From NCBI RefSeq assembly GCF_022878925.1, contig NZ_CP084627.1:1-64000 (forward strand): a DNA stretch of 64,000 nucleotides, written 5' to 3'. Origin of the DNA: Caballeronia sp. TF1N1 (GTDB lineage Bacteria > Pseudomonadota > Gammaproteobacteria > Burkholderiales > Burkholderiaceae). This document shows positions 1 through 64,000 of the stretch, piece by piece (positions within the stretch are counted from its first letter, which is position 1; every line of letters begins with the position of its first letter). The position numbers and the translations under genes were made by a program. The notes beneath the pieces were generated by a model, which was not told the origin of the DNA, ran no database searches, and was given only the letters and a program-made list of their open reading frames with translations.

Positions 1-1365
1 ATGGCAACCAAACGCGCAAAGAAAACCGATGTTGTCAGCCCGAGCTCGGCTGAGTTGCGCAAGGCGGTCGAAGCCATCGCGATTCAACCGAAGAGCGGCA
101 AGATCACGCTGCTTACTCGCAAGCTCTTCAACGTTCTGCTCGCTGTGGCGCAGCAGGCGGACGAATCTGGCGACACCTACCGCGCGTTGCTGTCCGACAT
201 TGTCGCGAATTCCGCATTCGATTCAAACGATACAGCGCTGGTCAAGGAGCATCTGCGTCGCATGGTGTCGGTGCAGGTCGAGTGGAGCACGGGCACGTCG
301 AGCCAGAAGCCCGGCCGCAAGTGGGGCATCTCGACGCTCATCGCCGACGCGGAAATTCTCGAGGACCCGACGACGCGCCGCGTATGGGTCGAATTTTCCT
401 TCGCTCCAAAAATCAAAAAGAAGCTGCTCGATCCGGTGCAGTATGCGCGTCTGAGCCTGCAGTTCCAAAGCCAGTTGCGCAGCAGCGCGGGTCTTGCGCT
501 TTATGAAATATGCGTGCGTTATCTGACCAACCCCAGCCATCTGACGATGCGCGAAACGTGGGAGTGGTGGCGGCCGATTCTATCCGGCACGCCAGATACC
601 GAGGCTGGAGACGAGGCCAAGCGAGAGTACAAGTATTTCAAGCGCGACTATCTTCGTCCCGCGATCGCGGAGGTCAACGCCGTCACTAACATTTTCGTCG
701 AACTGGTGGAACATCGAGAGGGGCGTCGCGTCGCCGAGATTCAATTCCGCGTTACGGAGCGCAAGCAGCCGATGCTGGCGCTCGACGAACATCCGAACGT
801 CTTCGACAGCACGCTGGTCGACAGGATGGTAAAGATCGGCATTCCGTTGAAAGAGGCGCAGACGCTGTACGCCGACAGCGAGGAAAATCGCATCCGGGCG
901 GCGTTGCAGATGACCGAGCAACGGTTGCGCAGCACGACGCTTCCGCCTATCAGAAGCGCGGCAGCGCTGTTCAAGGACGCGCTCAAGAAGGGCTATGCGC
1001 CGCCGCTCGAAGCGCTACCGCCGGCAACGGCCAACGGCGCGCCGCGGTCGACAGCGGGATCGGCATCCGGCGCCGATGATCTCAAGGCACGCCTGCTTGG
1101 CGAGTTTTCGGCATATAGAAGGAAGGAAGCGCGTGCGCTCTACGACGAGCAAGGTGAGCGGGAACGGGAGCTGGCGCGGCAAAGTTTTGAAGACGACGTG
1201 TTGCCGGAACTCGGCACGCATATGCGCGACGATTGGCGTAAGCGCGGCCTCGATTCGAAGCTGGCGGAAACGTCATTTTTCGACTGGCTGGCTAGGAAGA
1301 CGTGGGGCGAGCCGACCGATGGGGATTTGCTCGCCTTCACACTTAGCCAGACACGCGCTAACTGA
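1..1365 (+). CDS. repA: Replication initiator protein (Rep_3/RepA-like) of a secondary replicon
   Basis: Encodes 454 residues. The first half (about residues 30-260) has the pattern of plasmid initiators with tandem winged-helix domains, which bind iterons and open the origin. The C-terminal part is charged and predicted helical. It lies tail to tail with parB (26 bp between stops), the usual neighbourhood of Burkholderia secondary-chromosome replication genes. The ATG is the first base of the window, so promoter and iterons, if upstream, are not visible; they would be at the other end of a circular replicon. The family call rests on overall sequence feel and on the adjacent parAB genes rather than on a catalytic motif. 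Confidence 0.85.
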   Translation: MATKRAKKTDVVSPSSAELRKAVEAIAIQPKSGKITLLTRKLFNVLLAVAQQADESGDTYRALLSDIVANSAFDSNDTALVKEHLRRMVSVQVEWSTGTSSQKPGRKWGISTLIADAEILEDPTTRRVWVEFSFAPKIKKKLLDPVQYARLSLQFQSQLRSSAGLALYEICVRYLTNPSHLTMRETWEWWRPILSGTPDTEAGDEAKREYKYFKRDYLRPAIAEVNAVTNIFVELVEHREGRRVAEIQFRVTERKQPMLALDEHPNVFDSTLVDRMVKIGIPLKEAQTLYADSEENRIRAALQMTEQRLRSTTLPPIRSAAALFKDALKKGYAPPLEALPPATANGAPRSTAGSASGADDLKARLLGEFSAYRRKEARALYDEQGERERELARQSFEDDVLPELGTHMRDDWRKRGLDSKLAETSFFDWLARKTWGEPTDGDLLAFTLSQTRAN

Positions 1366-1376
1366 ACGCGTCTGGC
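1346..1376. terminator. Imperfect hairpin between convergent rep and parB
   Basis: GCCAGAC at 1346-1352 pairs with GTCTGGC at 1370-1376, spanning the rep stop codon. There is no clear T-run on either side, so if it ends transcription it is a weak or non-classical terminator. Confidence 0.3.
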
Positions 1377-1391
1377 AGAGGGCGGACGCTG

Positions 1392-2453
1392 TTATTTCTT
1401 CTCTTCGTTGAACTGAAGCATGGTTTCGATCTGACGCAGCAGTTCATCTCGTCGATCCCGTGACAAGCCGCGCAACCGCAACTCAAGGCGATCCTCGCCA
1501 TATGACTTGAGATCGCCGACCGCGACGCCGTCCAGTTTAATCTCCATTCGTTGGGCATAGCGTTGACGGCCGGGCGGCTTGGGCACTTCTTGTCCGCTTG
1601 CGCGTCCCTTCACGATATCCGCGACTTGTCGCGTACTCAGATCATCCGACGTGATCTTGTTGATGAGGCGCAGCGTGGCATCGCTGCCACGCGCCGAGTG
1701 GTAGCGCGTGATTTGATAGGCCATGTTCGACCCGAATCGATCAGGCCGAGCGACCATTTCCTGCATGACGTTCTCAGGAAGCTTCGCAACCGATAGCGCG
1801 ACTGCGATAGTGGATTCGTCTAGCCCAAGATGGTCGGCCAACTCTCGTTGGCTCTGGAAGTGTTGCTCGTCCAGGAAGCGTCGCCAGACGACGGCATTAT
1901 CGAAGACGGTTTGCGAATCCCGCTGAACGTTTAGATCGTAGCCAAGCTTGTAGCTTTGAATTCCAATAGGCAGATCGACGACAATCGCTTTGACGGTTTC
2001 CTTGTTGGCTTCCTTGAGCGCACGGACGCGACGGCCACCGTCGCTTACGAAGAAGGTCCCAGCGTTATCGTAGTCGGGGATGACGTGGATGGCCTGCTGC
2101 TGTCCCTGCCTTGCAAGGTTGACGGCTAGTTCGGCGATCGATGCCTTGAGGTAGAAATGGCGCGGATTAAACGGGCTCGCTTTGATCGCCTTTAGCGGCA
2201 ACTCGATGACCTGCCCAGCCGTGTAGCGGTTCGCCCGTCGCCAGGCGCGAAACTGCTCGGATTCGGTGCTGACGTCTGCGTCGGCCTGCTCGTCGGATAC
2301 GAAAGTGCTTGCGCGTCCATTCGCGGCCTGTCCGACGCTTTGTATATCGACGATTCCATCGATGGCGTTCAGGCGATCCAGAGCGGTTCGCTTCTCGCTG
2401 CTTGTCGTATCGGGGCGGGCCTTGAAGCCTTTTGCCAGTTGGGACGGTTTCAT
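1392..2453 (-). CDS. parB: ParB-family centromere-binding partition protein
   Basis: 353 residues. After a low-complexity N-terminal 80 residues comes the ParB/Spo0J nucleotide-binding domain, with NPR at 96-98 and the GGRR motif at 139-142 typical of CTP-binding ParB proteins. A helix-turn-helix region follows around 199-225, then a basic linker and a C-terminal dimerisation segment. It binds parS and, in the family, slides as a CTP-dependent clamp to load the ParA system. It is downstream of parA on the same strand with a 24-bp gap. Its ribosome-binding site AAGGA overlaps the edge of a parS-like palindrome, which could couple centromere binding to parB expression. Confidence 0.93.
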   Translation of the reverse strand: MKPSQLAKGFKARPDTTSSEKRTALDRLNAIDGIVDIQSVGQAANGRASTFVSDEQADADVSTESEQFRAWRRANRYTAGQVIELPLKAIKASPFNPRHFYLKASIAELAVNLARQGQQQAIHVIPDYDNAGTFFVSDGGRRVRALKEANKETVKAIVVDLPIGIQSYKLGYDLNVQRDSQTVFDNAVVWRRFLDEQHFQSQRELADHLGLDESTIAVALSVAKLPENVMQEMVARPDRFGSNMAYQITRYHSARGSDATLRLINKITSDDLSTRQVADIVKGRASGQEVPKPPGRQRYAQRMEIKLDGVAVGDLKSYGEDRLELRLRGLSRDRRDELLRQIETMLQFNEEKK

Positions 2454-2461
2454 TCAGGGTC

Positions 2462-2477
2462 CTTTATGCGCATAAAG
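2462..2477. other. parS-like centromere palindrome, site 1
   Basis: Perfect 16-bp palindrome CTTTATGCGCATAAAG filling most of the parA-parB gap. An identical copy lies at 3410-3425. It belongs to the TTTATGCGCATAAA class of centromere sequences that I recall from Burkholderia secondary replicons. On the minus strand its last bases form part of the parB Shine-Dalgarno (AAGGA, 6 bases before the ATG). Confidence 0.85.
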
Positions 2478-3140
2478 TCAGGAGAGCATGCCGAGGATTT
2501 CATCGGCGCACGCGCGAATCTCGGCAGCAGCGAGACGCGAGCCGCGGTCGGACATTTGCAAAACGGTTTGTCCTAGCGCCATGGCCTGCTTGTAGCACTC
2601 TCGGGTTGGGATCTGCGTTTTTAGCAGCGGAAAGCCCAGTTCTTCGAGAGCGACCTTCAGCTCGCGCGTGAGCATTCGCTTCTCTTCCGTCTTGTTCAGC
2701 AGAAACACCGCGCGCAGATCTTCGTTCATCACCTGCGCTTGCTGAACCAGTTTGACGAGGCCGACGCTCGACCAATAATCGGCTGGCGATGATGAAGTCG
2801 GAATCACTGCCACGCTCGCGGCTAGCAGAACGACGCCTGACACCTTCTCTGTAATTGACGGCGGGCAATCCACCACGATGATGTCGTAGTCATTCACGAA
2901 CTTCCTGATTTCACGATGGATTTGTCCGCCCGCTTCCGAAAGATTCACGATAGGAAAGGGGATGCCGCTCGCTTCGTCTGACGCTGCGCTCGACCAGTGG
3001 ATTAACGTGTTTTGACCGTCTGCATCGACGACGAGCACGCGCTTCTTCTTTTCGTGAAAAGCTGCGCCGAGGTGCATTGCAATCGTGCTCTTGCCAACGC
3101 CGCCCTTCTGCTGCGTGATCGCTATGATTTCCGCCGCCAC
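2478..3140 (-). CDS. parA: ParA-family partition ATPase
   Basis: 220 residues starting at a GTG (3138-3140) preceded by GGAG at a good distance. The deviant Walker A motif KGGVGKST is at residues 12-19, the A' motif DADGQ at 39-43 and the Walker B strand IIVVDCPPS at 87-95, all diagnostic of ParA/MinD ATPases. With no N-terminal DNA-binding extension it is a short, type Ib-like or chromosomal-type ParA. It should form ATP-dependent gradients on the nucleoid that move ParB-parS complexes. It is the first gene of a parA-parB operon with the parS-like palindrome between the two. The upstream AT-rich segment carries a palindrome that could serve autoregulation. Confidence 0.93.
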   Translation of the reverse strand: MAAEIIAITQQKGGVGKSTIAMHLGAAFHEKKKRVLVVDADGQNTLIHWSSAASDEASGIPFPIVNLSEAGGQIHREIRKFVNDYDIIVVDCPPSITEKVSGVVLLAASVAVIPTSSSPADYWSSVGLVKLVQQAQVMNEDLRAVFLLNKTEEKRMLTRELKVALEELGFPLLKTQIPTRECYKQAMALGQTVLQMSDRGSRLAAAEIRACADEILGMLS

Positions 3141-3409
3141 TTTAATGCTCCAGTTTTTGCAGGCGGTTGAATTTTACATTGAGGTTTAGTAATTTCAACT
3201 TTAATTCGACATTAAATGTGTCGTTAGCCATTTGGCATAGGGGTGAGCTTTAGCTGATTTTGTGAAAGCGCGGACAAGGGCCTGATGGATGCAGCTTCAA
3301 ATCGCACATCATGCTCGACAGCAAGAAGCTAAGGCGTGAGACCAATATCTCCCCGTCACGGCTTTAGGCGTCTTGGAGATTGTTAAGCGGTGCCGCGCTG
3401 CCAGACCAG
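3141..3409. other. AT-rich parA upstream region, no gene
   Basis: About 270 bp between the parA start and the second parS-like site. The first 90 bp (about 3160-3250) are clearly AT-richer than the surroundings and should hold the parA promoter; they contain the palindrome listed separately. I see no convincing open frame, no consensus DnaA box and no iteron array by eye. Confidence 0.5.
3207..3223. promoter_or_regulatory. Candidate parA operator palindrome
   Basis: CGACATTAAATGTGTCG has arms CGACA and TGTCG, and within it ACATTAAATGT is a perfect odd-centred palindrome. It sits about 70 bp upstream of the parA GTG in the AT-rich stretch, where a partition-operon repressor would be expected to bind. 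The function is inferred from position only. Confidence 0.4.
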
Positions 3410-3425
3410 CTTTATGCGCATAAAG
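3410..3425. other. parS-like centromere palindrome, site 2
   Basis: Second exact copy of CTTTATGCGCATAAAG, outside any credible gene, about 270 bp upstream of parA and 17 bp before the heptamer satellite. Two identical copies flanking parA support its identity as the cognate centromere. Confidence 0.85.
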
Positions 3426-3442
3426 TCACGGCAACCTCGAAG

Positions 3443-3807
3443 CCCCGAAGCCCCGAAGCCCCGAAGCCCCGAAGCCCCGAAGCCCCGAAGCCCCGAAGCC
3501 CCAAAGCCCAAAGCCCAAAGCCCAAAGCCCAAAGCCCAAAGCCCAAAGCCCAAAGCCCAAAGCCCAAAGCCCAAAGCCCAAAGCCCGAAACCCGAAACCC
3601 GAAACCCGAAGCCCGAAGCCCGAAGCCCGAAGCCCGAAGCCCGAAGCCCGAAGCCCACAGCCCGAAGCCCGAAGCCCGAAGCCCGAAGCCCGAAGCCCGA
3701 AGCCCGAAGCCCGAAGCCCGAAGCCCGAAGCCCGAAGCCCACAGCCCGAAGCCCACAGCCCACAGCCCACAGCCCACAGCCCACAGCCCACAGCCCACAG
3801 CCCACAG
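3443..3807. repeat. T-free 7/8-bp tandem satellite, quadruplex-prone on the minus strand
   Basis: Fifty-one uninterrupted units in blocks, plus strand. CCCCGAAG x7 and one CCCCAAAG fill 3443-3506. CCCAAAG x11 (3507-3583), CCCGAAA x3 (3584-3604) and CCCGAAG x7 (3605-3653) follow. Then CCCACAG x1, CCCGAAG x11 (3661-3737), CCCACAG x1, CCCGAAG x1 and CCCACAG x8 (3752-3807). No T occurs on the plus strand, so no stop codon can exist in any frame of either strand; the long open frames here (SPKPEA-like repeats) are artefacts. The minus strand is GGG (GGGG in the 8-mers) every 7-8 bases with 4-base spacers, the classic G-quadruplex pattern. The block order suggests growth by slipped replication. Confidence 0.97.
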
Positions 3808-3897
3808 CCCGTAACGACACCGCACGCCCCACCCCCAAAATCGCCTATCCTAACCCTGCCTCAACCGCCAATCGCCGACCGAGTCCGGAGCTCCGTA

Positions 3898-6315
3898 ATG
3901 ACCGTTCGCAACCTGGACATCCTGTTCGCGCCGAAGTCAATTGCTGTGATCGGCGCATCGACGCGGCCGGGCAGCATCGGCGAAATGGTATGGGCCCGCG
4001 CCAACAGCGCTGGATTCAAAGGCCCAATCTGGCCAGTAAATCCAAAGCACCAAACCATAGGCGAACAGCCGAGCTTCGCCGACATAGCTCACCTCCCCGA
4101 AGCGCCGAGCGTTGCGGTGCTATGCACGCCTCCTAAAACCTGGCCTCAACTAGTTGAACAACTCGGAGACTGTGGAACCAAAGCTGTCGTCGTTATTGGA
4201 GAGGCAGCGAGACGACACTCCGCGAGAGCCGAATTCATCTCCAATGCAGAGTCCCACGAATGGACTGCCCGTACCCTTGCCGCCGCGCGTCCCTTCCTGC
4301 TGCGCGTGGTAGGACCGGCAAGTCTCGGCGTAGTGTCTCCCGCCGTCGGCGCATGCCTCGGGGCGCCAGCGTGCAGTGTCAAATCGGGCGGCGTCGCTTG
4401 GGTATCAGGCTCGAATGCGCTAACCAATGGCGTGCTCGGCTGGGCCCGCGCGCGGGGCCTCGGCTTCTCACGCATCGTCGCGTTGGGCGATGAAGCTGAC
4501 GTCGATTCCGGCGATATCCTCGACTTCCTCGCCACCGACGTATCGACCAAAGCGATTCTTCTTGCGATCGAAACCGTCCGGGCCGCACGCAAATTTATCT
4601 CCGCCGCGCGCGCCGCCGCGAGAAATAAGCCGGTACTCGTTCTACGAACCGGACACGACGATCCATTCGATCGCCTATACGGTGCAGCCTTCCGCCGTGC
4701 CGGACTTGTACGCGTGGATTCGCTCGACGATCTGCTCGACGAAATCGAAACCCTGGGCGTAGGAAGCGTCGCAGCCGGCGACGTGGCAACCGTCATTACC
4801 AGCGATCGCGGCGTCGCCACTTTGGCACGAGATGCGTTCGGCAAAGCCGGCGATGATCTGGCGCAATGGCCACTCTCCGCACGCGACGCCGTCTCGCTCG
4901 CGTTACCCCGAGCCGAATCCGGTAATCCCCTTTTGCTCGGCGACGATGCGTCGCCCGCCGATTTCGGCATCGCGGTGGAAACGCTGGCTCCGCATCGCGA
5001 CACCGGCACTATTTTCGTCGTACACGCGCCGACGCACAGCGCGCCCGTCGCGGACGTCGCTCGCACATTGATCGCCGCGCGCCGTCATGCTCATCGCGGA
5101 TTGCTCGCGTGTTTCTTCGGTTGCGTGGATGCCGCCACCCGCGACGCACTCCACGCAAATGGCATCCCGGTTCACACCACCCCGCAGCGGCTCGCGCGTG
5201 GCTTTGCACGCCTCGTCGATTTTCGTCAGGGACGCGAATTGTTGATGCAAACACCCGACGGACTTCCAACGGAAATTCCAGAAGAAATCGATATCGCGCA
5301 AAACGAAATTCGAATCTCGTTGGAAAACGGCATCGCGGAATTGAATGGTGAACGTGCGGCGCGCATCCTCGCCCGCTTCGGGATCACGGTGAAGCCGGGA
5401 CCGCCCGATTCCTTTTCCGCCGATGCAGTCGAGATACAGACGCGCCTGCTCAACCATCGCGTCTTTGGACCGGTGTTCGAATTCAAGGCCGAAGGCGCGC
5501 TCGGACTTGCCGATGCGCTTCATGAATTTGCGTTGCCTCCGCTCAACCCTGTCCTTGCGCGCGATCTCGTCATGCGTTCGCCTCGCTCGCGCGAGTTGCC
5601 CACCGACATGCTGTTGAACGCGCTGACCGCGCTGTCGCAAATGGTTTGTTATATAGAGGAGATCGTCGCACTGCGCCTGACGCTGCGTGTCACGCGCGAT
5701 TCGGTTGCGGTGCACGAGCCGCAACTGACCTTAGGCGCGCATCGCAAGCAGCTAGCAATCGTGCCGTATCCGCGATGCATGGATGAGACGCTCGACTGGC
5801 GCGGCATGCGTATCACCGTGCGGCCCATTCGTCCCGAGGATGAAGATGCGCATCGCGCGTTCGTATCGGCGAACACGGCCGAAGATTTGCGCTTGCGATT
5901 TTTCGGCGCCGTGCGCAGTTTCGATCATTCGCAACTCGCGCGGATGACCCAGATCGACTACGACCGCGAAATGGCGTTGATCGTGACGCGGAGCATTGCG
6001 GAGGGCGCCACGGAAACGCTGGGCGTCGCACGCGCCATCTCCGATCCGGACAACGAGACTGCCGAGTTTGCCGTCGCTGCGCGCTCGGACATGAAAGGGA
6101 AGGGCTTGGGCTCGCTGCTGCTCACGCGAATCATCGACTATGCGCGAGCGCGCGGGACACGCTGGCTGGTGGGCGAGGCTTTGCGCGAGAACACGGGGAT
6201 GATCGCGCTCGCGCGCAAAGCCGGTTTCGAATTGATCAGAACCGAAGATCCGAGCGTCGTTGGTTTCCGGATGCGGCTCGGTGAAAAATCGACCGAGCCG
6301 GCCGTTCGCGATTAG
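3898..6315 (+). CDS. Pat/YfiQ-like NDP-forming acyl-CoA synthetase fused to GNAT acetyltransferase
   Basis: 805 residues, ATG preceded by GGAG 7 bases upstream. The N-terminal CoA-binding Rossmann domain begins with SIAVIGAST. A succinyl-CoA-ligase-like domain follows around residues 160-300 (GDEADVDSGDILDFLA). A shortened ATP-grasp-like region occupies about 470-630. A GNAT domain lies at about 640-800, with an acetyl-CoA loop in KGKGLGS. Full-length relatives are near 890 residues, so the ATP-grasp part looks reduced. Members acetylate lysines of metabolic enzymes such as acetyl-CoA synthetase; whether this one does is inference. It is monocistronic, and its stop overlaps the stop of the convergent gene at 6312. 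Confidence 0.82.
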   Translation: MTVRNLDILFAPKSIAVIGASTRPGSIGEMVWARANSAGFKGPIWPVNPKHQTIGEQPSFADIAHLPEAPSVAVLCTPPKTWPQLVEQLGDCGTKAVVVIGEAARRHSARAEFISNAESHEWTARTLAAARPFLLRVVGPASLGVVSPAVGACLGAPACSVKSGGVAWVSGSNALTNGVLGWARARGLGFSRIVALGDEADVDSGDILDFLATDVSTKAILLAIETVRAARKFISAARAAARNKPVLVLRTGHDDPFDRLYGAAFRRAGLVRVDSLDDLLDEIETLGVGSVAAGDVATVITSDRGVATLARDAFGKAGDDLAQWPLSARDAVSLALPRAESGNPLLLGDDASPADFGIAVETLAPHRDTGTIFVVHAPTHSAPVADVARTLIAARRHAHRGLLACFFGCVDAATRDALHANGIPVHTTPQRLARGFARLVDFRQGRELLMQTPDGLPTEIPEEIDIAQNEIRISLENGIAELNGERAARILARFGITVKPGPPDSFSADAVEIQTRLLNHRVFGPVFEFKAEGALGLADALHEFALPPLNPVLARDLVMRSPRSRELPTDMLLNALTALSQMVCYIEEIVALRLTLRVTRDSVAVHEPQLTLGAHRKQLAIVPYPRCMDETLDWRGMRITVRPIRPEDEDAHRAFVSANTAEDLRLRFFGAVRSFDHSQLARMTQIDYDREMALIVTRSIAEGATETLGVARAISDPDNETAEFAVAARSDMKGKGLGSLLLTRIIDYARARGTRWLVGEALRENTGMIALARKAGFELIRTEDPSVVGFRMRLGEKSTEPAVRD

Positions 6316-6857
6316 CCGGCCAGTCGCCCGGACGCCTCGTCGATCTGCGCTCTCGTTATCGCCAACTCTTCGAGCAAAGCATCGGGATACGAACTTCCCG
6401 TTTCCTTTTCGAGTCTCGCGATCGTCAGCGCCGAGCGCGCCGAGTCTTTCGGCGTCGCGATGAACGACTTCACGGAATGTCCCGCCGAGAATGCTTCGAA
6501 GAGCGGTACACGAATCTCTTCCGGCAGCGCACGCGAAGTCCATTGATAAGGCTTGCCGTTATGCGTCAGTTGCGGCGGCAGTGTGCGTTCCTTCTTCGCG
6601 GCCGGAATAAGGCCGAAATTGCGCGCCGCTTCGGCGATCTGCTCGGCGGAAAAAAGCTCGTCCGGCGAGATGTCGAACTGTGCGATATGCGCTTCGAGCG
6701 CTTGCATTGCAGCGGCGCGATCGTCGCGCTTCTTCTGTGCGCGAGCGACGATATCGCGCAATTCGTCGGCCTCGTCAGGCGTGATCGTAAAGCTCGCCTG
6801 TTTCTGTTGAAGTTCGGAAAAACGCTGGAATTCTGAATCGGAAAGGAGTTTTGCCAT
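6312..6857 (-). CDS. Conserved hypothetical protein, helical N-terminus
   Basis: 181 residues of unrecognised function. The first 90 residues are rich in E, D, Q, R and K and likely form helices or a coiled coil. A more conserved-looking central motif, around residues 105-125, reads GKPYQWTSRALP. The C-terminus is again helical. No signal peptide or membrane segment is visible. The stop codon overlaps that of the upstream convergent acyltransferase by two bases (shared TTAG). The Tyr-Gln-Trp segment vaguely recalls nucleoid-protein tails, but I would not assign a function. Confidence 0.7.
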   Translation of the reverse strand: MAKLLSDSEFQRFSELQQKQASFTITPDEADELRDIVARAQKKRDDRAAAMQALEAHIAQFDISPDELFSAEQIAEAARNFGLIPAAKKERTLPPQLTHNGKPYQWTSRALPEEIRVPLFEAFSAGHSVKSFIATPKDSARSALTIARLEKETGSSYPDALLEELAITRAQIDEASGRLAG

Positions 6858-6945
6858 GAACCGTGAAGATAGAGCGCGGCGTGCGCGTGAACCGGCTGCC
6901 GCTTTTTAGGAGGGCCGCCATTCTAACGCGTGTATCAGCCGTGAT

Positions 6946-7755
6946 TCAGTCTCGCGTCATCGAAAGCTCGCTCGCGGCGCCTCGCAAAAGCGCCGTCACT
7001 TCTTCGATGGAAGGCGCGACGTATTCGTCGATACGCCGCATGAAAGGGCAGGTCAGCGCCGCGATGGCTTGGCCCGACGGCCCGAGCAACGGAAAAGTCA
7101 CATCTGTCACGCCGAAGGTCTGCTGGCTGTCCTTTTGTGAATAGCCGAGCTCGCCGATCTTTTCGTAGTCGGCATCGAGTACTGCGCGATCGAGCGCCAG
7201 TTCGCCTTTCACCTTTGTATGTTCCGCCAGCATGTGCTCGCGCTGCTCCTCGGTTTGAAACGCGAGCACCACGCGACCGGAGCCGGTGTCGATAAGTCCG
7301 ACGCGTGACCCCAGCCGGACCGAAATCCCCCACGTGCCGGGACCGTCCACTTGCGCGATCACCAGCAGGTTGCCGCGATCGTAGACGACCAGGTGAACCG
7401 ACTGCTCGGCGGTATCGGCGAAACGTTGCATCACGGGCAGAGCCTCGGCAATCAGCCGGTTCATCGGTGGATGCCGGTGCGCAAGCGCGTACAACTTCAG
7501 GCTCAGCGAATAACGGTCGCCCTCGGGCGAGCGCACGACGTATTGTCGCGCGACCAGCCGTTCCAGCATCCGATACATCTCGCTTGCATTGCGCCCGAGC
7601 ATCTTCGTGATCTCGGCGCGCGTCAGTCCCGATTTCTGTTCCGAGAGTAACTCGAGAATGTCCAGTCCCTTGTCGAGCGCGGGCGCGCGATAGCGATCCG
7701 CGTCGCCATCGGTGTCGGTTACTTCAACGTCCATGTTGGGTATGCGTCGATTCAT
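6946..7755 (-). CDS. IclR-family transcriptional regulator of the sugar island
   Basis: 269 residues: an N-terminal winged helix (about 28-85, ALDKGLDILELLSEQ onward) and a C-terminal IclR effector domain (about 100-260) with the typical VHLVVYDRG and TGSGRVVLAF segments. A second possible start lies 7 codons in. It is transcribed away from the ABC transporter across a 182-bp gap containing a palindrome, so it most likely controls the transporter/catabolic operon and itself. Members usually respond to a pathway intermediate; here that would be a sugar acid or its keto-deoxy derivative (inference). Confidence 0.9.
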   Translation of the reverse strand: MNRRIPNMDVEVTDTDGDADRYRAPALDKGLDILELLSEQKSGLTRAEITKMLGRNASEMYRMLERLVARQYVVRSPEGDRYSLSLKLYALAHRHPPMNRLIAEALPVMQRFADTAEQSVHLVVYDRGNLLVIAQVDGPGTWGISVRLGSRVGLIDTGSGRVVLAFQTEEQREHMLAEHTKVKGELALDRAVLDADYEKIGELGYSQKDSQQTFGVTDVTFPLLGPSGQAIAALTCPFMRRIDEYVAPSIEEVTALLRGAASELSMTRD

Positions 7756-7835
7756 GAATTGGCGCCGAGTTTAAGCCTTTCGTCAGCAATAGCGTTGCCC
7801 GCGCTAGGGAAAGCACCAACTGACTTCTGATTGTC

Positions 7836-7852
7836 CGTATATGAATAATACG
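7836..7852. promoter_or_regulatory. Candidate IclR operator
   Basis: CGTAT at 7836-7840 and ATACG at 7848-7852 form a palindrome with a 7-bp AT-rich centre. It lies in the divergent promoter region 86 bp before the binding-protein ATG. A weaker related symmetry, ATATGCGTAT, follows at about 7864. Confidence 0.4.
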
Positions 7853-7937
7853 TTCACTGATGAATATGCGTATCGACAGTTTCCCGTAGTCACCCACACG
7901 GCCGTAGTCGCAAAAAACACAAGATCAGGAGACAAGC

Positions 7938-8969
7938 ATGACGTCCTCAACTTCCTTTCGCCGCCTGGCCGTAAAAGCCGGCGTGGCGCTCGCCGTACTT
8001 TCGACCACCGGTGCAGTTGGCCTCGCGCAAGCCGCCGATGCCGGCAAGGTCGGCCTCGGTCTCCCGCTTCTGACTTCGCCGTTCTGGCAGTCGTACAACA
8101 ACTATCTGCCGAAGTACGCGAAGGACATGGGCATAGACATCCTTGCGCCCGTCAACTCGAACGGCGATCCCGCGCAGCAGATCACCGACATGAACAACCT
8201 GCTGAACCTGGGCGCGAAGGGCATCGTGGTCGGCCCGCTGGATTCGGCCGCGATCAGCCGCGCGCTCGACGCCTCGGCGGCGAAGAACGTGCCGGTCGTC
8301 GCCGTCGATGTCGCGCCGACGCAAGGCAAGGTCGCGATGGTCGTACGCGCCGACAACCGCGCGTATGGTTCGAAGTCGTGCGAGTACATTGGCGAGCACG
8401 TGAAGTCGGGCAAGGTCGTGCAGATCATGGGCGATCTGGCATCGGTCAATGGCCGCGATCGTTCGGAAGCGTTTCGCGAGTGCCTGAAGAAATTCCCGTC
8501 GCTGAGCCTGCTCGAGATTCCCGCCGCATGGAAGGGCGAGGCCGCCGCGACCGCGCTCGACAGCCTGCTCACCGCGAACCCCGACGTGAAGGCGATCTAT
8601 ATGCAGGCGGGCGGCGTCTATCTGTCGCCGACGTTGCAGACCTTGCGCCGCAAGCAGTTGCTGGTGAAGGCGGGCGATCCGAAACACATTGTGATCGTGA
8701 GCAATGACGGCATTCCGCAGGAATACGACGCGATCCGCCGTGGCGATATCGACGCGACCATCTCGCAGCCCGCCGATCTCTACGCAAAGTACGGCCTCTT
8801 CTATATCAAGGCGGCTCTGGCGGGACAGACATTCAAACCGGGCCCGACGGATCACGGCAGCACGATCGTGCAGCGCGGTCCAGGCATTCTCGAAGATCAA
8901 TTGCCCGCGCCGCTCGTGACGAAAGCCAATGTCGATGACAAAACACTTTGGGGCAACACCGTCAAATGA
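7938..8969 (+). CDS. Sugar ABC transporter periplasmic binding protein (RbsB/XylF type)
   Basis: 343 residues with a signal peptide (basic RR at residues 8-9, hydrophobic stretch, AQA cleavage near 32). The mature protein has the type I periplasmic fold: the N-lobe start VGLGLPLLTSPFWQS, the repeated hinge region GAKGIVVGPLDS, and IVSNDGIPQEYDAIRRGD near the C-terminal lobe. It should deliver an aldose to the permease encoded downstream. It is first in the operon, overlaps the ATPase gene by ATGA, and has AGGAG upstream of its ATG. The ligand cannot be read from sequence; L-fucose or a related sugar is inferred from the catabolic genes. Confidence 0.9.
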   Translation: MTSSTSFRRLAVKAGVALAVLSTTGAVGLAQAADAGKVGLGLPLLTSPFWQSYNNYLPKYAKDMGIDILAPVNSNGDPAQQITDMNNLLNLGAKGIVVGPLDSAAISRALDASAAKNVPVVAVDVAPTQGKVAMVVRADNRAYGSKSCEYIGEHVKSGKVVQIMGDLASVNGRDRSEAFRECLKKFPSLSLLEIPAAWKGEAAATALDSLLTANPDVKAIYMQAGGVYLSPTLQTLRRKQLLVKAGDPKHIVIVSNDGIPQEYDAIRRGDIDATISQPADLYAKYGLFYIKAALAGQTFKPGPTDHGSTIVQRGPGILEDQLPAPLVTKANVDDKTLWGNTVK

Positions 8970-10471
8970 GCGCGCCCGTCGTTGAGACAGTTGGCCTGAC
9001 GAAGCGCTATGGCTCGACGCCCGCACTCGCAGATGTAAGCATGCGCGTGCTGCCCGGCGAGTCGCATGCGCTCGTTGGACGCAACGGCGCGGGCAAATCG
9101 ACGCTCGTGTCGATGATCACCGGCCTGAAGAAGCCGGACGCTGGCGAGATCCGCTTCAACGACGAAACCGCGCCGCCGCTCGCCGACCGCGATGCATGGC
9201 GCGAGCGCGTCGCCTGCGTCTATCAGCATTCGACGATCATCCGCGAGTTGTCGGTGGCCGAAAATCTGTACATCAATCGGCAGCATCAGAAGGGCGGCGT
9301 GATCGACTGGCGCGCCATGCGCCGTGATGCCCGCGCGCTGCTCGACCACTGGAAGATCGACGTGCGCGAAGACGCACGCGCGGGCGATCTGACAGTGGAA
9401 GCGCGGCAGTTGGTGGAGATTGCGCGGGCGCTGTCGTACGGTGCGCGCTTCATCATTCTCGATGAACCGACTGCACAGTTGGACGGCGAGGAGATCAAGC
9501 GTCTCTTCAAGCGTATTGAAGAGTTACAGCGCGAAGGCGTCACTTTCCTGTTCATTTCGCATCACTTGCAAGAGGTGTACGAAATCTGTCAGGCAGTGAC
9601 AGTTCTGCGCGACGCTCGGCATATCGTCAGCGCGCCGGTTTCGGCATTGCCGCGCGACCGGCTCATCGAAGCGATGACGGGCGAGCAGGGAGGCCTTGCC
9701 GTCGCGGATGCCGCCGCGCGCGCGCCCCTGCCCGCTGGTGCGCCGCAAGCGCTGCGTGTCGAAGCGTTATGCGGCGACGACTACGAGAACGTCACGTTGA
9801 GCGTTCGCAAGGGCGAAGTGATCGGCTTGACCGGCGCGACGACGAGCGGCCGGACGAGCGTCGCCGAAGCCATCGCCGGATTGAAGGCGCAACGCGCGGG
9901 CACGATCAGCGTCGATGGCCGCGCGCTGCCGCCGGGCGACGTGCCGGCCGCGCTGGCGCATGGTGTCGGCTGCGTGCCGAAAGACCGGCATCGCGAAGGC
10001 TTGGTGCTGTCGCAATCCGTCGCGGAAAACGCGTCCATGACGATCGCGCGATTGCTCGGCCGCTTCGGTATTGCGACGCCCGCGAAAAAGAACGCCTTCG
10101 GACGCCGCATGATTGCCGCGCTCGGCATCAAGACGCAGGGCCCGGAACATATCGTGTCGGGCTTGTCGGGCGGCAATCAGCAAAAAGTGGTGATGGCGCG
10201 CGCGCTCGCCACTGATCCGGACGTGCTCGTTCTGATCGATCCCACCGCTGGCGTTGATGTGAAGTCGAAGGAAGCGCTGCTCGGCGTCGTCGAACGCGTG
10301 CGCGAGGAAGGAAAGGCGGTGCTCGTCGTATCGGGCGAGCTGGACGACTTGCGCACGTGCGACCGCGTCCTGGTGATGTTTCGCGGCGCCATCGTCGCCG
10401 AATTCCCTGCCGGATGGCAGGACCATGAACTCATCGCATCCGTCGAAGGGGTGAATCTCCATGAAGCATGA
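8966..10471 (+). CDS. Sugar ABC transporter duplicated ATP-binding protein (RbsA type)
   Basis: 501 residues, two fused ATPase halves. The first has Walker A GRNGAGKST at 38-46, a divergent signature, and Walker B ILDEPTAQLD. The second has a degenerate Walker A (GATTSGRTS), an intact GLSGGNQQK signature and LIDPTAGVD. This asymmetry is normal for class II carbohydrate importers. I chose the ATG that overlaps the upstream stop (ATGA at 8966-8969) over a TTG six codons earlier. It powers sugar uptake together with the flanking genes. Confidence 0.93.
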   Translation: MSAPVVETVGLTKRYGSTPALADVSMRVLPGESHALVGRNGAGKSTLVSMITGLKKPDAGEIRFNDETAPPLADRDAWRERVACVYQHSTIIRELSVAENLYINRQHQKGGVIDWRAMRRDARALLDHWKIDVREDARAGDLTVEARQLVEIARALSYGARFIILDEPTAQLDGEEIKRLFKRIEELQREGVTFLFISHHLQEVYEICQAVTVLRDARHIVSAPVSALPRDRLIEAMTGEQGGLAVADAAARAPLPAGAPQALRVEALCGDDYENVTLSVRKGEVIGLTGATTSGRTSVAEAIAGLKAQRAGTISVDGRALPPGDVPAALAHGVGCVPKDRHREGLVLSQSVAENASMTIARLLGRFGIATPAKKNAFGRRMIAALGIKTQGPEHIVSGLSGGNQQKVVMARALATDPDVLVLIDPTAGVDVKSKEALLGVVERVREEGKAVLVVSGELDDLRTCDRVLVMFRGAIVAEFPAGWQDHELIASVEGVNLHEA

Positions 10472-11483
10472 CGTACCCAACCCGGCGATGAACGGCGCGA
10501 GCATGGCCGTGGCGCGCCCGCGCATCGAACTGGCGCGTTTTCGCGACCTCGCATTGCTGCCCGCGCTGGCGCTCTTGCTTGCCATCGGCGCGTTCGTCAG
10601 CCCGAGCTTTCTCACGCAGGCGAATCTCATCAGCATCCTTGGGGCATCGGCGGCGCTTGCGCTTGTCGTGCTGGCCGAATCGCTGATCGTTCTGACAGGC
10701 AAATTCGATTTATCGCTCGAATCGACGGTCGGCATTGCGCCGGCTGTCGGCGCGATGCTCGTGATGCCGGCGGCGTCGGCGGGCTTCGGCTTCGAGTGGC
10801 CGGCGGCGGCGGGACTTGCGGCGATCGTCGTGGTCGGCGCGCTGATCGGCTTCTTCAACGGCTTTCTGGTCGTGCGACTGCGGCTGAACGCGTTCATCGT
10901 CACGCTCGCAATGCTGATCGTGCTGCGCGGCATGCTCGTCGGCGCGACCAAGGGCGGCACGTTATTCGACATGCCGCCTTCGTTCTTCACGCTGGCCACG
11001 ACACTCGTGCTCGGTCTGCCGATCTCGGTATGGCTCGCGGCGGCCGCGTTCGCCGTTGCCGCGTTCATGCTGCGTTACCACCGCCTCGGCCGCGCGCTTT
11101 ACGCGATCGGCGGCAATCCCGAAGCGGCACGCGCGGCAGGCATTCGCGTGGAGCGCATCACGTGGGGCGTGTTCGTGCTCGGCAGCGTACTGGCGTCGAT
11201 TGGCGGCTTGATCGTCACAGGCTACGTCGGCGCGATCAACGCGAACCAGGGCAATGGAATGATCTTCACGGTGTTCGCGGCGGCAGTGATCGGCGGCATT
11301 TCGTTGGATGGCGGCAAGGGCACGATGCTCGGCGCGTTATCGGGCGTGTTGCTGCTGGGCGTCGTGCAGAACTTGCTGACCTTGGCGCAGGTGCCATCGT
11401 TCTGGATTCAGGCGATTTACGGCGCGATCATCCTGGGTTCGCTGATGGTGGCGAGACTGGCGGGTGGAGATGCGCAGAACTGA
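10461..11483 (+). CDS. Sugar ABC transporter permease (RbsC type)
   Basis: 340 residues, strongly hydrophobic, with about eight to ten membrane segments. It carries the family landmarks GKFDLSLES after the third segment, the cytoplasmic EAARAAGI coupling motif (within AIGGNPEAARAAGIRVERI) and AVIGGISLDGGKGT near the end. It overlaps the ATPase gene by 11 bases, indicating translational coupling. It should form the homodimeric channel of the importer encoded by the two preceding genes. Confidence 0.93.
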   Translation: MKHDVPNPAMNGASMAVARPRIELARFRDLALLPALALLLAIGAFVSPSFLTQANLISILGASAALALVVLAESLIVLTGKFDLSLESTVGIAPAVGAMLVMPAASAGFGFEWPAAAGLAAIVVVGALIGFFNGFLVVRLRLNAFIVTLAMLIVLRGMLVGATKGGTLFDMPPSFFTLATTLVLGLPISVWLAAAAFAVAAFMLRYHRLGRALYAIGGNPEAARAAGIRVERITWGVFVLGSVLASIGGLIVTGYVGAINANQGNGMIFTVFAAAVIGGISLDGGKGTMLGALSGVLLLGVVQNLLTLAQVPSFWIQAIYGAIILGSLMVARLAGGDAQN

Positions 11484-11625
11484 AGCGGGAGCGCAGCCGC
11501 ACGCGTGTCGCGAGATCGGCTGACGCGTCCAGCGCCCGGACGACGAACGTCAGCAGGCGGCTGCTGAAGATGCCGCGAGCATACGGCTCAATGTCCACGA
11601 CGACACGAATTTCAGAAGGAACGAG

Positions 11626-11955
11626 ATGCCCGACACAGAGACAAAAACCACCGACCCCCGCCTGATCCTCTTGAGCAAAGAAGACAACTGTCTGATAGCA
11701 GCAGCCCGCCTAATCGCAGGCGAAACGCTTCAGATAGAAGGCGAGCCAGTCAAGCTGGAAACGACGATAGAACTGGCTCACAAAATAGCCCGCCGCGCGT
11801 TGAAGAAGGACGACAAAGTCCTGCGCTACGGCGCGATCATCGGCCACGTGAGCACAGACGTTCCCCGCGGCGCGCATCTCCACACCCACAATCTGGAGAG
11901 CGACTACATCCCCACCTACACGCACGACGCCGGCCATGCCTACGTGCAGCATTGA
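11626..11955 (+). CDS. UxaA-type dehydratase small (SAF-domain) subunit
   Basis: 109 residues, ATG preceded by GGAACGAG. It matches the N-terminal SAF domain of altronate/galactarate dehydratases, with DNCLIAAARLI and GHVSTDVPRGAHLHTHNLES. In E. coli UxaA this domain is fused to the catalytic part; here the catalytic part is the next gene, 5 bp downstream. The two products should form one sugar-acid dehydratase giving a 2-keto-3-deoxy acid. In this context the substrate is probably L-fuconate or a stereochemically similar aldonate (inference). Confidence 0.88.
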   Translation: MPDTETKTTDPRLILLSKEDNCLIAAARLIAGETLQIEGEPVKLETTIELAHKIARRALKKDDKVLRYGAIIGHVSTDVPRGAHLHTHNLESDYIPTYTHDAGHAYVQH

Positions 11956-11960
11956 GAGCC

Positions 11961-13253
11961 ATGAACACATCAACATTGCAGGGCTTCCCGAGAGCCGATG
12001 GCCGCAAGGGCATCCGCAACATCGTCGCGGTGGCGTACATGGTCGAGTGCGCGCATCACGTTGCCCGCGAGATCGTCACGCACTTCCGCCCATCGTTCGA
12101 CGCATTCGACGCCGCGCAAAACGAAGCGCCGCCCGTGCACCTGATCGGCTTCCCCGGCTGCTATCCGAATAGCTACGCCGAGAAGATGCTGGAGCGCATC
12201 TGCACGCATCCGAACGTGGGCGCGGTGCTGTTCGTCTCGCTTGGCTGCGAAAGCATGAACAAGCACTATCTCGCCGATGTCGTGCGCGCGAGCGGCCGCC
12301 CCGCTGCCGTCGTGACGATCCAGGAAAACGGCGGCACGCGCAGCACGATTCAGCACGGTCTCGACTGGGTACGCGAAGCGCGCGCGACGCTCGCCGCGCA
12401 AGAGAAAGTGCCGATGGCGCTCGATGAACTCGTCATCGGCACGATCTGCGGCGGCTCGGACGGCACGAGCGGCATCACGGCGAACCCAGCCGTGGGCCGC
12501 GCCTTCGACACCTTCATCGACGAAGGCGCGGCGTGCATCTTCGAGGAAACCGGCGAACTCGTCGGCTGCGAATTTCATATGAAGACGCGCGCGGCGCGTC
12601 CCGAACTCGGCGATGAAATCGTCGCGTGCGTGGAAAAAGCCGCGCGCTATTACACGACGATGGGCCACGGTTCCTTCGCGGTGGGCAACGCGGACGGCGG
12701 GCTCACGACGCAGGAAGAGAAGTCGCTCGGCGCGTATGCGAAGAGCGGCGCGTCGCCTATCGTCGGCATCATCAAGCCGGGCGATGTCCCGCCGACCGGC
12801 GGCCTTTATCTGCTCGATGTCGTGCCCGACGGCGAGCCGCGCTTCGGCTTTCCGAACATCAGCGACAACGCGGAAATCGGCGAACTTATCGCGTGCGGCT
12901 CACACGTAATCCTCTTTACGACGGGGCGCGGCTCGGTGGTCGGCTCGGCGATATCGCCCGTCATCAAGGTCTGCGCGAATCCGGCGACGTATCGCAACCT
13001 GTCCGGCGACATGGACGTGGATGCCGGCCGCATCCTGGAAGGCCGCGCGACGCTCGACGAAGTAGGACGCGAAGTGTTCGATGTCACCGTGGCGGTGGCG
13101 GCGGGCGCTGCGTCGAAATCGGAGTCGCTGGGGCATCAGGAATTCATCCTGACTTACAAAACCTTCGAGCCCGTCGGCCCCGCGTGTTTGCCTGGCGGCG
13201 CGCAACGCGTTAGTGTTGCGTCTCGCGGCACCGCAGAAGTCGTTTCGAACTGA
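11961..13253 (+). CDS. UxaA-type sugar-acid dehydratase large subunit
   Basis: 430 residues. It corresponds to the C-terminal domain of UxaA/GarD dehydratases, with GCYPNSYAEKMLERI, SLGCESMNKHYLADVV, TIQENGGTRSTIQ, GGSDGTSGITANPAVG and GRGSVVGSAISPVIKVC. Conserved Cys residues in the GC, GCE and VC segments fit the iron-dependent active site of this family. I start at the ATG at 11961, not the TTG three codons upstream. Together with the SAF subunit it should dehydrate the aldonate released by the lactonase encoded two genes downstream. Using this family rather than an enolase-type fuconate dehydratase is a pathway variant. Confidence 0.9.
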   Translation: MNTSTLQGFPRADGRKGIRNIVAVAYMVECAHHVAREIVTHFRPSFDAFDAAQNEAPPVHLIGFPGCYPNSYAEKMLERICTHPNVGAVLFVSLGCESMNKHYLADVVRASGRPAAVVTIQENGGTRSTIQHGLDWVREARATLAAQEKVPMALDELVIGTICGGSDGTSGITANPAVGRAFDTFIDEGAACIFEETGELVGCEFHMKTRAARPELGDEIVACVEKAARYYTTMGHGSFAVGNADGGLTTQEEKSLGAYAKSGASPIVGIIKPGDVPPTGGLYLLDVVPDGEPRFGFPNISDNAEIGELIACGSHVILFTTGRGSVVGSAISPVIKVCANPATYRNLSGDMDVDAGRILEGRATLDEVGREVFDVTVAVAAGAASKSESLGHQEFILTYKTFEPVGPACLPGGAQRVSVASRGTAEVVSN

Positions 13254-13275
13254 ATAATCGACTGAGGGTTGCACA

Positions 13276-14325
13276 ATGAACGGAGACACGCAGGATGCCG
13301 TCACGCGCCGACGCAAGATCGGGCGGACGGATCTGGAGGTGACGGCACTTTCGCTCGGCACGGCGCCGCTCGGCGGGCTATATCACGAACTGACGGAAGA
13401 CGAGGCGCGCGCTACAGTCGATGCCGCGTGGCAAGCGGGCATCCGTTTCTTCGATACCGCACCGCATTACGGACACACGAAGGCAGAACACCGTCTCGGC
13501 GATGCCCTGCGACGCCACGCGCGAAGTGACTACGTGCTCTCGACCAAAGTGGGCCGCCGCTTCGTGCCGCGCACCGCGCCCGACGACGGCAGCGAAGGCT
13601 GGGCCGCACCGCTACCGTTCCAGGCCATCTACGACTACACCTACGACGGCATCCTGCGCTCGTTCGAAGACAGCCAGCAGCGGCTCGGCATGATCGACAT
13701 CGATATCGTGCTGATACACGACATCGGCCGTGTCACGCACGGCGAAAAAAACGCGCATTACTGGCGTCAGCTCACCAATGAAGGCGGCTTTCGTGCGCTC
13801 GATGAACTCAAGCAGTCGCGCGGCGTGAAAGCAGTCGGCCTCGGCGTGAACGAAGGCGCGGCGGTGCGCGAGGCAATGGCCGAATACGACATCGACTGCG
13901 CGTTGCTCGCTGGCCGCTACACGCTGCTCGAACAGAACACGCTCGACGATCTCTTGCCCGAGTGCGAACAGCGCGGTGTGAGCATCCTGCTTGGCGGCGC
14001 GTTCAATTCGGGCATTCTCGCGCGCGGTCTCGATGCCGACGCGCAAGGCGATCTCAAATTCAACTACGGCGATGCGCCCAAAGAGATCGTCGATCGTGTG
14101 GCGAGGCTGGAACGCATCTGTCGCGAGTATGGCGTCGCGCTGTCGACGGCCGCCCTGCAGTTTCCTTATGCGCATAAAGTCGTCGCCACGGTGTTGATGG
14201 GCGCGCGCAAGCCCGAGGAAGTCCGTGAGAATGCGGCGTCATTCGCTACACCGGTTCCTTCGGCGTTGTGGGACGCTTTGCGTGCGGCTGGCTTGCTGCA
14301 TGAGAAGGCGCCAACACCGCAATGA
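13276..14325 (+). CDS. Aldo/keto reductase, probable L-fucose/D-threo-aldose 1-dehydrogenase
   Basis: 349 residues with an intact catalytic tetrad: D60 and Y65 in FFDTAPHYG, K91 in LSTKVGR and H148 in VLIHDIG. In this subgroup the enzyme oxidises the aldose C1 to a lactone with NAD(P). The next gene is a matching lactonase, and the stop/start overlap (ATGA at 14322) couples them. A biochemically characterised relative in Burkholderia multivorans is an L-fucose dehydrogenase, which supports but does not prove the substrate. Codons 297-301 contain a parS-like palindrome. Confidence 0.88.
   Translation: MNGDTQDAVTRRRKIGRTDLEVTALSLGTAPLGGLYHELTEDEARATVDAAWQAGIRFFDTAPHYGHTKAEHRLGDALRRHARSDYVLSTKVGRRFVPRTAPDDGSEGWAAPLPFQAIYDYTYDGILRSFEDSQQRLGMIDIDIVLIHDIGRVTHGEKNAHYWRQLTNEGGFRALDELKQSRGVKAVGLGVNEGAAVREAMAEYDIDCALLAGRYTLLEQNTLDDLLPECEQRGVSILLGGAFNSGILARGLDADAQGDLKFNYGDAPKEIVDRVARLERICREYGVALSTAALQFPYAHKVVATVLMGARKPEEVRENAASFATPVPSALWDALRAAGLLHEKAPTPQ
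14164..14179. other. parS-like sequence inside the aldo/keto reductase gene
   Basis: CCTTATGCGCATAAAG differs from the two parS-like sites near parAB at one base (second position C for T) and keeps the full inner palindrome TTATGCGCATAA. It encodes Pro-Tyr-Ala-His-Lys, a segment that is often conserved in this reductase family, so chance or protein constraint is possible. Confidence 0.45.
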
Positions 14326-15155
14326 ACATCGACGCTCACCAACATTATTGGGACCCGGCGCGTGGCGATTACGGTTGGCTCACGCCCGATCTCAAGCCGC
14401 TCTATCGCGTCTTCGGTTCCGATGATCTGGCGCCGCTCCGCAAGATCACGAATGTCAAGCAAACGGTCGTCGTGCAAGCGGCGGCGACCGTCGATGAAAC
14501 GCGTCATCTGCTCGATCTAGCGCGCGATGACGAATCCATTGCGGGCGTCGTCGGCTGGGTTCCGCTCGATTCCGTCGACGCGGTAGAAATCATCGATGAA
14601 TTTGCGCGCGACAAAAAATTCAAAGCCGTGCGGCCGATGCTGCAAGACCTGCCCGACGATACGTGGATAGACCACGCGCCGCGCCCGGAAGCCATCCAGC
14701 GTCTGATCGAGCTCGATCTTGCTTTCGACGCGCTCATCTTCGCGCGCCACGTGCCATCGCTCGTCGAGTTCGCCGGGCGTTATCCGGCGTTGCGTATCGT
14801 CGTGGATCACGGTGCGAAGCCGCCCATCCGCGATGGCGAAGCGGGCTGGCAACCGTGGGCCGATGGCATCGCGCAACTCGCTGCCTTGCCGCAGCGCCTC
14901 CATTGCAAGCTCTCGGGGCTCGCGACAGAAGCGTCGCCTAGCTGGACCGCCGACACGCTCGCGCCTTACGTCGCGCATCTCATCGAACAATTCGGACACG
15001 AGCGCCTCATGTGGGGCAGCGATTGGCCGGTACTGAACTTAAACGGTTGCTACACTGATTGGCACGCCGCCGCGAGGCGCTTGGTCTCGCATCTCGAAAA
15101 AGCCGAGGAAGACGCGATTTTCGGCGGAAACGCCCGTGCGTTCTATCGCCTCTGA
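14322..15155 (+). CDS. Amidohydrolase-family sugar lactonase (L-fucono-lactonase type)
   Basis: 277 residues of the COG3618 amidohydrolases. The N-terminal metal motif is DAHQHYW (residues 4-10). Later ligands appear as VDHGAKPP, KLSGL and the C-terminal GSDWPV motif carrying the catalytic Asp. It should hydrolyse the lactone made by the preceding dehydrogenase to the free aldonate. Members from Burkholderia multivorans act on L-fucono-lactone and similar lactones; the precise sugar here is inferred. ATGA overlap with the upstream gene. Confidence 0.9.
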   Translation: MNIDAHQHYWDPARGDYGWLTPDLKPLYRVFGSDDLAPLRKITNVKQTVVVQAAATVDETRHLLDLARDDESIAGVVGWVPLDSVDAVEIIDEFARDKKFKAVRPMLQDLPDDTWIDHAPRPEAIQRLIELDLAFDALIFARHVPSLVEFAGRYPALRIVVDHGAKPPIRDGEAGWQPWADGIAQLAALPQRLHCKLSGLATEASPSWTADTLAPYVAHLIEQFGHERLMWGSDWPVLNLNGCYTDWHAAARRLVSHLEKAEEDAIFGGNARAFYRL

Positions 15156-15207
15156 AGCCGCTGATATACCCGGCATGTCTTAAAATCAACTTCCACTGGA
15201 GCAGTAG

Positions 15208-15951
15208 ATGGTACAAAGACTGGCAGGCAAGACGGCGCTGATCACCGCAGCGGGACAAGGGATCGGGCTCGCGACGGCCGAGCTTTTCGCGGCGGAAGGC
15301 GCGCGCGTGATCGCAACCGACATTCGTATCGAAGGGCTCGAAGGCAAGCCGGTCGAAGCCCACAAGCTCGACGTGCTCGACCCCCAAGCCATCGAGGCGC
15401 TCGCGAAGGAAGTCGGCGCCATCGACGTGCTCTTCAACTGCGCGGGCTATGTGCATCCCGGTTCGATTCTCGAAGCGAGCGAAGCGGACTGGGATCTCGC
15501 CTTCAATCTGAACGCGAAGGCCATGTATCGGACGATCCGCGCGTTCCTGCCGAAGATGCTGGAAAAGGGCGGCGGCTCGATCGTCAATATGTCGTCGGCG
15601 GCGTCGAGCGTGAAGGGCGTGCCGAATCGCTTCGTGTATGGTGCGTCGAAGGCGGCGGTCATCGGGCTCACGAAATCCGTCGCGGCGGATTTCGTCACGC
15701 GCGGCATCCGCTGCAACGCGATTTGTCCGGGCACGGTGGAGTCGCCGTCGCTGAAGGACCGCATCGCCGAGCAAGCCAAGGCGCAGGGCGCGACGATCGA
15801 CCAGATTCAGGCGGCTTTCGTTTCGCGTCAACCAATGGGCCGCGTCGGCCGCACGGAAGAAATCGCGGCGCTCGCGCTGTATCTCGCCTCGGACGAGTCG
15901 TCGTTCACGACGGGTCAGGCTCACGTCATCGATGGCGGCTGGTCCAACTAG
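15208..15951 (+). CDS. Short-chain dehydrogenase, probable 2-keto-3-deoxy-L-fuconate dehydrogenase
   Basis: 247 residues, classical SDR. The cofactor glycine motif TAAGQGIG is at 13-20, NCAG at 77-80, and the catalytic Tyr/Lys at Y144-K148 (YGASK) with a Ser cluster just upstream; the C-terminal motif is IDGGWSN. The acidic residue after the second strand (TDIR) suggests NAD preference. In the non-phosphorylative 6-deoxyhexose route this enzyme oxidises the keto-deoxy acid to a 2,4-diketo acid, the substrate of the next gene's FAH-type hydrolase. It sits 52 bp after the lactonase gene in the same operon. Confidence 0.88.
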   Translation: MVQRLAGKTALITAAGQGIGLATAELFAAEGARVIATDIRIEGLEGKPVEAHKLDVLDPQAIEALAKEVGAIDVLFNCAGYVHPGSILEASEADWDLAFNLNAKAMYRTIRAFLPKMLEKGGGSIVNMSSAASSVKGVPNRFVYGASKAAVIGLTKSVAADFVTRGIRCNAICPGTVESPSLKDRIAEQAKAQGATIDQIQAAFVSRQPMGRVGRTEEIAALALYLASDESSFTTGQAHVIDGGWSN

Positions 15952-16004
15952 GACGGCCGCTGCGTTTTCAACCTTTGCATTTCGAAACACGAGGATCTAT
16001 TCAG

Positions 16005-16850
16005 ATGAAGCTGCTTCGTTACGGCCCCAAGGGTCAGGAAAAACCGGGTTTGCTGGATGCCGAAGGCAAGATTCGCGATCTGTCGAAGGTCGTGGACGAC
16101 ATCTCCGGCGCTACGCTGACCGATGCGGGCCTGGCCAAGCTGCGCGCGACCGACCCCGCGTCGCTGCCGGTGGTGGATGGCAATCCGCGTATCGGGCCGT
16201 GTGTCGGACGTGTGGGCAAGTTCGTGTGTATTGGCCTCAACTACGCGGATCACGCCGCCGAATCGAATCTGCCCGTGCCGACCGAGCCGGTCATTTTCGG
16301 CAAGTGGACGAGCGCCATTTGCGGCCCGAACGACGACGTGGAAATTCCGCGCAATTCGAAGAAAACCGACTGGGAAGTCGAACTCGGCGTGGTGATCGGC
16401 AAGGAAGCCAAGTATGTCGATGAAGCCAACGCGCTCGACTACGTGGCCGGTTACTGCGTGATCAACGACGTCTCCGAGCGCGAATGGCAGCTCGAACACG
16501 GCACGCAATGGGACAAGGGCAAGGGCTTCGACACGTTCGGCCCGCTCGGCCCGTGGCTCGTGACGAAGGACGAAGTCGCCGATCCGCAGAAGCTCGATCT
16601 CTGGCTCGAAGTGGACGGTCACCGTTACCAGAACGGCAACACGAAGACCATGGTCTTCACCGTCGCGCAACTGGTCGCGTATCTGTCGAAGACGATGAGC
16701 CTGCAGCCCGGCGATGTCATCTCGACCGGCACGCCGCCGGGCGTCGGCATGGGCGTGAAGCCCAGCGCGGTGTACCTGAAGTCCGGGCAGACCATTCGCC
16801 TTGGTATCGAAGGTCTCGGCGAGCAGCAGCAGAAGACGGTCGACGCGTAA
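16005..16850 (+). CDS. FAH-family 2,4-diketo-3-deoxy-acid hydrolase
   Basis: 281 residues. I start at the ATG at 16005, which has GAGG 10 bases upstream, not at a much longer in-frame extension that reads through the SDR gene. The fumarylacetoacetase-type domain shows CIGLNYADHA, the metal-binding Glu pair in DWEVELGVVIG, INDVSEREWQ and the STGTPPGVGMG loop. Such enzymes are often misannotated as ureidoglycolate lyase. In this operon it should cleave a 2,4-diketo-3-deoxy acid to pyruvate plus lactate (from L-fucose) or glycolate (from a pentose). A strong terminator follows. Confidence 0.9.
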   Translation: MKLLRYGPKGQEKPGLLDAEGKIRDLSKVVDDISGATLTDAGLAKLRATDPASLPVVDGNPRIGPCVGRVGKFVCIGLNYADHAAESNLPVPTEPVIFGKWTSAICGPNDDVEIPRNSKKTDWEVELGVVIGKEAKYVDEANALDYVAGYCVINDVSEREWQLEHGTQWDKGKGFDTFGPLGPWLVTKDEVADPQKLDLWLEVDGHRYQNGNTKTMVFTVAQLVAYLSKTMSLQPGDVISTGTPPGVGMGVKPSAVYLKSGQTIRLGIEGLGEQQQKTVDA

Positions 16851-16871
16851 TTGCTTCGCGCCGTGAAAGCA

Positions 16872-16897
16872 AAAAACCTCGCTGCGGCGAGGTTTTT
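16872..16897. terminator. Bidirectional intrinsic terminator
   Basis: AAAAACCTCGC (16872-16882) and GCGAGGTTTTT (16887-16897) form a perfect 11-bp stem with a TGCG loop. The A-run and T-run serve both the sugar operon and the convergent thioesterase gene. Confidence 0.92.
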
Positions 16898-16922
16898 CGT
16901 CTTCAGGACGGAAGGTTGAGGT

Positions 16923-17360
16923 TCAGGCGTTATAGAGCGCTTCGGCCGCGCTTTCGCTGATGCGCGTGATCGTGCCTTGCGCCACCGCGACGAGCGTTTC
17001 GGCATTGCCGTCGGTGACGAAGACATCGCACTGGCAGGTTGCCTGCGTCATGCCGGCATGCACCACGCGCGCCCGCGCCATCAGCGTGCCGGAAACCGCC
17101 GGGCGCAGATAGTTGATCTTGTATTCGCCGGTGACGACCTTCGGACCGAGCCTCAGCGCGCCCGCGAACGTCAGCGCGTTGTCCACGAGATAACTCACCA
17201 CCCCGCCGTGCACGAAACCGTGTTGTTGCCTCAGCTCATCGCGGATCGGCAGACACAGCGTGAGACTCGCTGCATCGACCTGCATCAGTTTCGTTCCGAG
17301 CAAGGCGCTAAACGGTTGCGCATTCAGCGCACCGCGCGCGATATCGACTAATTCGGCCAT
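16923..17360 (-). CDS. PaaI-like hotdog-fold thioesterase
   Basis: 145 residues. The start at 17360 has AAGGAGTG just upstream; longer in-frame versions run into non-coding-like sequence. The hotdog active-site motif is QHGFVHGGVVSYLVDNA, with HGGV as in PaaI/acyl-CoA thioesterases, followed by the KINYLRPA strand. It should hydrolyse small acyl- or aryl-CoA esters in the cytoplasm. It stands alone and convergent to the sugar operon, so no substrate can be proposed from context. Confidence 0.85.
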   Translation of the reverse strand: MAELVDIARGALNAQPFSALLGTKLMQVDAASLTLCLPIRDELRQQHGFVHGGVVSYLVDNALTFAGALRLGPKVVTGEYKINYLRPAVSGTLMARARVVHAGMTQATCQCDVFVTDGNAETLVAVAQGTITRISESAAEALYNA

Positions 17361-17616
17361 TCGGACACTCCTTGGGGTGGGTTCGGCGCCGTCCTGCAAA
17401 GACAATAGGTAGGGTTTCTTCGCACTGCAAGGACGTTCGACAAAAATCGTGCGAACGCAGCATGCGCGCGCCCGCCGTTTCGGCAAGCGCGCCGGTCATC
17501 CCGCTCGCGCAAAGCGGCATCGACGCAAAACAATTCAAGCTGGCGCGCTTCATTGCCGTAAACCCGGACTTCCGCCGTAGTCATACGGCTCATTCGTTAG
17601 TTCGGGTTCTTGAGAA

Positions 17617-19158
17617 ATGTTTGCAAAGATCAAGGTTTCATCCGGTTTGCTCGCCGTGCTGGTGGTGTTTTGCCTATTCCAACTGGTCACCGAAGGGCTT
17701 GGCTTCTGGTCGCTTTCGCGCACGCATGACGATGTGGGCAACCTGTCCGATATCGCGCTCAAGCAAGTCAACGCGGTCAACAAGACCACGCAGCATCTGA
17801 TGGATGCGCGCATCAACCTGTCTCGCGCCGGCACGCGCATGGTGCGCGGCGGTACGGAGCCGGTCGAGATCGTGCAGCACGCGCGCGAGCAGATCGCGCA
17901 GGCGGACAAGTCGTTCGCGGCCTTCCTCGACGCGCCGAAGACCGGCGATGAGAACAAGGCGCGCATGGCTGCGCTTCAGGCCAAATACGCGGAGTATTCG
18001 AAGGCGCTCGGCGAGCTCGTCCAGTATCTGGATGCAGGCAACATTCAGGCGTTCCTCGATCAGCCGACACAGGGCTTTCAGGATCGCTATCTCGCCGAAC
18101 AGCAGAACTTCGTCAACTTCGGCAATGCGGCGAGCAGTGCGTATCTCGAATCGATCGATACGCGCTACGCCTGGTTCCGCGCGGTCGGCATCGCCATTTT
18201 CGTGGCGCTGGTCGCGGGTGTCGCGGCGGTGCATTTTGCGCTGCGCCGTGGCGTGATCGCGCCGCTGGAAGAAGCGGGACGCCATTTCGAGCGCATTGCG
18301 CAAGGCCGCCTCGACGAACGTATCGCGGATCGCGGCAGCAATGAAATCGGCAGGCTCTTCGCGGGACTCGCGACGATGCAGGCAAGCGTCGCCACGACGG
18401 TAAAGACCGTGCGCGAGACGTCCGATTCGATCAACTTGGGCGCCGATGAAATCGCGAGCGGCAACGCCGATCTGTCCGCGCGCACGGAGAATCAGGCGGC
18501 ATCGCTCGAGGAAACGGCGTCGAGCATGGAAGAATTGACGGCGACGGTGCGTCAGAACGCCGAGCACGCGCGCGAGGCCAACACGCTGGCGGGCGTGGCG
18601 CTCGAAGCGACTTCACGCGGTTCCGGCGTGGTGGATGACGTCGTGGAGAAGATGCGCGGCATCGCGAAGAGCTCGGACAAGATCGCGGAAATCATCTCGG
18701 TCATCGACGGCATCGCGTTTCAGACCAACATCCTCGCGCTGAACGCGGCCGTCGAAGCGGCGCGCGCCGGTGAGCAAGGGCGCGGGTTTGCAGTCGTCGC
18801 GGGCGAAGTGCGCGGCCTCGCGCAACGCTCGGCGCAATCGGCGAAGGAAATCAAGGAACTGATCGGCGAATCGGTCGCGCAGGTCAGCGACGGCTCGACG
18901 CTGGTCGAACGCGCGGGCACGGCGATGCGCGAGGTATCGACCTCGATTTCACGCGTCACGCAGATGATGGCGGAGATCAGCGCGTCGTCGCTGGAGCAGA
19001 GCGTGGGAATCGAGCAGGTGAACCAGGCCGTGACGCAAATGGACGAGATGACTCAGCAGAACGCCGCGCTCGTGGAGCAGGCCGCGGCTGCCGCGCAGTC
19101 GCTCCATGAACAGACGCGGCAGTTGAAGGATGCGGTTTCGGTGTTTCAGGTGGCTTGA
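17617..19158 (+). CDS. Methyl-accepting chemotaxis protein (Tar-like ligand domain)
   Basis: 513 residues. TM1 lies at about 7-30 and a four-helix periplasmic sensor fills about 31-185. TM2 is at about 186-207, followed by a HAMP linker ([26 protein letters not shown] runs across it) and a cytoplasmic signalling coiled coil. The hairpin tip includes [20 protein letters not shown]. The periplasmic start, with [19 protein letters not shown], fits Tar-type domains common in Burkholderia. The C-terminus ends FQVA with no CheR pentapeptide tether. The ligand is unknown; nearby sugar and betaine genes are only suggestive. Confidence 0.95.
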
Positions 19159-19289
19159 CGAGTGGATGACTTCGGCGTCTGTCGGGCGCCTGAATTTTCA
19201 CGGCCCTGACGCTTTCGCTCGTCGAATGCGCAGGGCGGCTATCGATTGCAGCCGTAAGCAATGCCGTGATGCGATGGCGATCCAACCGC

Positions 19290-20369
19290 TCAATCCGGCA
19301 ACGCCGCGTATGCCGTCGCCAAATGATACGGCGTGGTCGAAGGCATCTCCGACCTTGTGATCGCGCCGTCAGCAGAGCGGCACTCGATCCACCCGCGCGC
19401 ATGTAGGAACCGTGCGCCGAAGCGTTCGATCTGTTCGCCGACGGCTTCGCCGCGCGTTGCCAGCGCGCGTAGATATTCGGTTTGCGCCCAGATGCGCTGC
19501 GTGCCATCGATCACGCGTCCCGCTTCGTCCAGCGCGGCGCTCACGCCGCCAGTCGACTTGTCGACGCCATGTTTCCGCGCGAAGTCGAACGCCTGTTCGA
19601 GCCGCGCGTTCAGTCCCGCCGCCTCGAATGCGGGATGGCCGCTGCCGATTGCCAGGAAATACCACTCGAATTGATGTCCCGGCTCTAGGCGATTGCCCGG
19701 CGCGCCAATCGGCAATTCGGCGATACTGCCGGTCGCCTCGTGCACGAACGTGCGCGCGACCCATTGCGCCAGCACGGCGAGCCGCTCGTCGAAAGCGATG
19801 TTGCCCGTGGCATCGCGCGCGGCGAGCCACGCTTCGCTCAAATGCATGAGCGGATTTTGCAGCGGACCTTCGAGCATCGCGCCGAAGTCTTCGCTGTACG
19901 CGGCGTTTAGCAAGCCGCCATCGCTACCCGCGAACTTCGTTTCGATAAGCCGCGCGGTTTCATCGAGCAAGGCGAATGCGTCCGCCGATCCGCTCTTTTG
20001 CGCGAAATGCGCGCACGCATAAACCACGAACGCGTGCGTATAAAGGTCCTTCTGGCGCTCGTGGGGCGCGCCGTTTGCATCGACGCTATAGAACCATCCG
20101 CCGTTTTGCTTGTCCTGAAAATAGTGTCGCAACGAATCGAACAGCACCGACGCGTGCGCGAGATCGCCCGCATCCGTGAAAGCGAACAACTGACGGGCGC
20201 ATGCCATCGCGCGATAACGCTTGGGTGGCAACGGCGCGTGATCGTCGGGCGTAACGGCTTCGAATGGCAGGTGAAGCGCTGTGTTGAAGCCGGGACCGCG
20301 CCAAATGGGCAGCACGATGCTCGTGTAGTGTTCGCGCAATGAAGTGCCGTTTGAGTGCTGTTGCTGCAT
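19290..20369 (-). CDS. AGE-family sugar epimerase/isomerase
   Basis: 359 residues. The start at 20369 has GGAA 8 bases upstream; a longer frame overlaps the divergent gene and looks spurious. The (alpha/alpha)6-barrel family of N-acylglucosamine 2-epimerases and mannose isomerases is indicated by KRYRAMACARQLFAF, KDLYTHAFVVYA, NPLMHLSEAWLA, EPGHQFEWYFL and the late RIWAQTEYLRAL. The two conserved histidines in YTHAF and PGHQFEW match the catalytic pair. Mannose/fructose isomerisation or aldose epimerisation is likely; the substrate is not decidable. Confidence 0.88.
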   Translation of the reverse strand: MQQQHSNGTSLREHYTSIVLPIWRGPGFNTALHLPFEAVTPDDHAPLPPKRYRAMACARQLFAFTDAGDLAHASVLFDSLRHYFQDKQNGGWFYSVDANGAPHERQKDLYTHAFVVYACAHFAQKSGSADAFALLDETARLIETKFAGSDGGLLNAAYSEDFGAMLEGPLQNPLMHLSEAWLAARDATGNIAFDERLAVLAQWVARTFVHEATGSIAELPIGAPGNRLEPGHQFEWYFLAIGSGHPAFEAAGLNARLEQAFDFARKHGVDKSTGGVSAALDEAGRVIDGTQRIWAQTEYLRALATRGEAVGEQIERFGARFLHARGWIECRSADGAITRSEMPSTTPYHLATAYAALPD

Positions 20370-20491
20370 AAGACAAGTTCCAGCCTGATGGTTCGGAAGA
20401 GATGAGCCCTTTGAAAACGGCTCGGCACAGCCGGATAAGCATAGCAAAAGCGCTCCGGCAGGAGACCGGCCACGACGACAGGAGGTCAAAG

Positions 20492-21175
20492 ATGTTGGGC
20501 AACGTAGAACTCGTTTCACGACTCATCATGGCCGCGGCGCTCGGCAGCGTGATCGGTTTTGAGCGCGAACGGCTTTCATGGGCGGCGGGCTTGCGCACGC
20601 ACATGCTGGTGTGCGTTGGCTCCGCGCTCATCATGATCGTGTCTGCCTACGGTTTCGAAGAGGCGCTCAAGGCGGACCACGTCGTGCTCGATCCATCGCG
20701 GATCGCGGCGCAGGTCGTGTCCGGCATCGGCTTTCTCGGCGCGGGATCCATTCTGCTGCGCGGCGAGATCGTGCGCGGGCTGACCACCGCCGCGAGCTTG
20801 TGGTCGGTCGCGGCGATCGGGCTGGCGGTAGGCGGCGGGCTGTACACGGCATCGATCGCGGCGACGGCCATCATCCTCGTCATTCTGGCGGGACTCAAAC
20901 CGCTGGAGCGGCGCTTCATCAGCGTCAAGCAGCAGCGGCAATTGACGATGCTGGTCGATCGCGGCTCGCTGTCCTTTCACGGCCTGCACGAAGCGCTCGG
21001 GCCAGGCAGCGTGCGCGTGAAGCAGTTCGTCGTGCAGCAAAGCGACGAATCGCCGGAACTCGATGAAGTGCAGGTCGTGCTTTCGCGGCTTTCGACGCAG
21101 GAATATCGGTCGATTTGCGAGCGGCTCAAGCATCTGAGCGTGGTGCGGGAATTCCACGAAGAGGATGGAAGCTGA
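20492..21175 (+). CDS. MgtC/SapB-family membrane protein
   Basis: 227 residues. The start at 20492 is chosen because a perfect AGGAGG lies 6 bases upstream. Four to five N-terminal membrane helices (residues 5-130) carry the family marks GFERE, GLRTHMLVCVGSALIM, SGIGFLGAGSIL and TTAASLWSVAAIG, followed by a soluble C-terminal ACT-like domain. MgtC proteins affect survival at low magnesium and restrain ATP synthase in pathogens; related SapB-type proteins are widespread and less understood. Divergent from the AGE epimerase with a 122-bp gap. Confidence 0.92.
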   Translation: MLGNVELVSRLIMAAALGSVIGFERERLSWAAGLRTHMLVCVGSALIMIVSAYGFEEALKADHVVLDPSRIAAQVVSGIGFLGAGSILLRGEIVRGLTTAASLWSVAAIGLAVGGGLYTASIAATAIILVILAGLKPLERRFISVKQQRQLTMLVDRGSLSFHGLHEALGPGSVRVKQFVVQQSDESPELDEVQVVLSRLSTQEYRSICERLKHLSVVREFHEEDGS

Positions 21176-21321
21176 CGGCATCGCCCGCGCGACGCAAGAG
21201 ATGCACGAACACGATGTGGGATAAGCCGCCGCGCCGTGCGACAATGCCGCCTCTCGAAAATCATTGCCGAACCGCATGTGCGCGTTTCGCGCCGGTTGTC
21301 CCGGTCACCGCCTTTCGACCT

Positions 21322-22248
21322 ATGCCAGATCCTGCTGTTAAGCGTCACCGCAATACCTTCGATACATCCGCCGACGCCGTCGCTCCTCTCACGCGACCGC
21401 GCCGTGGCCGCACCGCCGAGGCGTCATCGGCCGACAGCGCCGACACCGAAAAGAAACTCGCGCGCGCCGTGCGTTCGGCGCAGCGTCTTGCCCAGTTGAG
21501 CGCGACGCAGCGCTGCGCGGGCGAGACGCTCGATCTCTTCGCCGAAGACGCCGAGCGCGCCAACCTTCAGGCGCTGAACACCGACATTCGCCAGGGCACG
21601 TTCGAAGGCTTCGAACTGCCGGACGTGTTTTTGGCGGCGGTGCAATCGAATGGCGCATCGGCCGTGAACAAGCGGACGGCGCCGCGTTCGGAAGCCGCGC
21701 CGCATCCGGCATCGGTTCAGGACGAGTTGCTCGTGGCGGCCGAAGGCGATGAAATCGACGCTGCGCCGCCAACTCATGCGCCAGGCGAACTTGTTGCATC
21801 GATCGACTCCCATTCCGCGGATATCGTCGCAGGCTCATTGAGCGCCGCGCTCGTTGATGCACGCATTGCGCACGAGGACGCGTCCTTCGACCCGGTGCTG
21901 GATCGCGCACGCGTGACGGCGTTCACCGACACCATCGACGCGTTACGCGCCGTGATCTCCGAGCAGCGCGGATCGACTGCCGCGCACGCCCGCCGCATGA
22001 AGACGCTGCTGACGATCATCGTGTGCGTCACGCTGCTGACGGTGGCGACCGGCGTCGTGCAAACGGTCGTGCTGATGCGCATGGGTCGCGACACCACGTT
22101 GCAGCAGGAGCGCATGGAGCAACTCATGCTCAATCAGCAGGCGACACTTGCTTCTCTCTTCGATGCGGATTCCGAAACCGCCGCCAGTAACGGCGCTGCG
22201 AATCGAGAGACGGCGCGTGCGCTCCATTCGCAACATCACACGCGCTGA
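21322..22248 (+). CDS. Hypothetical single-span membrane protein
   Basis: 308 residues from the ATG at 21322, but no good ribosome-binding site is visible there and an in-frame ATG at 21244 is an alternative. The N-terminal 220 residues are hydrophilic, Ala/Glu/Asp/Arg-rich and probably disordered to helical (EKKLARAVRSAQRLAQLSA, DLFAEDAERANLQAL). One transmembrane helix follows near residues 232-252 (LLTIIVCVTLLTVATGVV), then a short helical tail. The long tail before the helix suggests a cytoplasmic N-terminus. I do not recognise the family. A strong terminator follows. Confidence 0.7.
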   Translation: MPDPAVKRHRNTFDTSADAVAPLTRPRRGRTAEASSADSADTEKKLARAVRSAQRLAQLSATQRCAGETLDLFAEDAERANLQALNTDIRQGTFEGFELPDVFLAAVQSNGASAVNKRTAPRSEAAPHPASVQDELLVAAEGDEIDAAPPTHAPGELVASIDSHSADIVAGSLSAALVDARIAHEDASFDPVLDRARVTAFTDTIDALRAVISEQRGSTAAHARRMKTLLTIIVCVTLLTVATGVVQTVVLMRMGRDTTLQQERMEQLMLNQQATLASLFDADSETAASNGAANRETARALHSQHHTR

Positions 22249-22272
22249 TTCCCGCCAAAAACTGTTACTTTG

Positions 22273-22314
22273 ACGCGACATTCCGTCTCAAGACGGACTG
22301 TCGCGTAATTTTTT
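22273..22314 (+). terminator. Intrinsic terminator
   Basis: ACGCGACATTCCGTCT (22273-22288) and AGACGGACTGTCGCGT (22291-22306) form a 16-bp stem with one mismatch and a 2-base loop, followed by AATTTTTT. It ends the hypothetical membrane-protein transcript. Confidence 0.88.
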
Positions 22315-22448
22315 CCGCCACTCTCTGCATGCTTGCTGGAAGGCCGTCCCCGAGCTGTCCCCGTTTTTGTGAGAAAGAGTCATACGGAAAAATGTAGAAA
22401 AACTACCAAATTGCTCGGCCGTAAATGTTGCATTGCACTAGGAATAGC

Positions 22449-22487
22449 TAAGGGCAAACCCTATAATCGGTCCTAAGGGAAAACCCT
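22449..22487 (+). promoter_or_regulatory. Promoter -10 box flanked by paired TAAGGGNAAACCCT repeats
   Basis: TAAGGGCAAACCCT (22449-22462) and TAAGGGAAAACCCT (22474-22487) are direct repeats 25 bp apart, each nearly palindromic (AGGG/CCCT arms). A consensus TATAAT lies exactly between them at 22462-22467. The -35 region (about 22439-22444) is poor. The arrangement suggests an activator- or repressor-controlled promoter for the 50-residue gene at 22511. Confidence 0.55.
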
Positions 22488-22510
22488 CTTATCACCAACC
22501 GGAGTTTGAC

Positions 22511-22663
22511 ATGAGCTACCTCTTCGCCTTGCTGCAAAAATTAGCTTCGCTGTTCGAATCGCCGCACCTGCCGATGGACAGCGACTACTCGTATCAAGCG
22601 CGTTTCCGTGAATCTGAGCGTCAACGCAAGTCACGCGGTACCGCTTTCGGCGTTCGTCTGTAA
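22511..22663 (+). CDS. Small 50-residue basic protein
   Basis: ATG at 22511 has GGAG 6 bases upstream; 50 codons then TAA. The product begins MSYLFALLQKLASLFES, an amphipathic or peripheral-membrane-like helix, and ends in a basic tail (RESERQRKSRGTAFGVRL) with no hydrophobic core. It resembles the many short DUF3563-like proteins of Burkholderia in size and N-terminus, but lacks the full pattern I remember, so the family is left open. Its own promoter with paired repeats and the terminator upstream indicate an independent transcript. Confidence 0.65.
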   Translation: MSYLFALLQKLASLFESPHLPMDSDYSYQARFRESERQRKSRGTAFGVRL

Positions 22664-23087
22664 TGCGTAACTAATGGCGGTGCGGGACAACCACAAATAG
22701 CAATGCGAGACGGCCTGACGCCGTAGACCCCGCCCGCCGATTAGTCTTAAGTTTGTAGTTTTTCTAGCGGATTCTCGCTGACTTTCCGCCTTTAAGATCG
22801 CCCCGACCGAGCAATTCGGCCGCACGATCATCCTTCTTCCCCGCATCTGCATCGCAAACGCGCGAACACTTGTTCTTGCGCGACACGCGCAATTCGCCGA
22901 ATCTTGGCCATTCGACGCCAAAAAATCCTTGCGTCACAAGGGCTTACCCGCGCCTGTCCAGAATCCTCCTTATTCCATTGTCGTATTTCGACATGCAGTT
23001 GTCGCAAATAGTCGGCTAGCGATACTTTTTTCTGGCAACTATGTATGCACAGCGCGGACGCACGTCCGCCACGCTATGGAGATTTCG
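22664..23087. other. Intergenic region upstream of choV
   Basis: 424 bp without a credible gene. Fragments of the upstream promoter area recur here in inverted form: GTAGTTTTTCTA near 22755 against TAGAAAAACTAC near 22395, and CCGAGCAATT near 22806 against AATTGCTCGG near 22409. They could be remnants or RNA structure. The end of the region holds the choV promoter and the TTGTCG repeats listed separately. Confidence 0.4.
22978..23004. promoter_or_regulatory. Candidate AraC-type (GbdR-like) direct-repeat operator upstream of choV
   Basis: TTGTCG occurs at 22978-22983 and again at 22999-23004, 21 bp apart (two helical turns), about 85-110 bp before the choV ATG. AraC-family activators bind such direct repeats. 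A similar TTGTCG/ATGTCG pair, 19 bp apart, lies upstream of glyA at 48816 and 48835. Confidence 0.35.
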
Positions 23088-24266
23088 ATGAATTCCCCAA
23101 AGGTAGTAGTCGAAGGGCTATGCAAGGTGTTCGGCAACAGCCCCAAGCAGGCGATCGACATGCTCGCCGGCGGCGCGACGAAAGAAGAAGTCTTTGCGCG
23201 CACCGGGCAGATCGTCGGCGTACATAACGTTTCCTTCGACGTCAAGGAAGGCGAGATCTTCGTGCTCATGGGCCTTTCCGGTTCCGGCAAATCGACGCTG
23301 ATCCGTTTGATCAACCGTCTCGTCGATCCCACCGCCGGCAAGGTGCTGATCGATGGCCGCGACGTGGCGGCCGTGCCGCGCTCGGAACTCACGGCGCTGC
23401 GCCGCAAGGACATGAGCATGGTGTTTCAGTCCTTTGCGTTGATGCCGCAGCGCACCGTGCTTTCGAACGCCGCGTTCGGTCTGGAAGTCGCGGGCGTCGG
23501 CAAGAAGGAACGCGAGAAGCGCGCGATGACCGTGCTCGAACAAGTCGGCCTTGCATCGTTCGCGCAGAAGTTGCCAGCGCAACTATCGGGCGGGATGCAG
23601 CAGCGCGTGGGGCTTGCGCGGGCGCTGGCGGTGAATCCCTCGCTGATGATCATGGACGAAGCGTTCTCCGCGCTCGATCCGCTCAAACGCAAGGAAATGC
23701 AGAACGTTCTGCTCGACTTGCAACGTGAGCAGCAGCGCACGATTCTCTTTGTCTCGCACGATCTCGAAGAAGCCATGCGTATCGGCACGCGCATCGCGAT
23801 CATGGAAGGCGGCCGCGTGGTGCAGATCGGCACGCCGCAGGAAATCATCCAGAACCCTGCCGACGACTACGTGCAAGCGTTCTTCGACGGCATCGATACC
23901 AGCCGCTATCTGACCGCCGGCGACCTCATGCAGACCGATGTCGTGCCGCTCATGAAGCACTCGCCGAAGATCGACGCATCGAGCGTGGCGGAGACGCTCA
24001 ACGGCAGCGCGGACTATGCGTTCGTGCTCGACGGCGAGCGGCGCATTCGCGGTTTCGTCGGGCGCGATTCGAACGGCAATCCGGTGCCGCAGATCAATCA
24101 CATCGAGTGTATCGAGCGCAACATGACGCTCGATGACGTCGTGCATCGCGTGGTCGCGAGTCCCGCGCCGCTGCCGGTGGTCGACGCCGAGGGTTTCTAT
24201 TGCGGTTCGGTCAACAAGTCGAACGTCCTGAAGGTCTTAACCCGCCATCGAGGTTCCCATGTCTGA
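23088..24266 (+). CDS. choV: Choline/betaine ABC transporter ATP-binding protein
   Basis: 392 residues. Start at 23088 with GGAG 6 bases upstream; an ATG four codons earlier is possible. It begins with the long VFGNSPKQAIDML insertion typical of quaternary-amine ATPases. Walker A GLSGSGKST is at 62-70, the LSGGM signature at 166-170, then Walker B LMIMDEAFSALD, and a C-terminal CBS-like regulatory region (about 285-392). It energises uptake of choline or betaine. The permease gene overlaps its end by 8 bases. Confidence 0.92.
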   Translation: MNSPKVVVEGLCKVFGNSPKQAIDMLAGGATKEEVFARTGQIVGVHNVSFDVKEGEIFVLMGLSGSGKSTLIRLINRLVDPTAGKVLIDGRDVAAVPRSELTALRRKDMSMVFQSFALMPQRTVLSNAAFGLEVAGVGKKEREKRAMTVLEQVGLASFAQKLPAQLSGGMQQRVGLARALAVNPSLMIMDEAFSALDPLKRKEMQNVLLDLQREQQRTILFVSHDLEEAMRIGTRIAIMEGGRVVQIGTPQEIIQNPADDYVQAFFDGIDTSRYLTAGDLMQTDVVPLMKHSPKIDASSVAETLNGSADYAFVLDGERRIRGFVGRDSNGNPVPQINHIECIERNMTLDDVVHRVVASPAPLPVVDAEGFYCGSVNKSNVLKVLTRHRGSHV

Positions 24267-25161
24267 AATCATTCCGCTCGGTAGCTGGGTCGATCACGGC
24301 GTCCATTACCTGCTCGACCACGACGCCAAGACGTTCGATTCAATCGGCAAGGTCATCGAGAGCTTCGCCGCTTTCATCGAACACAGCCTGCAGGCCGTCC
24401 CGATGTGGGCGCTCATGGCCATCTTCGTCGGCATCGGCTTGTGGCGCGTAGGCTGGCGCTTTGCCGCCTTCACGTTGCTCTCGCTCTTGCTGATCTACGC
24501 GACCGGCTTCTGGGATCAGATGGTCATCACGCTCGGTCTCACGCTCTCGTCGACCTTCATCAGCCTGTTGCTCGGGATACCGCTCGGTATCTGGACGGCG
24601 AAGAGCAAGGTCGTGGAGATGGCCGTTCGTCCCGTGCTCGACTTGATGCAGACGATGCCCGCCTTCGTGTATCTGATTCCCGCCGCGATGCTGTTCGGCC
24701 TCGGCCGCGTGCCCGGCATTCTTTCGACCGTGATCTTCGCGATGCCGCCCGCCGTGCGTCTTACGTCGCTCGGTATCAAGCACGTGAACCGCGAGATCGT
24801 GGAAGCGGGTCAGGCGTTCGGCTGCACGCCGTGGCAACTGCTCTACAAGGTGCAGATCCCCAACGCGCTGCCTTCGATCATGACCGGCGTGAACCAGACG
24901 ATCATGATGGCGCTGTCGATGGTCATCATCGCGTCGATGGTGGGTGCGGGCGGTCTCGGCAACGACGTGCTTGCGAGCATTCAGCGTCTGGATATCGGCC
25001 TCGGCTTCGAGAGCGGCTTGTCCGTCGTGTTGCTGGCGATCATTCTGGACCGTATCACCGAGAGCTTCGGCCGTTCGCCCGGCATGGCGCGCGCCCCGCT
25101 TCTTTCGGGCATTCGCAGCGTCATGAAGGTGCGCCGCGCACCGGCCGCGCAACAAGGCTGA
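24259..25161 (+). CDS. choW: Choline/betaine ABC transporter permease
   Basis: 300 residues. N-terminal amphipathic segment, then about six membrane helices, including the binding-protein-dependent transport motif region around EAGQAFGCTPWQLLYKVQIP. FVYLIPAAMLFGLG and GVNQTIMMALSMVIIASMVG are characteristic of ProW/OpuCB/ChoW proteins. Together with ChoV it makes the importer core. It overlaps choV and is followed 7 bp later by an AraC-type regulator, so the regulator is probably in the same transcript. Confidence 0.92.
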   Translation: MSEIIPLGSWVDHGVHYLLDHDAKTFDSIGKVIESFAAFIEHSLQAVPMWALMAIFVGIGLWRVGWRFAAFTLLSLLLIYATGFWDQMVITLGLTLSSTFISLLLGIPLGIWTAKSKVVEMAVRPVLDLMQTMPAFVYLIPAAMLFGLGRVPGILSTVIFAMPPAVRLTSLGIKHVNREIVEAGQAFGCTPWQLLYKVQIPNALPSIMTGVNQTIMMALSMVIIASMVGAGGLGNDVLASIQRLDIGLGFESGLSVVLLAIILDRITESFGRSPGMARAPLLSGIRSVMKVRRAPAAQQG

Positions 25162-25168
25162 TGCGCTC

Positions 25169-26161
25169 ATGAAACGCGACGCGCTCGTTCCGGCTGCCTC
25201 GGAATCGCCGTTGTCCAACCTCGCGCACTTCGGCTTCCTCACGCTGCCGAATTTCTCGATGATCGCGTTCACGAGCGCGGTCGAAGTGCTGCGCATGGCC
25301 AACTACGTCGGCCGCGCGCAGCACTACACGTGGTCGGTCATCACACCGGATGGCGAGCCTGCTCGAGCAAGCAATGGCATCACCGTGAAGCCGACCACGA
25401 CGCTCGACGAAGCCGGCATGCCCGATGTGCTCATCGTCTGCGCGGGCTGGCACGTGACGGATCACGTGGACGATACGATCATCGAGCTATTGCAGCGCGT
25501 GCACGAAGCGGGCGTTCCGCTCGGCGGCATTTGCACCGGGCCCTATGCGTTGCTCGCGGCGAAGCTGCTCGACGGCTATCGCTGCACCGTGCACTGGGAA
25601 GACATGTCGCCGCTCAACAAGCGCTTCCCGCATGTGCGTTTTGCCGATGAGCTCTTCGTGATCGACCGCGACCGCATGACTTGCACGGGTGGCACGGCGC
25701 CGCTCGATCTCATGCTCAATCTCGTGAGCTTGCGGCTTGGCCAGGCGCATGCGGCGCAAGTGTCGGAGCAGTTCATCGTCGAACGCATTCGCTCTTCGAC
25801 GGACTATCAGCACATTCCCGTCGATGCGCGCGTCGGCTTTTCGCGTGCCGAACTCGTCGAAGTGGTGCGCCTGATGGAAGCGAATATCGAAGAGCCGCTT
25901 TCGCTCGAAGAACTCGCGCGGCTCGTGCATCTGTCGCAACGACACTTGCAACGCATGTTCAAGATGTTCCTCAACGTATCGCCGACGCATTACTACTTGA
26001 CGCTTCGCTTGCGGCGCGCACGCGAGTTGTTGCGCAACACGGATGCATCGATTGCACGCGTCACCAACATCTGCGGATTCCACTCGCCTTGTCATTTCAG
26101 CAAGGCGTATCGCGCGCAATTCGGGCACGCACCGAGTGTGGAGCGGCGTCTGTCTGCTTGA
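25169..26161 (+). CDS. GlxA-type AraC-family regulator, GbdR/CdhR-like (first paralogue)
   Basis: 330 residues: an N-terminal DJ-1/PfpI-like (GATase1) domain, about 20-190, with ICTGPYALLAAKLLDG at the nucleophile-elbow position, and a C-terminal AraC domain with two helix-turn-helices (SLEELARLVHLSQRHLQRMF and RVTNICGFHSPCHFSKAYR). This architecture is that of GbdR and CdhR, regulators of betaine and carnitine catabolism. It is closely similar along its whole length to the protein encoded at 47551, including both recognition helices. Lying between choW and choX it may control uptake in response to a betaine. Confidence 0.88.
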   Translation: MKRDALVPAASESPLSNLAHFGFLTLPNFSMIAFTSAVEVLRMANYVGRAQHYTWSVITPDGEPARASNGITVKPTTTLDEAGMPDVLIVCAGWHVTDHVDDTIIELLQRVHEAGVPLGGICTGPYALLAAKLLDGYRCTVHWEDMSPLNKRFPHVRFADELFVIDRDRMTCTGGTAPLDLMLNLVSLRLGQAHAAQVSEQFIVERIRSSTDYQHIPVDARVGFSRAELVEVVRLMEANIEEPLSLEELARLVHLSQRHLQRMFKMFLNVSPTHYYLTLRLRRARELLRNTDASIARVTNICGFHSPCHFSKAYRAQFGHAPSVERRLSA

Positions 26162-26252
26162 CCTAATCGACATCGTTCTGGCTTCGCGCGTTCTTCATGG
26201 ACCGCGCGTGAGCCTCTCATCGTCAATTGAAAACAGCAACGGGAGATAAGGC

Positions 26253-27188
26253 ATGAATCGTTCGTGGATCGCATCGTTTGCTTTCGCGGTAACTTGCGCT
26301 GCGAATGCGGCAGAACCCGCTGCATGTAAGAACGTGCGTTTCGCCGATGTCGGATGGACCGACATTGCCGCGACCACCGGGCTTGCATCGACGGTCATGC
26401 AGGGACTTGGTTATAGCCCGACGAAAACGATCGCATCGGTGCCGATCACCTTCGCCGGCGTGAAGAGCAAGCAGATCGACGTGTTCCTCGGCTACTGGTC
26501 GCCGACCATGGATCCGATGATCGATTCGTTCAAGAAAGCGAATCAGGTGAAAGTGCTGCCGACGCCGAATCTCATCGGTGCAAAGTACACGCTGGCGGTG
26601 CCGGAATACGCGTACAACGGCGGCATCAAGACGTTCAGCGATATCGCGAAGAACTACGACAAGCTCGACGGCAAGATCTATGGTATCGAGCCGGGCAACG
26701 ACGGTAACGCGCTCATCAAGAAGATGATCGACAGCAATCAGTACGGGCTCGGAAAGTTCAAGCTGGTTGAATCGAGCGAGGCGGGGATGCTTGTCGAAGT
26801 GAATCGCGCCATTCGCGACAAGAAGCCGATAGTGTTTCTTGGGTGGGAACCGCATCCCATGAACGTGCAGATGAAGATCGATTATCTCTCGGGCGGCGAC
26901 GATGTCTTCGGCCCCAACTACGGTGAAGCGCGCGTGCTGACCGTGACGCCGACCGATTACGACACACGTTGCCCGAATGTCGCGAAGTTCGTATCGAACC
27001 TGCGGTTCACGACGGACATTGAGAATCACGTCATGCTGCCGATCGTGAACAAAACCGACGCCAACAAGGCCGCGCGCGACTGGTTGAAGCGGAATCCCGC
27101 GGTGCTCGATAAATGGCTCGCAGGTGTCAAAACCTTCGATGGCAAGGACGGGTTGCCGGCGGTGAAGGCTTATGTCGCCGGCAACTGA
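26253..27188 (+). CDS. choX: Choline ABC transporter binding protein
   Basis: 311 residues with a signal peptide ending near ANA at 17-19. The mature sequence has the ChoX pattern VGWTDIAATTGLAS and IDVFLGYWSPTMDP. Aromatic cage candidates are W35, W82 and W198 (in GWEPH), which in the family wrap the quaternary ammonium. It should be the periplasmic receptor for ChoVW, although it is separated from them by the AraC gene. It ends 3 bp from the stop of the convergent aldolase gene. Confidence 0.9.
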   Translation: MNRSWIASFAFAVTCAANAAEPAACKNVRFADVGWTDIAATTGLASTVMQGLGYSPTKTIASVPITFAGVKSKQIDVFLGYWSPTMDPMIDSFKKANQVKVLPTPNLIGAKYTLAVPEYAYNGGIKTFSDIAKNYDKLDGKIYGIEPGNDGNALIKKMIDSNQYGLGKFKLVESSEAGMLVEVNRAIRDKKPIVFLGWEPHPMNVQMKIDYLSGGDDVFGPNYGEARVLTVTPTDYDTRCPNVAKFVSNLRFTTDIENHVMLPIVNKTDANKAARDWLKRNPAVLDKWLAGVKTFDGKDGLPAVKAYVAGN

Positions 27189-27191
27189 AGG

Positions 27192-27956
27192 TCAGGTGCG
27201 ATAGTCCGTCTTGCCGCCCTCGATCATGCGCAAGGCGGCTTGCCATTGCAGCGCGATGATCCCTTCCGACTCGTCCCTGCGATACTGCGCGGCAGTCGTT
27301 TCGCAAACCTTCTGCGAAGGCAGATTCAGCTCGCCGCCGCCCGCGAGCGCACGCAGTTGAATCTCGCAGGCGCGTTCGAGGAAATACATCTCTTGAAACG
27401 CCGAGGGAATCGACGGGCCGCAAGTGAGCAGCCCGTGATTGCGCAAGATCATCGCGTTATGCAGGCCGAGATCGTTGACGAGCCGGTCACGTTCCGCGAG
27501 ATCGAGCGCAATGCCTTCATAGTCATGGTAAGCAATGTGCCCGTAGTACTTGAGCGCATGCTGGCTGATCGGCAAAAGCCCCTGTTTTTGCGCCGATACC
27601 GCCGCGCCCGCCGCCGTATGCGTATGCACGACGCACACGACATCGTGACGCGCCATATGAATGGCCGAGTGAATGGTGAAGCCCGCCGGATTGACGAGAA
27701 ACCGCTCCGGATAATCCCGCGCCGCCGGATCCACCGCGCGTCCTTCGCTATCGATCAACACGAGGTCCGACGCGCGCATCTCGTCGAAGAGCACGCCGTA
27801 TTTGTTGATGAGGAAGTGATGGTCCGGCCCCGGCACGCGCGCACTGATGTGCGTGAAGATCATGTCGGTCCAGCGAAAATGCGCAATCACGCGGTAGAGC
27901 GCCGCCAGATCGCAACGCAGCGCCCATTCTTCCTTCGAATAACCGTGGTTCTCCAT
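27192..27956 (-). CDS. Class II aldolase/adducin-family protein
   Basis: 254 residues with AAGGAGG before the ATG. The Zn-binding motif is the VVHTHTAAG segment, with a later NHGLLTCG and the start FRWTDMIFTHISARVPG, all typical of fuculose-phosphate-aldolase-like folds. The family includes aldolases, epimerases, decarboxylases and non-catalytic adducins. The gene lies next to choline uptake genes and downstream of a third AraC-type regulator on the same strand (48-bp gap), so a role in breaking down a choline-related or sugar metabolite is possible; no substrate is evident. Confidence 0.85.
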   Translation of the reverse strand: MENHGYSKEEWALRCDLAALYRVIAHFRWTDMIFTHISARVPGPDHHFLINKYGVLFDEMRASDLVLIDSEGRAVDPAARDYPERFLVNPAGFTIHSAIHMARHDVVCVVHTHTAAGAAVSAQKQGLLPISQHALKYYGHIAYHDYEGIALDLAERDRLVNDLGLHNAMILRNHGLLTCGPSIPSAFQEMYFLERACEIQLRALAGGGELNLPSQKVCETTAAQYRRDESEGIIALQWQAALRMIEGGKTDYRT

Positions 27957-28004
27957 GCCGTTCCTCCTTGGGTTGTAAGCCGCGGATAACGTGGATAGAT
28001 CGTG

Positions 28005-29093
28005 TTAGATCGCCTGTGCGCGGCCCGGGAAAGTCTCGTCGTAGTCTAGCGTCTGATTCTCTTCTTCGGCGTTGCCAGAGCCGCCTTGTTCACGATACAT
28101 CATCGGCGGAAGACCGTATTGCTTGCGGAATTCGCGGCCGAGATGCGAGGCATCGGAAAAGCCGCAACTCGATGCAATATCCGCTACCGTCTTGTCCGAA
28201 CTCGTGAGCAGCCACGCCGCCGTGCGCAAACGCACTTGCTTTGCGTAGGCTTGCGGCGCCTTGCCGGTTTCCGCCTTGAACAGACGTTCGAGTTGACGCG
28301 TGGAAAGGTCAAGCTTGTGCGCGAGTTCGTCGAGCGTGAGCGAGCGTCCCACGTGCTGTTCCATCAGCAGAATGGCGCGCTTGACCTTGGGATGCGTCGC
28401 CGGCGCAAGTCCCGGCGGATGCGGCTGCGGCGCGTTGCCCTTCTGCATGTCGTCGACGAGGAGAATGCGCAATGCCTTTTGCACCGTCGCGGTCTCGAAG
28501 TGACGCAGCAGGATGGCGGCCGCGACATCGATGGATGCGCGTCCGCCCGAACACGTAATGCGCCGCCTGTCGATCACGAAGAGCCGGTCCGCCACGAGCG
28601 CCTGCTCATCCACGTGCGGAAAGCGTTCGACGAAATCCCAGTAGTGAAACCAGCTTACGCAGATTCGATGCCCTTCCAGCACGCCCGCACGCATGAGCGA
28701 GAAAACGCCCGTGCACATGCCGACGATGGTTGCATCGAGTGCGGCGGCGCGGCGGATGAACTGCAAGGTGGCATCGCTTGCGGAGGGCCCCGAGTGCAAG
28801 AGACCGCCGACCACGACGACGTAATCGAAGTGCTCGGCCTGGTCGAAAGTCTCCCACGGCGTGATCTGGATGCCGCAGCTTGCGCGCACGGGTGCGAGCG
28901 TCTCGCCGATCACGCTCCACGAACAGCGCACGGGGCGGCTGAAATCGCCTTCATCGGCGGAAAGGCGCAAGAGATCGACGAAACCGGAGAACGCGGTCAG
29001 CGTGAAGTTCGGCAACAGCACGATGCCGAAGCGAATACGCGATTTGGATTGACCGTCGATGGAAAGCGGCGGAAGCGATTCTGCGGGGTTCAT
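28005..29093 (-). CDS. GlxA-type AraC-family regulator (third, divergent paralogue)
   Basis: 362 residues from the ATG at 29093; longer in-frame sequence upstream is Arg/His-rich and non-coding in character. A DJ-1/PfpI-like N-terminal domain (RIRFGIVLLPNFTLTAF, VGMCTGVFSLMRAGVLEG) precedes an AraC domain (TLDELAHKLDLSTRQLERLF, VADIASSCGFSDASHLGREF). Its recognition helices differ from those of the two GbdR-like proteins. It probably governs the adjacent aldolase gene or another quaternary-amine pathway such as carnitine; that is inference. Confidence 0.85.
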   Translation of the reverse strand: MNPAESLPPLSIDGQSKSRIRFGIVLLPNFTLTAFSGFVDLLRLSADEGDFSRPVRCSWSVIGETLAPVRASCGIQITPWETFDQAEHFDYVVVVGGLLHSGPSASDATLQFIRRAAALDATIVGMCTGVFSLMRAGVLEGHRICVSWFHYWDFVERFPHVDEQALVADRLFVIDRRRITCSGGRASIDVAAAILLRHFETATVQKALRILLVDDMQKGNAPQPHPPGLAPATHPKVKRAILLMEQHVGRSLTLDELAHKLDLSTRQLERLFKAETGKAPQAYAKQVRLRTAAWLLTSSDKTVADIASSCGFSDASHLGREFRKQYGLPPMMYREQGGSGNAEEENQTLDYDETFPGRAQAI

Positions 29094-29175
29094 GCGCGTG
29101 AAGTGCGGCGGCCTGGAAGTATGCCGCGAGCATATCACTCGTGCGTGGAGCACGGGCGCATGGTCAGAAATGAGA

Positions 29176-29197
29176 AGGGCCGCGATACGGCGGCCCT
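29176..29197 (-). terminator. Hairpin terminator after the small membrane-protein gene
   Basis: AGGGCCGC (29176-29183) and GCGGCCCT (29190-29197) form an 8-bp GC-rich stem with a 6-base loop. On the minus strand it is followed by the T-rich TTCTCATTTCTG. It sits 10 bp past the stop of the gene at 29207. Confidence 0.65.
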
Positions 29198-29206
29198 GAA
29201 AGAAAA

Positions 29207-29521
29207 CTAGTTGCCCAGCACGGCGATGGCCCAGGCGAACGCCGAGCCGACGAGCGCGCCGGTGGTTCGACCGAGTAGGCTTGCGACGGTGTAGTCGGCC
29301 CAGCGCTGTTCGACTTCGGCCTTCAATACGCCGAAGTAACGCAAGGCGGGATCGACGCAACACGCGACCATCAACGCGGCCCAGGTGGGCGCTTCGCGCG
29401 TGAGAACGTGTTCGGGAGAAATGATGTCGATGGCCTGAAGCAAGCCGACCACCGCGGCGCCGACAATGAAAGCAAGAGTCCAGGATTTGAAGAACTGATC
29501 GGGAAGAGCAGAGCTTTGCAT
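29207..29521 (-). CDS. Small hypothetical membrane protein
   Basis: 104 residues. Hydrophobic segments near residues 14-32 (SWTLAFIVGAAVVGLLQAI), 47-65 and 84-102 predict two or three membrane helices. The N-terminal MQSSALPDQF carries no signal-peptidase site. There is no recognised domain and no operon partner. A hairpin terminator follows. The reading frame is plausible because of codon bias and the terminator, but the function is unknown. Confidence 0.55.
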   Translation of the reverse strand: MQSSALPDQFFKSWTLAFIVGAAVVGLLQAIDIISPEHVLTREAPTWAALMVACCVDPALRYFGVLKAEVEQRWADYTVASLLGRTTGALVGSAFAWAIAVLGN

Positions 29522-29915
29522 GGATACAGAAGACGAAGGAACAACAGAGAAACGAGCGACGCGTCAAGCCTTGAAGGGTGGCCGCTCACGGACTTAGGGA
29601 ATATACCGAGACGTCCTCTTTCGGCCCGTAGGATCAGTCTCAAAAATCCCGCGATCTGCAACGAAGCTGCGCAAAAACGCGCCAACCTCGAAATGCTCTG
29701 CTACCGCCGCGTTCGAGTGGCGGACTCATGCGGCGACTTTCGATCAAACGTCATGAACCTTGGTAAATCCGTCATTGGGGCGAGCGTTCCCGCGCGCTGA
29801 CGCCGCCATCCCATTTCGATGCCGCTTTTGTTCTATCGGACGGATTTGCGGTTTGGTGCAATGAGCACAGTCGCGAAAGGTGGGCAAGCGGCCCATGATC
29901 CAACCAGGAATGCAC
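29522..29915. other. Intergenic region upstream of sdaA
   Basis: 394 bp with no credible gene. It must hold the promoter of the sdaA-sox operon. CAGTCGCGAAAGG near 29868 loosely recalls the ATGTCGGAAAAGG segment upstream of glyA, but the resemblance is weak. No terminator or riboswitch was recognised. Confidence 0.4.
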
Positions 29916-31310
29916 ATGAACGTCAGCGTTTTCGATCTGTTCAAGATCGGCATCGGTCCTTCCAGCTCGCATACCGTCGGGCCGATGATCGCGGCGTGCC
30001 GCTTCGCCTCGCATATCGAGGACGCGAGTCTGCTTGGCTTCGTCACGCGGGTGCGCGCTGAACTGTTCGGCTCGCTCGGCGCCACCGGCAAGGGCCACGG
30101 CACCGACAAGGCCGTGCTGCTCGGCCTGGAAGGCAATCTGCCCGATCTTATCGATCCCGACCTGATCGCGCCGCGCCTCAGAGAAATTCGCGAGACGAAG
30201 CGCCTGATGTTGCTCGGCAAGCATGCGGTCGCATTCGAAGAGCGCGAACACATCGGCTTTTATCGCAAGCTGATGCCGGGTGCGCCGGGATCGAGCATCG
30301 TGCATCCGAACGGCATGCGCTTTCAGGCGTTCGACGAGAACGGCCAGCTGCTCGTCGAGAAAGAATACTTCTCGGTCGGCGGCGGTTTCGTCGTGAATCG
30401 CGAAGGCGATCGCGTCAACGGACTGCGCGCGGGCGGCAGCGTGCCGTATCCGTTTCGCACCGGCGACGATCTCATGCGCGTGTGCAAGGAGACAGGTCTG
30501 TCTATCGCCGAGATCACGTTGCAAAACGAATGCGCGAATCGCAGCGAACAGGAAGTGCGCGAGGGCATGCTCGCCGTGTGGCGCGTGATGGCGGCATGCG
30601 TCGAGCGCGGCTGCAAAGAGCGCGGCGAGTTGCCGGGACCGATGCACGTCAAGCGTCGCGCGGCGGATCTTTCGTCGCAACTGCGCTTTCGTTCCGAAGA
30701 GTCGTTGCGCGATCCGCTTTCGATGCTCGACTGGGTCAACCTCTATGCAATGGCCGTCAACGAAGAGAACGCGGCGGGCGGCCGCGTCGTCACCGCGCCG
30801 ACCAATGGCGCAGCGGGCGTGATCCCCGCCGTGCTGCACTACTACGTGAGGTTCATGCACGGCTCGAACGACGATGGCATCGTGCGCTTTCTTCTTACGG
30901 CAGCCGCCATCGGCATCATCTACAAGGAAACGGCTTCGATCTCGGGTGCCGAAGTGGGCTGCCAGGGCGAAGTGGGCGTGGCCTGCTCGATGGCCGCTGC
31001 CGCGCTGGCATCGGTCATGGGCGGCACGCCCGCGCAAGTCGAAAACGCCGCCGAAATCGGCATGGAACATAACCTTGGCATGACCTGCGACCCGGTGGGC
31101 GGCCTCGTGCAGATTCCCTGCATCGAGCGCAACGCGATGGGCGCGATCAAGGCCATCAACGCCGCGCGCATGGCGATGAAGGGCGACGGCCAGCATTACG
31201 TCTCGCTCGATTCGGTCATCAAGACCATGCGCGAAACCGGCGCCGATATGAAAACGAAATACAAGGAGACGTCGCGCGGCGGACTGGCCGTCAACGTCAT
31301 CGAATGCTGA
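29916..31310 (+). CDS. sdaA: L-serine ammonia-lyase (iron-sulfur)
   Basis: 464 residues. Start at 29916 with AGGA 6 bases upstream; ATGs two and seven codons earlier are alternatives. N-terminal [20 protein letters not shown] is the substrate-binding start of the family. Cysteines for the 4Fe-4S cluster lie in [14 protein letters not shown] and [18 protein letters not shown]. It converts serine to pyruvate and ammonia, the exit step for glycine made by the sarcosine oxidase encoded just downstream after GlyA converts it to serine. It is the first gene of a sox operon. Confidence 0.95.
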
Positions 31311-31341
31311 ATTCAGTACGTCACGAAGGAAAGGAAACACC

Positions 31342-32586
31342 ATGACCCGCTATTCGATCTTCAGCCTCTTGCGCAACGGCATGTCGTATCACGAGAACTG
31401 GGAGCGCCAGTGGCGAAGCCCCGAGCCCAAGCGCGAATACGACGTGGTGATCGTCGGCGGCGGCGGGCATGGTCTTGCGACGGCGTATTACCTGGCGAAG
31501 GAACACGGCATCACGAATGTCGCGATCCTGGAGAAGGGATGGATAGGCGGCGGCAATACCGCGCGCAACACGACGATCGTGCGCTCGAACTATCTGTGGG
31601 ACGAATCTGCGGCTTTATACGAAAAGGCAATGAAGCTGTGGGAAGGCCTTTCGCAAGACCTCAACTACAACGTCATGTTCAGCCAGCGCGGCGTGATGAA
31701 TCTCGCGCATACGCTGCAGGACGTGCGCGATACCGAACGCCGCGTGAACGCCAACCGTCTCAATGGCGTCGATGCCGAGTTCCTCACGCCCGCGCAGATC
31801 AAGGAAATCGAGCCGACTATCAATCTCAATAGCCGCTATCCGGTGCTGGGTGCGTCGATTCAACGGCGCGGCGGCGTCGCGCGTCACGATGCCGTGGCGT
31901 GGGGCTTTGCGCGCGGCGCGGATCAGGCGGGCGTGGACATCATCCAGAACTGTCAGGTCACGGGAATTCGGCGCGACGGCAGCCAAGTCACAGGCGTCGA
32001 TACCACCAAGGGTTTCATCAAGGCGAAGAAGGTCGCGGTGGTCGCGGCGGGCAATACGACATCGCTTGCGGATATGGCCGGCGTGCGTCTGCCGCTCGAA
32101 AGCCATCCGCTGCAGGCGCTCGTGTCCGAGCCCATCAAGCCGGTAGTCAACACGGTCGTCATGTCGAACGCGGTGCACGCTTACATCAGCCAGTCCGACA
32201 AGGGCGATCTCGTGATCGGCGCGGGCGTCGATCAATACACGGGCTTCGGGCAGCGCGGCAGTTTTCAGATTATCGAAGGCACGCTGGAGGCTATCGTCGA
32301 AATGTTCCCGGTGTTCTCGCGTGTGCGCATGAATCGCCAGTGGGGCGGCATTGTCGATGTCTCGCCGGATGCTTGCCCGATCATCAGCAAGACGGATGTA
32401 AAGGGCCTCTATTTCAATTGCGGCTGGGGCACGGGCGGCTTCAAGGCGACGCCGGGCTCGGGCTGGGCGTACGCGCACACCATCGCGAAAGACGAGCCGC
32501 ATGCGCTGAATGCGCCGTTCTCGCTGGAGCGCTTCTATACGGGTCATCTGATCGACGAACACGGCGCGGCTGCCGTGGCGCACTAA
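31342..32586 (+). CDS. soxB: Sarcosine oxidase beta subunit
   Basis: 414 residues. FAD-binding motif [18 protein letters not shown] at about 35-52, [15 protein letters not shown] where the family binds covalent FMN at a nearby His, and C-terminal [14 protein letters not shown]. It is the catalytic flavin subunit of the heterotetrameric enzyme that oxidises sarcosine to glycine and transfers the methyl group to tetrahydrofolate. Ribosome-binding GGAAAGGAAA precedes the ATG. The gene order B-D-A-G is that of Pseudomonas and Corynebacterium. Confidence 0.96.
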
Positions 32587-32609
32587 TCGCACTTTAGGGA
32601 GTTAGGAAC

Positions 32610-32912
32610 ATGTTGCTGATCGAATGCCCCTGGTGCGGCCCGCGCGCCGAAAGCGAATTTTCCTGCGGCGGCGAAGCGGATATCGCGCGCCCGCTCGAAA
32701 CGGACAAGCTCACCGACAAGGAATGGGGCGATTACCTCTTCATGCGCAAGAACTCGCGCGGCAAGCATCGCGAGCAATGGATGCATGCGCAAGGCTGCCG
32801 CCGCTGGTTCAAGGCGCAACGCGATACGGTTTCATACGAGATTCAGGGCTACGAGACGTTCGACCGTCCGCTTGCCGTGATGGACACGAATAACGGAGGC
32901 ACGTCGAAATGA
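32610..32912 (+). CDS. soxD: Sarcosine oxidase delta subunit
   Basis: 100 residues. Zinc-binding CPWCGPR at residues 6-12, with further Cys and His in FSCGG and HAQGCRRWF, matches the small SoxD scaffold subunit of the heterotetramer. The stop overlaps the soxA start as ATGA at 32909-32912. It has no catalytic role in the family but stabilises the complex. Confidence 0.95.
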   Translation: MLLIECPWCGPRAESEFSCGGEADIARPLETDKLTDKEWGDYLFMRKNSRGKHREQWMHAQGCRRWFKAQRDTVSYEIQGYETFDRPLAVMDTNNGGTSK

Positions 32913-35911
32913 GCCAGAAAGACCGACTCGACGCGGGTGGACGCATCAACCGCGCGATTGCGTTGACGTTCACCTTCAACGGCAAGACGTATCAGGGTTT
33001 TCAAGGCGATACGCTCGCCTCCGCGCTGCTCGCCAACGGCCAGCATTTCGTTGCGCGTAGCTGGAAGTATCACCGGCCCCGCGGCATCGTCACGGCAGGT
33101 GTGGAAGAGCCGAATGCCGTCGTGCAGTTGGAAACCGGCGCGTACACGGTGCCCAATGCGCGTGCCACCGAAATCGAGCTGTATCAGGGACTCGTCGCGA
33201 CGAGTGTGAATGCGAAGCCGAGCATCGAGAACGATCGCATGGCCGTGAATCAGAAGATCGCGCGCTTCATTCCAGCGGGCTTCTACTACAAGACCTTCAT
33301 GTGGCCGCGCAAATTCTGGCCGAAGTACGAAGAAGTGATTCGCGATGCAGCGGGTCTCGGCAAGGCGCCCGAGCAACGCGACGCGGATCGTTACGACAAG
33401 TGCTTCGCGCATTGCGACGTGCTCGTGGTCGGCGGCGGTCCTTCGGGACTCGCGGCGGCGCATGCGGCGGGTTTGTCGGGCGCGCGCGTGATTCTCGTCG
33501 ACGATCAAAGCGAACTCGGCGGCTCGTTGCTCTCGTGCCGCGCGGAGATCGATGGCAAGCCCGCGCTGCAATGGGTGCAGAAGATCGAAGCCGAACTGCG
33601 CAAAATGCCCGACGTGAAGGTACTTTCGCGCAGCACGGCGTTCGGCTATCAGGATCACAACCTCGTGACCATCACGCAGCGTCTGACCGAGCATCTGCCG
33701 GTGTCGTTGCGCAAGGGCACGCGTGAACTGCTGTGGAAGGTGCGCGCCAAGCGCGTGATTCTCGCGACGGGCGCGCACGAGCGGCCTATCGTGTTCGGCA
33801 ACAACGATTTGCCGGGCGTGATGATGGCCTCCGCCATATCGACGTATCTGCATCGCTATGCGGTGTTGCCGGGACGTCGCGCGGTCGTGTTCACCAACAA
33901 CGATGACGCGTATCAATGCGCGCTCGATCTGAAGGCGGCCGGCGCGGACGTCACGGTCGTCGATCCGCGCCCGGCGGAAACGAAAGGCGCGTTGCCTGCT
34001 GCCGCGCGTCGCTATGGCGTGCGCGTCATCAACAATGCGGTCATCACGGCGGCGCACGGCAAGCTGCGCGTGTCGTCAGTAGAAGTCGCAGCTTATGCGA
34101 AGGGGCAAGTCGGCGCGAAGCAGTCCGACCTGCAATGCGAACTCGTGGCGATGTCGGGCGGCTGGAGTCCCGTGTTGCATCTCTTCGCGCAATCGGGCGG
34201 CAAGGCGCACTGGCACGAGGATAAAGCCTGCTTCGTCCCCGGCAAGGCCATGCAACTGGAAAGCAGCGTGGGCGCGTGCGCGGGCGAGTTCTCGCTGGCG
34301 CGCGGCATCCGCTTCGCACTCGATGCGGGCGCCGACGCAGCGCGCGCGGCAGGGCTTATCGTCGCGCGGCCGAATCCGGTGCAAGTGGCCGAGATCACGG
34401 AAGCGCCGTTGTTGCCGTTGTGGCTCGTCGGTGGACGCGAACTCGCGACGCGCGGCCCCAAGCAGTTCATCGACTTCCAAAACGACGTCTCCGCCGCCGA
34501 CATCTTTCTCGCGGCGCGTGAAGGCTTCGAATCGGTCGAGCACGTGAAGCGTTATACGGCGATGGGTTTCGGCACCGATCAAGGCAAGCTCGGCAACATC
34601 AACGGCATGGCGATTCTCGCGCAAGCTCTGAACAAGACGATTCCCGAGACCGGCACGACGACCTTCCGCCCGAACTACACGCCGGTTTCCTTCGGCACGT
34701 TCGCGGGCCGCGAACTGGGCGAGTTTCTCGATCCGGTGCGCAAGACGGCGGTTCACGAATGGCACGTTCAGAACGGCGCCGCGTTCGAGGATGTCGGCAA
34801 CTGGAAGCGTCCCTGGTACTACCCGAAGGCGGGCGAGGACATGCACGCGGCAGTCGCGCGCGAATCGCTCGCAGTGCGCGAAAGCGTCGGCATTCTCGAT
34901 GCATCGACGCTCGGCAAGATCGACATTCAAGGCCCGGATGCGGCTCAGTTGCTGAACTGGGTCTATACGAATCCGTGGAGCAAGCTCGAAGTCGGCAAGT
35001 GCCGCTACGGTCTCATGCTCGACGAAAACGGCATGATTTTCGACGACGGCGTGACCGTGCGCCTGGCCGACCAGCATTACATGATGACGACCACCACGGG
35101 CGGCGCGGCGCGCGTACTCACGTGGCTCGAACGCTGGCTGCAAACCGAATGGCCCGACATGCGCGTGCGGCTTGCCTCCGTGACGGATCACTGGGCCACG
35201 TTCGCGGTCGTCGGACCGAACAGCCGCAAGGTGCTGCAGAAGGTGTGTCACGACATCGACTTCGCGAACGCCGCGTTCCCGTTCATGAGCTATCGCGAGG
35301 GCACGGTGGCGGGTGCATCGGCGCGCGTGATGCGCATCAGCTTCTCGGGCGAACTCGCGTATGAAGTGAACGTGCCGGCCAATGTCGGACGCGCGGTGTG
35401 GGAAGCCATCATGGAAGCGGGCGCGGAATTCGACATCACGCCCTACGGCACCGAAACCATGCACGTGTTGCGCGCGGAGAAGGGCTACATCATCGTGGGC
35501 CAGGATACGGATGGCTCGATGACGCCTTACGACCTCGGCATGGGCGGGCTAGTCGCGAAGTCGAAGGACTTCATCGGCAAGCGTTCGCTCACGCGTTCGG
35601 ACACCGCCAAGCCGGGACGCAAGCAGTTCGTCGGTCTGCTCTCGGACGATCCTTCGTTTGTCATTCCGGAAGGCTCGCAGATCGTCGCGGGTCCGTTCCA
35701 GGGCGACTCGGCGCCAATGCTCGGTCATGTCACATCGAGCTATTTCAGCCCTATTTTGAAGCGCTCGATTGCGCTTGCCGTGGTGAAGGGCGGTCTCGAC
35801 AAGATCGGCGAGGCGGTCACCATTCCGCTTTCGAGCGGCAAGCAGATCAACGCAAAAATCACCAGTTCGGTGTTCTACGATAGCGAAGGAGCACGTCAGC
35901 ATGTGGAATGA
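32909..35911 (+). CDS. soxA: Sarcosine oxidase alpha subunit
   Basis: 1000 residues. N-terminal ferredoxin-like fold without the iron-sulfur cysteines (about 1-100), then an NAD(P)/FAD Rossmann domain starting VVGGGPSGLAAAHAAGLSG near 170. The aminomethyltransferase (GcvT-like) domain, about 620-990, should bind tetrahydrofolate and form 5,10-methylene-THF. It ends with the typical GKQINAKITSSVFYD. The length is normal for the family. It overlaps soxD (ATGA) and soxG (11 bases), so translation is coupled. Confidence 0.96.
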   Translation: MSQKDRLDAGGRINRAIALTFTFNGKTYQGFQGDTLASALLANGQHFVARSWKYHRPRGIVTAGVEEPNAVVQLETGAYTVPNARATEIELYQGLVATSVNAKPSIENDRMAVNQKIARFIPAGFYYKTFMWPRKFWPKYEEVIRDAAGLGKAPEQRDADRYDKCFAHCDVLVVGGGPSGLAAAHAAGLSGARVILVDDQSELGGSLLSCRAEIDGKPALQWVQKIEAELRKMPDVKVLSRSTAFGYQDHNLVTITQRLTEHLPVSLRKGTRELLWKVRAKRVILATGAHERPIVFGNNDLPGVMMASAISTYLHRYAVLPGRRAVVFTNNDDAYQCALDLKAAGADVTVVDPRPAETKGALPAAARRYGVRVINNAVITAAHGKLRVSSVEVAAYAKGQVGAKQSDLQCELVAMSGGWSPVLHLFAQSGGKAHWHEDKACFVPGKAMQLESSVGACAGEFSLARGIRFALDAGADAARAAGLIVARPNPVQVAEITEAPLLPLWLVGGRELATRGPKQFIDFQNDVSAADIFLAAREGFESVEHVKRYTAMGFGTDQGKLGNINGMAILAQALNKTIPETGTTTFRPNYTPVSFGTFAGRELGEFLDPVRKTAVHEWHVQNGAAFEDVGNWKRPWYYPKAGEDMHAAVARESLAVRESVGILDASTLGKIDIQGPDAAQLLNWVYTNPWSKLEVGKCRYGLMLDENGMIFDDGVTVRLADQHYMMTTTTGGAARVLTWLERWLQTEWPDMRVRLASVTDHWATFAVVGPNSRKVLQKVCHDIDFANAAFPFMSYREGTVAGASARVMRISFSGELAYEVNVPANVGRAVWEAIMEAGAEFDITPYGTETMHVLRAEKGYIIVGQDTDGSMTPYDLGMGGLVAKSKDFIGKRSLTRSDTAKPGRKQFVGLLSDDPSFVIPEGSQIVAGPFQGDSAPMLGHVTSSYFSPILKRSIALAVVKGGLDKIGEAVTIPLSSGKQINAKITSSVFYDSEGARQHVE

Positions 35912-36554
35912 AACCAGAGGTTCCTCGACGGTCGTCGATCGCGTCACGGTTGGACAAGGGGTGTGGCAGGAGTCACCGCTCGTCGGCGCGGATGCGTTGC
36001 TGAAGGCGCATCAGGCGGGCTCGCAGAAAGCGTTTCGTCTTTCCGAGCGGCCGTTTCTCCAACTCGTCAACATGCGTGGCGATACGCGCGATGCGGCCTT
36101 CGTGCAGGCCGTGCAAAGCGTGATTGGCTGCGCGCCACCCGACAAACCGAACACCACCGCGCGCGGCAATGGCTACGACATGCTGTGGCTCGGCCCCGAT
36201 GAATGGCTCGTGCGCTCACTGACCGCGCACGATGCCGCACGCCCCGCGCCGCTCGAAGCGAAGTTGCGCGACGCGTTCAAGGGCGCGTTCGCGGCAGCTG
36301 TGGATATCGGCAGTGGCTATACGGTGCTCGAAATCGATGGCCCGCGCACGCGCGATGTCCTTTCACGCGGATGCCCGCTCGACCTGCATCCGAAAGTATT
36401 CGGCGAAGGGCAGTGCGCGCAGAGTCATTACTTCAAGGCTTCGCTCACGCTCGTGCCGTTGGGCGGTGACCGCTTCGAACTGATCATCCGCCGCAGCTTC
36501 GCGGACTACTTCGTGAAGATCATGCTCGATGCCGCCGAGCCCTTGCTCGCATGA
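35901..36554 (+). CDS. soxG: Sarcosine oxidase gamma subunit
   Basis: 217 residues, GcvT-like fold. LWLGPDEWLVRS and LEIDGPRTRDVLSRGCPLDLHPKVF are diagnostic of SoxG, the fourth subunit of the tetramer. The start overlaps soxA by 11 bases and the stop overlaps the next gene as ATGA. Confidence 0.95.
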   Translation: MWNETRGSSTVVDRVTVGQGVWQESPLVGADALLKAHQAGSQKAFRLSERPFLQLVNMRGDTRDAAFVQAVQSVIGCAPPDKPNTTARGNGYDMLWLGPDEWLVRSLTAHDAARPAPLEAKLRDAFKGAFAAAVDIGSGYTVLEIDGPRTRDVLSRGCPLDLHPKVFGEGQCAQSHYFKASLTLVPLGGDRFELIIRRSFADYFVKIMLDAAEPLLA

Positions 36555-36985
36555 AGCCGTTCGAACCGCTTGCCATGGGCGGACAGGGCTGGCGCGTCGT
36601 CGTCGATGAACTGATGGTGACGACGCGCGTCGGCTTGTACGAACATGAGCATCGTGCGCCGCAGCCGGTTGCTATCGATGCAAGCCTGCGCTATCGAAGC
36701 ACGCCGCATGAATCGACGGATGGTCTTATCGATTACGAAGCGTGGTGCGATCGCGTGAGTGCGTTTCTCGAAACGAAGCCGCATACGCGTTTGCTCGAAA
36801 CGCTCGCGATGGAAATCGCCGCGTTCTCCTTCGATGAATGGCCCGCGCTCGACGGTCTCACGCTCGCGTTGCATAAGCCCAAGATTCGCGACGGCACGCG
36901 CCGTCTTGCGTTGGAACTCGACTGGCGTCGTGCCGATTTCGACGCGTGGCGCGCACAGAACGCAGCCGCGCTTCAAGCTTCCTGA
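36551..36985 (+). CDS. FolB-like dihydroneopterin aldolase in the sox operon
   Basis: 144 residues. VVVDELMVTTRVGLYEHE is the FolB strand/helix start; the active-site Glu is expected in HTRLLETLAMEIA, and Lys in LHKPKIRD aligns with the catalytic lysine of the aldolase/epimerase family. Translationally coupled to soxG. Its presence suggests that sarcosine demethylation, which consumes THF, is co-expressed with a pterin-synthesis step, but a different pterin-binding role is possible. Confidence 0.8.
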   Translation: MKPFEPLAMGGQGWRVVVDELMVTTRVGLYEHEHRAPQPVAIDASLRYRSTPHESTDGLIDYEAWCDRVSAFLETKPHTRLLETLAMEIAAFSFDEWPALDGLTLALHKPKIRDGTRRLALELDWRRADFDAWRAQNAAALQAS

Positions 36986-36996
36986 CCTTCACGACG

Positions 36997-37260
36997 ATGA
37001 CTTCATCGCGCGACACGGCGGCGTTGCTTTCCGAGCGCGCGGTCAAGGAGCGCGATGCGAACGCGGCCCTCGCGCTTCTCGAACGCAGCATTGCGTTGAA
37101 GCATCGGCGGATTGCGTTGATTCGCTATCTGCATGCGCAGTATCTCGACGCGCCGCTCGATGCGCGTCACCACGAGTACGTGAAGGCCATCGCTGCAAGG
37201 CTCAGCGTGGATGCGCTCATGCGTATTGCCGCGGCGGCGCGCGCACGCTATGACGCATGA
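36997..37260 (+). CDS. Small hypothetical helical protein at the end of the sox operon
   Basis: 87 residues from the ATG at 36997, 11 bp after the folB-like stop; a GTG 17 codons earlier overlaps that gene. The product is almost entirely helical and charged (SERAVKERDANAALALLERSIALKHRRIAL), with no signal or membrane segment. It is unrecognised. Tight spacing suggests it is expressed with soxBDAG and could be an accessory or assembly factor (inference). Confidence 0.6.
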   Translation: MTSSRDTAALLSERAVKERDANAALALLERSIALKHRRIALIRYLHAQYLDAPLDARHHEYVKAIAARLSVDALMRIAAAARARYDA

Positions 37261-37386
37261 CGCGTACGTTCCATCCCGATGACGCGAATCTTCTATGTTG
37301 CGGATTTATGTCGGCGTCTACTGAAAACGCTTTGACTTCCGTACGCCACGTCCACGCGGTTAGCGCCGCTTCGAGAGAGGGATGAC

Positions 37387-38805
37387 ATGTCCACCGCCAC
37401 GCAATCGCGCGCGAGCGCTGCTGCACGGCTAGAACGCCTGCCGTTCTCCGGGTATCACCGCACCATTTTCATCATCATTGCCGTTGCGTTTTTCTTCGAT
37501 TCGGTGGACCTCGGCACGATGACCTTCGTGCTCGGTTCGATCAAGACGGAGTTCGGTTTGTCGACCGCGACTGCGGGCCTCGTTGCAAGCGCAAGCTTCT
37601 TCGGCATGGTGCTCGGCGCGGCCGTCGCGGGCTTGCTTGCGGACCGCTTCGGACGCCGGCCCGTGTTCCAGTGGAGCATGGTGCTGTGGGGACTGGCGTC
37701 GTACCTGTGCTCGACGGCGCATTCCGTCGATGCGTTGATCTTCTATCGCGTGCTGCTTGGTATCGGCATGGGAATGGAGTTTCCTATCGCGCAGACGTTG
37801 CTCTCCGAGTTCGTGCCGACGGCTTCACGCGGCAGACTGATTGCGTTGATGGATGGCTTCTGGCCGCTGGGATTCATCGCGTCGGGCGTGGTGTCGTACT
37901 TCGTGTTGCCGCAGTTTGGCTGGCGCACCGAGTTTGCGTTGCTCGCGATACCCGCGGTGTTCGTGCTGATCGTGCGGCGCGTGGTGCCCGAGTCGCCGCG
38001 ATGGCTCGAACATCACGGACGTATCGAAGAAGCGGATCGCGTGCTCGATGAAGTCGAGGCGAAGGTCATGAGGGCTAGCGGCTTGCGTGCGTTGCCTGCG
38101 CCTTCGATGCTGGCGGAACCGCCTGTCAGGAAGGGCTCTGGAGCGTTTCGTGAGATCTGGAGTGCGGCATACAGGCGTCGCACGATCATGGTTTGGGCGC
38201 TTTGGTTCTTTGCGTTGCTTGGCTTCTATGGATTGACGTCGTGGCTCGGCGCGTTGATGCAACAGGCCGGTTTTGCCGTGACGAAGTCCGTGCTTTATAC
38301 GGTGCTGATCTCGCTTGGCGGCGTGCCGGGTTTCTTGTGTGCGGCGTGGCTCGTGGAACGGTGGGGACGCAAGCCGACTTGCATTGCATCGCTTTTGGGT
38401 AGCGGGTTGATGGCGTACTTGTATGGCCAGACCGCGTTGCATGCCGAAACGCCGACGCTCCTGATCTGCGCGGGACTTGCCATGCAGTTCTTCCTCTTCG
38501 CGATGTGGGCCGTGCTTTATACCTATACGCCCGAGTTGTATGGGACCGGCGCGCGCGCGACGGGGTCGGGGTTTGCATCGGCGATCGGGCGTGTCGGGTC
38601 GTTGATCGGGCCTTATGTCGTTGGCGTCGTGTTGCCGGTATTCGGACAAGGCGGAGTCTTTTCGCTGGGCGCCGCCTGTTTTGTGGTGGCGGCGTCGGCG
38701 GTTTGGATTCTTGGGATCGAGACGCGCGGGCTCGCGCTGGAGACGCTGGTTTCGGAGGCGGAGGTGGTGGAAGGGAGCGGGGTGCTGGTTTCGGCTCGGG
38801 AGTAA
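37387..38805 (+). CDS. MFS transporter, sugar/aromatic-acid type
   Basis: 472 residues with twelve predicted helices. The A-motif between TM2 and TM3 is GLLADRFGRRPV, the central loop begins RRVVPESPRWLEHHGRIEEADRVL, and the second-half A-like motif is WLVERWGRKPT. The ESPRWL signature puts it in the sugar porter/acid:H+ symporter branch. It is preceded by GAGAGGGATGAC 126 bp after the sox operon. The substrate is unknown; a betaine-pathway role cannot be excluded. Confidence 0.9.
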   Translation: MSTATQSRASAAARLERLPFSGYHRTIFIIIAVAFFFDSVDLGTMTFVLGSIKTEFGLSTATAGLVASASFFGMVLGAAVAGLLADRFGRRPVFQWSMVLWGLASYLCSTAHSVDALIFYRVLLGIGMGMEFPIAQTLLSEFVPTASRGRLIALMDGFWPLGFIASGVVSYFVLPQFGWRTEFALLAIPAVFVLIVRRVVPESPRWLEHHGRIEEADRVLDEVEAKVMRASGLRALPAPSMLAEPPVRKGSGAFREIWSAAYRRRTIMVWALWFFALLGFYGLTSWLGALMQQAGFAVTKSVLYTVLISLGGVPGFLCAAWLVERWGRKPTCIASLLGSGLMAYLYGQTALHAETPTLLICAGLAMQFFLFAMWAVLYTYTPELYGTGARATGSGFASAIGRVGSLIGPYVVGVVLPVFGQGGVFSLGAACFVVAASAVWILGIETRGLALETLVSEAEVVEGSGVLVSARE

Positions 38806-38861
38806 GGGATCGCGGCGCGGCCCACACCGATGATCCCGAAGGCCGATGGTACGATGTAAAA

Positions 38862-38890
38862 AAACGAACATCTCACTTCAAAACGAAAAT
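38862..38890. promoter_or_regulatory. Candidate GlpR half-sites upstream of glpD
   Basis: AAACGAACAT (38862-38871) and AAACGAAAAT (38881-38890) are direct repeats 19 bp apart. The first contains CGAACAT, one half of the E. coli GlpR operator. They lie about 115-140 bp upstream of glpD. The regulator is not in the window. Confidence 0.35.
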
Positions 38891-39003
38891 CGGCGAGAGA
38901 CGGGACAAAGCCAGCGTATGACACGTTTATTCTTGCCCGAAACCAAGCGGCAATCAGTCCCGCGCCATGTTGTTCGATCGACCTCGCGCGCGGGATTTCC
39001 CCG

Positions 39004-40593
39004 ATGAACAAGCATCCCGCGCAGCCTGACATGCAGGCGATCACGCCGCCCGATCGCGCGACGCTCCTGCGCGAAATCGACCGGACCGCGTGCTGGGATA
39101 TCGTGGTGATCGGCGGCGGCGCGAGCGGTCTAGGCACGGCTGTCGATGCCGCGTCGCGCGGCTATCGCACCTTGCTGCTCGAAGCGCGGGACTTCGCGAA
39201 GGGCACGTCGAGTAAGGCGACCAAGCTCGTGCACGGCGGCGTGCGTTATCTCGCGCAAGGCAACATCCCGCTCGTGCGCGAGGCTTTGCATGAACGAGGC
39301 CTGCTTGCACGCAATGCGCCGCATCTGGTGAACGCGCTGGGTTTCGTCGTGCCCGCTTACCGCTTAACCGACAAGCTGTTCTACGGCGCCGGCCTGAAGG
39401 TCTACGACTGGCTTGCGGGCGCATTGAATCTCGCGCCGAGTCGTGGTCTCGGTCTGCGCGAAACGCACGACAAGGCGCCCATGCTCGCCGGCAATCTGCA
39501 GGGCCGCGCGCTCCGTGGCGGCACGCTCTACTATGACGGCCAGTTCGACGACGCGCGCCTCGCCATTGCACTCGCGCGCACGGTTTTCGATCTCGGCGGC
39601 ATCGCACTGAACAATGCGGCAGTGCGCGGTATCGAGGTGGATCGCGCGGACAAGACGCATCGGATTGCCTTCGAAGACACCGAAACGGGCGATGCCTTCT
39701 CCGTGCGCGCCCGCTGCGTGGTCAACGCAACCGGCGTCTGGGTGGATGCCATTCGCGCGATGGACGATCCCCGCGCGCGTCCCATCGTGGCGCCGAGTCA
39801 GGGCGTGCATCTCACGTTGCCTGGCCGCTTCCTCAAAAGCGATAACGCCATTCTTGTGCCGAAGACGAAAGACGGCCGTGTGCTGTTCGTGGTGCCGTGG
39901 CATGGGCAGACTATCGTCGGCACGACGGATACACCGCAGAGCGACGTGCCGCTCGAACCGCGTGCAAGCGACGCGGAGATCGACTTCATCCTGAGTTCGG
40001 CGGCAGATTATCTCTCCCTCAAACCGACGCGCGACGATGTCTTGAGCGTGTGGGCCGGCCTGCGTCCGCTCGTGAAGGGCGATAGCGGCGCGTCGACGGC
40101 GGCGCTGTCGCGCGAGCATACGATCGAATCGAGTTCCACCGGAATGATCACGGTGACGGGCGGCAAGTGGACGACGTATCGACTGATGGCGGAACAAGTG
40201 GTCGATCTGGCCATTGCAAACGGTCTGTTGGCGGCTGCGCCATGCCGCACGCGCTCGTTGCCCTTGCATGGCGCAACGGGCGTGCAAAGCGGGTACTACG
40301 GTTCGGATGCGGGGATCATCGAACGATTGCCGGGCGCGGACACGTTGCTCGTCGAAGCAGGCGGCCTGACCGAAGCGCAAGCGCGTTTCGCGGTGCGCGC
40401 GGAGCTGGCGCGTTCGGTCGAAGACGTGCTTGCGCGCCGTAATCGCGCGCTCTTTCTGGATGCCGCCGCAGCACGTGCGGCGGCGCCCGAAGTGGCGCGC
40501 ATCATGGCTCAGGAACTCGGCCGCGACGCTGCCTGGGAGTCCGCGCAAGTCGCCAGTTTCGAAGCCTTCGCCCGAAACTGGACCTTGCGTTGA
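39004..40593 (+). CDS. glpD: Glycerol-3-phosphate dehydrogenase (FAD, aerobic)
   Basis: 529 residues. FAD motif DIVVIGGGASGLGTAVDAASRG at about 32-53 overlaps GTSSKATKLVHGGVRYL, the GlpD signature; VVPWHGQTIVGTTDTP and TVTGGKWTTYRLMAE are also conserved. It is a membrane-associated dehydrogenase feeding quinone with electrons from glycerol-3-phosphate, giving DHAP. Convergent with the porin gene (16 bp between stops). Choline/phospholipid degradation yields glycerol-3-phosphate, a possible reason for its location. Confidence 0.95.
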   Translation: MNKHPAQPDMQAITPPDRATLLREIDRTACWDIVVIGGGASGLGTAVDAASRGYRTLLLEARDFAKGTSSKATKLVHGGVRYLAQGNIPLVREALHERGLLARNAPHLVNALGFVVPAYRLTDKLFYGAGLKVYDWLAGALNLAPSRGLGLRETHDKAPMLAGNLQGRALRGGTLYYDGQFDDARLAIALARTVFDLGGIALNNAAVRGIEVDRADKTHRIAFEDTETGDAFSVRARCVVNATGVWVDAIRAMDDPRARPIVAPSQGVHLTLPGRFLKSDNAILVPKTKDGRVLFVVPWHGQTIVGTTDTPQSDVPLEPRASDAEIDFILSSAADYLSLKPTRDDVLSVWAGLRPLVKGDSGASTAALSREHTIESSSTGMITVTGGKWTTYRLMAEQVVDLAIANGLLAAAPCRTRSLPLHGATGVQSGYYGSDAGIIERLPGADTLLVEAGGLTEAQARFAVRAELARSVEDVLARRNRALFLDAAAARAAAPEVARIMAQELGRDAAWESAQVASFEAFARNWTLR

Positions 40594-40609
40594 TGCGCTG
40601 AAGTAAGCG

Positions 40610-41797
40610 TCAGAACGCGTGCCGCATGCCGATCATCGCGATGAACTGCGACGGCCCGGACGACGGCGTGGTGTTCTGCGAATCGCCGACCACCGCGACT
40701 GCATCCGAAATTCTCACACGGCCCGCGCCATTCGCGATCAAAGACTGACCGCTTGCGTGCTGATAAGCCTGCAACGCGTAGAACGTGGTGCGCGCGGACA
40801 AAGCATAAGTCTGCTCCAGCGAAATCTGTTGATAACGCGCCGGGTCATTCACGCCGTTCGACTTGCTGGCCCGTGTGTAGCTGTAGCCCGCCGCTGCGGC
40901 GAAAGCAGGCGTGAAACGATACGACGCAATCGCGCCGTACGAGTTGAACACGGCTTCGTCCGAGAACAATGAGTGCGCGCCCGGTGCGTATTGCACGTTC
41001 GAATAGTTCAGACCCACCATCAGGTCCTTGAGCGTGTAGCGCGCGGCAGCGGCGATCATCTGCACGCCGCCCGACGTGGCGTAGCCGTTGTTGACCGGCG
41101 AATTGTTGGCGAAGCTGCCGATGGCGCTGCTCGTCGCGACGTCTTTAAGGTGCACATAACCCGCTGCGATCGAGACGGGCTTGAAGTCGTAGCGCAACGC
41201 CGCGCTGAGGTTGGAGCCGCTCGCAATGCTGCCGGCTTCGCCGCCGAGCCCGGCTTGTGCGGCGAGCGTCAGACCCGCGATGTTCGGCGAGACATACGAG
41301 ACCGAGTTATTGAAGCGCAGTGTGGTGTCGAGCGCATCGACATCGCCGGGATGTGCGCCGGTCGCGCCCGTGAGCGCGCTGGTCGGGCCGAGCGCGCCGA
41401 CGAGATTGAAGTAGGGCGTGTATTGCCGCCCGAGCGTCAGCGTGCCGTAACGGTCGTTGGAGAGACCGGCATAGGCTTGTCGATTGAACATGCCCGCGGA
41501 GCTTGCCGCTGCGCCGTTCAGGGAATTGAAGCCGCTCTCCAGACGAAACACCGCTTTTGTGCCGCCGCCGAGATCTTCCGCGCCCAGCAGGCCAAACTTG
41601 CTCGCCTGCAAACTGCCTTGCGACATATACACGTTCGACGAGCCGCGCTGATTGCTGGCATAGGCGAAGGCGTTATCGACTACGCCGTACAACGTGACGC
41701 TGCTCTGCGCTGCCGCCGATGCGGACACGACCGCCGCTGCGAGCGGCAGACACGCGATGGCAAGCGCGCGCGTGGATTGAAGCTTTGAGACTTGCAT
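40610..41797 (-). CDS. Gram-negative general porin (Burkholderia type)
   Basis: 395 residues with a signal peptide ending ASAAAQS near 30-32. The mature start SSVTLYGVVDNAFAY and the end FIAMIGMRHAF, with terminal Phe for BAM-dependent insertion, are the hallmarks of the OmpC-like porin family in Burkholderiales. The internal GTLTLGRQYTPYF segment is the L3-region landmark. A sixteen-strand trimeric pore for small hydrophilic solutes is expected. Confidence 0.95.
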   Translation of the reverse strand: MQVSKLQSTRALAIACLPLAAAVVSASAAAQSSVTLYGVVDNAFAYASNQRGSSNVYMSQGSLQASKFGLLGAEDLGGGTKAVFRLESGFNSLNGAAASSAGMFNRQAYAGLSNDRYGTLTLGRQYTPYFNLVGALGPTSALTGATGAHPGDVDALDTTLRFNNSVSYVSPNIAGLTLAAQAGLGGEAGSIASGSNLSAALRYDFKPVSIAAGYVHLKDVATSSAIGSFANNSPVNNGYATSGGVQMIAAAARYTLKDLMVGLNYSNVQYAPGAHSLFSDEAVFNSYGAIASYRFTPAFAAAAGYSYTRASKSNGVNDPARYQQISLEQTYALSARTTFYALQAYQHASGQSLIANGAGRVRISDAVAVVGDSQNTTPSSGPSQFIAMIGMRHAF

Positions 41798-42243
41798 TGC
41801 TACTTCGGTCCTTCAGTTTAAAAGTGTTGATCAAATGTTGATGTTCAAGGTCAGATGTAGCCAACCCTGTTCGGTGCGCTCACTGATCACCGTGCCATTC
41901 GTGCATGAAGCACGGCGCGCGTCGGAAGCGGGCACGCTGATGCGCACTTCGTTCTGCGAGCGCGGCATGTTACCTGCTCGTTCGACGGCGATTCGCAACG
42001 TTTCGTGGTCGCTGTGTATTCGCACGCGCCAGCGGCCTTGTTCGCCGCGACGCCCTTCGCTTTAGCCGTCACATTTATTTCCATTCGGTACGGCGACGGG
42101 AACGCTTCGGAATACGAATGGGCTGCGATCGTAATAATTGAGATGAAGACGAGGCACTAGGGAAAACCATGCGTCGGATGCAAAGGTCGCCGCCGGTTAT
42201 CGAGCCGAAGAGTTCGGCTCGGAGGAGGTTTCTCTGGAAATGC
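41798..42243. other. Region between porin and betA, at most a short gene
   Basis: 446 bp. On the minus strand 41831-42025 a GTG-started frame of 64 codons reads HSDHETLRIAVERAGNMP near its start and ENs in LHLTLNINI; its composition is protein-like, and the in-frame extension upstream ends at a stop within 12 codons. It could be a small gene or the tail of a broken one. Nothing else was recognised. Confidence 0.35.
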
Positions 42244-43986
42244 TCAGATGCGCGAGGTGGCGGAGTCGCTCGTCACGTCACTTTTCGCACGCTCGACCAG
42301 TTCCTTCTGCAACCAGCCGCTGTCACGCGCGCGCTTGCCGTTCGCCACGAAGTACGGCGTCTCGACGCGTGGCAAGGCTTCGCGCCCGCGAATGCGATCC
42401 GCGATCTTTTCCGCGAGCATGATGGTCGGCGCGTTGAGATTGCCCGTCGTGATCTGCGGCATGATCGACGCATCCACTACGCGCAAGCCTTCCATGCCGT
42501 GCACGCGTCCTTCGGCATCGACCACGGCCATATCGTCGTAACCCATCTTGCACGAGCACGACGGGTGATATGCGGTCTCCGCTTTCGCGCGGATGAAGGC
42601 ATCCAGATCCCGGTCGCTCATGCGCTCTGCGCCGGGATTCAACTCGCGTCCGCGATACTTGCTGAGCGCCGGCTGCTGCATGATTTCGCGCGTGATGCGA
42701 AGCGCATCGCGGAACTCGCGCCAGTCGAGCGGATCGGCCATGTAGTTGAAGAGGATGCCCGGATGCGCGTGCGGGTCGCGTGACGTGAGCTTGACGCGTC
42801 CACGGCTGGGCGATCGCATCGACCCGACATGCGCCTGAAACCCATGCATCTCGATGGCGTTCGAACCGTTGTAATTGATCGCCACCGGCAGAAAGTGATA
42901 CTGGATGTTCGGCCACGGATCGTCATCGCGCGTGCGGATGAAACCGCCCGCCTCGAACTGATTGCTCGCGCCTATGCCCGTGCCCTTCAGAAGCCATTCG
43001 AGCCCGATAGCAGGCTGATTACGCAGTTGCAGCGCGGGATAAAGCGAGACCGGCTCCTTGCATTCGTATTGCATGTACATCTCGAGGTGATCCTGCAGAT
43101 TCTCACCGACTCCCGGCAGATCGTGCACCACGGGAATCTCGAGTTCCCTGAGCCAACTCGAACGTCCGACCCCGGAACGCTGCAGCAATTGCGGCGAAGC
43201 AATGGCGCCGCTGCATATGAGCACTTCACGCCGCGCATGCGCGCGCACGCGTTGCGCGCCATGCAGAAAAGCCACGCCAGTCGCGCGCTTGCCCGCGAAC
43301 AACACACGGTCAGTAGTTGCATGCGTAACTATCGTGAGATTGCCGCGATGCTTCGCGTGATCCAGATAACCACGCGCCGTGCTCGCGCGCCTTCCGTTCG
43401 GCGTGACGGTACGATCCATCGGTCCAAAGCCTTCTTGCCGATAGCCGTTGAGATCGTCCGTACGCGGATAACCCGCCTGCACGCCTGCTTCGACCATCGC
43501 CGCGAAGAGTGGATTGTTGCCGGGTTTGCTGGTCGTGACATGAACGGGACCGTCGCCACCGTGATACTCGTTCGCACCGATATCGCGTGTCTCCGCTTTG
43601 CGGAAATACGGCAGACAGTCGAGATAGCTCCAGTTTGCAAGACCCGGCCGCGTGGCCCAGTTGTCGTAGTCGAGCGCATTGCCGCGTATGTAGCACATGC
43701 CGTTGATGAGCGACGATCCGCCGAGTCCCTTGCCGCGTCCGCATTCCATGCGACGATCGTTCATATGCGGTTCGGGCTCGGTTTCATACGCCCAGTTGTA
43801 GCGCCGCCCTTGCAGCGGATAAGCAAGCGCCGCCGGCATCTGCGTGCGAAAGTCGAAGCGATAATCCGGGCCGCCCGCTTCGAGCAGCAGCACCGTCACG
43901 TCCTCGTCTTCGGTGAGACGCGAGGCAAGCACGTTGCCCGCCGATCCCGCGCCCACGATGATGTAGTCGTATTCCATCGCGCTCAT
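42244..43986 (-). CDS. betA: Choline dehydrogenase (GMC flavoprotein)
   Basis: 580 residues; start at 43986 with AAGGAG 6 bases upstream. FAD motif GAGSAG at 12-17. The GMC signature [15 protein letters not shown] follows near 90, and HPSCSCKMG near the C-terminus contains the catalytic His region. It oxidises choline to betaine aldehyde, and often on to glycine betaine, on the membrane. Third gene of a betI-betB-betA operon (gap 10 bp after betB). The C-terminal extension of about 25 residues is charged and normal for the group. Confidence 0.95.
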
Positions 43987-43996
43987 CGAAAGCTCC

Positions 43997-45457
43997 TTAA
44001 AACACGGGCTGATAAGGCCCGAGCTCGACCTGCACGGACTTGATGCGCGTGTAGGCATTGAGCGTCACGATGCCGTTTTCGCGCCCCACGCCCGATTGCT
44101 TGTAGCCGCCCACGGGCATTTCCGCGGGCGATTCGCCCCATGTGTTGATCCAGCAGATACCCGCTTGCAACCGATGAATCACGCGATGCGCACGCGATAT
44201 GTTCTCCGTGACCACGCCCGCCGCAAGCCCGTATTCGGTATCGTTCGCGCGCGCGATGACTTCGTCTTCGTCGTCGAAGGCAAGAATGCTCATCACCGGT
44301 CCGAAGATTTCCTCGCGCACGATACGCATGTCGTCGCGGCAATCGGCAAACACGGTCGGTGCGACATACTGGCCGCGCGCGAATGCACCATCGCTCATGC
44401 GCGCGCCGCCGGCGATGAGTCGCGCGCCTTCGCGCTTGCCGCTTTCGATAAAGCCGAGCACTTTATGCAGTTGCGCCGCGCTTGCAAGCGGGCCGAAGTT
44501 GGTGCGCGGATCATCCGGCGCGCCAATGCGAATACGCTTTACGCGCTCCAGCACCAGCGCTTCGAAGCGTTCGATCACGCCGCGCTCGACGAACACGCGC
44601 GTGCCGTTCGTGCATACCTGTCCCGAGCTAAAGAAGTTCGCGCTCATGGCAATGTCGGCGGCGCGTTCGAGATTGGCGTCGTGAAATACGATGAGCGGCG
44701 ACTTGCCACCCAGTTCCATCGTCACTTCCTTGAGCGTCGAGCCGCCCGCATGCGCCATGACCTTCTTGCCGGTTTGCACCCCGCCCGTGAACGATATCTT
44801 CTCGATACCCGCATGTTCCGCGAGCATGGCGCCCACGCGGCCATCGCCTTGAACCACATTGAAGACTCCGGCGGGCACGCCCGCTTCGGTATAAATCTCC
44901 GCGAGCTTCAGCGCGGTGAGTGGCGTGATCTCGCTTGGCTTGAAGATCATCGCGTTGCCGGCCGCGAGCGCGGGCGCAGACTTCCAGCAAGCTATCTGTA
45001 TCGGATAATTCCATGCGCCGATGCCCGCGCACACGCCAAGCGGCTCGCGTCGCGTATAGACGAACGACGATTCGCGCAGCGGTATTTGCGTGCCTTCGAT
45101 GGCCGTCGCGAGTCCCGCGTAATACTCGATCACATCCGCGCCGGTGACGATATCCACGGCGCGCGTCTCCGCAATCGGCTTGCCGGTGTCGCGCGTTTCG
45201 AGCGCGGCGAGTTCGTCGTTGTGCGCGCGTAGCAGGTCGACGGTGCGTCGCAGGATGCGAGAGCGCTGCATCGCGGTCATCGCGGCCCATTCGCGTTGCC
45301 CTTCGTGTGCTGCGTGCACGGCGCGATCGACATCCGCTTGCGACGCCTGCTGCACGTGCGCGATGGATTCACCGGTGGCGGGATCGAGCGTGACGAAGGT
45401 TTCGCCGCTCGTGGCATCGACGTATGCGCCGCCGATGTAAAGGCGTTGCTCTTCCAT
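43997..45457 (-). CDS. betB: Betaine aldehyde dehydrogenase
   Basis: 486 residues, aldehyde dehydrogenase fold. [19 protein letters not shown] binds NAD; the general base Glu is in MELGGKSP and the catalytic Cys in [13 protein letters not shown]. The C-terminal [19 protein letters not shown] matches BetB. It converts betaine aldehyde to glycine betaine. Middle gene of the betIBA operon. Confidence 0.95.
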
Positions 45458-45484
45458 GTCGTGCTCCTTTGAGGATGGAGGGTT

Positions 45485-46072
45485 TTAGCCGCGCGCTTCG
45501 AGCACCAGGTCGATGTAGTCGTATGCGAGGCGCAACGCCGACTTCGTATCGAACGGTTCGCCTGCAAGCGCGCCGCGCAGCCAGAGACCGTCGATAAGCG
45601 CGGCAAGACCGCTGGCCGCACGGCGCGCGGCAGGCTTCGTCAAGGCGCGCGAGAAGTCCGCGCATAGATTCGAATAGAGTCGCCGCGTGTTGACACGCTG
45701 CAAACGCCGCAACTCGGGCTTGTGCATGCTCTCGGACCAGAACGCGAGCCATGTCTTCATGGCGGGGCCGTTCACCTGTTCGACATCGAAATTCGCGGCG
45801 ACCACTGCGCGCAACTTCGCACGCGGCTCGGCTTTCGCGGCCTTGCGGCGACGCGACGTGGCCTGCCAGAGATTGCGCAGCACATGACGCATGGTGGCTT
45901 CGAGCAGCCCGTCCTTGTCGCCGAAATAGTGACTGACGATTCCCGTCGATGTACTCGCGCGCTGCGCCACCGAGGCGAGCGTCGCACCGCCGAGGCCCGC
46001 TTCGTCGATGGTCTGCAAGGTCGCGTCGATGAGTTGCGCGCGACGAATCTCGCGCATTCCGAGTTTGGGCAT
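45485..46072 (-). CDS. betI: TetR-family repressor of choline oxidation
   Basis: 195 residues. N-terminal TetR helix-turn-helix at about 12-55 ([40 protein letters not shown]) and a helical ligand domain. In the family choline relieves repression of betIBA. The operator candidate lies 34 bp upstream of the start. The first gene of the operon, 27 bp before betB. Confidence 0.94.
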
Positions 46073-46105
46073 GGTCGCTTCGGCTGTCAGTTCGATTCGA
46101 TGTTA

Positions 46106-46144
46106 GGCGGTTTTATATTGAACGGTCAATCAATAAAAACCGCC
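46106..46144. promoter_or_regulatory. Candidate BetI operator
   Basis: TTGAACGGTCAA (46118-46129) has TTGA/TCAA arms and is nested inside a wider inverted repeat, GGCGGTTTTAT (from 46106) against ATAAAAACCGCC (to 46144), with one extra A. The TTGAACGNTCAAT core resembles known bet operators. It lies between divergent betI and fdhA, closer to betI. Confidence 0.7.
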
Positions 46145-46159
46145 GAGGAACGTCATGTC

Positions 46160-46174
46160 GGTTTGAGTCAAACC
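46160..46174. promoter_or_regulatory. Candidate operator for fdhA
   Basis: GGTTTGAGTCAAACC is a perfect 15-bp odd-centred palindrome, 114 bp before the fdhA ATG and next to the BetI site. Its regulator is unknown; an AraC or other dimeric factor is possible. Confidence 0.45.
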
Positions 46175-46288
46175 CGCGTCGCATTGGAGATCGGTCGTGC
46201 GCGACTAGCGGCGCTACGCTCGACGAACGGGCGCGATGAACCGTGACGGTGCATCGCGCGAGCCGTCCACGAGACATGGAGACGATCA

Positions 46289-47485
46289 ATGAGCAGCAAT
46301 CGCGGCGTCGTATATCTGGGGCAGGGCAAGGTGGAAGTGCAGTCCATCGACTATCCGAAGATGGTCGATCCACGCGGGCGCGACATCGGCCACGGCGTCA
46401 TTCTTCGCGTAGTCAGTACCAATATCTGCGGCTCGGATCAGCATATGGTGCGCGGCCGCACGACGGCGGAAGTCGGCCTCGTGCTCGGGCACGAGATCAC
46501 GGGCGAAGTGATCGAAATCGGCCGCGATGTGGAGACGCTTGCCATTGGCGATCTCGTTTCGGTGCCGTTCAACGTGGCATGCGGGCGCTGCCCGACCTGC
46601 AAGGCGCAACATACGGGCGTGTGTCTGAACGTGAACCCGTCGCGTGCTGGCGGCGCGTATGGTTATGTCGATATGGGCGGCTGGATAGGCGGCCAGGCGG
46701 AATACGTGATGGTGCCGTATGCCGATTTCAATCTGCTGAAGTTTCCGGACAAGGCACAGGCCATGTCGAAGATACGCGACCTCACGTGTCTCTCCGACAT
46801 CTTGCCGACGGGTTATCACGGCGCGGTGATGGCGGGCGTGAAACCGGGCGCGACGGTTTATATCGCGGGCGCGGGACCGGTTGGAATGGCGGCGGCGGCA
46901 TCGGCGCGCATCTTGGGCGCGGCGTGCACCATCGTCGGCGACATGAACGAAGAGCGCTTGGCGCACGCGCGCAAGATGGGTTTCGAGACCATCGATCTCT
47001 CGAAGGACGCGACGCTCGGCGAGCAGATCGAGCAGATTCTCGGCAAGCCGGAAGTGGATTGCGCGGTCGATTGCGTGGGCTTCGAGGCACACGGTCACGG
47101 CAGCGGCAGCGGCGAGGAAGCACCGGCCACCGTGCTCAATTCGCTGATGGAGATCACGAAGGCAGCGGGCGCGATCGGCATTCCCGGCCTCTATGTCACC
47201 GATGACCCCGGCGCCGCCGATGCCGCCGCGCGCAAGGGCAGTCTCAGCATTCGCTTCGGCCTTGGCTGGGCGAAGTCGCATTCGTTCCACACGGGACAGA
47301 CGCCCGTGATGAAGTACAACCGCAATCTGATGCAGGCCATCTTGTGGGATCGTTTGCCGATTGCGGATATCGTCAACGTGTCCGTGATTTCGCTCGATGA
47401 AGCGCCCGAAGGCTACAGAAAGTTCGATGGCGGCGCGCCGAGGAAGTTCGTGCTCGATCCGCACGGATTGTTGAAAGCGGCGTAA
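46289..47485 (+). CDS. fdhA: Glutathione-independent formaldehyde dehydrogenase (Zn, NAD)
   Basis: 398 residues, zinc-dependent medium-chain dehydrogenase. Catalytic Zn ligands lie in NICGSDQHM and GHEITGE; structural-zinc cysteines in VACGRCPTCKAQHTGVC. NAD fold GAGPVGMAAAASARILGA. The long insertion after the cysteines is typical of Pseudomonas putida formaldehyde dehydrogenase, which retains NAD and needs no glutathione. It detoxifies formaldehyde from demethylation of betaine and dimethylglycine. Confidence 0.95.
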   Translation: MSSNRGVVYLGQGKVEVQSIDYPKMVDPRGRDIGHGVILRVVSTNICGSDQHMVRGRTTAEVGLVLGHEITGEVIEIGRDVETLAIGDLVSVPFNVACGRCPTCKAQHTGVCLNVNPSRAGGAYGYVDMGGWIGGQAEYVMVPYADFNLLKFPDKAQAMSKIRDLTCLSDILPTGYHGAVMAGVKPGATVYIAGAGPVGMAAAASARILGAACTIVGDMNEERLAHARKMGFETIDLSKDATLGEQIEQILGKPEVDCAVDCVGFEAHGHGSGSGEEAPATVLNSLMEITKAAGAIGIPGLYVTDDPGAADAAARKGSLSIRFGLGWAKSHSFHTGQTPVMKYNRNLMQAILWDRLPIADIVNVSVISLDEAPEGYRKFDGGAPRKFVLDPHGLLKAA

Positions 47486-47501
47486 TCAGCCGGGAATGAA
47501 G

Positions 47502-47536
47502 AGAGCCGTTGGCTGTTGCAAGCCAACGGCTCTTTT
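47502..47536. terminator. Intrinsic terminator after fdhA
   Basis: AGAGCCGTTGGCT (47502-47514) and AGCCAACGGCTCT (47521-47533) make a perfect 13-bp stem with a 6-base loop and a T-run. It lies between convergent fdhA and the AraC gene and may serve both. Confidence 0.93.
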
Positions 47537-47550
47537 TGTTCGAACCGGTA

Positions 47551-48552
47551 TCAGGCAACCAGCGCCGAAGGTGCAACCGCCGCAAGTGAAGGCGCTTGCT
47601 TGCGGCGTTCGCGCGTGGGCGCGGTTCCGAAGGCATCGCGATAACTCTTCGAGAAGTGGCACGCCGACTGGAAGCCGCAAGCCATGGTGATATGCATGAT
47701 CGACATATCGGTTTGCAGCAGCAGTTCGCGCGCGCGCCGCAGACGCAGCGTGAGATAGTAGTGCGTCGGCGTCATGCCGAGATGCTCGCGAAAGAGCCGC
47801 TGCAATTGCCGTTGCGACATGCCGGCAAGGCGCGCCAGTTCCTCGCGCGACAGCGGCTCCTCGATGTTGTTCTCCATGAGCGAGATCACTTCGAAGAGCG
47901 ACTTGTTGGCCGATCCGAGTCGTGCAACGAGCGGCATGCGCTGCTGCGCGCTCGTATCGCGTACATGTTCGACGATGAATTGCTCGGCGATCTGCGTCAC
48001 GCGCGCCGTACCCACGCGGGATGCGATGAGATTAAGCATCATGTCGAGCGGCGCGACGCCACCGGTACACGTGACGCGATCGCGGTCGATCACGAACAGT
48101 TCCTTCAGGAAGCGCGTGTCGGGAAACTCTTCCTTGAGCGCCGACATGTTCTCCCAGTGGATGGCGCACGCATAGCCCGCGAGTAAGCCCGCACGAGCCA
48201 GTGCATAAGTGCCGGTGCAGAGGCTGCCGAGCACGCTGCCCATGCGGGCGAAGCGGCGCAGCGCGGCGAGATGTGCGGGCGTGGTCGCGCGCTGCACATC
48301 GATGCCGCCGACCACGAACACGATATCGGGTTGTCCCACGCATTCCACCGGACCTGTATCGACGGACAAGCCGTTGCTCGCGGTGACGGGACCGCCATCG
48401 GGACTCACGATCGACCAGCGATACAACGGCTGCCCCGTCAGATAGTTCGCCATGCGCAGGACTTCGATCGCGTTGGTGAAAGCGATCATGGTGAAGTTGG
48501 GAAGCGGCATGAAAGCGAAGTGCGACAGCGACGCCGTGCGATCGGGGGACAT
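47551..48552 (-). CDS. gbdR: GlxA-type AraC-family regulator, probable GbdR
   Basis: 333 residues: a DJ-1/PfpI-like domain with SLCTGTYALARAGLLAGY at the elbow, then an AraC domain (SREELARLAGMSQRQLQRLF and ITMACGFQSACHFSKSYR). Divergent from the glyA-to-gbcB operon with a 447-bp gap, the position expected for the activator that responds to glycine betaine and dimethylglycine. The protein encoded at 25169 is a close full-length paralogue, so the symbol is tentative. Confidence 0.8.
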   Translation of the reverse strand: MSPDRTASLSHFAFMPLPNFTMIAFTNAIEVLRMANYLTGQPLYRWSIVSPDGGPVTASNGLSVDTGPVECVGQPDIVFVVGGIDVQRATTPAHLAALRRFARMGSVLGSLCTGTYALARAGLLAGYACAIHWENMSALKEEFPDTRFLKELFVIDRDRVTCTGGVAPLDMMLNLIASRVGTARVTQIAEQFIVEHVRDTSAQQRMPLVARLGSANKSLFEVISLMENNIEEPLSREELARLAGMSQRQLQRLFREHLGMTPTHYYLTLRLRRARELLLQTDMSIMHITMACGFQSACHFSKSYRDAFGTAPTRERRKQAPSLAAVAPSALVA

Positions 48553-48999
48553 GTGAGGAATGATTCCTTCGAATCTATTGTTTGACGCCGTCAGATGCGG
48601 CGCTTTGCCACTTTTTGCATTTTGGTTTCGTTTGCAACTACCATGCCATCAGGCTAAACCCTGAGCCTCGCGAGGCATCGTGCATGCTTCATATAGACGC
48701 GATTTCCTCGCCGACCCTTCACAAGCAAGGGCGCGCACCTTCGAAGCGCACGGGCGTTCCGCGGCAGTGCAGCGGCGCACCGAATAAATCGCTACACCGA
48801 AATCCATCGCGCCACTTGTCGAAAAAAGACGCGCATGTCGGAAAAGGCCAAGAACACGTCTAAATTCGTAAATTGACCGGCAGGACGAAAGTCAAGAATA
48901 GACGCAACGATTACGGCCGCGACGGCAAACGGAAAAGTATCCGAAGAGCCACCCGCACCGCCGTCGAACGACCGTCACACTTGACCCACGGACCTGCCA
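48553..48999. other. Divergent regulatory region, gbdR-like to glyA
   Basis: 447 bp without a convincing gene; frames seen in it have poor composition. TTGTCG at 48816 and ATGTCG at 48835 recall the TTGTCG pair upstream of choV. The CCTGAGCCTCGCGAGG segment near 48660 has a small GCCTCGCGAGGC palindrome (48667-48678). The glyA ATG has only a weak GGACC upstream. No known riboswitch was recognised. Confidence 0.45.
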
Positions 49000-50274
49000 A
49001 TGTCGAACTCGAATCCCTTCTTCGAAGCCCCGCTTGCATCCAGCGACGCTTCGGTGCGCGGCGCGATCCTGAAAGAACTGGAGCGCCAGCAATCGCAAAT
49101 CGAACTGATCGCGTCGGAAAACATCGTGTCGCGCGCCGTACTGGAAGCGCAAGGCTCGGTGCTCACGAACAAGTACGCGGAAGGGTATCCGGGCAAGCGC
49201 TATTACGGCGGCTGTGAATTCGTCGATGAAGTCGAGGCGCTCGCCATCGATCGCATCAAGCAACTCTTCAACGCGAAGTTCGCCAACGTGCAGCCGCATT
49301 CGGGCGCGCAGGCCAACGGCGCCGTGATGCTTGCGCTCGCCAAACCCGGCGACACCATTCTCGGCATGTCGCTCGATGCGGGCGGTCACCTCACGCATGG
49401 CGCGAAGCCCGCGCTTTCGGGCAAGTGGTTCAACGCGGTGCAATACGGTGTGAACCGCGACACCATGCTGATCGATTACGAGCAGATCGAGGAACTCGCG
49501 AAGCAACACAAGCCGTCATTGCTGATCGCGGGATTCTCGGCGTATCCGCGCAAGCTGGACTTCGCGCGTCTGCGCAAGATCGCCGATAGCGTCGATGCGA
49601 AGCTCATGGTCGATATGGCGCATATCGCGGGCATCATCGCGGCGGGGCGTCACGATAACCCCGTGGATCATGCGCACGTAGTCACGTCCACCACGCACAA
49701 GACCTTGCGCGGTCCGCGCGGCGGTTTCATCCTCACGAACGACGAAGACATCGCCAAGAAGATCAACTCGGCCGTGTTCCCCGGCCTGCAAGGCGGCCCG
49801 CTGATGCATGTGATAGCAGGCAAGGCGGTGGCCTTCGGCGAAGCGCTGCGGCCGGACTTCAAGACGTATATCGACAACGTGCTCGCAAATGCGCAAGCGC
49901 TCGGCGAAGTGCTCAAGGAAGGCGGCGTCGATCTCGTCACCGGCGGCACGGACAACCATCTGCTGCTCGTCGATCTGCGCCCGAAAGGCCTCAAGGGCAA
50001 TCAGGTCGAGCACGCGCTGGAACGCGCGGGCATCACCTGCAACAAGAACGGCATTCCCTTCGATACCGAAAAGCCGACCGTCACCTCGGGCATTCGCTTG
50101 GGCACGCCGGCAGGCACGACGCGCGGCTTCGGCGTCAACGAGTTCCGCGAAACCGGCCGCCTGATTCTCGAAGTCTTCGAATCGCTGCGCGAGCATCCGG
50201 AAGGCGATCCGCAAACCGAACAACGCGTGCGCCGCGAGATCTTCGCGCTGTGCGAACGCTTCCCCATCTACTAA
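49000..50274 (+). CDS. glyA: Serine hydroxymethyltransferase
   Basis: 424 residues. PLP lysine in [15 protein letters not shown], substrate/THF region [12 protein letters not shown], and [20 protein letters not shown]. Interconverts glycine plus 5,10-methylene-THF and serine. Placed at the head of the betaine-demethylation operon, it probably runs toward serine, using glycine from sarcosine and the methyl group held on THF, so SdaA can finish to pyruvate. A second housekeeping copy is expected elsewhere. Confidence 0.96.
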
Positions 50275-50293
50275 GCACACGGAGTTATCAACG

Positions 50294-51265
50294 ATGAGCA
50301 CTCTGCACGACAACAGCATCATCATCGACGGCCTGAACATCTCCAAGTTCGAGCGCTCCGTGTTCGAGGACATGCGCAAAGGTAACGTCACCGCGGTGAA
50401 CTGCACGGTTTCGGTCTGGGAAGACTTCCAGAAGACGATCGACAACATCGCCGAGATGAAGCAACAGATTCGCGAGTACAGCGAGATTCTCACGCTCGTG
50501 CGCACGACCGACGACATTCTGCGCGCGAAGAAGGAAAACAAGACAGGCATCATCTTCGGCTTCCAGAACTCGTATGCGTTCGAGGACAACCTCGGCTATA
50601 TCGAAGTGTTCAAGGAGCTCGGCGTGAACGTGGTGCAGCTCTGCTACAACACGCAGAACCTGGTTGGCACGGGTTGCTATGAACCGGACGGCGGTCTCTC
50701 GGGTTATGGCAAGGAAGTGATCCACGAGATGAATCGCGTCGGCATCATGGTCGATCTTTCCCACGTGGGCGCGAAGACTTCTTCCGATGCCATCGCCTGC
50801 TCGAAGAAGCCTGTCACGTACTCGCACTGCTGTCCCTCGGGACTCAAGGACCATCCGCGCAACAAGACCGACGATCAGCTGAGAGAGATCGCGGATGCCA
50901 ACGGCTTCGTCGGCGTGACCATGTTCTCGCCGTTCCTGAAGAAAGGCCCGGACGCGACCGTCGACGATTATCTCGAAGCCATCGACTACGTGATCAACGT
51001 GATCGGCGAAGACAAGGTGGGCATCGGCACGGACTTCACGCAAGGCTACAGCACCGAGTTCTTCGACTGGATCACGCACGACAAGGGCCGTTATCGCCGT
51101 CTGACGAACTTCGGCAAGGTCGTGAATCCGGAAGGCATTCGCACGATCGGCGAGTTCCCGAACCTCACGGCCGCGATGGAAAAAGCGGGCTGGGGCGAGA
51201 CGCGTATCAAGAAGGTGATGGGCGAGAACTGGATGCGCTTCTTCGGCGAAGTCTGGAACGTCTGA
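50294..51265 (+). CDS. M19 dipeptidase-like protein lacking the first metal motif
   Basis: 323 residues, alike along the whole length to the dipeptidase-like protein found in Pseudomonas dimethylglycine operons. Renal-dipeptidase landmarks are DLSHVG, YSHCCP and GIGTDFTQG. The N-terminal HxD zinc motif of true M19 peptidases (DGHND) is replaced by IDGLNISKF, so one or both zinc ligands are missing. I infer that it is not a standard dipeptidase and may act on a betaine-related amide, or serve another function. 19 bp after glyA. Confidence 0.85.
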   Translation: MSTLHDNSIIIDGLNISKFERSVFEDMRKGNVTAVNCTVSVWEDFQKTIDNIAEMKQQIREYSEILTLVRTTDDILRAKKENKTGIIFGFQNSYAFEDNLGYIEVFKELGVNVVQLCYNTQNLVGTGCYEPDGGLSGYGKEVIHEMNRVGIMVDLSHVGAKTSSDAIACSKKPVTYSHCCPSGLKDHPRNKTDDQLREIADANGFVGVTMFSPFLKKGPDATVDDYLEAIDYVINVIGEDKVGIGTDFTQGYSTEFFDWITHDKGRYRRLTNFGKVVNPEGIRTIGEFPNLTAAMEKAGWGETRIKKVMGENWMRFFGEVWNV

Positions 51266-51290
51266 CTCCAACAAGAACAGGGAACCCGCG

Positions 51291-51830
51291 ATGCAACCGC
51301 AACTGCCTATCGACGTCGACCAAGAGACGGGCGTCTGGACTACCGACGCGCTGCCCATGCTGTATGTGCCGCGCCACTTCTTCACCAACAACCACGTGGC
51401 CGTGGAAGAAGCGCTCGGCCGCGAAGCGTACGCCGCGATTCTCTACAAGGCGGGCTACAAGTCCGCTTATCACTGGTGCGACAAGGAGGCGGAAAAGCAC
51501 GGCATAGCGGGCATGGCGGTGTTCGAGCATTACCTGAAGCGCCTGTCGCAACGCGGCTGGGGTCTCTTCGATATCGTCGAATCCGACCCGCAGAGCGCCA
51601 TGGCGCGCGTGCATCTGAGTCACTCGTCCTTCGTGCTCGCGCAACCGGGCAAGCACGGCAAGCTTTGCTACATGTTCGCCGGATGGTTCGCCGGCGCGCT
51701 GGACTGGGTCAACGACACCGCACCCGACAGCACGAAGAAGGGGCCGCGTTCGCACTCGGTCGAAACGCAATGCGCCGCGGAAGGCTGCGAGCATTGTGTG
51801 TTCGAAGTGTCGCCGCTCGCATCGAAATAA
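51291..51830 (+). CDS. V4R-like protein of the dimethylglycine operon
   Basis: 179 residues. The C-terminal pattern CAAEGCEHCVFEVSP resembles the Cys-rich tail of 4-vinyl-reductase (V4R) small-molecule/metal-binding domains, and the central FAGWFAGALDWV fits as well. A counterpart sits in the same place in Pseudomonas betaine operons without a defined role. Between the M19-like gene (25 bp) and dgcA (36 bp). Whether it binds a metal or an intermediate is unknown. Confidence 0.78.
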   Translation: MQPQLPIDVDQETGVWTTDALPMLYVPRHFFTNNHVAVEEALGREAYAAILYKAGYKSAYHWCDKEAEKHGIAGMAVFEHYLKRLSQRGWGLFDIVESDPQSAMARVHLSHSSFVLAQPGKHGKLCYMFAGWFAGALDWVNDTAPDSTKKGPRSHSVETQCAAEGCEHCVFEVSPLASK

Positions 51831-51866
51831 AGGCTTCAAAGCAAAACCTTTCCGAGGTCGCCCGCA

Positions 51867-53930
51867 ATGCGTTACCCGAACCTTTTCAAGCCACTCACGC
51901 TGAACAAGCTGACCTTGCGTAACCGTATCGTCAGTACCGCGCATGCCGAGGTCTATGCCGAGCCCGGCGGTCTGCCCGGCGACCGGTATATCCGCTATTA
52001 CGAAGAGAAGGCGAAGGGCGGCGTGGCGCTAGCCGTTTGCGGAGGTTCGAGCCCGGTGTCGATCGACAGCCCGCAAGGCTGGTGGAAGTCGGTGAACCTG
52101 TCGACCGACAAGGTCATCGACCCGCTCTCGCGGCTGGCCGAAGCGATGCATCGGCATGGCGCGAAGATCATGATCCAGGCAACGCACATGGGCCGACGTT
52201 CGGCGTGGCACGGCGAGAGCTGGCCGCATCTGATGTCGCCTTCGGGCGTGCGGGAGCCGGTGCATCGCGGCAACGCGAAGATCATCGAAGTGGAAGAGAT
52301 CAAGCGCATCATTCAGGATTTCGCGGCGGCCGCGAAGCGCGTGAAGGATGCGGGCATGGATGGCGTCGAGATCTCGGCGGCGCATCAGCACCTGATCGAT
52401 CAGTTCTGGAGTCCGCGCACCAACTTTCGCACGGACGAATGGGGCGGTTCGCTCGAAAACCGTCTGCGCTTCGGTAAGGAAGTGCTGCAGGCCGTGCGCG
52501 AAGCCGTGGGCGCCGACTTCGCAATTGGCTTGCGCATGTGCGGCGACGAATTCCATGAAGACGGTCTCGATCACGAACAATTGAAAGAGATCGCTCAAGC
52601 GATGGCTGAAACGGGCCTCATCGATTACATCGGCGTGATCGGTTCGGGCGCGGATACGCATAACACGCTCGCCAACTGCATGCCGCCGATGGCGCTGCCG
52701 CCCGAGCCTTTCGTGCATCTCGCGGCGGGCATCAAGTCGGTCGTGAAGCTGCCGATCATGCATGCGCAAAGCATTCGCGATGCGGGTCAGGCGGAACGTC
52801 TGCTCGCCAACGGCATGGTCGATCTGGTCGGCATGACGCGTGCGCAGATTGCGGACCCGCATATGGTGATCAAGATTCGCGATGGCCGCGAGGACGAGAT
52901 CAAGCAGTGCGTCGGCGCGAACTACTGCATCGACCGGCAGTACAACGGACTCGATGTGTTGTGCGTGCAGAACGCGGCGACATCGCGTGAAGCGACCATG
53001 CCGCATGTCATCGAAAAGACGCGCGGGCCGAAGCGCAAAGTCGTGGTGGTCGGCGCAGGGCCTGCAGGACTCGAAGCGGCGCGCGTGGCGAAGTCGCGCG
53101 GTCACGATGTCGTGCTGTTCGAGAAGAACGATTACGTCGGCGGCCAGATCATGCTTGCCGCGAAGGCGCCGCAGCGCGAGCAGATGGCGGGCATCGTGCG
53201 CTGGTTCGACATGGAAACGAAGCGGCTCGGCGTGGATCGTCGTCTGGGTGTCGCCGCCGACGACAAGGCCATCACGGCCGAAAAGCCGGACATCGTCGTG
53301 CTCGCGACGGGCGGCTCGTCGTTCACGGATCAAGTGCCTGCATGGGGCGTCGAACGAGGTCTCGCGGTGAGCGCCTGGGACATTCTCTCGGGCAAGGTCG
53401 AGCCGGGCAAGAACGTGCTCGTTTATGACGGCGTGAGCACGCATGCGGGCGCGGGCGTCGCGGACTTCATCTCGAGCCGTGGCGGCAATGTCGAGATCGT
53501 GACGCCGGACGTGAAGGTCGCCGATGACGTCGGCGGCACCACGTTCCCCATCTTTTATAGAAGGCTCTACGCGCAAGGAGTGATCCATACGCCGAACTAC
53601 TGGCTCGACGAGGTGTACGAGGAAGACGGGAAGAAGATTGCCGTGCTCCGCAACGAGTACACGGAAGAGCAGGAAGAGCGCGCGGTGGATCAGGTCGTGA
53701 TCGAGAACGGCAGCACGCCCAACGATTCCCTGTACTGGAAGCTGAAACCCGAATCGCTCAATCGCGGGCAGGTGGATGTGCACAAGCTCTTTGCATCGGA
53801 AGCGCAGCCGTGTCTTTCGGAAGAGCTTGGAAACGGGCGTTTCCTCTTGTTCCGCGTCGGCGACTGCATCTCCATGCACAACATCCACGGCGCGATCTAC
53901 GACGCGCTGCGTCTTTGCAAAGACTTCTGA
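51867..53930 (+). CDS. dgcA: Dimethylglycine demethylase subunit A (NADH:flavin oxidoreductase type)
   Basis: 687 residues. An Old-Yellow-Enzyme TIM barrel (1-370) with AAHQHLIDQFWSPRTNFRTD and cluster cysteines in CVGANYC and the following DVLCVQN is joined to a Rossmann flavin/NAD domain from VVVVGAGPAGLEAARVAKSRG. This layout is that of trimethylamine-dehydrogenase-like enzymes. With DgcB it removes a methyl from dimethylglycine to give sarcosine and formaldehyde. Confidence 0.93.
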   Translation: MRYPNLFKPLTLNKLTLRNRIVSTAHAEVYAEPGGLPGDRYIRYYEEKAKGGVALAVCGGSSPVSIDSPQGWWKSVNLSTDKVIDPLSRLAEAMHRHGAKIMIQATHMGRRSAWHGESWPHLMSPSGVREPVHRGNAKIIEVEEIKRIIQDFAAAAKRVKDAGMDGVEISAAHQHLIDQFWSPRTNFRTDEWGGSLENRLRFGKEVLQAVREAVGADFAIGLRMCGDEFHEDGLDHEQLKEIAQAMAETGLIDYIGVIGSGADTHNTLANCMPPMALPPEPFVHLAAGIKSVVKLPIMHAQSIRDAGQAERLLANGMVDLVGMTRAQIADPHMVIKIRDGREDEIKQCVGANYCIDRQYNGLDVLCVQNAATSREATMPHVIEKTRGPKRKVVVVGAGPAGLEAARVAKSRGHDVVLFEKNDYVGGQIMLAAKAPQREQMAGIVRWFDMETKRLGVDRRLGVAADDKAITAEKPDIVVLATGGSSFTDQVPAWGVERGLAVSAWDILSGKVEPGKNVLVYDGVSTHAGAGVADFISSRGGNVEIVTPDVKVADDVGGTTFPIFYRRLYAQGVIHTPNYWLDEVYEEDGKKIAVLRNEYTEEQEERAVDQVVIENGSTPNDSLYWKLKPESLNRGQVDVHKLFASEAQPCLSEELGNGRFLLFRVGDCISMHNIHGAIYDALRLCKDF

Positions 53931-53945
53931 CGAGGGCTTTAGACG

Positions 53946-55859
53946 ATGAACCCCGTGTTTGTCATCACCGTCTTGCTGTGGGTATCGGTGGCGGGTCTCG
54001 CCTTCGCCGTGGTGAAGCGCGCGGCCTATTGGCGAGAAGGACGCGCCACGACTGCCGGTGCTTATGGCTGGGCTAACCTGCTGACCATCCCGAAGCGTTA
54101 CTTCGTGGACTTGCATCATGTGGTCGCGCGTGATCCGTATATCGCGAAGACGCACGTTGCAACCGCTGGCGGCGCCATTCTCGCGATGGCGCTCGTATTC
54201 CTCAACTACGGCCTCGCCATCTATTCGCCGTGGCTCGACAAGCTGATCTTCCTCGCGGCTATCGTCATGCTGGTGGGCGCGGTGTTCGTGTACCGTCGCA
54301 GACACGGCGCGAAGGAAGTGCCCGCGCGTTTGTCACGCGGACCGTGGGACAGCCTGCCTTTGCTGCTCGGTTCATTCGCGCTTGGTCTTGCATTGTTCAT
54401 GCTGTTGCCGGCTTCGTGGATGTCGGGTGCACTCGCGATCATCGTTGCATTGCTGATCGCGGCGGGCGCATACACGATGACCTTCGGCGCGGCGCAAGGC
54501 GGCCCGATGAAGCATGCGATGGCGGGCTTGCTGCATCTCGCGTTTCATCCGCGTCAGGAGCGCTTTGCAGCGAAAAACGAGCACGATATCGTGCCGCCCA
54601 CCGCGCTCAAAGTGCCCGTACTCGATGCGCAGGAATATGGCGTGAGCAAGCCCATCCAGTTTCGCTGGAACCAGTTGCTGAGTTTCGATGCCTGCGTGCA
54701 ATGCGGCAAATGCGAAGCGGCGTGCCCCGCGTTCGCATCGGGACAACCGCTCAATCCGAAGAAGCTGATTCAGGATCTCGTCGTCGGCATGGTCGGCGGT
54801 TCGGATGCGCTCTACGCCGGCAGCCCGACCCCCGGCATTCCGGTCGGCAGGCATTCGGGCGCACCGGGCAAGCCGCTCATCTCCACGATGATCGAAGCCG
54901 ATACCATCTGGTCCTGCACCACGTGCCGCGCCTGCGTGCAAGAGTGCCCGATGCTGATCGAACACGTCGATGCCATCGTCGATATGCGCCGCAATCAGAC
55001 GCTCGTGGAAGGCAACGTCCCGGGGAAAGGTCCGATCACGCTTGCGAATCTGCGTGAAACGGGCAGCGCGAACGGGTTTGACATCGGCGCGCGTTACGAC
55101 TGGTCGGTGGATCTGCAAGTGCAGGTCGCGCAACCGGGTCGTCCCGTCGATGTCTTGTTGATCGCGGGCGAAGGCGCGTTCGACATGCGTTATCAACGCA
55201 CGCTGCGTGCGTTGGCGAAGGTGCTGAACAAGGCAGGCTTGGATTACGCGGTGCTCGGCGGCGTTGAAACGGACACCGGCGATACGGCGCGTCGTCTCGG
55301 CGACGAAGCCACCTTTCAGGCATGTGCGAAGAAGCTCATAGGCACACTTTCGCAGTATTCGTTCCGGCGCATCGTGACGGCGGACCCGCATGTGCTGCAT
55401 AGCTTGCGCAACGAGTATCGCGCGCTTGGCGGCTTCTATGAAGTGCAGCATCACACGGCGTTGATGGCTGAACTCGTCGCGAACGGCAAGCTCTCGCCGA
55501 AGGCCGCGACCGTGCTCGCCGACAAGAAGATCACGTATCACGATCCGTGCTATCTCGGCCGCTATAACGGCGAGACCGAAGCGCCGCGCAAGCTGCTGAA
55601 GTCCATCGGCGTCAAGGTGGTGGAAATGGAGCGTAACGGCATGCGCGGACGGTGCTGCGGCGGTGGCGGCGGCGCGCCCCTGACCGACATTCCCGGCAAG
55701 CAGCGCATTCCCGATATCCGCATTGCCGATGCCCGCACGATAGGCGCGGAAGTGGTCGCCGTGGGTTGCCCGAATTGCACCGCGATGCTCGAAGGCGTGG
55801 TCGGCGCGCGTCCCGAAGTGCTCGACGTGGCGGAGCTGGTCGCTGCGGCGCTGGAGTAA
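53946..55859 (+). CDS. dgcB: Dimethylglycine demethylase subunit B, membrane iron-sulfur protein
   Basis: 637 residues. Several N-terminal membrane helices (about 4-28, 72-100, 130-180), then two 4Fe-4S motifs (CVQCGKCEAACPAF and CTTCRACVQECPML). Two CCG heterodisulfide-reductase-like domains follow, with DPCYLGRYNGE and GRCCGGGGG; the end is VGCPNCTAML. It should pass electrons from DgcA/ETF to the quinone pool. 15 bp after dgcA. Confidence 0.93.
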   Translation: MNPVFVITVLLWVSVAGLAFAVVKRAAYWREGRATTAGAYGWANLLTIPKRYFVDLHHVVARDPYIAKTHVATAGGAILAMALVFLNYGLAIYSPWLDKLIFLAAIVMLVGAVFVYRRRHGAKEVPARLSRGPWDSLPLLLGSFALGLALFMLLPASWMSGALAIIVALLIAAGAYTMTFGAAQGGPMKHAMAGLLHLAFHPRQERFAAKNEHDIVPPTALKVPVLDAQEYGVSKPIQFRWNQLLSFDACVQCGKCEAACPAFASGQPLNPKKLIQDLVVGMVGGSDALYAGSPTPGIPVGRHSGAPGKPLISTMIEADTIWSCTTCRACVQECPMLIEHVDAIVDMRRNQTLVEGNVPGKGPITLANLRETGSANGFDIGARYDWSVDLQVQVAQPGRPVDVLLIAGEGAFDMRYQRTLRALAKVLNKAGLDYAVLGGVETDTGDTARRLGDEATFQACAKKLIGTLSQYSFRRIVTADPHVLHSLRNEYRALGGFYEVQHHTALMAELVANGKLSPKAATVLADKKITYHDPCYLGRYNGETEAPRKLLKSIGVKVVEMERNGMRGRCCGGGGGAPLTDIPGKQRIPDIRIADARTIGAEVVAVGCPNCTAMLEGVVGARPEVLDVAELVAAALE

Positions 55860-55863
55860 CACG

Positions 55864-57024
55864 ATGAACGACAACATCAAACGAATCGATCCGCGCAGGC
55901 CGTTTATCGTCACGAGCGCGGGGCTCAAGCGCATCACGCTCGGCGAGATTGGCAGCGGCGCGCTGCATGACTTCGTTGCAACACACCATGATGCAGCGAA
56001 GCCGCGCCGCACGGCGAAAGTGTCGCGTCGCGCGGTGCTGGTGGCGGCGCATACGGATCGCGGCGCGCTCGACGATCACGGCCGTCAGGCACTGGCCGCC
56101 GCCGCCTTGCTCGCGGACGATGAAACCGAAGTCGTGTTGATCGCGTTCGGCGCGTTCAGTGACGATGCGGCGTCGCTCGGCGCGGATCGTTATATCGAGC
56201 TGCCCGGCTTCGATCGCCGCCATTTCGCACCGGATGAAGAACTGCGCGCGCTCGCTGCCTGCGTCGCGGCCTTCACGCCCGTGCATGTCTTCATGCCCGA
56301 CAACGCAACCGGCGACGGCGATCTCGGCCGGCGTTACGCGGCGCGCGCCGGTGCGAGTATCGCCACACACGTGGTGGAACTCGACCTTCAGCACGTCGCT
56401 GCGTATGCACATGCTGGCCGCGCGGTGGCATTGCGTGCGCTACCCGATGTGATCTTGCTCGCACCGAATGCGGTCGATGCCAAGCTGCCTTACGTCGGCG
56501 CAGGCGCGCGCGTGAATAGCGAAGACGTCGTGCCCGCGACGATGCCGAGCGCGTATGTCGATCTCGGCATCGAGGAAATGGACGCGGCCCAAGTCGCGCT
56601 CGAAGAAGCGGACTTCATCATCTCGGCGGGCAACGGCGTGACGGACGTGCCCGCATTCGAAGCGTTGGCAAGCACCTTGGGCGCGGCTATCGGCGCGAGC
56701 CGGGTGGCCGTCGACGACGGCAAGTTCTCGCGCGACAAGCAGATCGGCGCCACGGGCAAGACGGTGGAAGCTAGCGTGTATATCGCGTTCGGCATCTCGG
56801 GCGCGGTGCAGCACCTGCAAGGCATCAAGGATTGCCGGCATGTCATCGCGGTCAATCTCGATGCGAGCGCGCCCATTGCCAAGCGTGCGAATTTGACCAT
56901 CGTCGCGGATACGCAAGAGACCATCAAGGCGCTGACGGACGCGGCGTCGGCCGCGCGTGCATCGCGTACCAATGGCAGCCCGATCCTGCAGACGGCGACG
57001 CTTGCCGAAGGAGCGTACGCATGA
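55864..57024 (+). CDS. etfA: Electron-transfer flavoprotein alpha subunit (betaine operon)
   Basis: 386 residues with an N-terminal extension of about 50 residues before the ETF alpha core. FAD-binding C-terminal part shows SAGNGVTD, GATGKTVEASVYIAFGISGAVQHLQGI and VNLDASAPI. It takes electrons from dimethylglycine demethylase. Starts 4 bp after dgcB and overlaps etfB by ATGA. Confidence 0.92.
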   Translation: MNDNIKRIDPRRPFIVTSAGLKRITLGEIGSGALHDFVATHHDAAKPRRTAKVSRRAVLVAAHTDRGALDDHGRQALAAAALLADDETEVVLIAFGAFSDDAASLGADRYIELPGFDRRHFAPDEELRALAACVAAFTPVHVFMPDNATGDGDLGRRYAARAGASIATHVVELDLQHVAAYAHAGRAVALRALPDVILLAPNAVDAKLPYVGAGARVNSEDVVPATMPSAYVDLGIEEMDAAQVALEEADFIISAGNGVTDVPAFEALASTLGAAIGASRVAVDDGKFSRDKQIGATGKTVEASVYIAFGISGAVQHLQGIKDCRHVIAVNLDASAPIAKRANLTIVADTQETIKALTDAASAARASRTNGSPILQTATLAEGAYA

Positions 57025-57779
57025 AAATAGCCGTTCTCGTTTCTACTGGCCGGCATCCTATCAGCGGCACGGCGCGTTATAGCCGCAACGACGCGGCCGC
57101 GCTCGCCCTCGGTATCGACATTGCGAAGCAACACGGTGCGCAACTCGATGTGCTGCATGCAGGCGACCCCGCCAATCCCGCGCTTGCCGAATATCTCGCA
57201 CTGGGCGCGCCGTGCGTCGAAGTGCTCAACACACCGGGCGATGCCTGCGCGGCACTCGCGCAACGTCTCGCGGGTTATCGACTCGTCTTGACCGGCACGC
57301 GTGCCGAAGGCGCGTTCGATAGCGGCACGTTGCCGTATCGGCTTGCCGATGCGTTGAACGTCGCGCTCGTCGGCTCGGCTGTCGATATCGACGTGACGAA
57401 CGAAGGCGTCGAAGTGCGCCAGTTCATGCCGAAGGGCTTGCGTCGCCGTGTGCGCGTGCAGTTGCCCGCGCTCATCGCCGTGCATCCGCTCGCCAACGCA
57501 ACACCGCGCTACGCGTATGCGCGTATGCGCGAAGGACGCGTAGCACCGGTTGCAGCGACCGCGCCTGTCGATCCGAAAGCGAGCGCATGGAGCGTCGGCC
57601 CCGTGAGCGCGAAGCCCAAGCGCCTCGCCGCGCCCGAAAAGCGCACCGGCCATGCCCGCATGCTTTCCGCGACCACGACCGAAAGCCGTGGCGGAAGCGT
57701 CGTAATTGAAGGGAGTTCCGTCGAAAAAGCACAAGTGATCCTGGCGTATTTGCGCGAGCATCAACTGGTGGATTATTAA
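57021..57779 (+). CDS. etfB: Electron-transfer flavoprotein beta subunit (betaine operon)
   Basis: 252 residues from ATG at 57021; an upstream in-frame extension overlaps etfA and is not used. KIAVLVSTGRHPISGTARYSRND and GTRAEGAFDSGTLPYRLADAL identify the beta fold. It forms the AMP/FAD heterodimer with EtfA. The 73-bp gap after it is the widest inside the operon before gbcA. Confidence 0.92.
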   Translation: MKIAVLVSTGRHPISGTARYSRNDAAALALGIDIAKQHGAQLDVLHAGDPANPALAEYLALGAPCVEVLNTPGDACAALAQRLAGYRLVLTGTRAEGAFDSGTLPYRLADALNVALVGSAVDIDVTNEGVEVRQFMPKGLRRRVRVQLPALIAVHPLANATPRYAYARMREGRVAPVAATAPVDPKASAWSVGPVSAKPKRLAAPEKRTGHARMLSATTTESRGGSVVIEGSSVEKAQVILAYLREHQLVDY

Positions 57780-57852
57780 GTTCAAAGCGCAGCAAGCCCG
57801 CATTTCAGGGGTGTTGGCGGGGCACCAGACGTGACGCACAACGGAGCACACG

Positions 57853-59148
57853 ATGAAAGTTTCGGCAGACGTTCGCGCAATGATCGAACGCCGCAAAAAG
57901 GGCCACACGCTCGAAGCGCCGTTCTACACGAGCGACGAGATTCACGCGCTCGACCTGGACGCGATCTTCCGGCAGCACTGGATACAGGTTGCGATCGAGC
58001 CGGACGTGCCGGAGCCGGGCGACTATACGACCGTCGATATCGGCCCCGATTCGATCCTGATCGTGCGCGACGACGACATGCAGATTCGCGCGTTCCACAA
58101 CGTCTGCCGTCATCGCGGCGCGCGTCTTTGCAATCAGGAGAAAGGCTCGCTCGGCAACATCGTGTGCCCGTATCACAGCTGGACCTATAACCTCAACGGC
58201 GACCTCATGTTCGCCGAACACATGGGCGACCAGTTCGACCGCTGCAAACATAGCCTCAAGAAGGTTCATGTGCAGAACCTCGCGGGCCTGATCTTCATCT
58301 GTCTCGCCGATGAACCGCCCGCCGATTTCTCCGTGCTGCGCGAGTCGATGGAGCCGTATCTTTTGCCGCACGGTCTCGCCGATTGCAAGATCGCGGCGAG
58401 CATCGACATCGTGGAAAAGGGCAACTGGAAGCTCACGATGGAGAACAACCGCGAGTGCTATCACTGCGTGGCGAACCATCCCGAGTTGACCATTTCGCTC
58501 TATGAATACGGCTTCGGTTATCAACGCACCCCTGCGAACGAGGACGGCATGGCCGCGTTCGAACGCACGGTGAGCGAACGCACGAAGCAATGGGAAGCGA
58601 TGAACCTGCCTTCCGCCGAGATCGAACGTCTGGCGGATCTCGTCACCGGTTTTCGCACGCAACGTCTGCCACTCGACCGCGATGGCGAATCGCAGACGCT
58701 CGACGCGAAGGTGGCATCGAAGAAGCTGCTTGGCGGCTTCGAGCGCGCGGACCTGGGCGGCTTGTCGTTCTGGACGCAACCGAATTCGTGGCATCACTTC
58801 ATGAGCGATCACATCGTCACGTTCAGCGTGATTCCGCTGTCCGCGGGCGAAACGCTCGTGCGCACCAAGTGGCTCGTGCATAAGGACGCGCGCGAAGGTA
58901 TCGATTACGACGTCGACAATCTCACCGCCGTGTGGCGCGCAACGAACGAACAGGACCGCACGTTGGTCGAGTATTCGCAGCTGGGTGCAACGAGCAGCGC
59001 TTACGAGCCGGGCCCGTATTCGCCGTTCACCGAAGGGCTCGTGGAAAAGTTCTGCGAGTGGTATATCGGCCGCCTCGATAACTATGCGAACACGCCCGAC
59101 AAGGACGTGGTCACGCATGGCGAGAAAGTCGTTTCCTTCATGCGCTAA
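57853..59148 (+). CDS. gbcA: Glycine betaine monooxygenase oxygenase subunit (Rieske)
   Basis: 431 residues. Rieske cluster ligands C85/H87 (CRHRG) and C105/H108 (CPYH); mononuclear iron histidines in NNRECYHCVANHPE. The length and C-terminal domain fit GbcA, which demethylates glycine betaine to dimethylglycine and formaldehyde using electrons from GbcB. ATG is preceded by GGAGCAC. 20 bp before gbcB. Confidence 0.95.
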   Translation: MKVSADVRAMIERRKKGHTLEAPFYTSDEIHALDLDAIFRQHWIQVAIEPDVPEPGDYTTVDIGPDSILIVRDDDMQIRAFHNVCRHRGARLCNQEKGSLGNIVCPYHSWTYNLNGDLMFAEHMGDQFDRCKHSLKKVHVQNLAGLIFICLADEPPADFSVLRESMEPYLLPHGLADCKIAASIDIVEKGNWKLTMENNRECYHCVANHPELTISLYEYGFGYQRTPANEDGMAAFERTVSERTKQWEAMNLPSAEIERLADLVTGFRTQRLPLDRDGESQTLDAKVASKKLLGGFERADLGGLSFWTQPNSWHHFMSDHIVTFSVIPLSAGETLVRTKWLVHKDAREGIDYDVDNLTAVWRATNEQDRTLVEYSQLGATSSAYEPGPYSPFTEGLVEKFCEWYIGRLDNYANTPDKDVVTHGEKVVSFMR

Positions 59149-59168
59149 GCGCGTTCGAGAGGCAAAAC

Positions 59169-60371
59169 ATGATGCGCGATCAGGCCACGTTCGAGCCGAC
59201 TGCAAGCCGTGTCACCCAGCCGCGCTTCTGGGGGACGCTGCCCGCGCGCTGGAATAGCGATACCGACGACACACTCGTCTGCTGTCACGTCCGGCAGGAA
59301 ACGCACGACGTGAAGAGTTTTTTCTTCAAGGCGCCGAGCGAACGCAGCTTCGTGTTCGAACCCGGGCAGTTCATTACACTGGAACTCGATATCGACGGCG
59401 AGCAGATCAATCGCTGCTATACGATTTCCTCTTCGCCCACGCGGCCGCACACCATTTCGATCACGGTCAAGCGTGTACCGGGCGGAAAGGTTTCGAACTG
59501 GCTGCATGACAACGTGATTGCGGGATCGCGCGTGCGTGTGCTCGGGCCTTCGGGCGAGTTCACCTGTGCGCGGCATCCGGCACGCAAGTTCCTGTTTCTT
59601 TCGGCGGGGTCGGGTATCACGCCGCTCATGTCGATGAGCCGCGCGCATCACGAACTCGGCGAGGACGCGGATATCGTTTTCGTGCACAGCGCGCGCACGC
59701 CCGACGACATCATCTTCTCGCGCGAGCTGGATCTCATTGCATCGAATCAGACGAACTTTCGCACGGCCTTCGTTTGCGAGCGCGTGGGCACGCGCACGAA
59801 CTGGGCCGGTGTGACGGGCTTTCTCAGCTTGCCGCTTCTGAAGCTGATTGCACCGGACTATCTAGAACGCGAGATCTTCACGTGCGGTCCCGCGCCTTAT
59901 ATGAAGGCGGTCCGCGATCTTCTCGATGAAGGCGGTTTCGATCGCAAGCATTATCACGAAGAGAGCTTCTCGTTCGAGACCATTGCGGAGGTCGCATCGC
60001 AGTTGACGACCGCGCACGTGGCCGACGCCATCGCCACACAGACCGATTTCGTCGAAGCGCGTGAAGAGGCAGTCGGCTTTGCGCCTCGACCAGCGGCGCC
60101 TGTCGATACGACATACAAAGTCAGCTTCGCCAAGATCCGGCGCGACATTGAATGCGGTAGCAACGAGAACGTGCTCGATGCCGCGAAGAAAGCCGGGGTG
60201 CGTTTACCCTCATCGTGCACGCAAGGCATGTGCGGCACATGCAAGGTCAAGCTCGTATCGGGCGAAGTAAGCATGAAGCACGCAGGCGGCATTCGTCAGC
60301 GCGAAATCGATCAGGGCATGGTGCTGTTGTGCTGCAGCAAGCCCTTGAGCGACCTCGTGGTGGATAAATAA
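59169..60371 (+). CDS. gbcB: Glycine betaine monooxygenase reductase subunit
   Basis: 400 residues. FAD-binding RCYTISSSPTRPH, NAD-binding LSAGSGITPLMSM and CGPAPYMKAVRDLL, and a C-terminal plant-type 2Fe-2S ferredoxin with CTQGMCGTCK and LLCCSKPL. It supplies electrons to GbcA. The first two codons are both Met; either could start. Confidence 0.95.
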   Translation: MMRDQATFEPTASRVTQPRFWGTLPARWNSDTDDTLVCCHVRQETHDVKSFFFKAPSERSFVFEPGQFITLELDIDGEQINRCYTISSSPTRPHTISITVKRVPGGKVSNWLHDNVIAGSRVRVLGPSGEFTCARHPARKFLFLSAGSGITPLMSMSRAHHELGEDADIVFVHSARTPDDIIFSRELDLIASNQTNFRTAFVCERVGTRTNWAGVTGFLSLPLLKLIAPDYLEREIFTCGPAPYMKAVRDLLDEGGFDRKHYHEESFSFETIAEVASQLTTAHVADAIATQTDFVEAREEAVGFAPRPAAPVDTTYKVSFAKIRRDIECGSNENVLDAAKKAGVRLPSSCTQGMCGTCKVKLVSGEVSMKHAGGIRQREIDQGMVLLCCSKPLSDLVVDK

Positions 60372-60478
60372 AACTCGGCGTCGCTTCTGGACAACTGAGT
60401 GTCGGAAAAGTGCGTTACTGGCCAATTCTGGCTGGTGATTCTGGACGCTACGGCGTGGGGCCGCAAAGGGGAAATCAA

Positions 60479-61333
60479 ATGAAAGCGATGAGAAGACTGT
60501 TCGTGCTGAGCGCCATGGCTGCGGCACTGGCCACGAGCATGGGCGCAAACGCCGAAGATAAACCGACCATCAAGATTGGCTACGTCGAAGGCTGGGACGA
60601 CAGCGTGGCGACGTCGAACGTGGCGGCGCGCATCATCGAAAAGAAGCTGGGCTATCAGGTGCAACTCGTGCCGGTGGCGGCAGGCGTGATGTGGCAGGGC
60701 GTGGCGCGCGGCGATCTGGATGCGACGCTGTCCGCGTGGCTGCCGGTGACGCACGGTGCGTATTGGAACAACTTCAAGACGAAGGTCGTCGACCTCGGAC
60801 CGAACTTCAATGATGCGAAGATTGGTCTGATCGTTCCTGAAAATGTCGATGCCAACAGCCTGACCGACCTCGAAGCGAAGAAGGCCGAATTCGATTCGCG
60901 CATCGTCGGTATCGATGCGGGCGCGGGCGTGATGCAAAAGACGAGCGAAGCCATCAAGGCTTATAACCTCGACTACAGGCTGATGCCGAGTTCGGGCAGC
61001 GCGATGACCGCTGAACTTGCGCGTTCGGAAGCGGCGAAGAAGCCGATCATCGTGACCGGCTGGAAGCCGCACTGGATGTTCGCGAAGTACAAGCTGAAAT
61101 TCCTCGAAGATCCGAAGAAGGTCTTCGGCGAAGCGGAACACGTCGATAGCGTGGTGAATCCGGAACTCGAAAAGAAGGCTCCGCCGGTCGTGGCCTTCCT
61201 GAAGAAATTCCAGTGGAAGCCGGGTGAAATCGACAGCGTGATGCTCGCGACGCAAAACGGTGAGAAGCCGCAAGCCGCCGCCGATGCATGGATCGGCGCG
61301 CATGGCGATCGCGTGGACAGCTGGGTGAAGTAA
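60479..61333 (+). CDS. Orphan glycine-betaine-type ABC binding protein
   Basis: 284 residues from ATG at 60479 with AAGGGG upstream; a GTG 23 codons earlier is unlikely. Signal peptide ends near MGANA at 21-25. OpuAC/ProX fold with quaternary-amine-binding Trp candidates in GYVEGWDD (W39), SAWLPVTHG and TGWKPHWMF. No ATPase or permease gene is next to it; the nearest are choV and choW 35 kb away, which it might share, as several Pseudomonas binding proteins do. Last gene of the betaine operon. Confidence 0.9.
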   Translation: MKAMRRLFVLSAMAAALATSMGANAEDKPTIKIGYVEGWDDSVATSNVAARIIEKKLGYQVQLVPVAAGVMWQGVARGDLDATLSAWLPVTHGAYWNNFKTKVVDLGPNFNDAKIGLIVPENVDANSLTDLEAKKAEFDSRIVGIDAGAGVMQKTSEAIKAYNLDYRLMPSSGSAMTAELARSEAAKKPIIVTGWKPHWMFAKYKLKFLEDPKKVFGEAEHVDSVVNPELEKKAPPVVAFLKKFQWKPGEIDSVMLATQNGEKPQAAADAWIGAHGDRVDSWVK

Positions 61334-61354
61334 GGTCTCAGCGCCTGGATCAAG

Positions 61355-61388
61355 AAGGGGTGCCGCGAATCCGCGGCACCCCTTTTTT
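61355..61388 (+). terminator. Strong intrinsic terminator of the betaine operon
   Basis: AAGGGGTGCCGCG (61355-61367) and CGCGGCACCCCTT (61372-61384) form a perfect 13-bp stem with a 4-base loop followed by a T-run to 61388. It lies 22 bp after the binding-protein stop and just before the convergent purU end. Confidence 0.95.
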
Positions 61389-61392
61389 GTGC

Positions 61393-62268
61393 TTACCGTA
61401 GAACGACAGTGCGTTCGCCGTTGATGAACACGCGCCGTTCCGTGAACGCCTTGACGGCGCGCGCAAGCGTGATGCATTCGACATCGCGTCCCGTTGCAAG
61501 CAGCCGCTCGGGGCTATAGGAGTGATCCACGCGCTCCACTTCCTGTTCGATGATCGGGCCTTCGTCGAGATCGTCGGTGACGAAGTGCGCAGTGGCGCCA
61601 ATCAGTTTTACGCCGCGCGTATGCGCCTGGTGATAGGGCTTTGCGCCCTTGAAGCCAGGCAAGAACGAATGATGGATGTTGATCGCGCGGCCCTTGAGTT
61701 TGCGGCTCGTATCGCCGGAAAGAATCTGCATGTAGCGCGCGAGAATCATCAGTTCCGCACCGGATGTCTCGAAGAGATCGAGCAGACGCGCTTCCTGCTG
61801 CGCCTTGGTATCGGCCGCGATCGGCAGATGATGAAAGCGCAGACCGTGTTGTTCCGCAAGCGGCGCCAGGTCCGGATGATTCGACGCAATGCCGACGATA
61901 TCCATCTTCAGTTCGCCCATGCGCCAGCGGAACAGCAGGTCCGCGAGGCAGTGTTCGAGCTTCGACACCATGATGAGCACCTTGGGCCGCGCGTTGAGAT
62001 CGTGCATCGACCAGTTCATCGAGAAGCGTTGGGCGATGGGTTCGAACTCGCGCTGCAGCATCGGCAGATCGAGCGTGTCGTCTCGGCTTGCGCCATGAAA
62101 CACGCAGCGCACGAAGAAGCGTTCGCTCAGGTCGTCGTCGAACACGGTGAGTTCGTCGATATAACCATGATGGCGTTCGAGAAAGCCGACGATGGCGGCG
62201 ACTTGCCCCGCCGCGCTAGGACACGCAACGGTCAGCACCAGTTGATTGGGACGGGTTTCAGCGGACAT
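61393..62268 (-). CDS. purU: Formyltetrahydrofolate deformylase
   Basis: 291 residues from ATG at 62268; the longer frame upstream is rejected because of its non-coding-like start. N-terminal ACT domain, then a formyltransferase fold with SNHPDLAPLAEQHG, NIHHSFLPGFKGAKPYHQAH and TAHFVTDDLDEGPII, carrying the catalytic Asn/His/Asp. It frees formate and THF from 10-formyl-THF, recycling folate consumed by sarcosine oxidase and GlyA. Confidence 0.94.
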   Translation of the reverse strand: MSAETRPNQLVLTVACPSAAGQVAAIVGFLERHHGYIDELTVFDDDLSERFFVRCVFHGASRDDTLDLPMLQREFEPIAQRFSMNWSMHDLNARPKVLIMVSKLEHCLADLLFRWRMGELKMDIVGIASNHPDLAPLAEQHGLRFHHLPIAADTKAQQEARLLDLFETSGAELMILARYMQILSGDTSRKLKGRAINIHHSFLPGFKGAKPYHQAHTRGVKLIGATAHFVTDDLDEGPIIEQEVERVDHSYSPERLLATGRDVECITLARAVKAFTERRVFINGERTVVLR

Positions 62269-62388
62269 GCACGCTCCACATTCGATAAAGGTCGCCACGC
62301 CGCTCGTGCGGCGAACGTTATCGCTAGTAGAGCAAATGCGCGGGCACGACGGATAGAAGCGAAGCGCCGTCGCGCTGGTATGCAAGCG

Positions 62389-63297
62389 TCAGGCGATCAC
62401 GTCGCATTCATCGAGCAGCCAGTTGCTGAACGCGCGCACGACGGCAGACGGCTCGCGTTGCGTGACGAGCACGTAGCCGCGATCGGTGACGAGCGGAGTA
62501 TCGTCTAGCGCGATGAGATGACCTTTGGCGATGAGGTCATCGACGAGCGGCGCCCAGCCAAGCGCGACGCCCTGGCCCATCACGGCCGCATGCGTGACGA
62601 GCGCGTAACTGTTGAAGGTGAAGCCGCCTTGCGCCGGCGGCGCGCTCAGCCCATGCGCCTCGAACCAGCCGGCCCATGAAAGCCAGCGTTCGGGCAAGGT
62701 AGCCTGCAGATGCAAGAGCGGCAAGTCGAGGAGATCGGCGGCACTCGACGGCTTGTTGCGTGCCACGAGCGCCGGGCTGCATACCGGCACGACGCTTTCA
62801 GGAAAGAGCCGGATGGCGTGCGGCGAACTCCACTGCGCGCGCGAGCTGCCGAATGCGATCACCACGTCCGCCGGTTCGCCGTCGGCATCCGATACATTTT
62901 GCGAGGTGACGATCTTCACGTCGACATCGGGCATCAGCGCCTTGAATTGCGGCAGGCGCGGCATGAGCCAGTAAGTCGCGAAGCCAAAATCGGTCAACAG
63001 CGTGAGCGTGCGCTGAGCGTTACGCGCGCGAATCTCGCCGGTAGCCGTGCGGATGATATCGAGGCCTTGACGGACCGCTTCGAAGAGACGCGCGCCGTCT
63101 TCAGTCAAGGTGACGCCCCGGTGCCCGCGCTCGAAAAGCGGCACGCCGAGCGCTTCTTCGAGTTGCACCACGCGCTGGCTCACGGCGGGCTGTGTCGAGC
63201 CGAGTTCACGCGCGGCGGCAGTGAAGCTCGCGAGACGCGCGGCGGACTCGAACATCGAGAGCGCCTGCATGGGCGGTAGACGGTCCTGGCGCGGCAT
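62389..63297 (-). CDS. LysR-family regulator of choline sulfate use
   Basis: 302 residues: N-terminal LysR helix-turn-helix (LASFTAAARELGSTQPAVSQ, LEEALGVPLFERGHRG) and a GcvA-like effector domain. It is divergent from the choline-sulfatase gene with a 129-bp gap that holds a palindrome; this pairing is common and its members are named choline-sulfate-utilisation regulators. Separate from BetI control. Confidence 0.88.
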   Translation of the reverse strand: MPRQDRLPPMQALSMFESAARLASFTAAARELGSTQPAVSQRVVQLEEALGVPLFERGHRGVTLTEDGARLFEAVRQGLDIIRTATGEIRARNAQRTLTLLTDFGFATYWLMPRLPQFKALMPDVDVKIVTSQNVSDADGEPADVVIAFGSSRAQWSSPHAIRLFPESVVPVCSPALVARNKPSSAADLLDLPLLHLQATLPERWLSWAGWFEAHGLSAPPAQGGFTFNSYALVTHAAVMGQGVALGWAPLVDDLIAKGHLIALDDTPLVTDRGYVLVTQREPSAVVRAFSNWLLDECDVIA

Positions 63298-63306
63298 AAA
63301 TCCCCC

Positions 63307-63320
63307 TTATGGGCGCATAA
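63307..63320. promoter_or_regulatory. Candidate LysR operator between regulator and betC
   Basis: TTATGGGCGCATAA: TTATG and CATAA arms around GGCG, 9 bp from the regulator ATG. It looks like the parS-like core TTATGCGCATAA with two bases inserted, but its place in a divergent LysR promoter fits a regulator site better. Confidence 0.5.
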
Positions 63321-63426
63321 CGATTTGCTCTCTTCACAGCGGCCATTTGAACGGCAATAGTCACATGAAGCGAACCCGCATCGCCATGCGCGTGTCCGCT
63401 GTCGATTCTATTCGAGGTATGCATTC

Positions 63427-64000
63427 ATGCTTGAGACAAAACAAAATATCCTTATTCTCATGGCCGATCAGCTCACGCCGTTCGCGCTTGCGGCATACGG
63501 CAACGGAGTGACGAAGACGCCGTGCATCGACGCGCTCGCGCGTGAAGGCGTGGTGTTCGAATCGGCCTACTGCGCGAGTCCGCTCTGCGCGCCGTCACGC
63601 TTTTCGTTGCTCGCGGGTAAGCTGCCTTCGCAAATCGGCGCTTATGACAACGCGGCCGAGTTCCCTTCGGAGACGCTCACGTTCGCGCACTACTTGCGCG
63701 CCGAGGGATATCGCACGATTCTTTCCGGCAAGATGCATTTCTGCGGCGCGGACCAGTTGCACGGCTTCGAGGAGCGGCTGACGACCGACATCTATCCCGC
63801 CGATTTCGGCTGGACGCCCGACTGGGAGAATTTCGAGGCGCGTCCCTCGTGGTATCACAACATGAGTTCCGTGATCGACGCAGGTCCGTGCGTGCGCACG
63901 AATCAACTCGACTTCGACGACGAAGTGACCTTCACCACGCGTCAGAAGCTGTTCGATATCGCGCGCGAGCGCAATGCGGGCAAAGACGTACGACCGTTCA
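63427..64000 (+). CDS. betC: Choline-sulfatase, N-terminal part (cut by window end)
   Basis: ATG at 63427 with GAGG 9 bases upstream; 191 codons are visible before the window ends, out of about 500 in the family. Sulfatase start NILILMADQLTPFALAAYGN binds the metal through Asp14 region residues, and CAPSR with Cys54 is the formylglycine-forming motif; GKMHFCGADQLHGFEERL follows. It hydrolyses choline-O-sulfate to choline and sulfate, feeding BetA and BetB. Confidence 0.93.
   Translation, partial: MLETKQNILILMADQLTPFALAAYGNGVTKTPCIDALAREGVVFESAYCASPLCAPSRFSLLAGKLPSQIGAYDNAAEFPSETLTFAHYLRAEGYRTILSGKMHFCGADQLHGFEERLTTDIYPADFGWTPDWENFEARPSWYHNMSSVIDAGPCVRTNQLDFDDEVTFTTRQKLFDIARERNAGKDVRPF

Follow-up and report, generated by a model that had tools for sequence, protein, structure and literature searches.

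A heptamer satellite beside parS in Caballeronia sp. TF1N1: very probably a young, slippage-grown microsatellite in a centromere spacer

The window, i.e. the whole stretch of 64,000 nucleotides analysed, opens with a rep–parB–parA locus, right at the beginning of a 1,468,831-bp contig that is taken to be the Caballeronia second chromosome. A satellite array separates parA, read from 3140 on the minus strand, from a divergent gene that begins at 3898 on the plus strand and whose CoA-ligase-like and GNAT product presumably resembles the Pat/YfiQ protein acetyltransferases. The features of the locus are collected in Table 1. Judged from its position and conservation, the AATCGCCTATCCT motif ahead of the divergent gene is probably part of the promoter of this gene. 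Exact copies of the palindrome CTTTATGCGCATAAAG were found at 2462, 3410 and 1460557, and copies one mismatch away at 14164 and 1462641; this contig carries all of them and, if it is circular, they are near position 1. Allowing two mismatches added three places, of which one is on contig 3 and the other two are on this contig. The sites fit a Bsr-type parS cluster: CTTTATGCGCATAAAG shares the palindrome, the T-rich 5' side and the central CG with the parS of Burkholderiales secondary replicons in the portion of PMC5450999 available. This likeness belongs to the neighbouring palindrome, whereas the array itself is not palindromic; a 16-bp palindrome conserved beside parAB is present at 3410–3425, but not in the array. 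In the first 900 bp of the Caballeronia parA spacers, one to four parS cores were present at 51 of 52 loci, the remaining locus, cut by a contig end, having none. The parS spacing in these spacers is loose.

Table 1. Features of the rep–parB–parA locus and of the adjacent satellite array
Feature	Position	Strand	Basis
Rep3-type replication initiator	1..1365	+	ORF and family match
parB	1392..2453	-	ORF and family match
Second exact copy of palindrome CTTTATGCGCATAAAG, in parA–parB gap	2462..2477		sequence scan
parA, ParA family partition ATPase NF041546	2478..3140	-	ORF and family match
Promoter-like site for parA, TTGAAA-16-TAAAAT, clear of the array	3171..3198	-	consensus match only
parS-type 16-bp palindrome CTTTATGCGCATAAAG, 17 bp from the array	3410..3425		sequence scan
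Satellite, 51 heptamer/octamer units, GGG runs on minus strand	3443..3807		unit parse and composition
Octamer block, 7 x CCCCGAAG and 1 x CCCCAAAG	3443..3506		unit parse
11 x CCCAAAG	3507..3583		unit parse
3 x CCCGAAA	3584..3604		unit parse
CCCGAAG block, 19 copies, interspersed with two single CCCACAG	3605..3751		unit parse
8 x CCCACAG	3752..3807		unit parse
AATCGCCTATCCT motif ahead of divergent gene	3839..3851	+	AATCGCCTAT part present in 31 relatives
CoA-binding / succinyl-CoA-ligase-like / GNAT protein, divergent from parA	3898..6315	+	ORF and family match
parS-like site, one mismatch to CTTTATGCGCATAAAG	14164..14179		sequence scan

The array measures exactly 365 bp, contains no T and is made of 51 whole uninterrupted units, 8 octamers and 43 heptamers. 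An additional CCC follows at 3808, directly after the last whole unit, and the T-free run around the array extends from 3438 to 3811. The initial annotation, which had described a T-free tract of this length and unit number in which one strand alone shows GGG or GGGG, the minus strand, was accurate to the base, and the closeness to a parS-like site that it had reported was confirmed for a chromosome-2 parS. The units are ordered in blocks: seven CCCCGAAG and one CCCCAAAG are followed by 11 CCCAAAG, three CCCGAAA, seven CCCGAAG, one CCCACAG, 11 CCCGAAG, one CCCACAG, one CCCGAAG and eight CCCACAG. On the minus strand the units read GGGCTTC, GGGCTTT, GGGTTTC and GGGCTGT, besides the GGGG forms. 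Steps at the block borders are one or two base changes. The variants form 10 runs, compared to 39.4 expected on shuffling (minimum of 29 in 20,000 shuffles), and the pattern (CCCN4)x3 CCC had 42 overlapping matches across the 7.07-Mb genome, all inside the tract at 3443–3807; together these two results exclude a chance origin of the array. ORFs of 121–248 aa traverse the array in several frames and could be read as a heptapeptide-repeat protein. However, the T-free strand and its A-free complement are both without stop codons, thus all six frames are open by composition; the 248-aa ORF had no family match, and the array was missing from the relatives examined. Coding for a repeat protein is hardly conceivable on these grounds and was rejected.

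The GC skew was noisy, with a minimum at 8208, and so iteron-like sites were used instead for the side of the origin. A script with the published chromosome-2 consensus (PMC4948915, in the portion available; maximum score 15) recovered 18 such sites: 16 with scores of 12–14 at -1338 to -135, one with a score of 15 at -2953 and one with a score of 12 at 4078, where positions left of position 1 assume a circular contig. Sixteen of the 18 sites lie left of rep, which suggests that the origin is probably there too, on the far side of rep from the array. The G-rich minus strand would then probably be, judged from the position of the iterons, the leading-strand template for a rightward fork from ori2. 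The published c2 iteron starts with ctCCCGAAAA in the part of PMC4948915 at hand, and three array units are CCCGAAA, as would be expected of a decoy that titrates Rep through units similar to the CCCGAAA half of a chromosome-2 iteron. Such a decoy is nevertheless highly improbable: the top iteron score in the tract was 10 of 15, a value attained or surpassed at 82 of 119,966 background positions, whereas the iteron-like sites score 12–15. The second half-site of the iteron is missing from the units, and matching units are present in unrelated bacteria. With scores at background level only, the tract was rejected as an iteron or initiator decoy.

Conservation was examined in 58 Caballeronia genomes. 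Six had no parA orthologue at the locus, so that 52 loci were compared, the own locus included and four of them cut by contig ends. The array was present at one of the 52 loci, its own, and was not found at the 51 others (four cut by contig ends); it is thus not a conserved part of the centromere, and the conservation among related replicons expected of a functional repeat upstream of parAB was not seen. The initial annotation had proposed to compare the tract among relatives and had counted its lack from related replicons, with no loss of stability, against a function; as far as presence is concerned, this lack is what we observed. It had also named a random scattering of the same satellite over the genome, which did not occur for the CCC-type unit with all its matches in the tract; long arrays of other kinds are present elsewhere among the sampled stretches of the genome. 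In 31 relatives with a AATCGCCTAT motif (small variation allowed), the distance from the last parS to this motif was 22–132 bp in 30 and 642 bp in one, with a median of 54 bp; these figures cover only the 31, the remaining 20 relatives having shown no such motif. The own gap is 415 bp, or 50 bp after subtraction of the 365-bp array. Thus the array is an addition to an otherwise normal spacer. Beyond the genus the CCC-type unit is widespread but sporadic: a related pattern had a match in 44 of 398 family genomes, and the unit was present in at least 115 stretches of the genome collection, from several phyla.

The array ends 31 bp from the conserved motif, a place where repeats can alter transcription, and its G-rich strand is antisense to the divergent gene, the preferred orientation upstream of ORFs according to the portion of PMC4692102 available (there within 50 bp, here at about 90 bp). 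Both observations would suit a tunable upstream spacer, the length of which tunes the promoter of the CoA-ligase/GNAT gene or shields it from ParB spreading. But arrays with a score of at least 46 were absent from this gap in the 31 relatives with the motif, and we regard such a role as improbable.

The minus strand of the tract holds 52 G-runs of at least three bases with a mean G4Hunter value of 1.24, and the tract has the most extreme 200-nt G4Hunter value in the window. Other four-run G3+N1-7 motifs were absent from both strands of the 64 kb. The repeated GGG(G) on the minus strand only is therefore real, but "near-ideal", as the initial annotation had called the quadruplex sequence, is an overstatement for a moderate G4Hunter value and loops of mostly 4 nt. 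These G-runs would permit a G-quadruplex with a function at the centromere or the origin, acting by fork pausing, as a ParB barrier or in origin opening. In favour of it, circular dichroism gave evidence for quadruplexes in GGG-containing heptamer repeats of Xanthomonas and Nostoc, as far as the available text of PMC4692102 goes, and the G-rich strand is the probable leading-strand template. Against it stand the 51 other Caballeronia loci that lack the array (four cut by contig ends), the position of 16 of the 18 iteron-like sites across rep, and the nine other arrays in the parS gap, of which two have GGG-type units and seven have none. Quadruplex formation is thus not what puts arrays there; the quadruplex ability of the tract is probably incidental, and a functional element of this kind is very unlikely. 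A dedicated effect on fork movement, on ParB spreading or on the opening of the origin, as had been put forward earlier, found no support in a tract that occurs at one of 52 loci, probably lies across rep from the origin and scores as iteron at background level. E. coli did not stably maintain quadruplex repeats placed in a reporter, and helicases altered the rates (PMC10530614, in the part available), thus quadruplexes may add to the instability of the array.

Taken together, the array is very probably a young intergenic microsatellite, a VNTR of the 6–9-bp kind, that grew by slippage in a tolerant and perhaps repeat-prone parS spacer. Most likely it is neutral, and it probably does not serve the centromere. 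The seed was probably a short CCC(C)GAAG-like stretch between the outermost parS and the motif ahead of the divergent gene, where the spacer normally measures about 50 bp. Growth would have proceeded by slipped-strand copying, perhaps along with unequal recombination. We infer that it was replicational, was tolerated owing to the loose parS spacing and served no dedicated purpose. Quadruplexes of the minus strand on the probable leading-strand template may have raised the instability, yet the explanation works without them. Identical neighbours far above chance are as slippage predicts, and slipped replication, which the initial annotation had read from the block order, was supported by the run count and by a sister array beside parS that differs by whole units. 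The neutral hypermutable tract that it had listed as an option is likewise supported. The sister array was found in Burkholderia stagnalis (L425; NZ_CP156686.1) and in genome G363 of genus g11 (L386), with 97–98 % identity in both flanks. AGCGCGA is present three times in both, AGCGTGG three times in L386 and 13 times in L425, a block expansion of ten units in one variant. In L425 the heptamer array is 12 bp from parS. Variation of the unit number was observed at this sister locus and would be expected for the array of TF1N1, which is likely a strain marker and an extreme case of heptamer growth.

The parS gap of relatives raised the question whether the position matters. We compared 117 parA-side spacers, own excluded (50 from Caballeronia, 30 of 39 from g20 and 30 of 41 from g11, the best-scoring ones, and 7 named, i.e. 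four Burkholderia and three Mycetohabitans), with 357 control gaps of at least 250 bp (203 kb), 234 from Caballeronia relatives and 123 from four Burkholderia second-chromosome records. Arrays were scored for periods of 2–12; the cut-off of 46 was chosen after the weakest array of a Caballeronia relative (L225) had scored exactly 46. Eight of the 117 spacers contained an array, compared to one of the 357 control gaps (Fisher test, 8e-5), where related species are not independent and some spacers are clipped at about 1.5 kb. The difference held for both sets at 400 bp or more (8/86 vs 1/202, p 3e-4), without L225 (7/117, p 3e-4), without g20, which has no controls (6/87, p 3e-4), for Caballeronia alone (2/50 vs 0/234, p 0.03) and for g11 with the four named Burkholderia (4/34 vs 1/123, p 0.008). 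An array of L363 within the first 900 bp upstream of parA was outside the spacer by the ORF rule and is excluded from the eight; two Burkholderia control arrays (L414, L432) in sequence called coding were excluded from the control gaps. The eight units were GCAA, TTGGCT, a 7-mer, CGGCA, two different 9-mers, an 8-mer and AGCGTGG; as they differ, the events look independent. Among ten parS-gap arrays compared, the array of TF1N1 is the longest in bases, but not in unit number, with at least as many units in the CGGCA array of L382. In two other Caballeronia the arrays lie between parS sites (L030:330-422, GCAA; L225:347-399, TTGGCT; counted from the parA side).

This recurrence could mean that the chromosome-2 parS gap, be it through ParB-bound DNA, fork pausing or ori-proximal replication, actively drives the growth of repeats and that the array is one outcome, a possible though doubtful reading. 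Array ends were within 35 bp of a parS in six of ten cases (own and L363 included), compared to 3.1 expected, but the p value was 0.055 and this cut-off was picked after looking. The score cut-off was set with L225 in view, g20 has no background, the control arrays L414 and L432 remain uncounted by being called coding, and a long unconstrained spacer would likewise accumulate arrays. A ParA-like match was seen in two of the 144 loci retrieved for a CCC-type satellite, 123 of which have an array under a stricter pattern; this low number also speaks against the position as driver. One of the two, L092:1100-1827 (G329 contig 3), carries (CCCGCAG)10 within a different partition locus, upstream of the ParA-like gene. 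Five copies of the palindrome ATCTCCACGTGGAGAT, not all of them perfect, surround it as a parS-like cluster of another replicon, which fits the active reading. In the other, L072:606-2051, a CCCGCAG-type array is located just upstream of another ParA-like gene; a parB match was absent from the 3-kb locus. None of the 144 loci contained any of three scanned parS sequences, and a general link between CCC satellites and partition genes is unsupported.

The neutral microsatellite has points against it as well: besides the recurrence in the parS gap, the 365-bp array far exceeds the maximum of 136 bp among 123 CCC-type arrays from other loci, some of which are clipped by locus or contig ends. The recurrent unrelated arrays in the chromosome-2 parS gap are a more interesting point than the array itself, and array and neighbours suggest a bacterial centromere spacer that tolerates, or even promotes, satellite growth. 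That the chromosome-2 centromere gap acts as a true birthplace of repeats in Burkholderiaceae, in which ParB-loaded parS or early ori2 forks promote slippage and unrelated 4–9-bp satellites keep arising, is a speculation that we consider unlikely; if true, bacterial centromeres would carry fast-evolving satellite DNA, loosely as in eukaryotes. Among the matches listed in open-licence literature for parS with tandem repeats in Burkholderia and for microsatellites with parS, no title dealt with satellites at parS.

The tract is a new, unusually long example of the known 6–9-bp VNTR arrays. Units of six to nine bp are enriched in prokaryotic phyla (PMC12699852, in the portion available), and heptameric repeats are over-represented in many bacterial genomes, with polymerase slippage as suggested cause (cited in the available part of PMC4692102). 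Arrays of B. pseudomallei are mostly of 6–9 bp, mostly intergenic and mutate at about 5e-5 to 2e-4 per locus, according to excerpts of PMC1853098; the array here shares unit length, intergenic site, bacterial family and the expected mutability by slippage, and has the intergenic tandem unit of 6–9 bp by which Burkholderia VNTRs are defined. It differs in size, since the same excerpts give 4–21 units in the text and 7 x 27 in one table row, compared to 51 here, and in its location inside a centromere spacer, with the unit number known from one strain. The GGGNATC repeats of Xanthomonas and Nostoc, in the passages available of PMC4692102, have in common the GGG heptamers, 4-nt spacers, intergenic site and a G-strand antisense to the downstream gene. 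However, the GGGNATC unit does not occur among the units of the tract, and those repeats are dispersed over about 180 places, whereas one place in 7.07 Mb had at least four GGG heptamers here; they are also under-represented between divergent genes, where our array sits, and reach 26 units at most in Xanthomonas. Direct-repeat cis elements of Deinococcus radiodurans (PMC7671480, in part) likewise lie upstream of parA on a secondary replicon, but reportedly act in replicon maintenance, while the array here is missing from the relatives examined. With the yeast minisatellite CEB1 (PMC7063842, in part) it shares a G-rich array on the probable leading-strand template; organism and unit are different, and instability was measured for CEB1.

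The sampled parts of the TF1N1 genome are richer in long arrays than those of relatives, in favour of the microsatellite reading. A sample of 940 kb of the 7.07 Mb (47 stretches) contained nine arrays with a score of at least 46 in six stretches, compared to none in 1,060 kb (53 stretches) of near-complete relatives (6/47 vs 0/53, Fisher test, 0.009) and none in 400 kb (20 stretches) of draft relatives. Against this, a number of the nine fall within coding regions, and the intergenic part of the excess, by the ORF rule in long gaps, is only 3/141 vs 0/234. A simple GC3 rule served to tell coding regions; it counted a hexamer array in L278 as coding although this array apparently follows right after a stop codon. 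The genes mutS, mutL and polA were present without stops; a loss of mismatch repair or of Pol I as source of the excess was therefore rejected for these three genes. The hexamer array on contig 1 (L278:7338-7586) is a T-free stretch of about 248 bp, in which three CCAAAG are followed by about 38 CCCAAG, and apparently ends at the stop codon of a minus-strand gene. A 10-mer array with the unit TCAAGCGCAT is located at L278:10564-10711, and L267:1528-1674 has a block array of heptamers that gives way to CGGCTT hexamers. The flank of the L278 array, and the flank only, had matches in 57 of 58 genus genomes.
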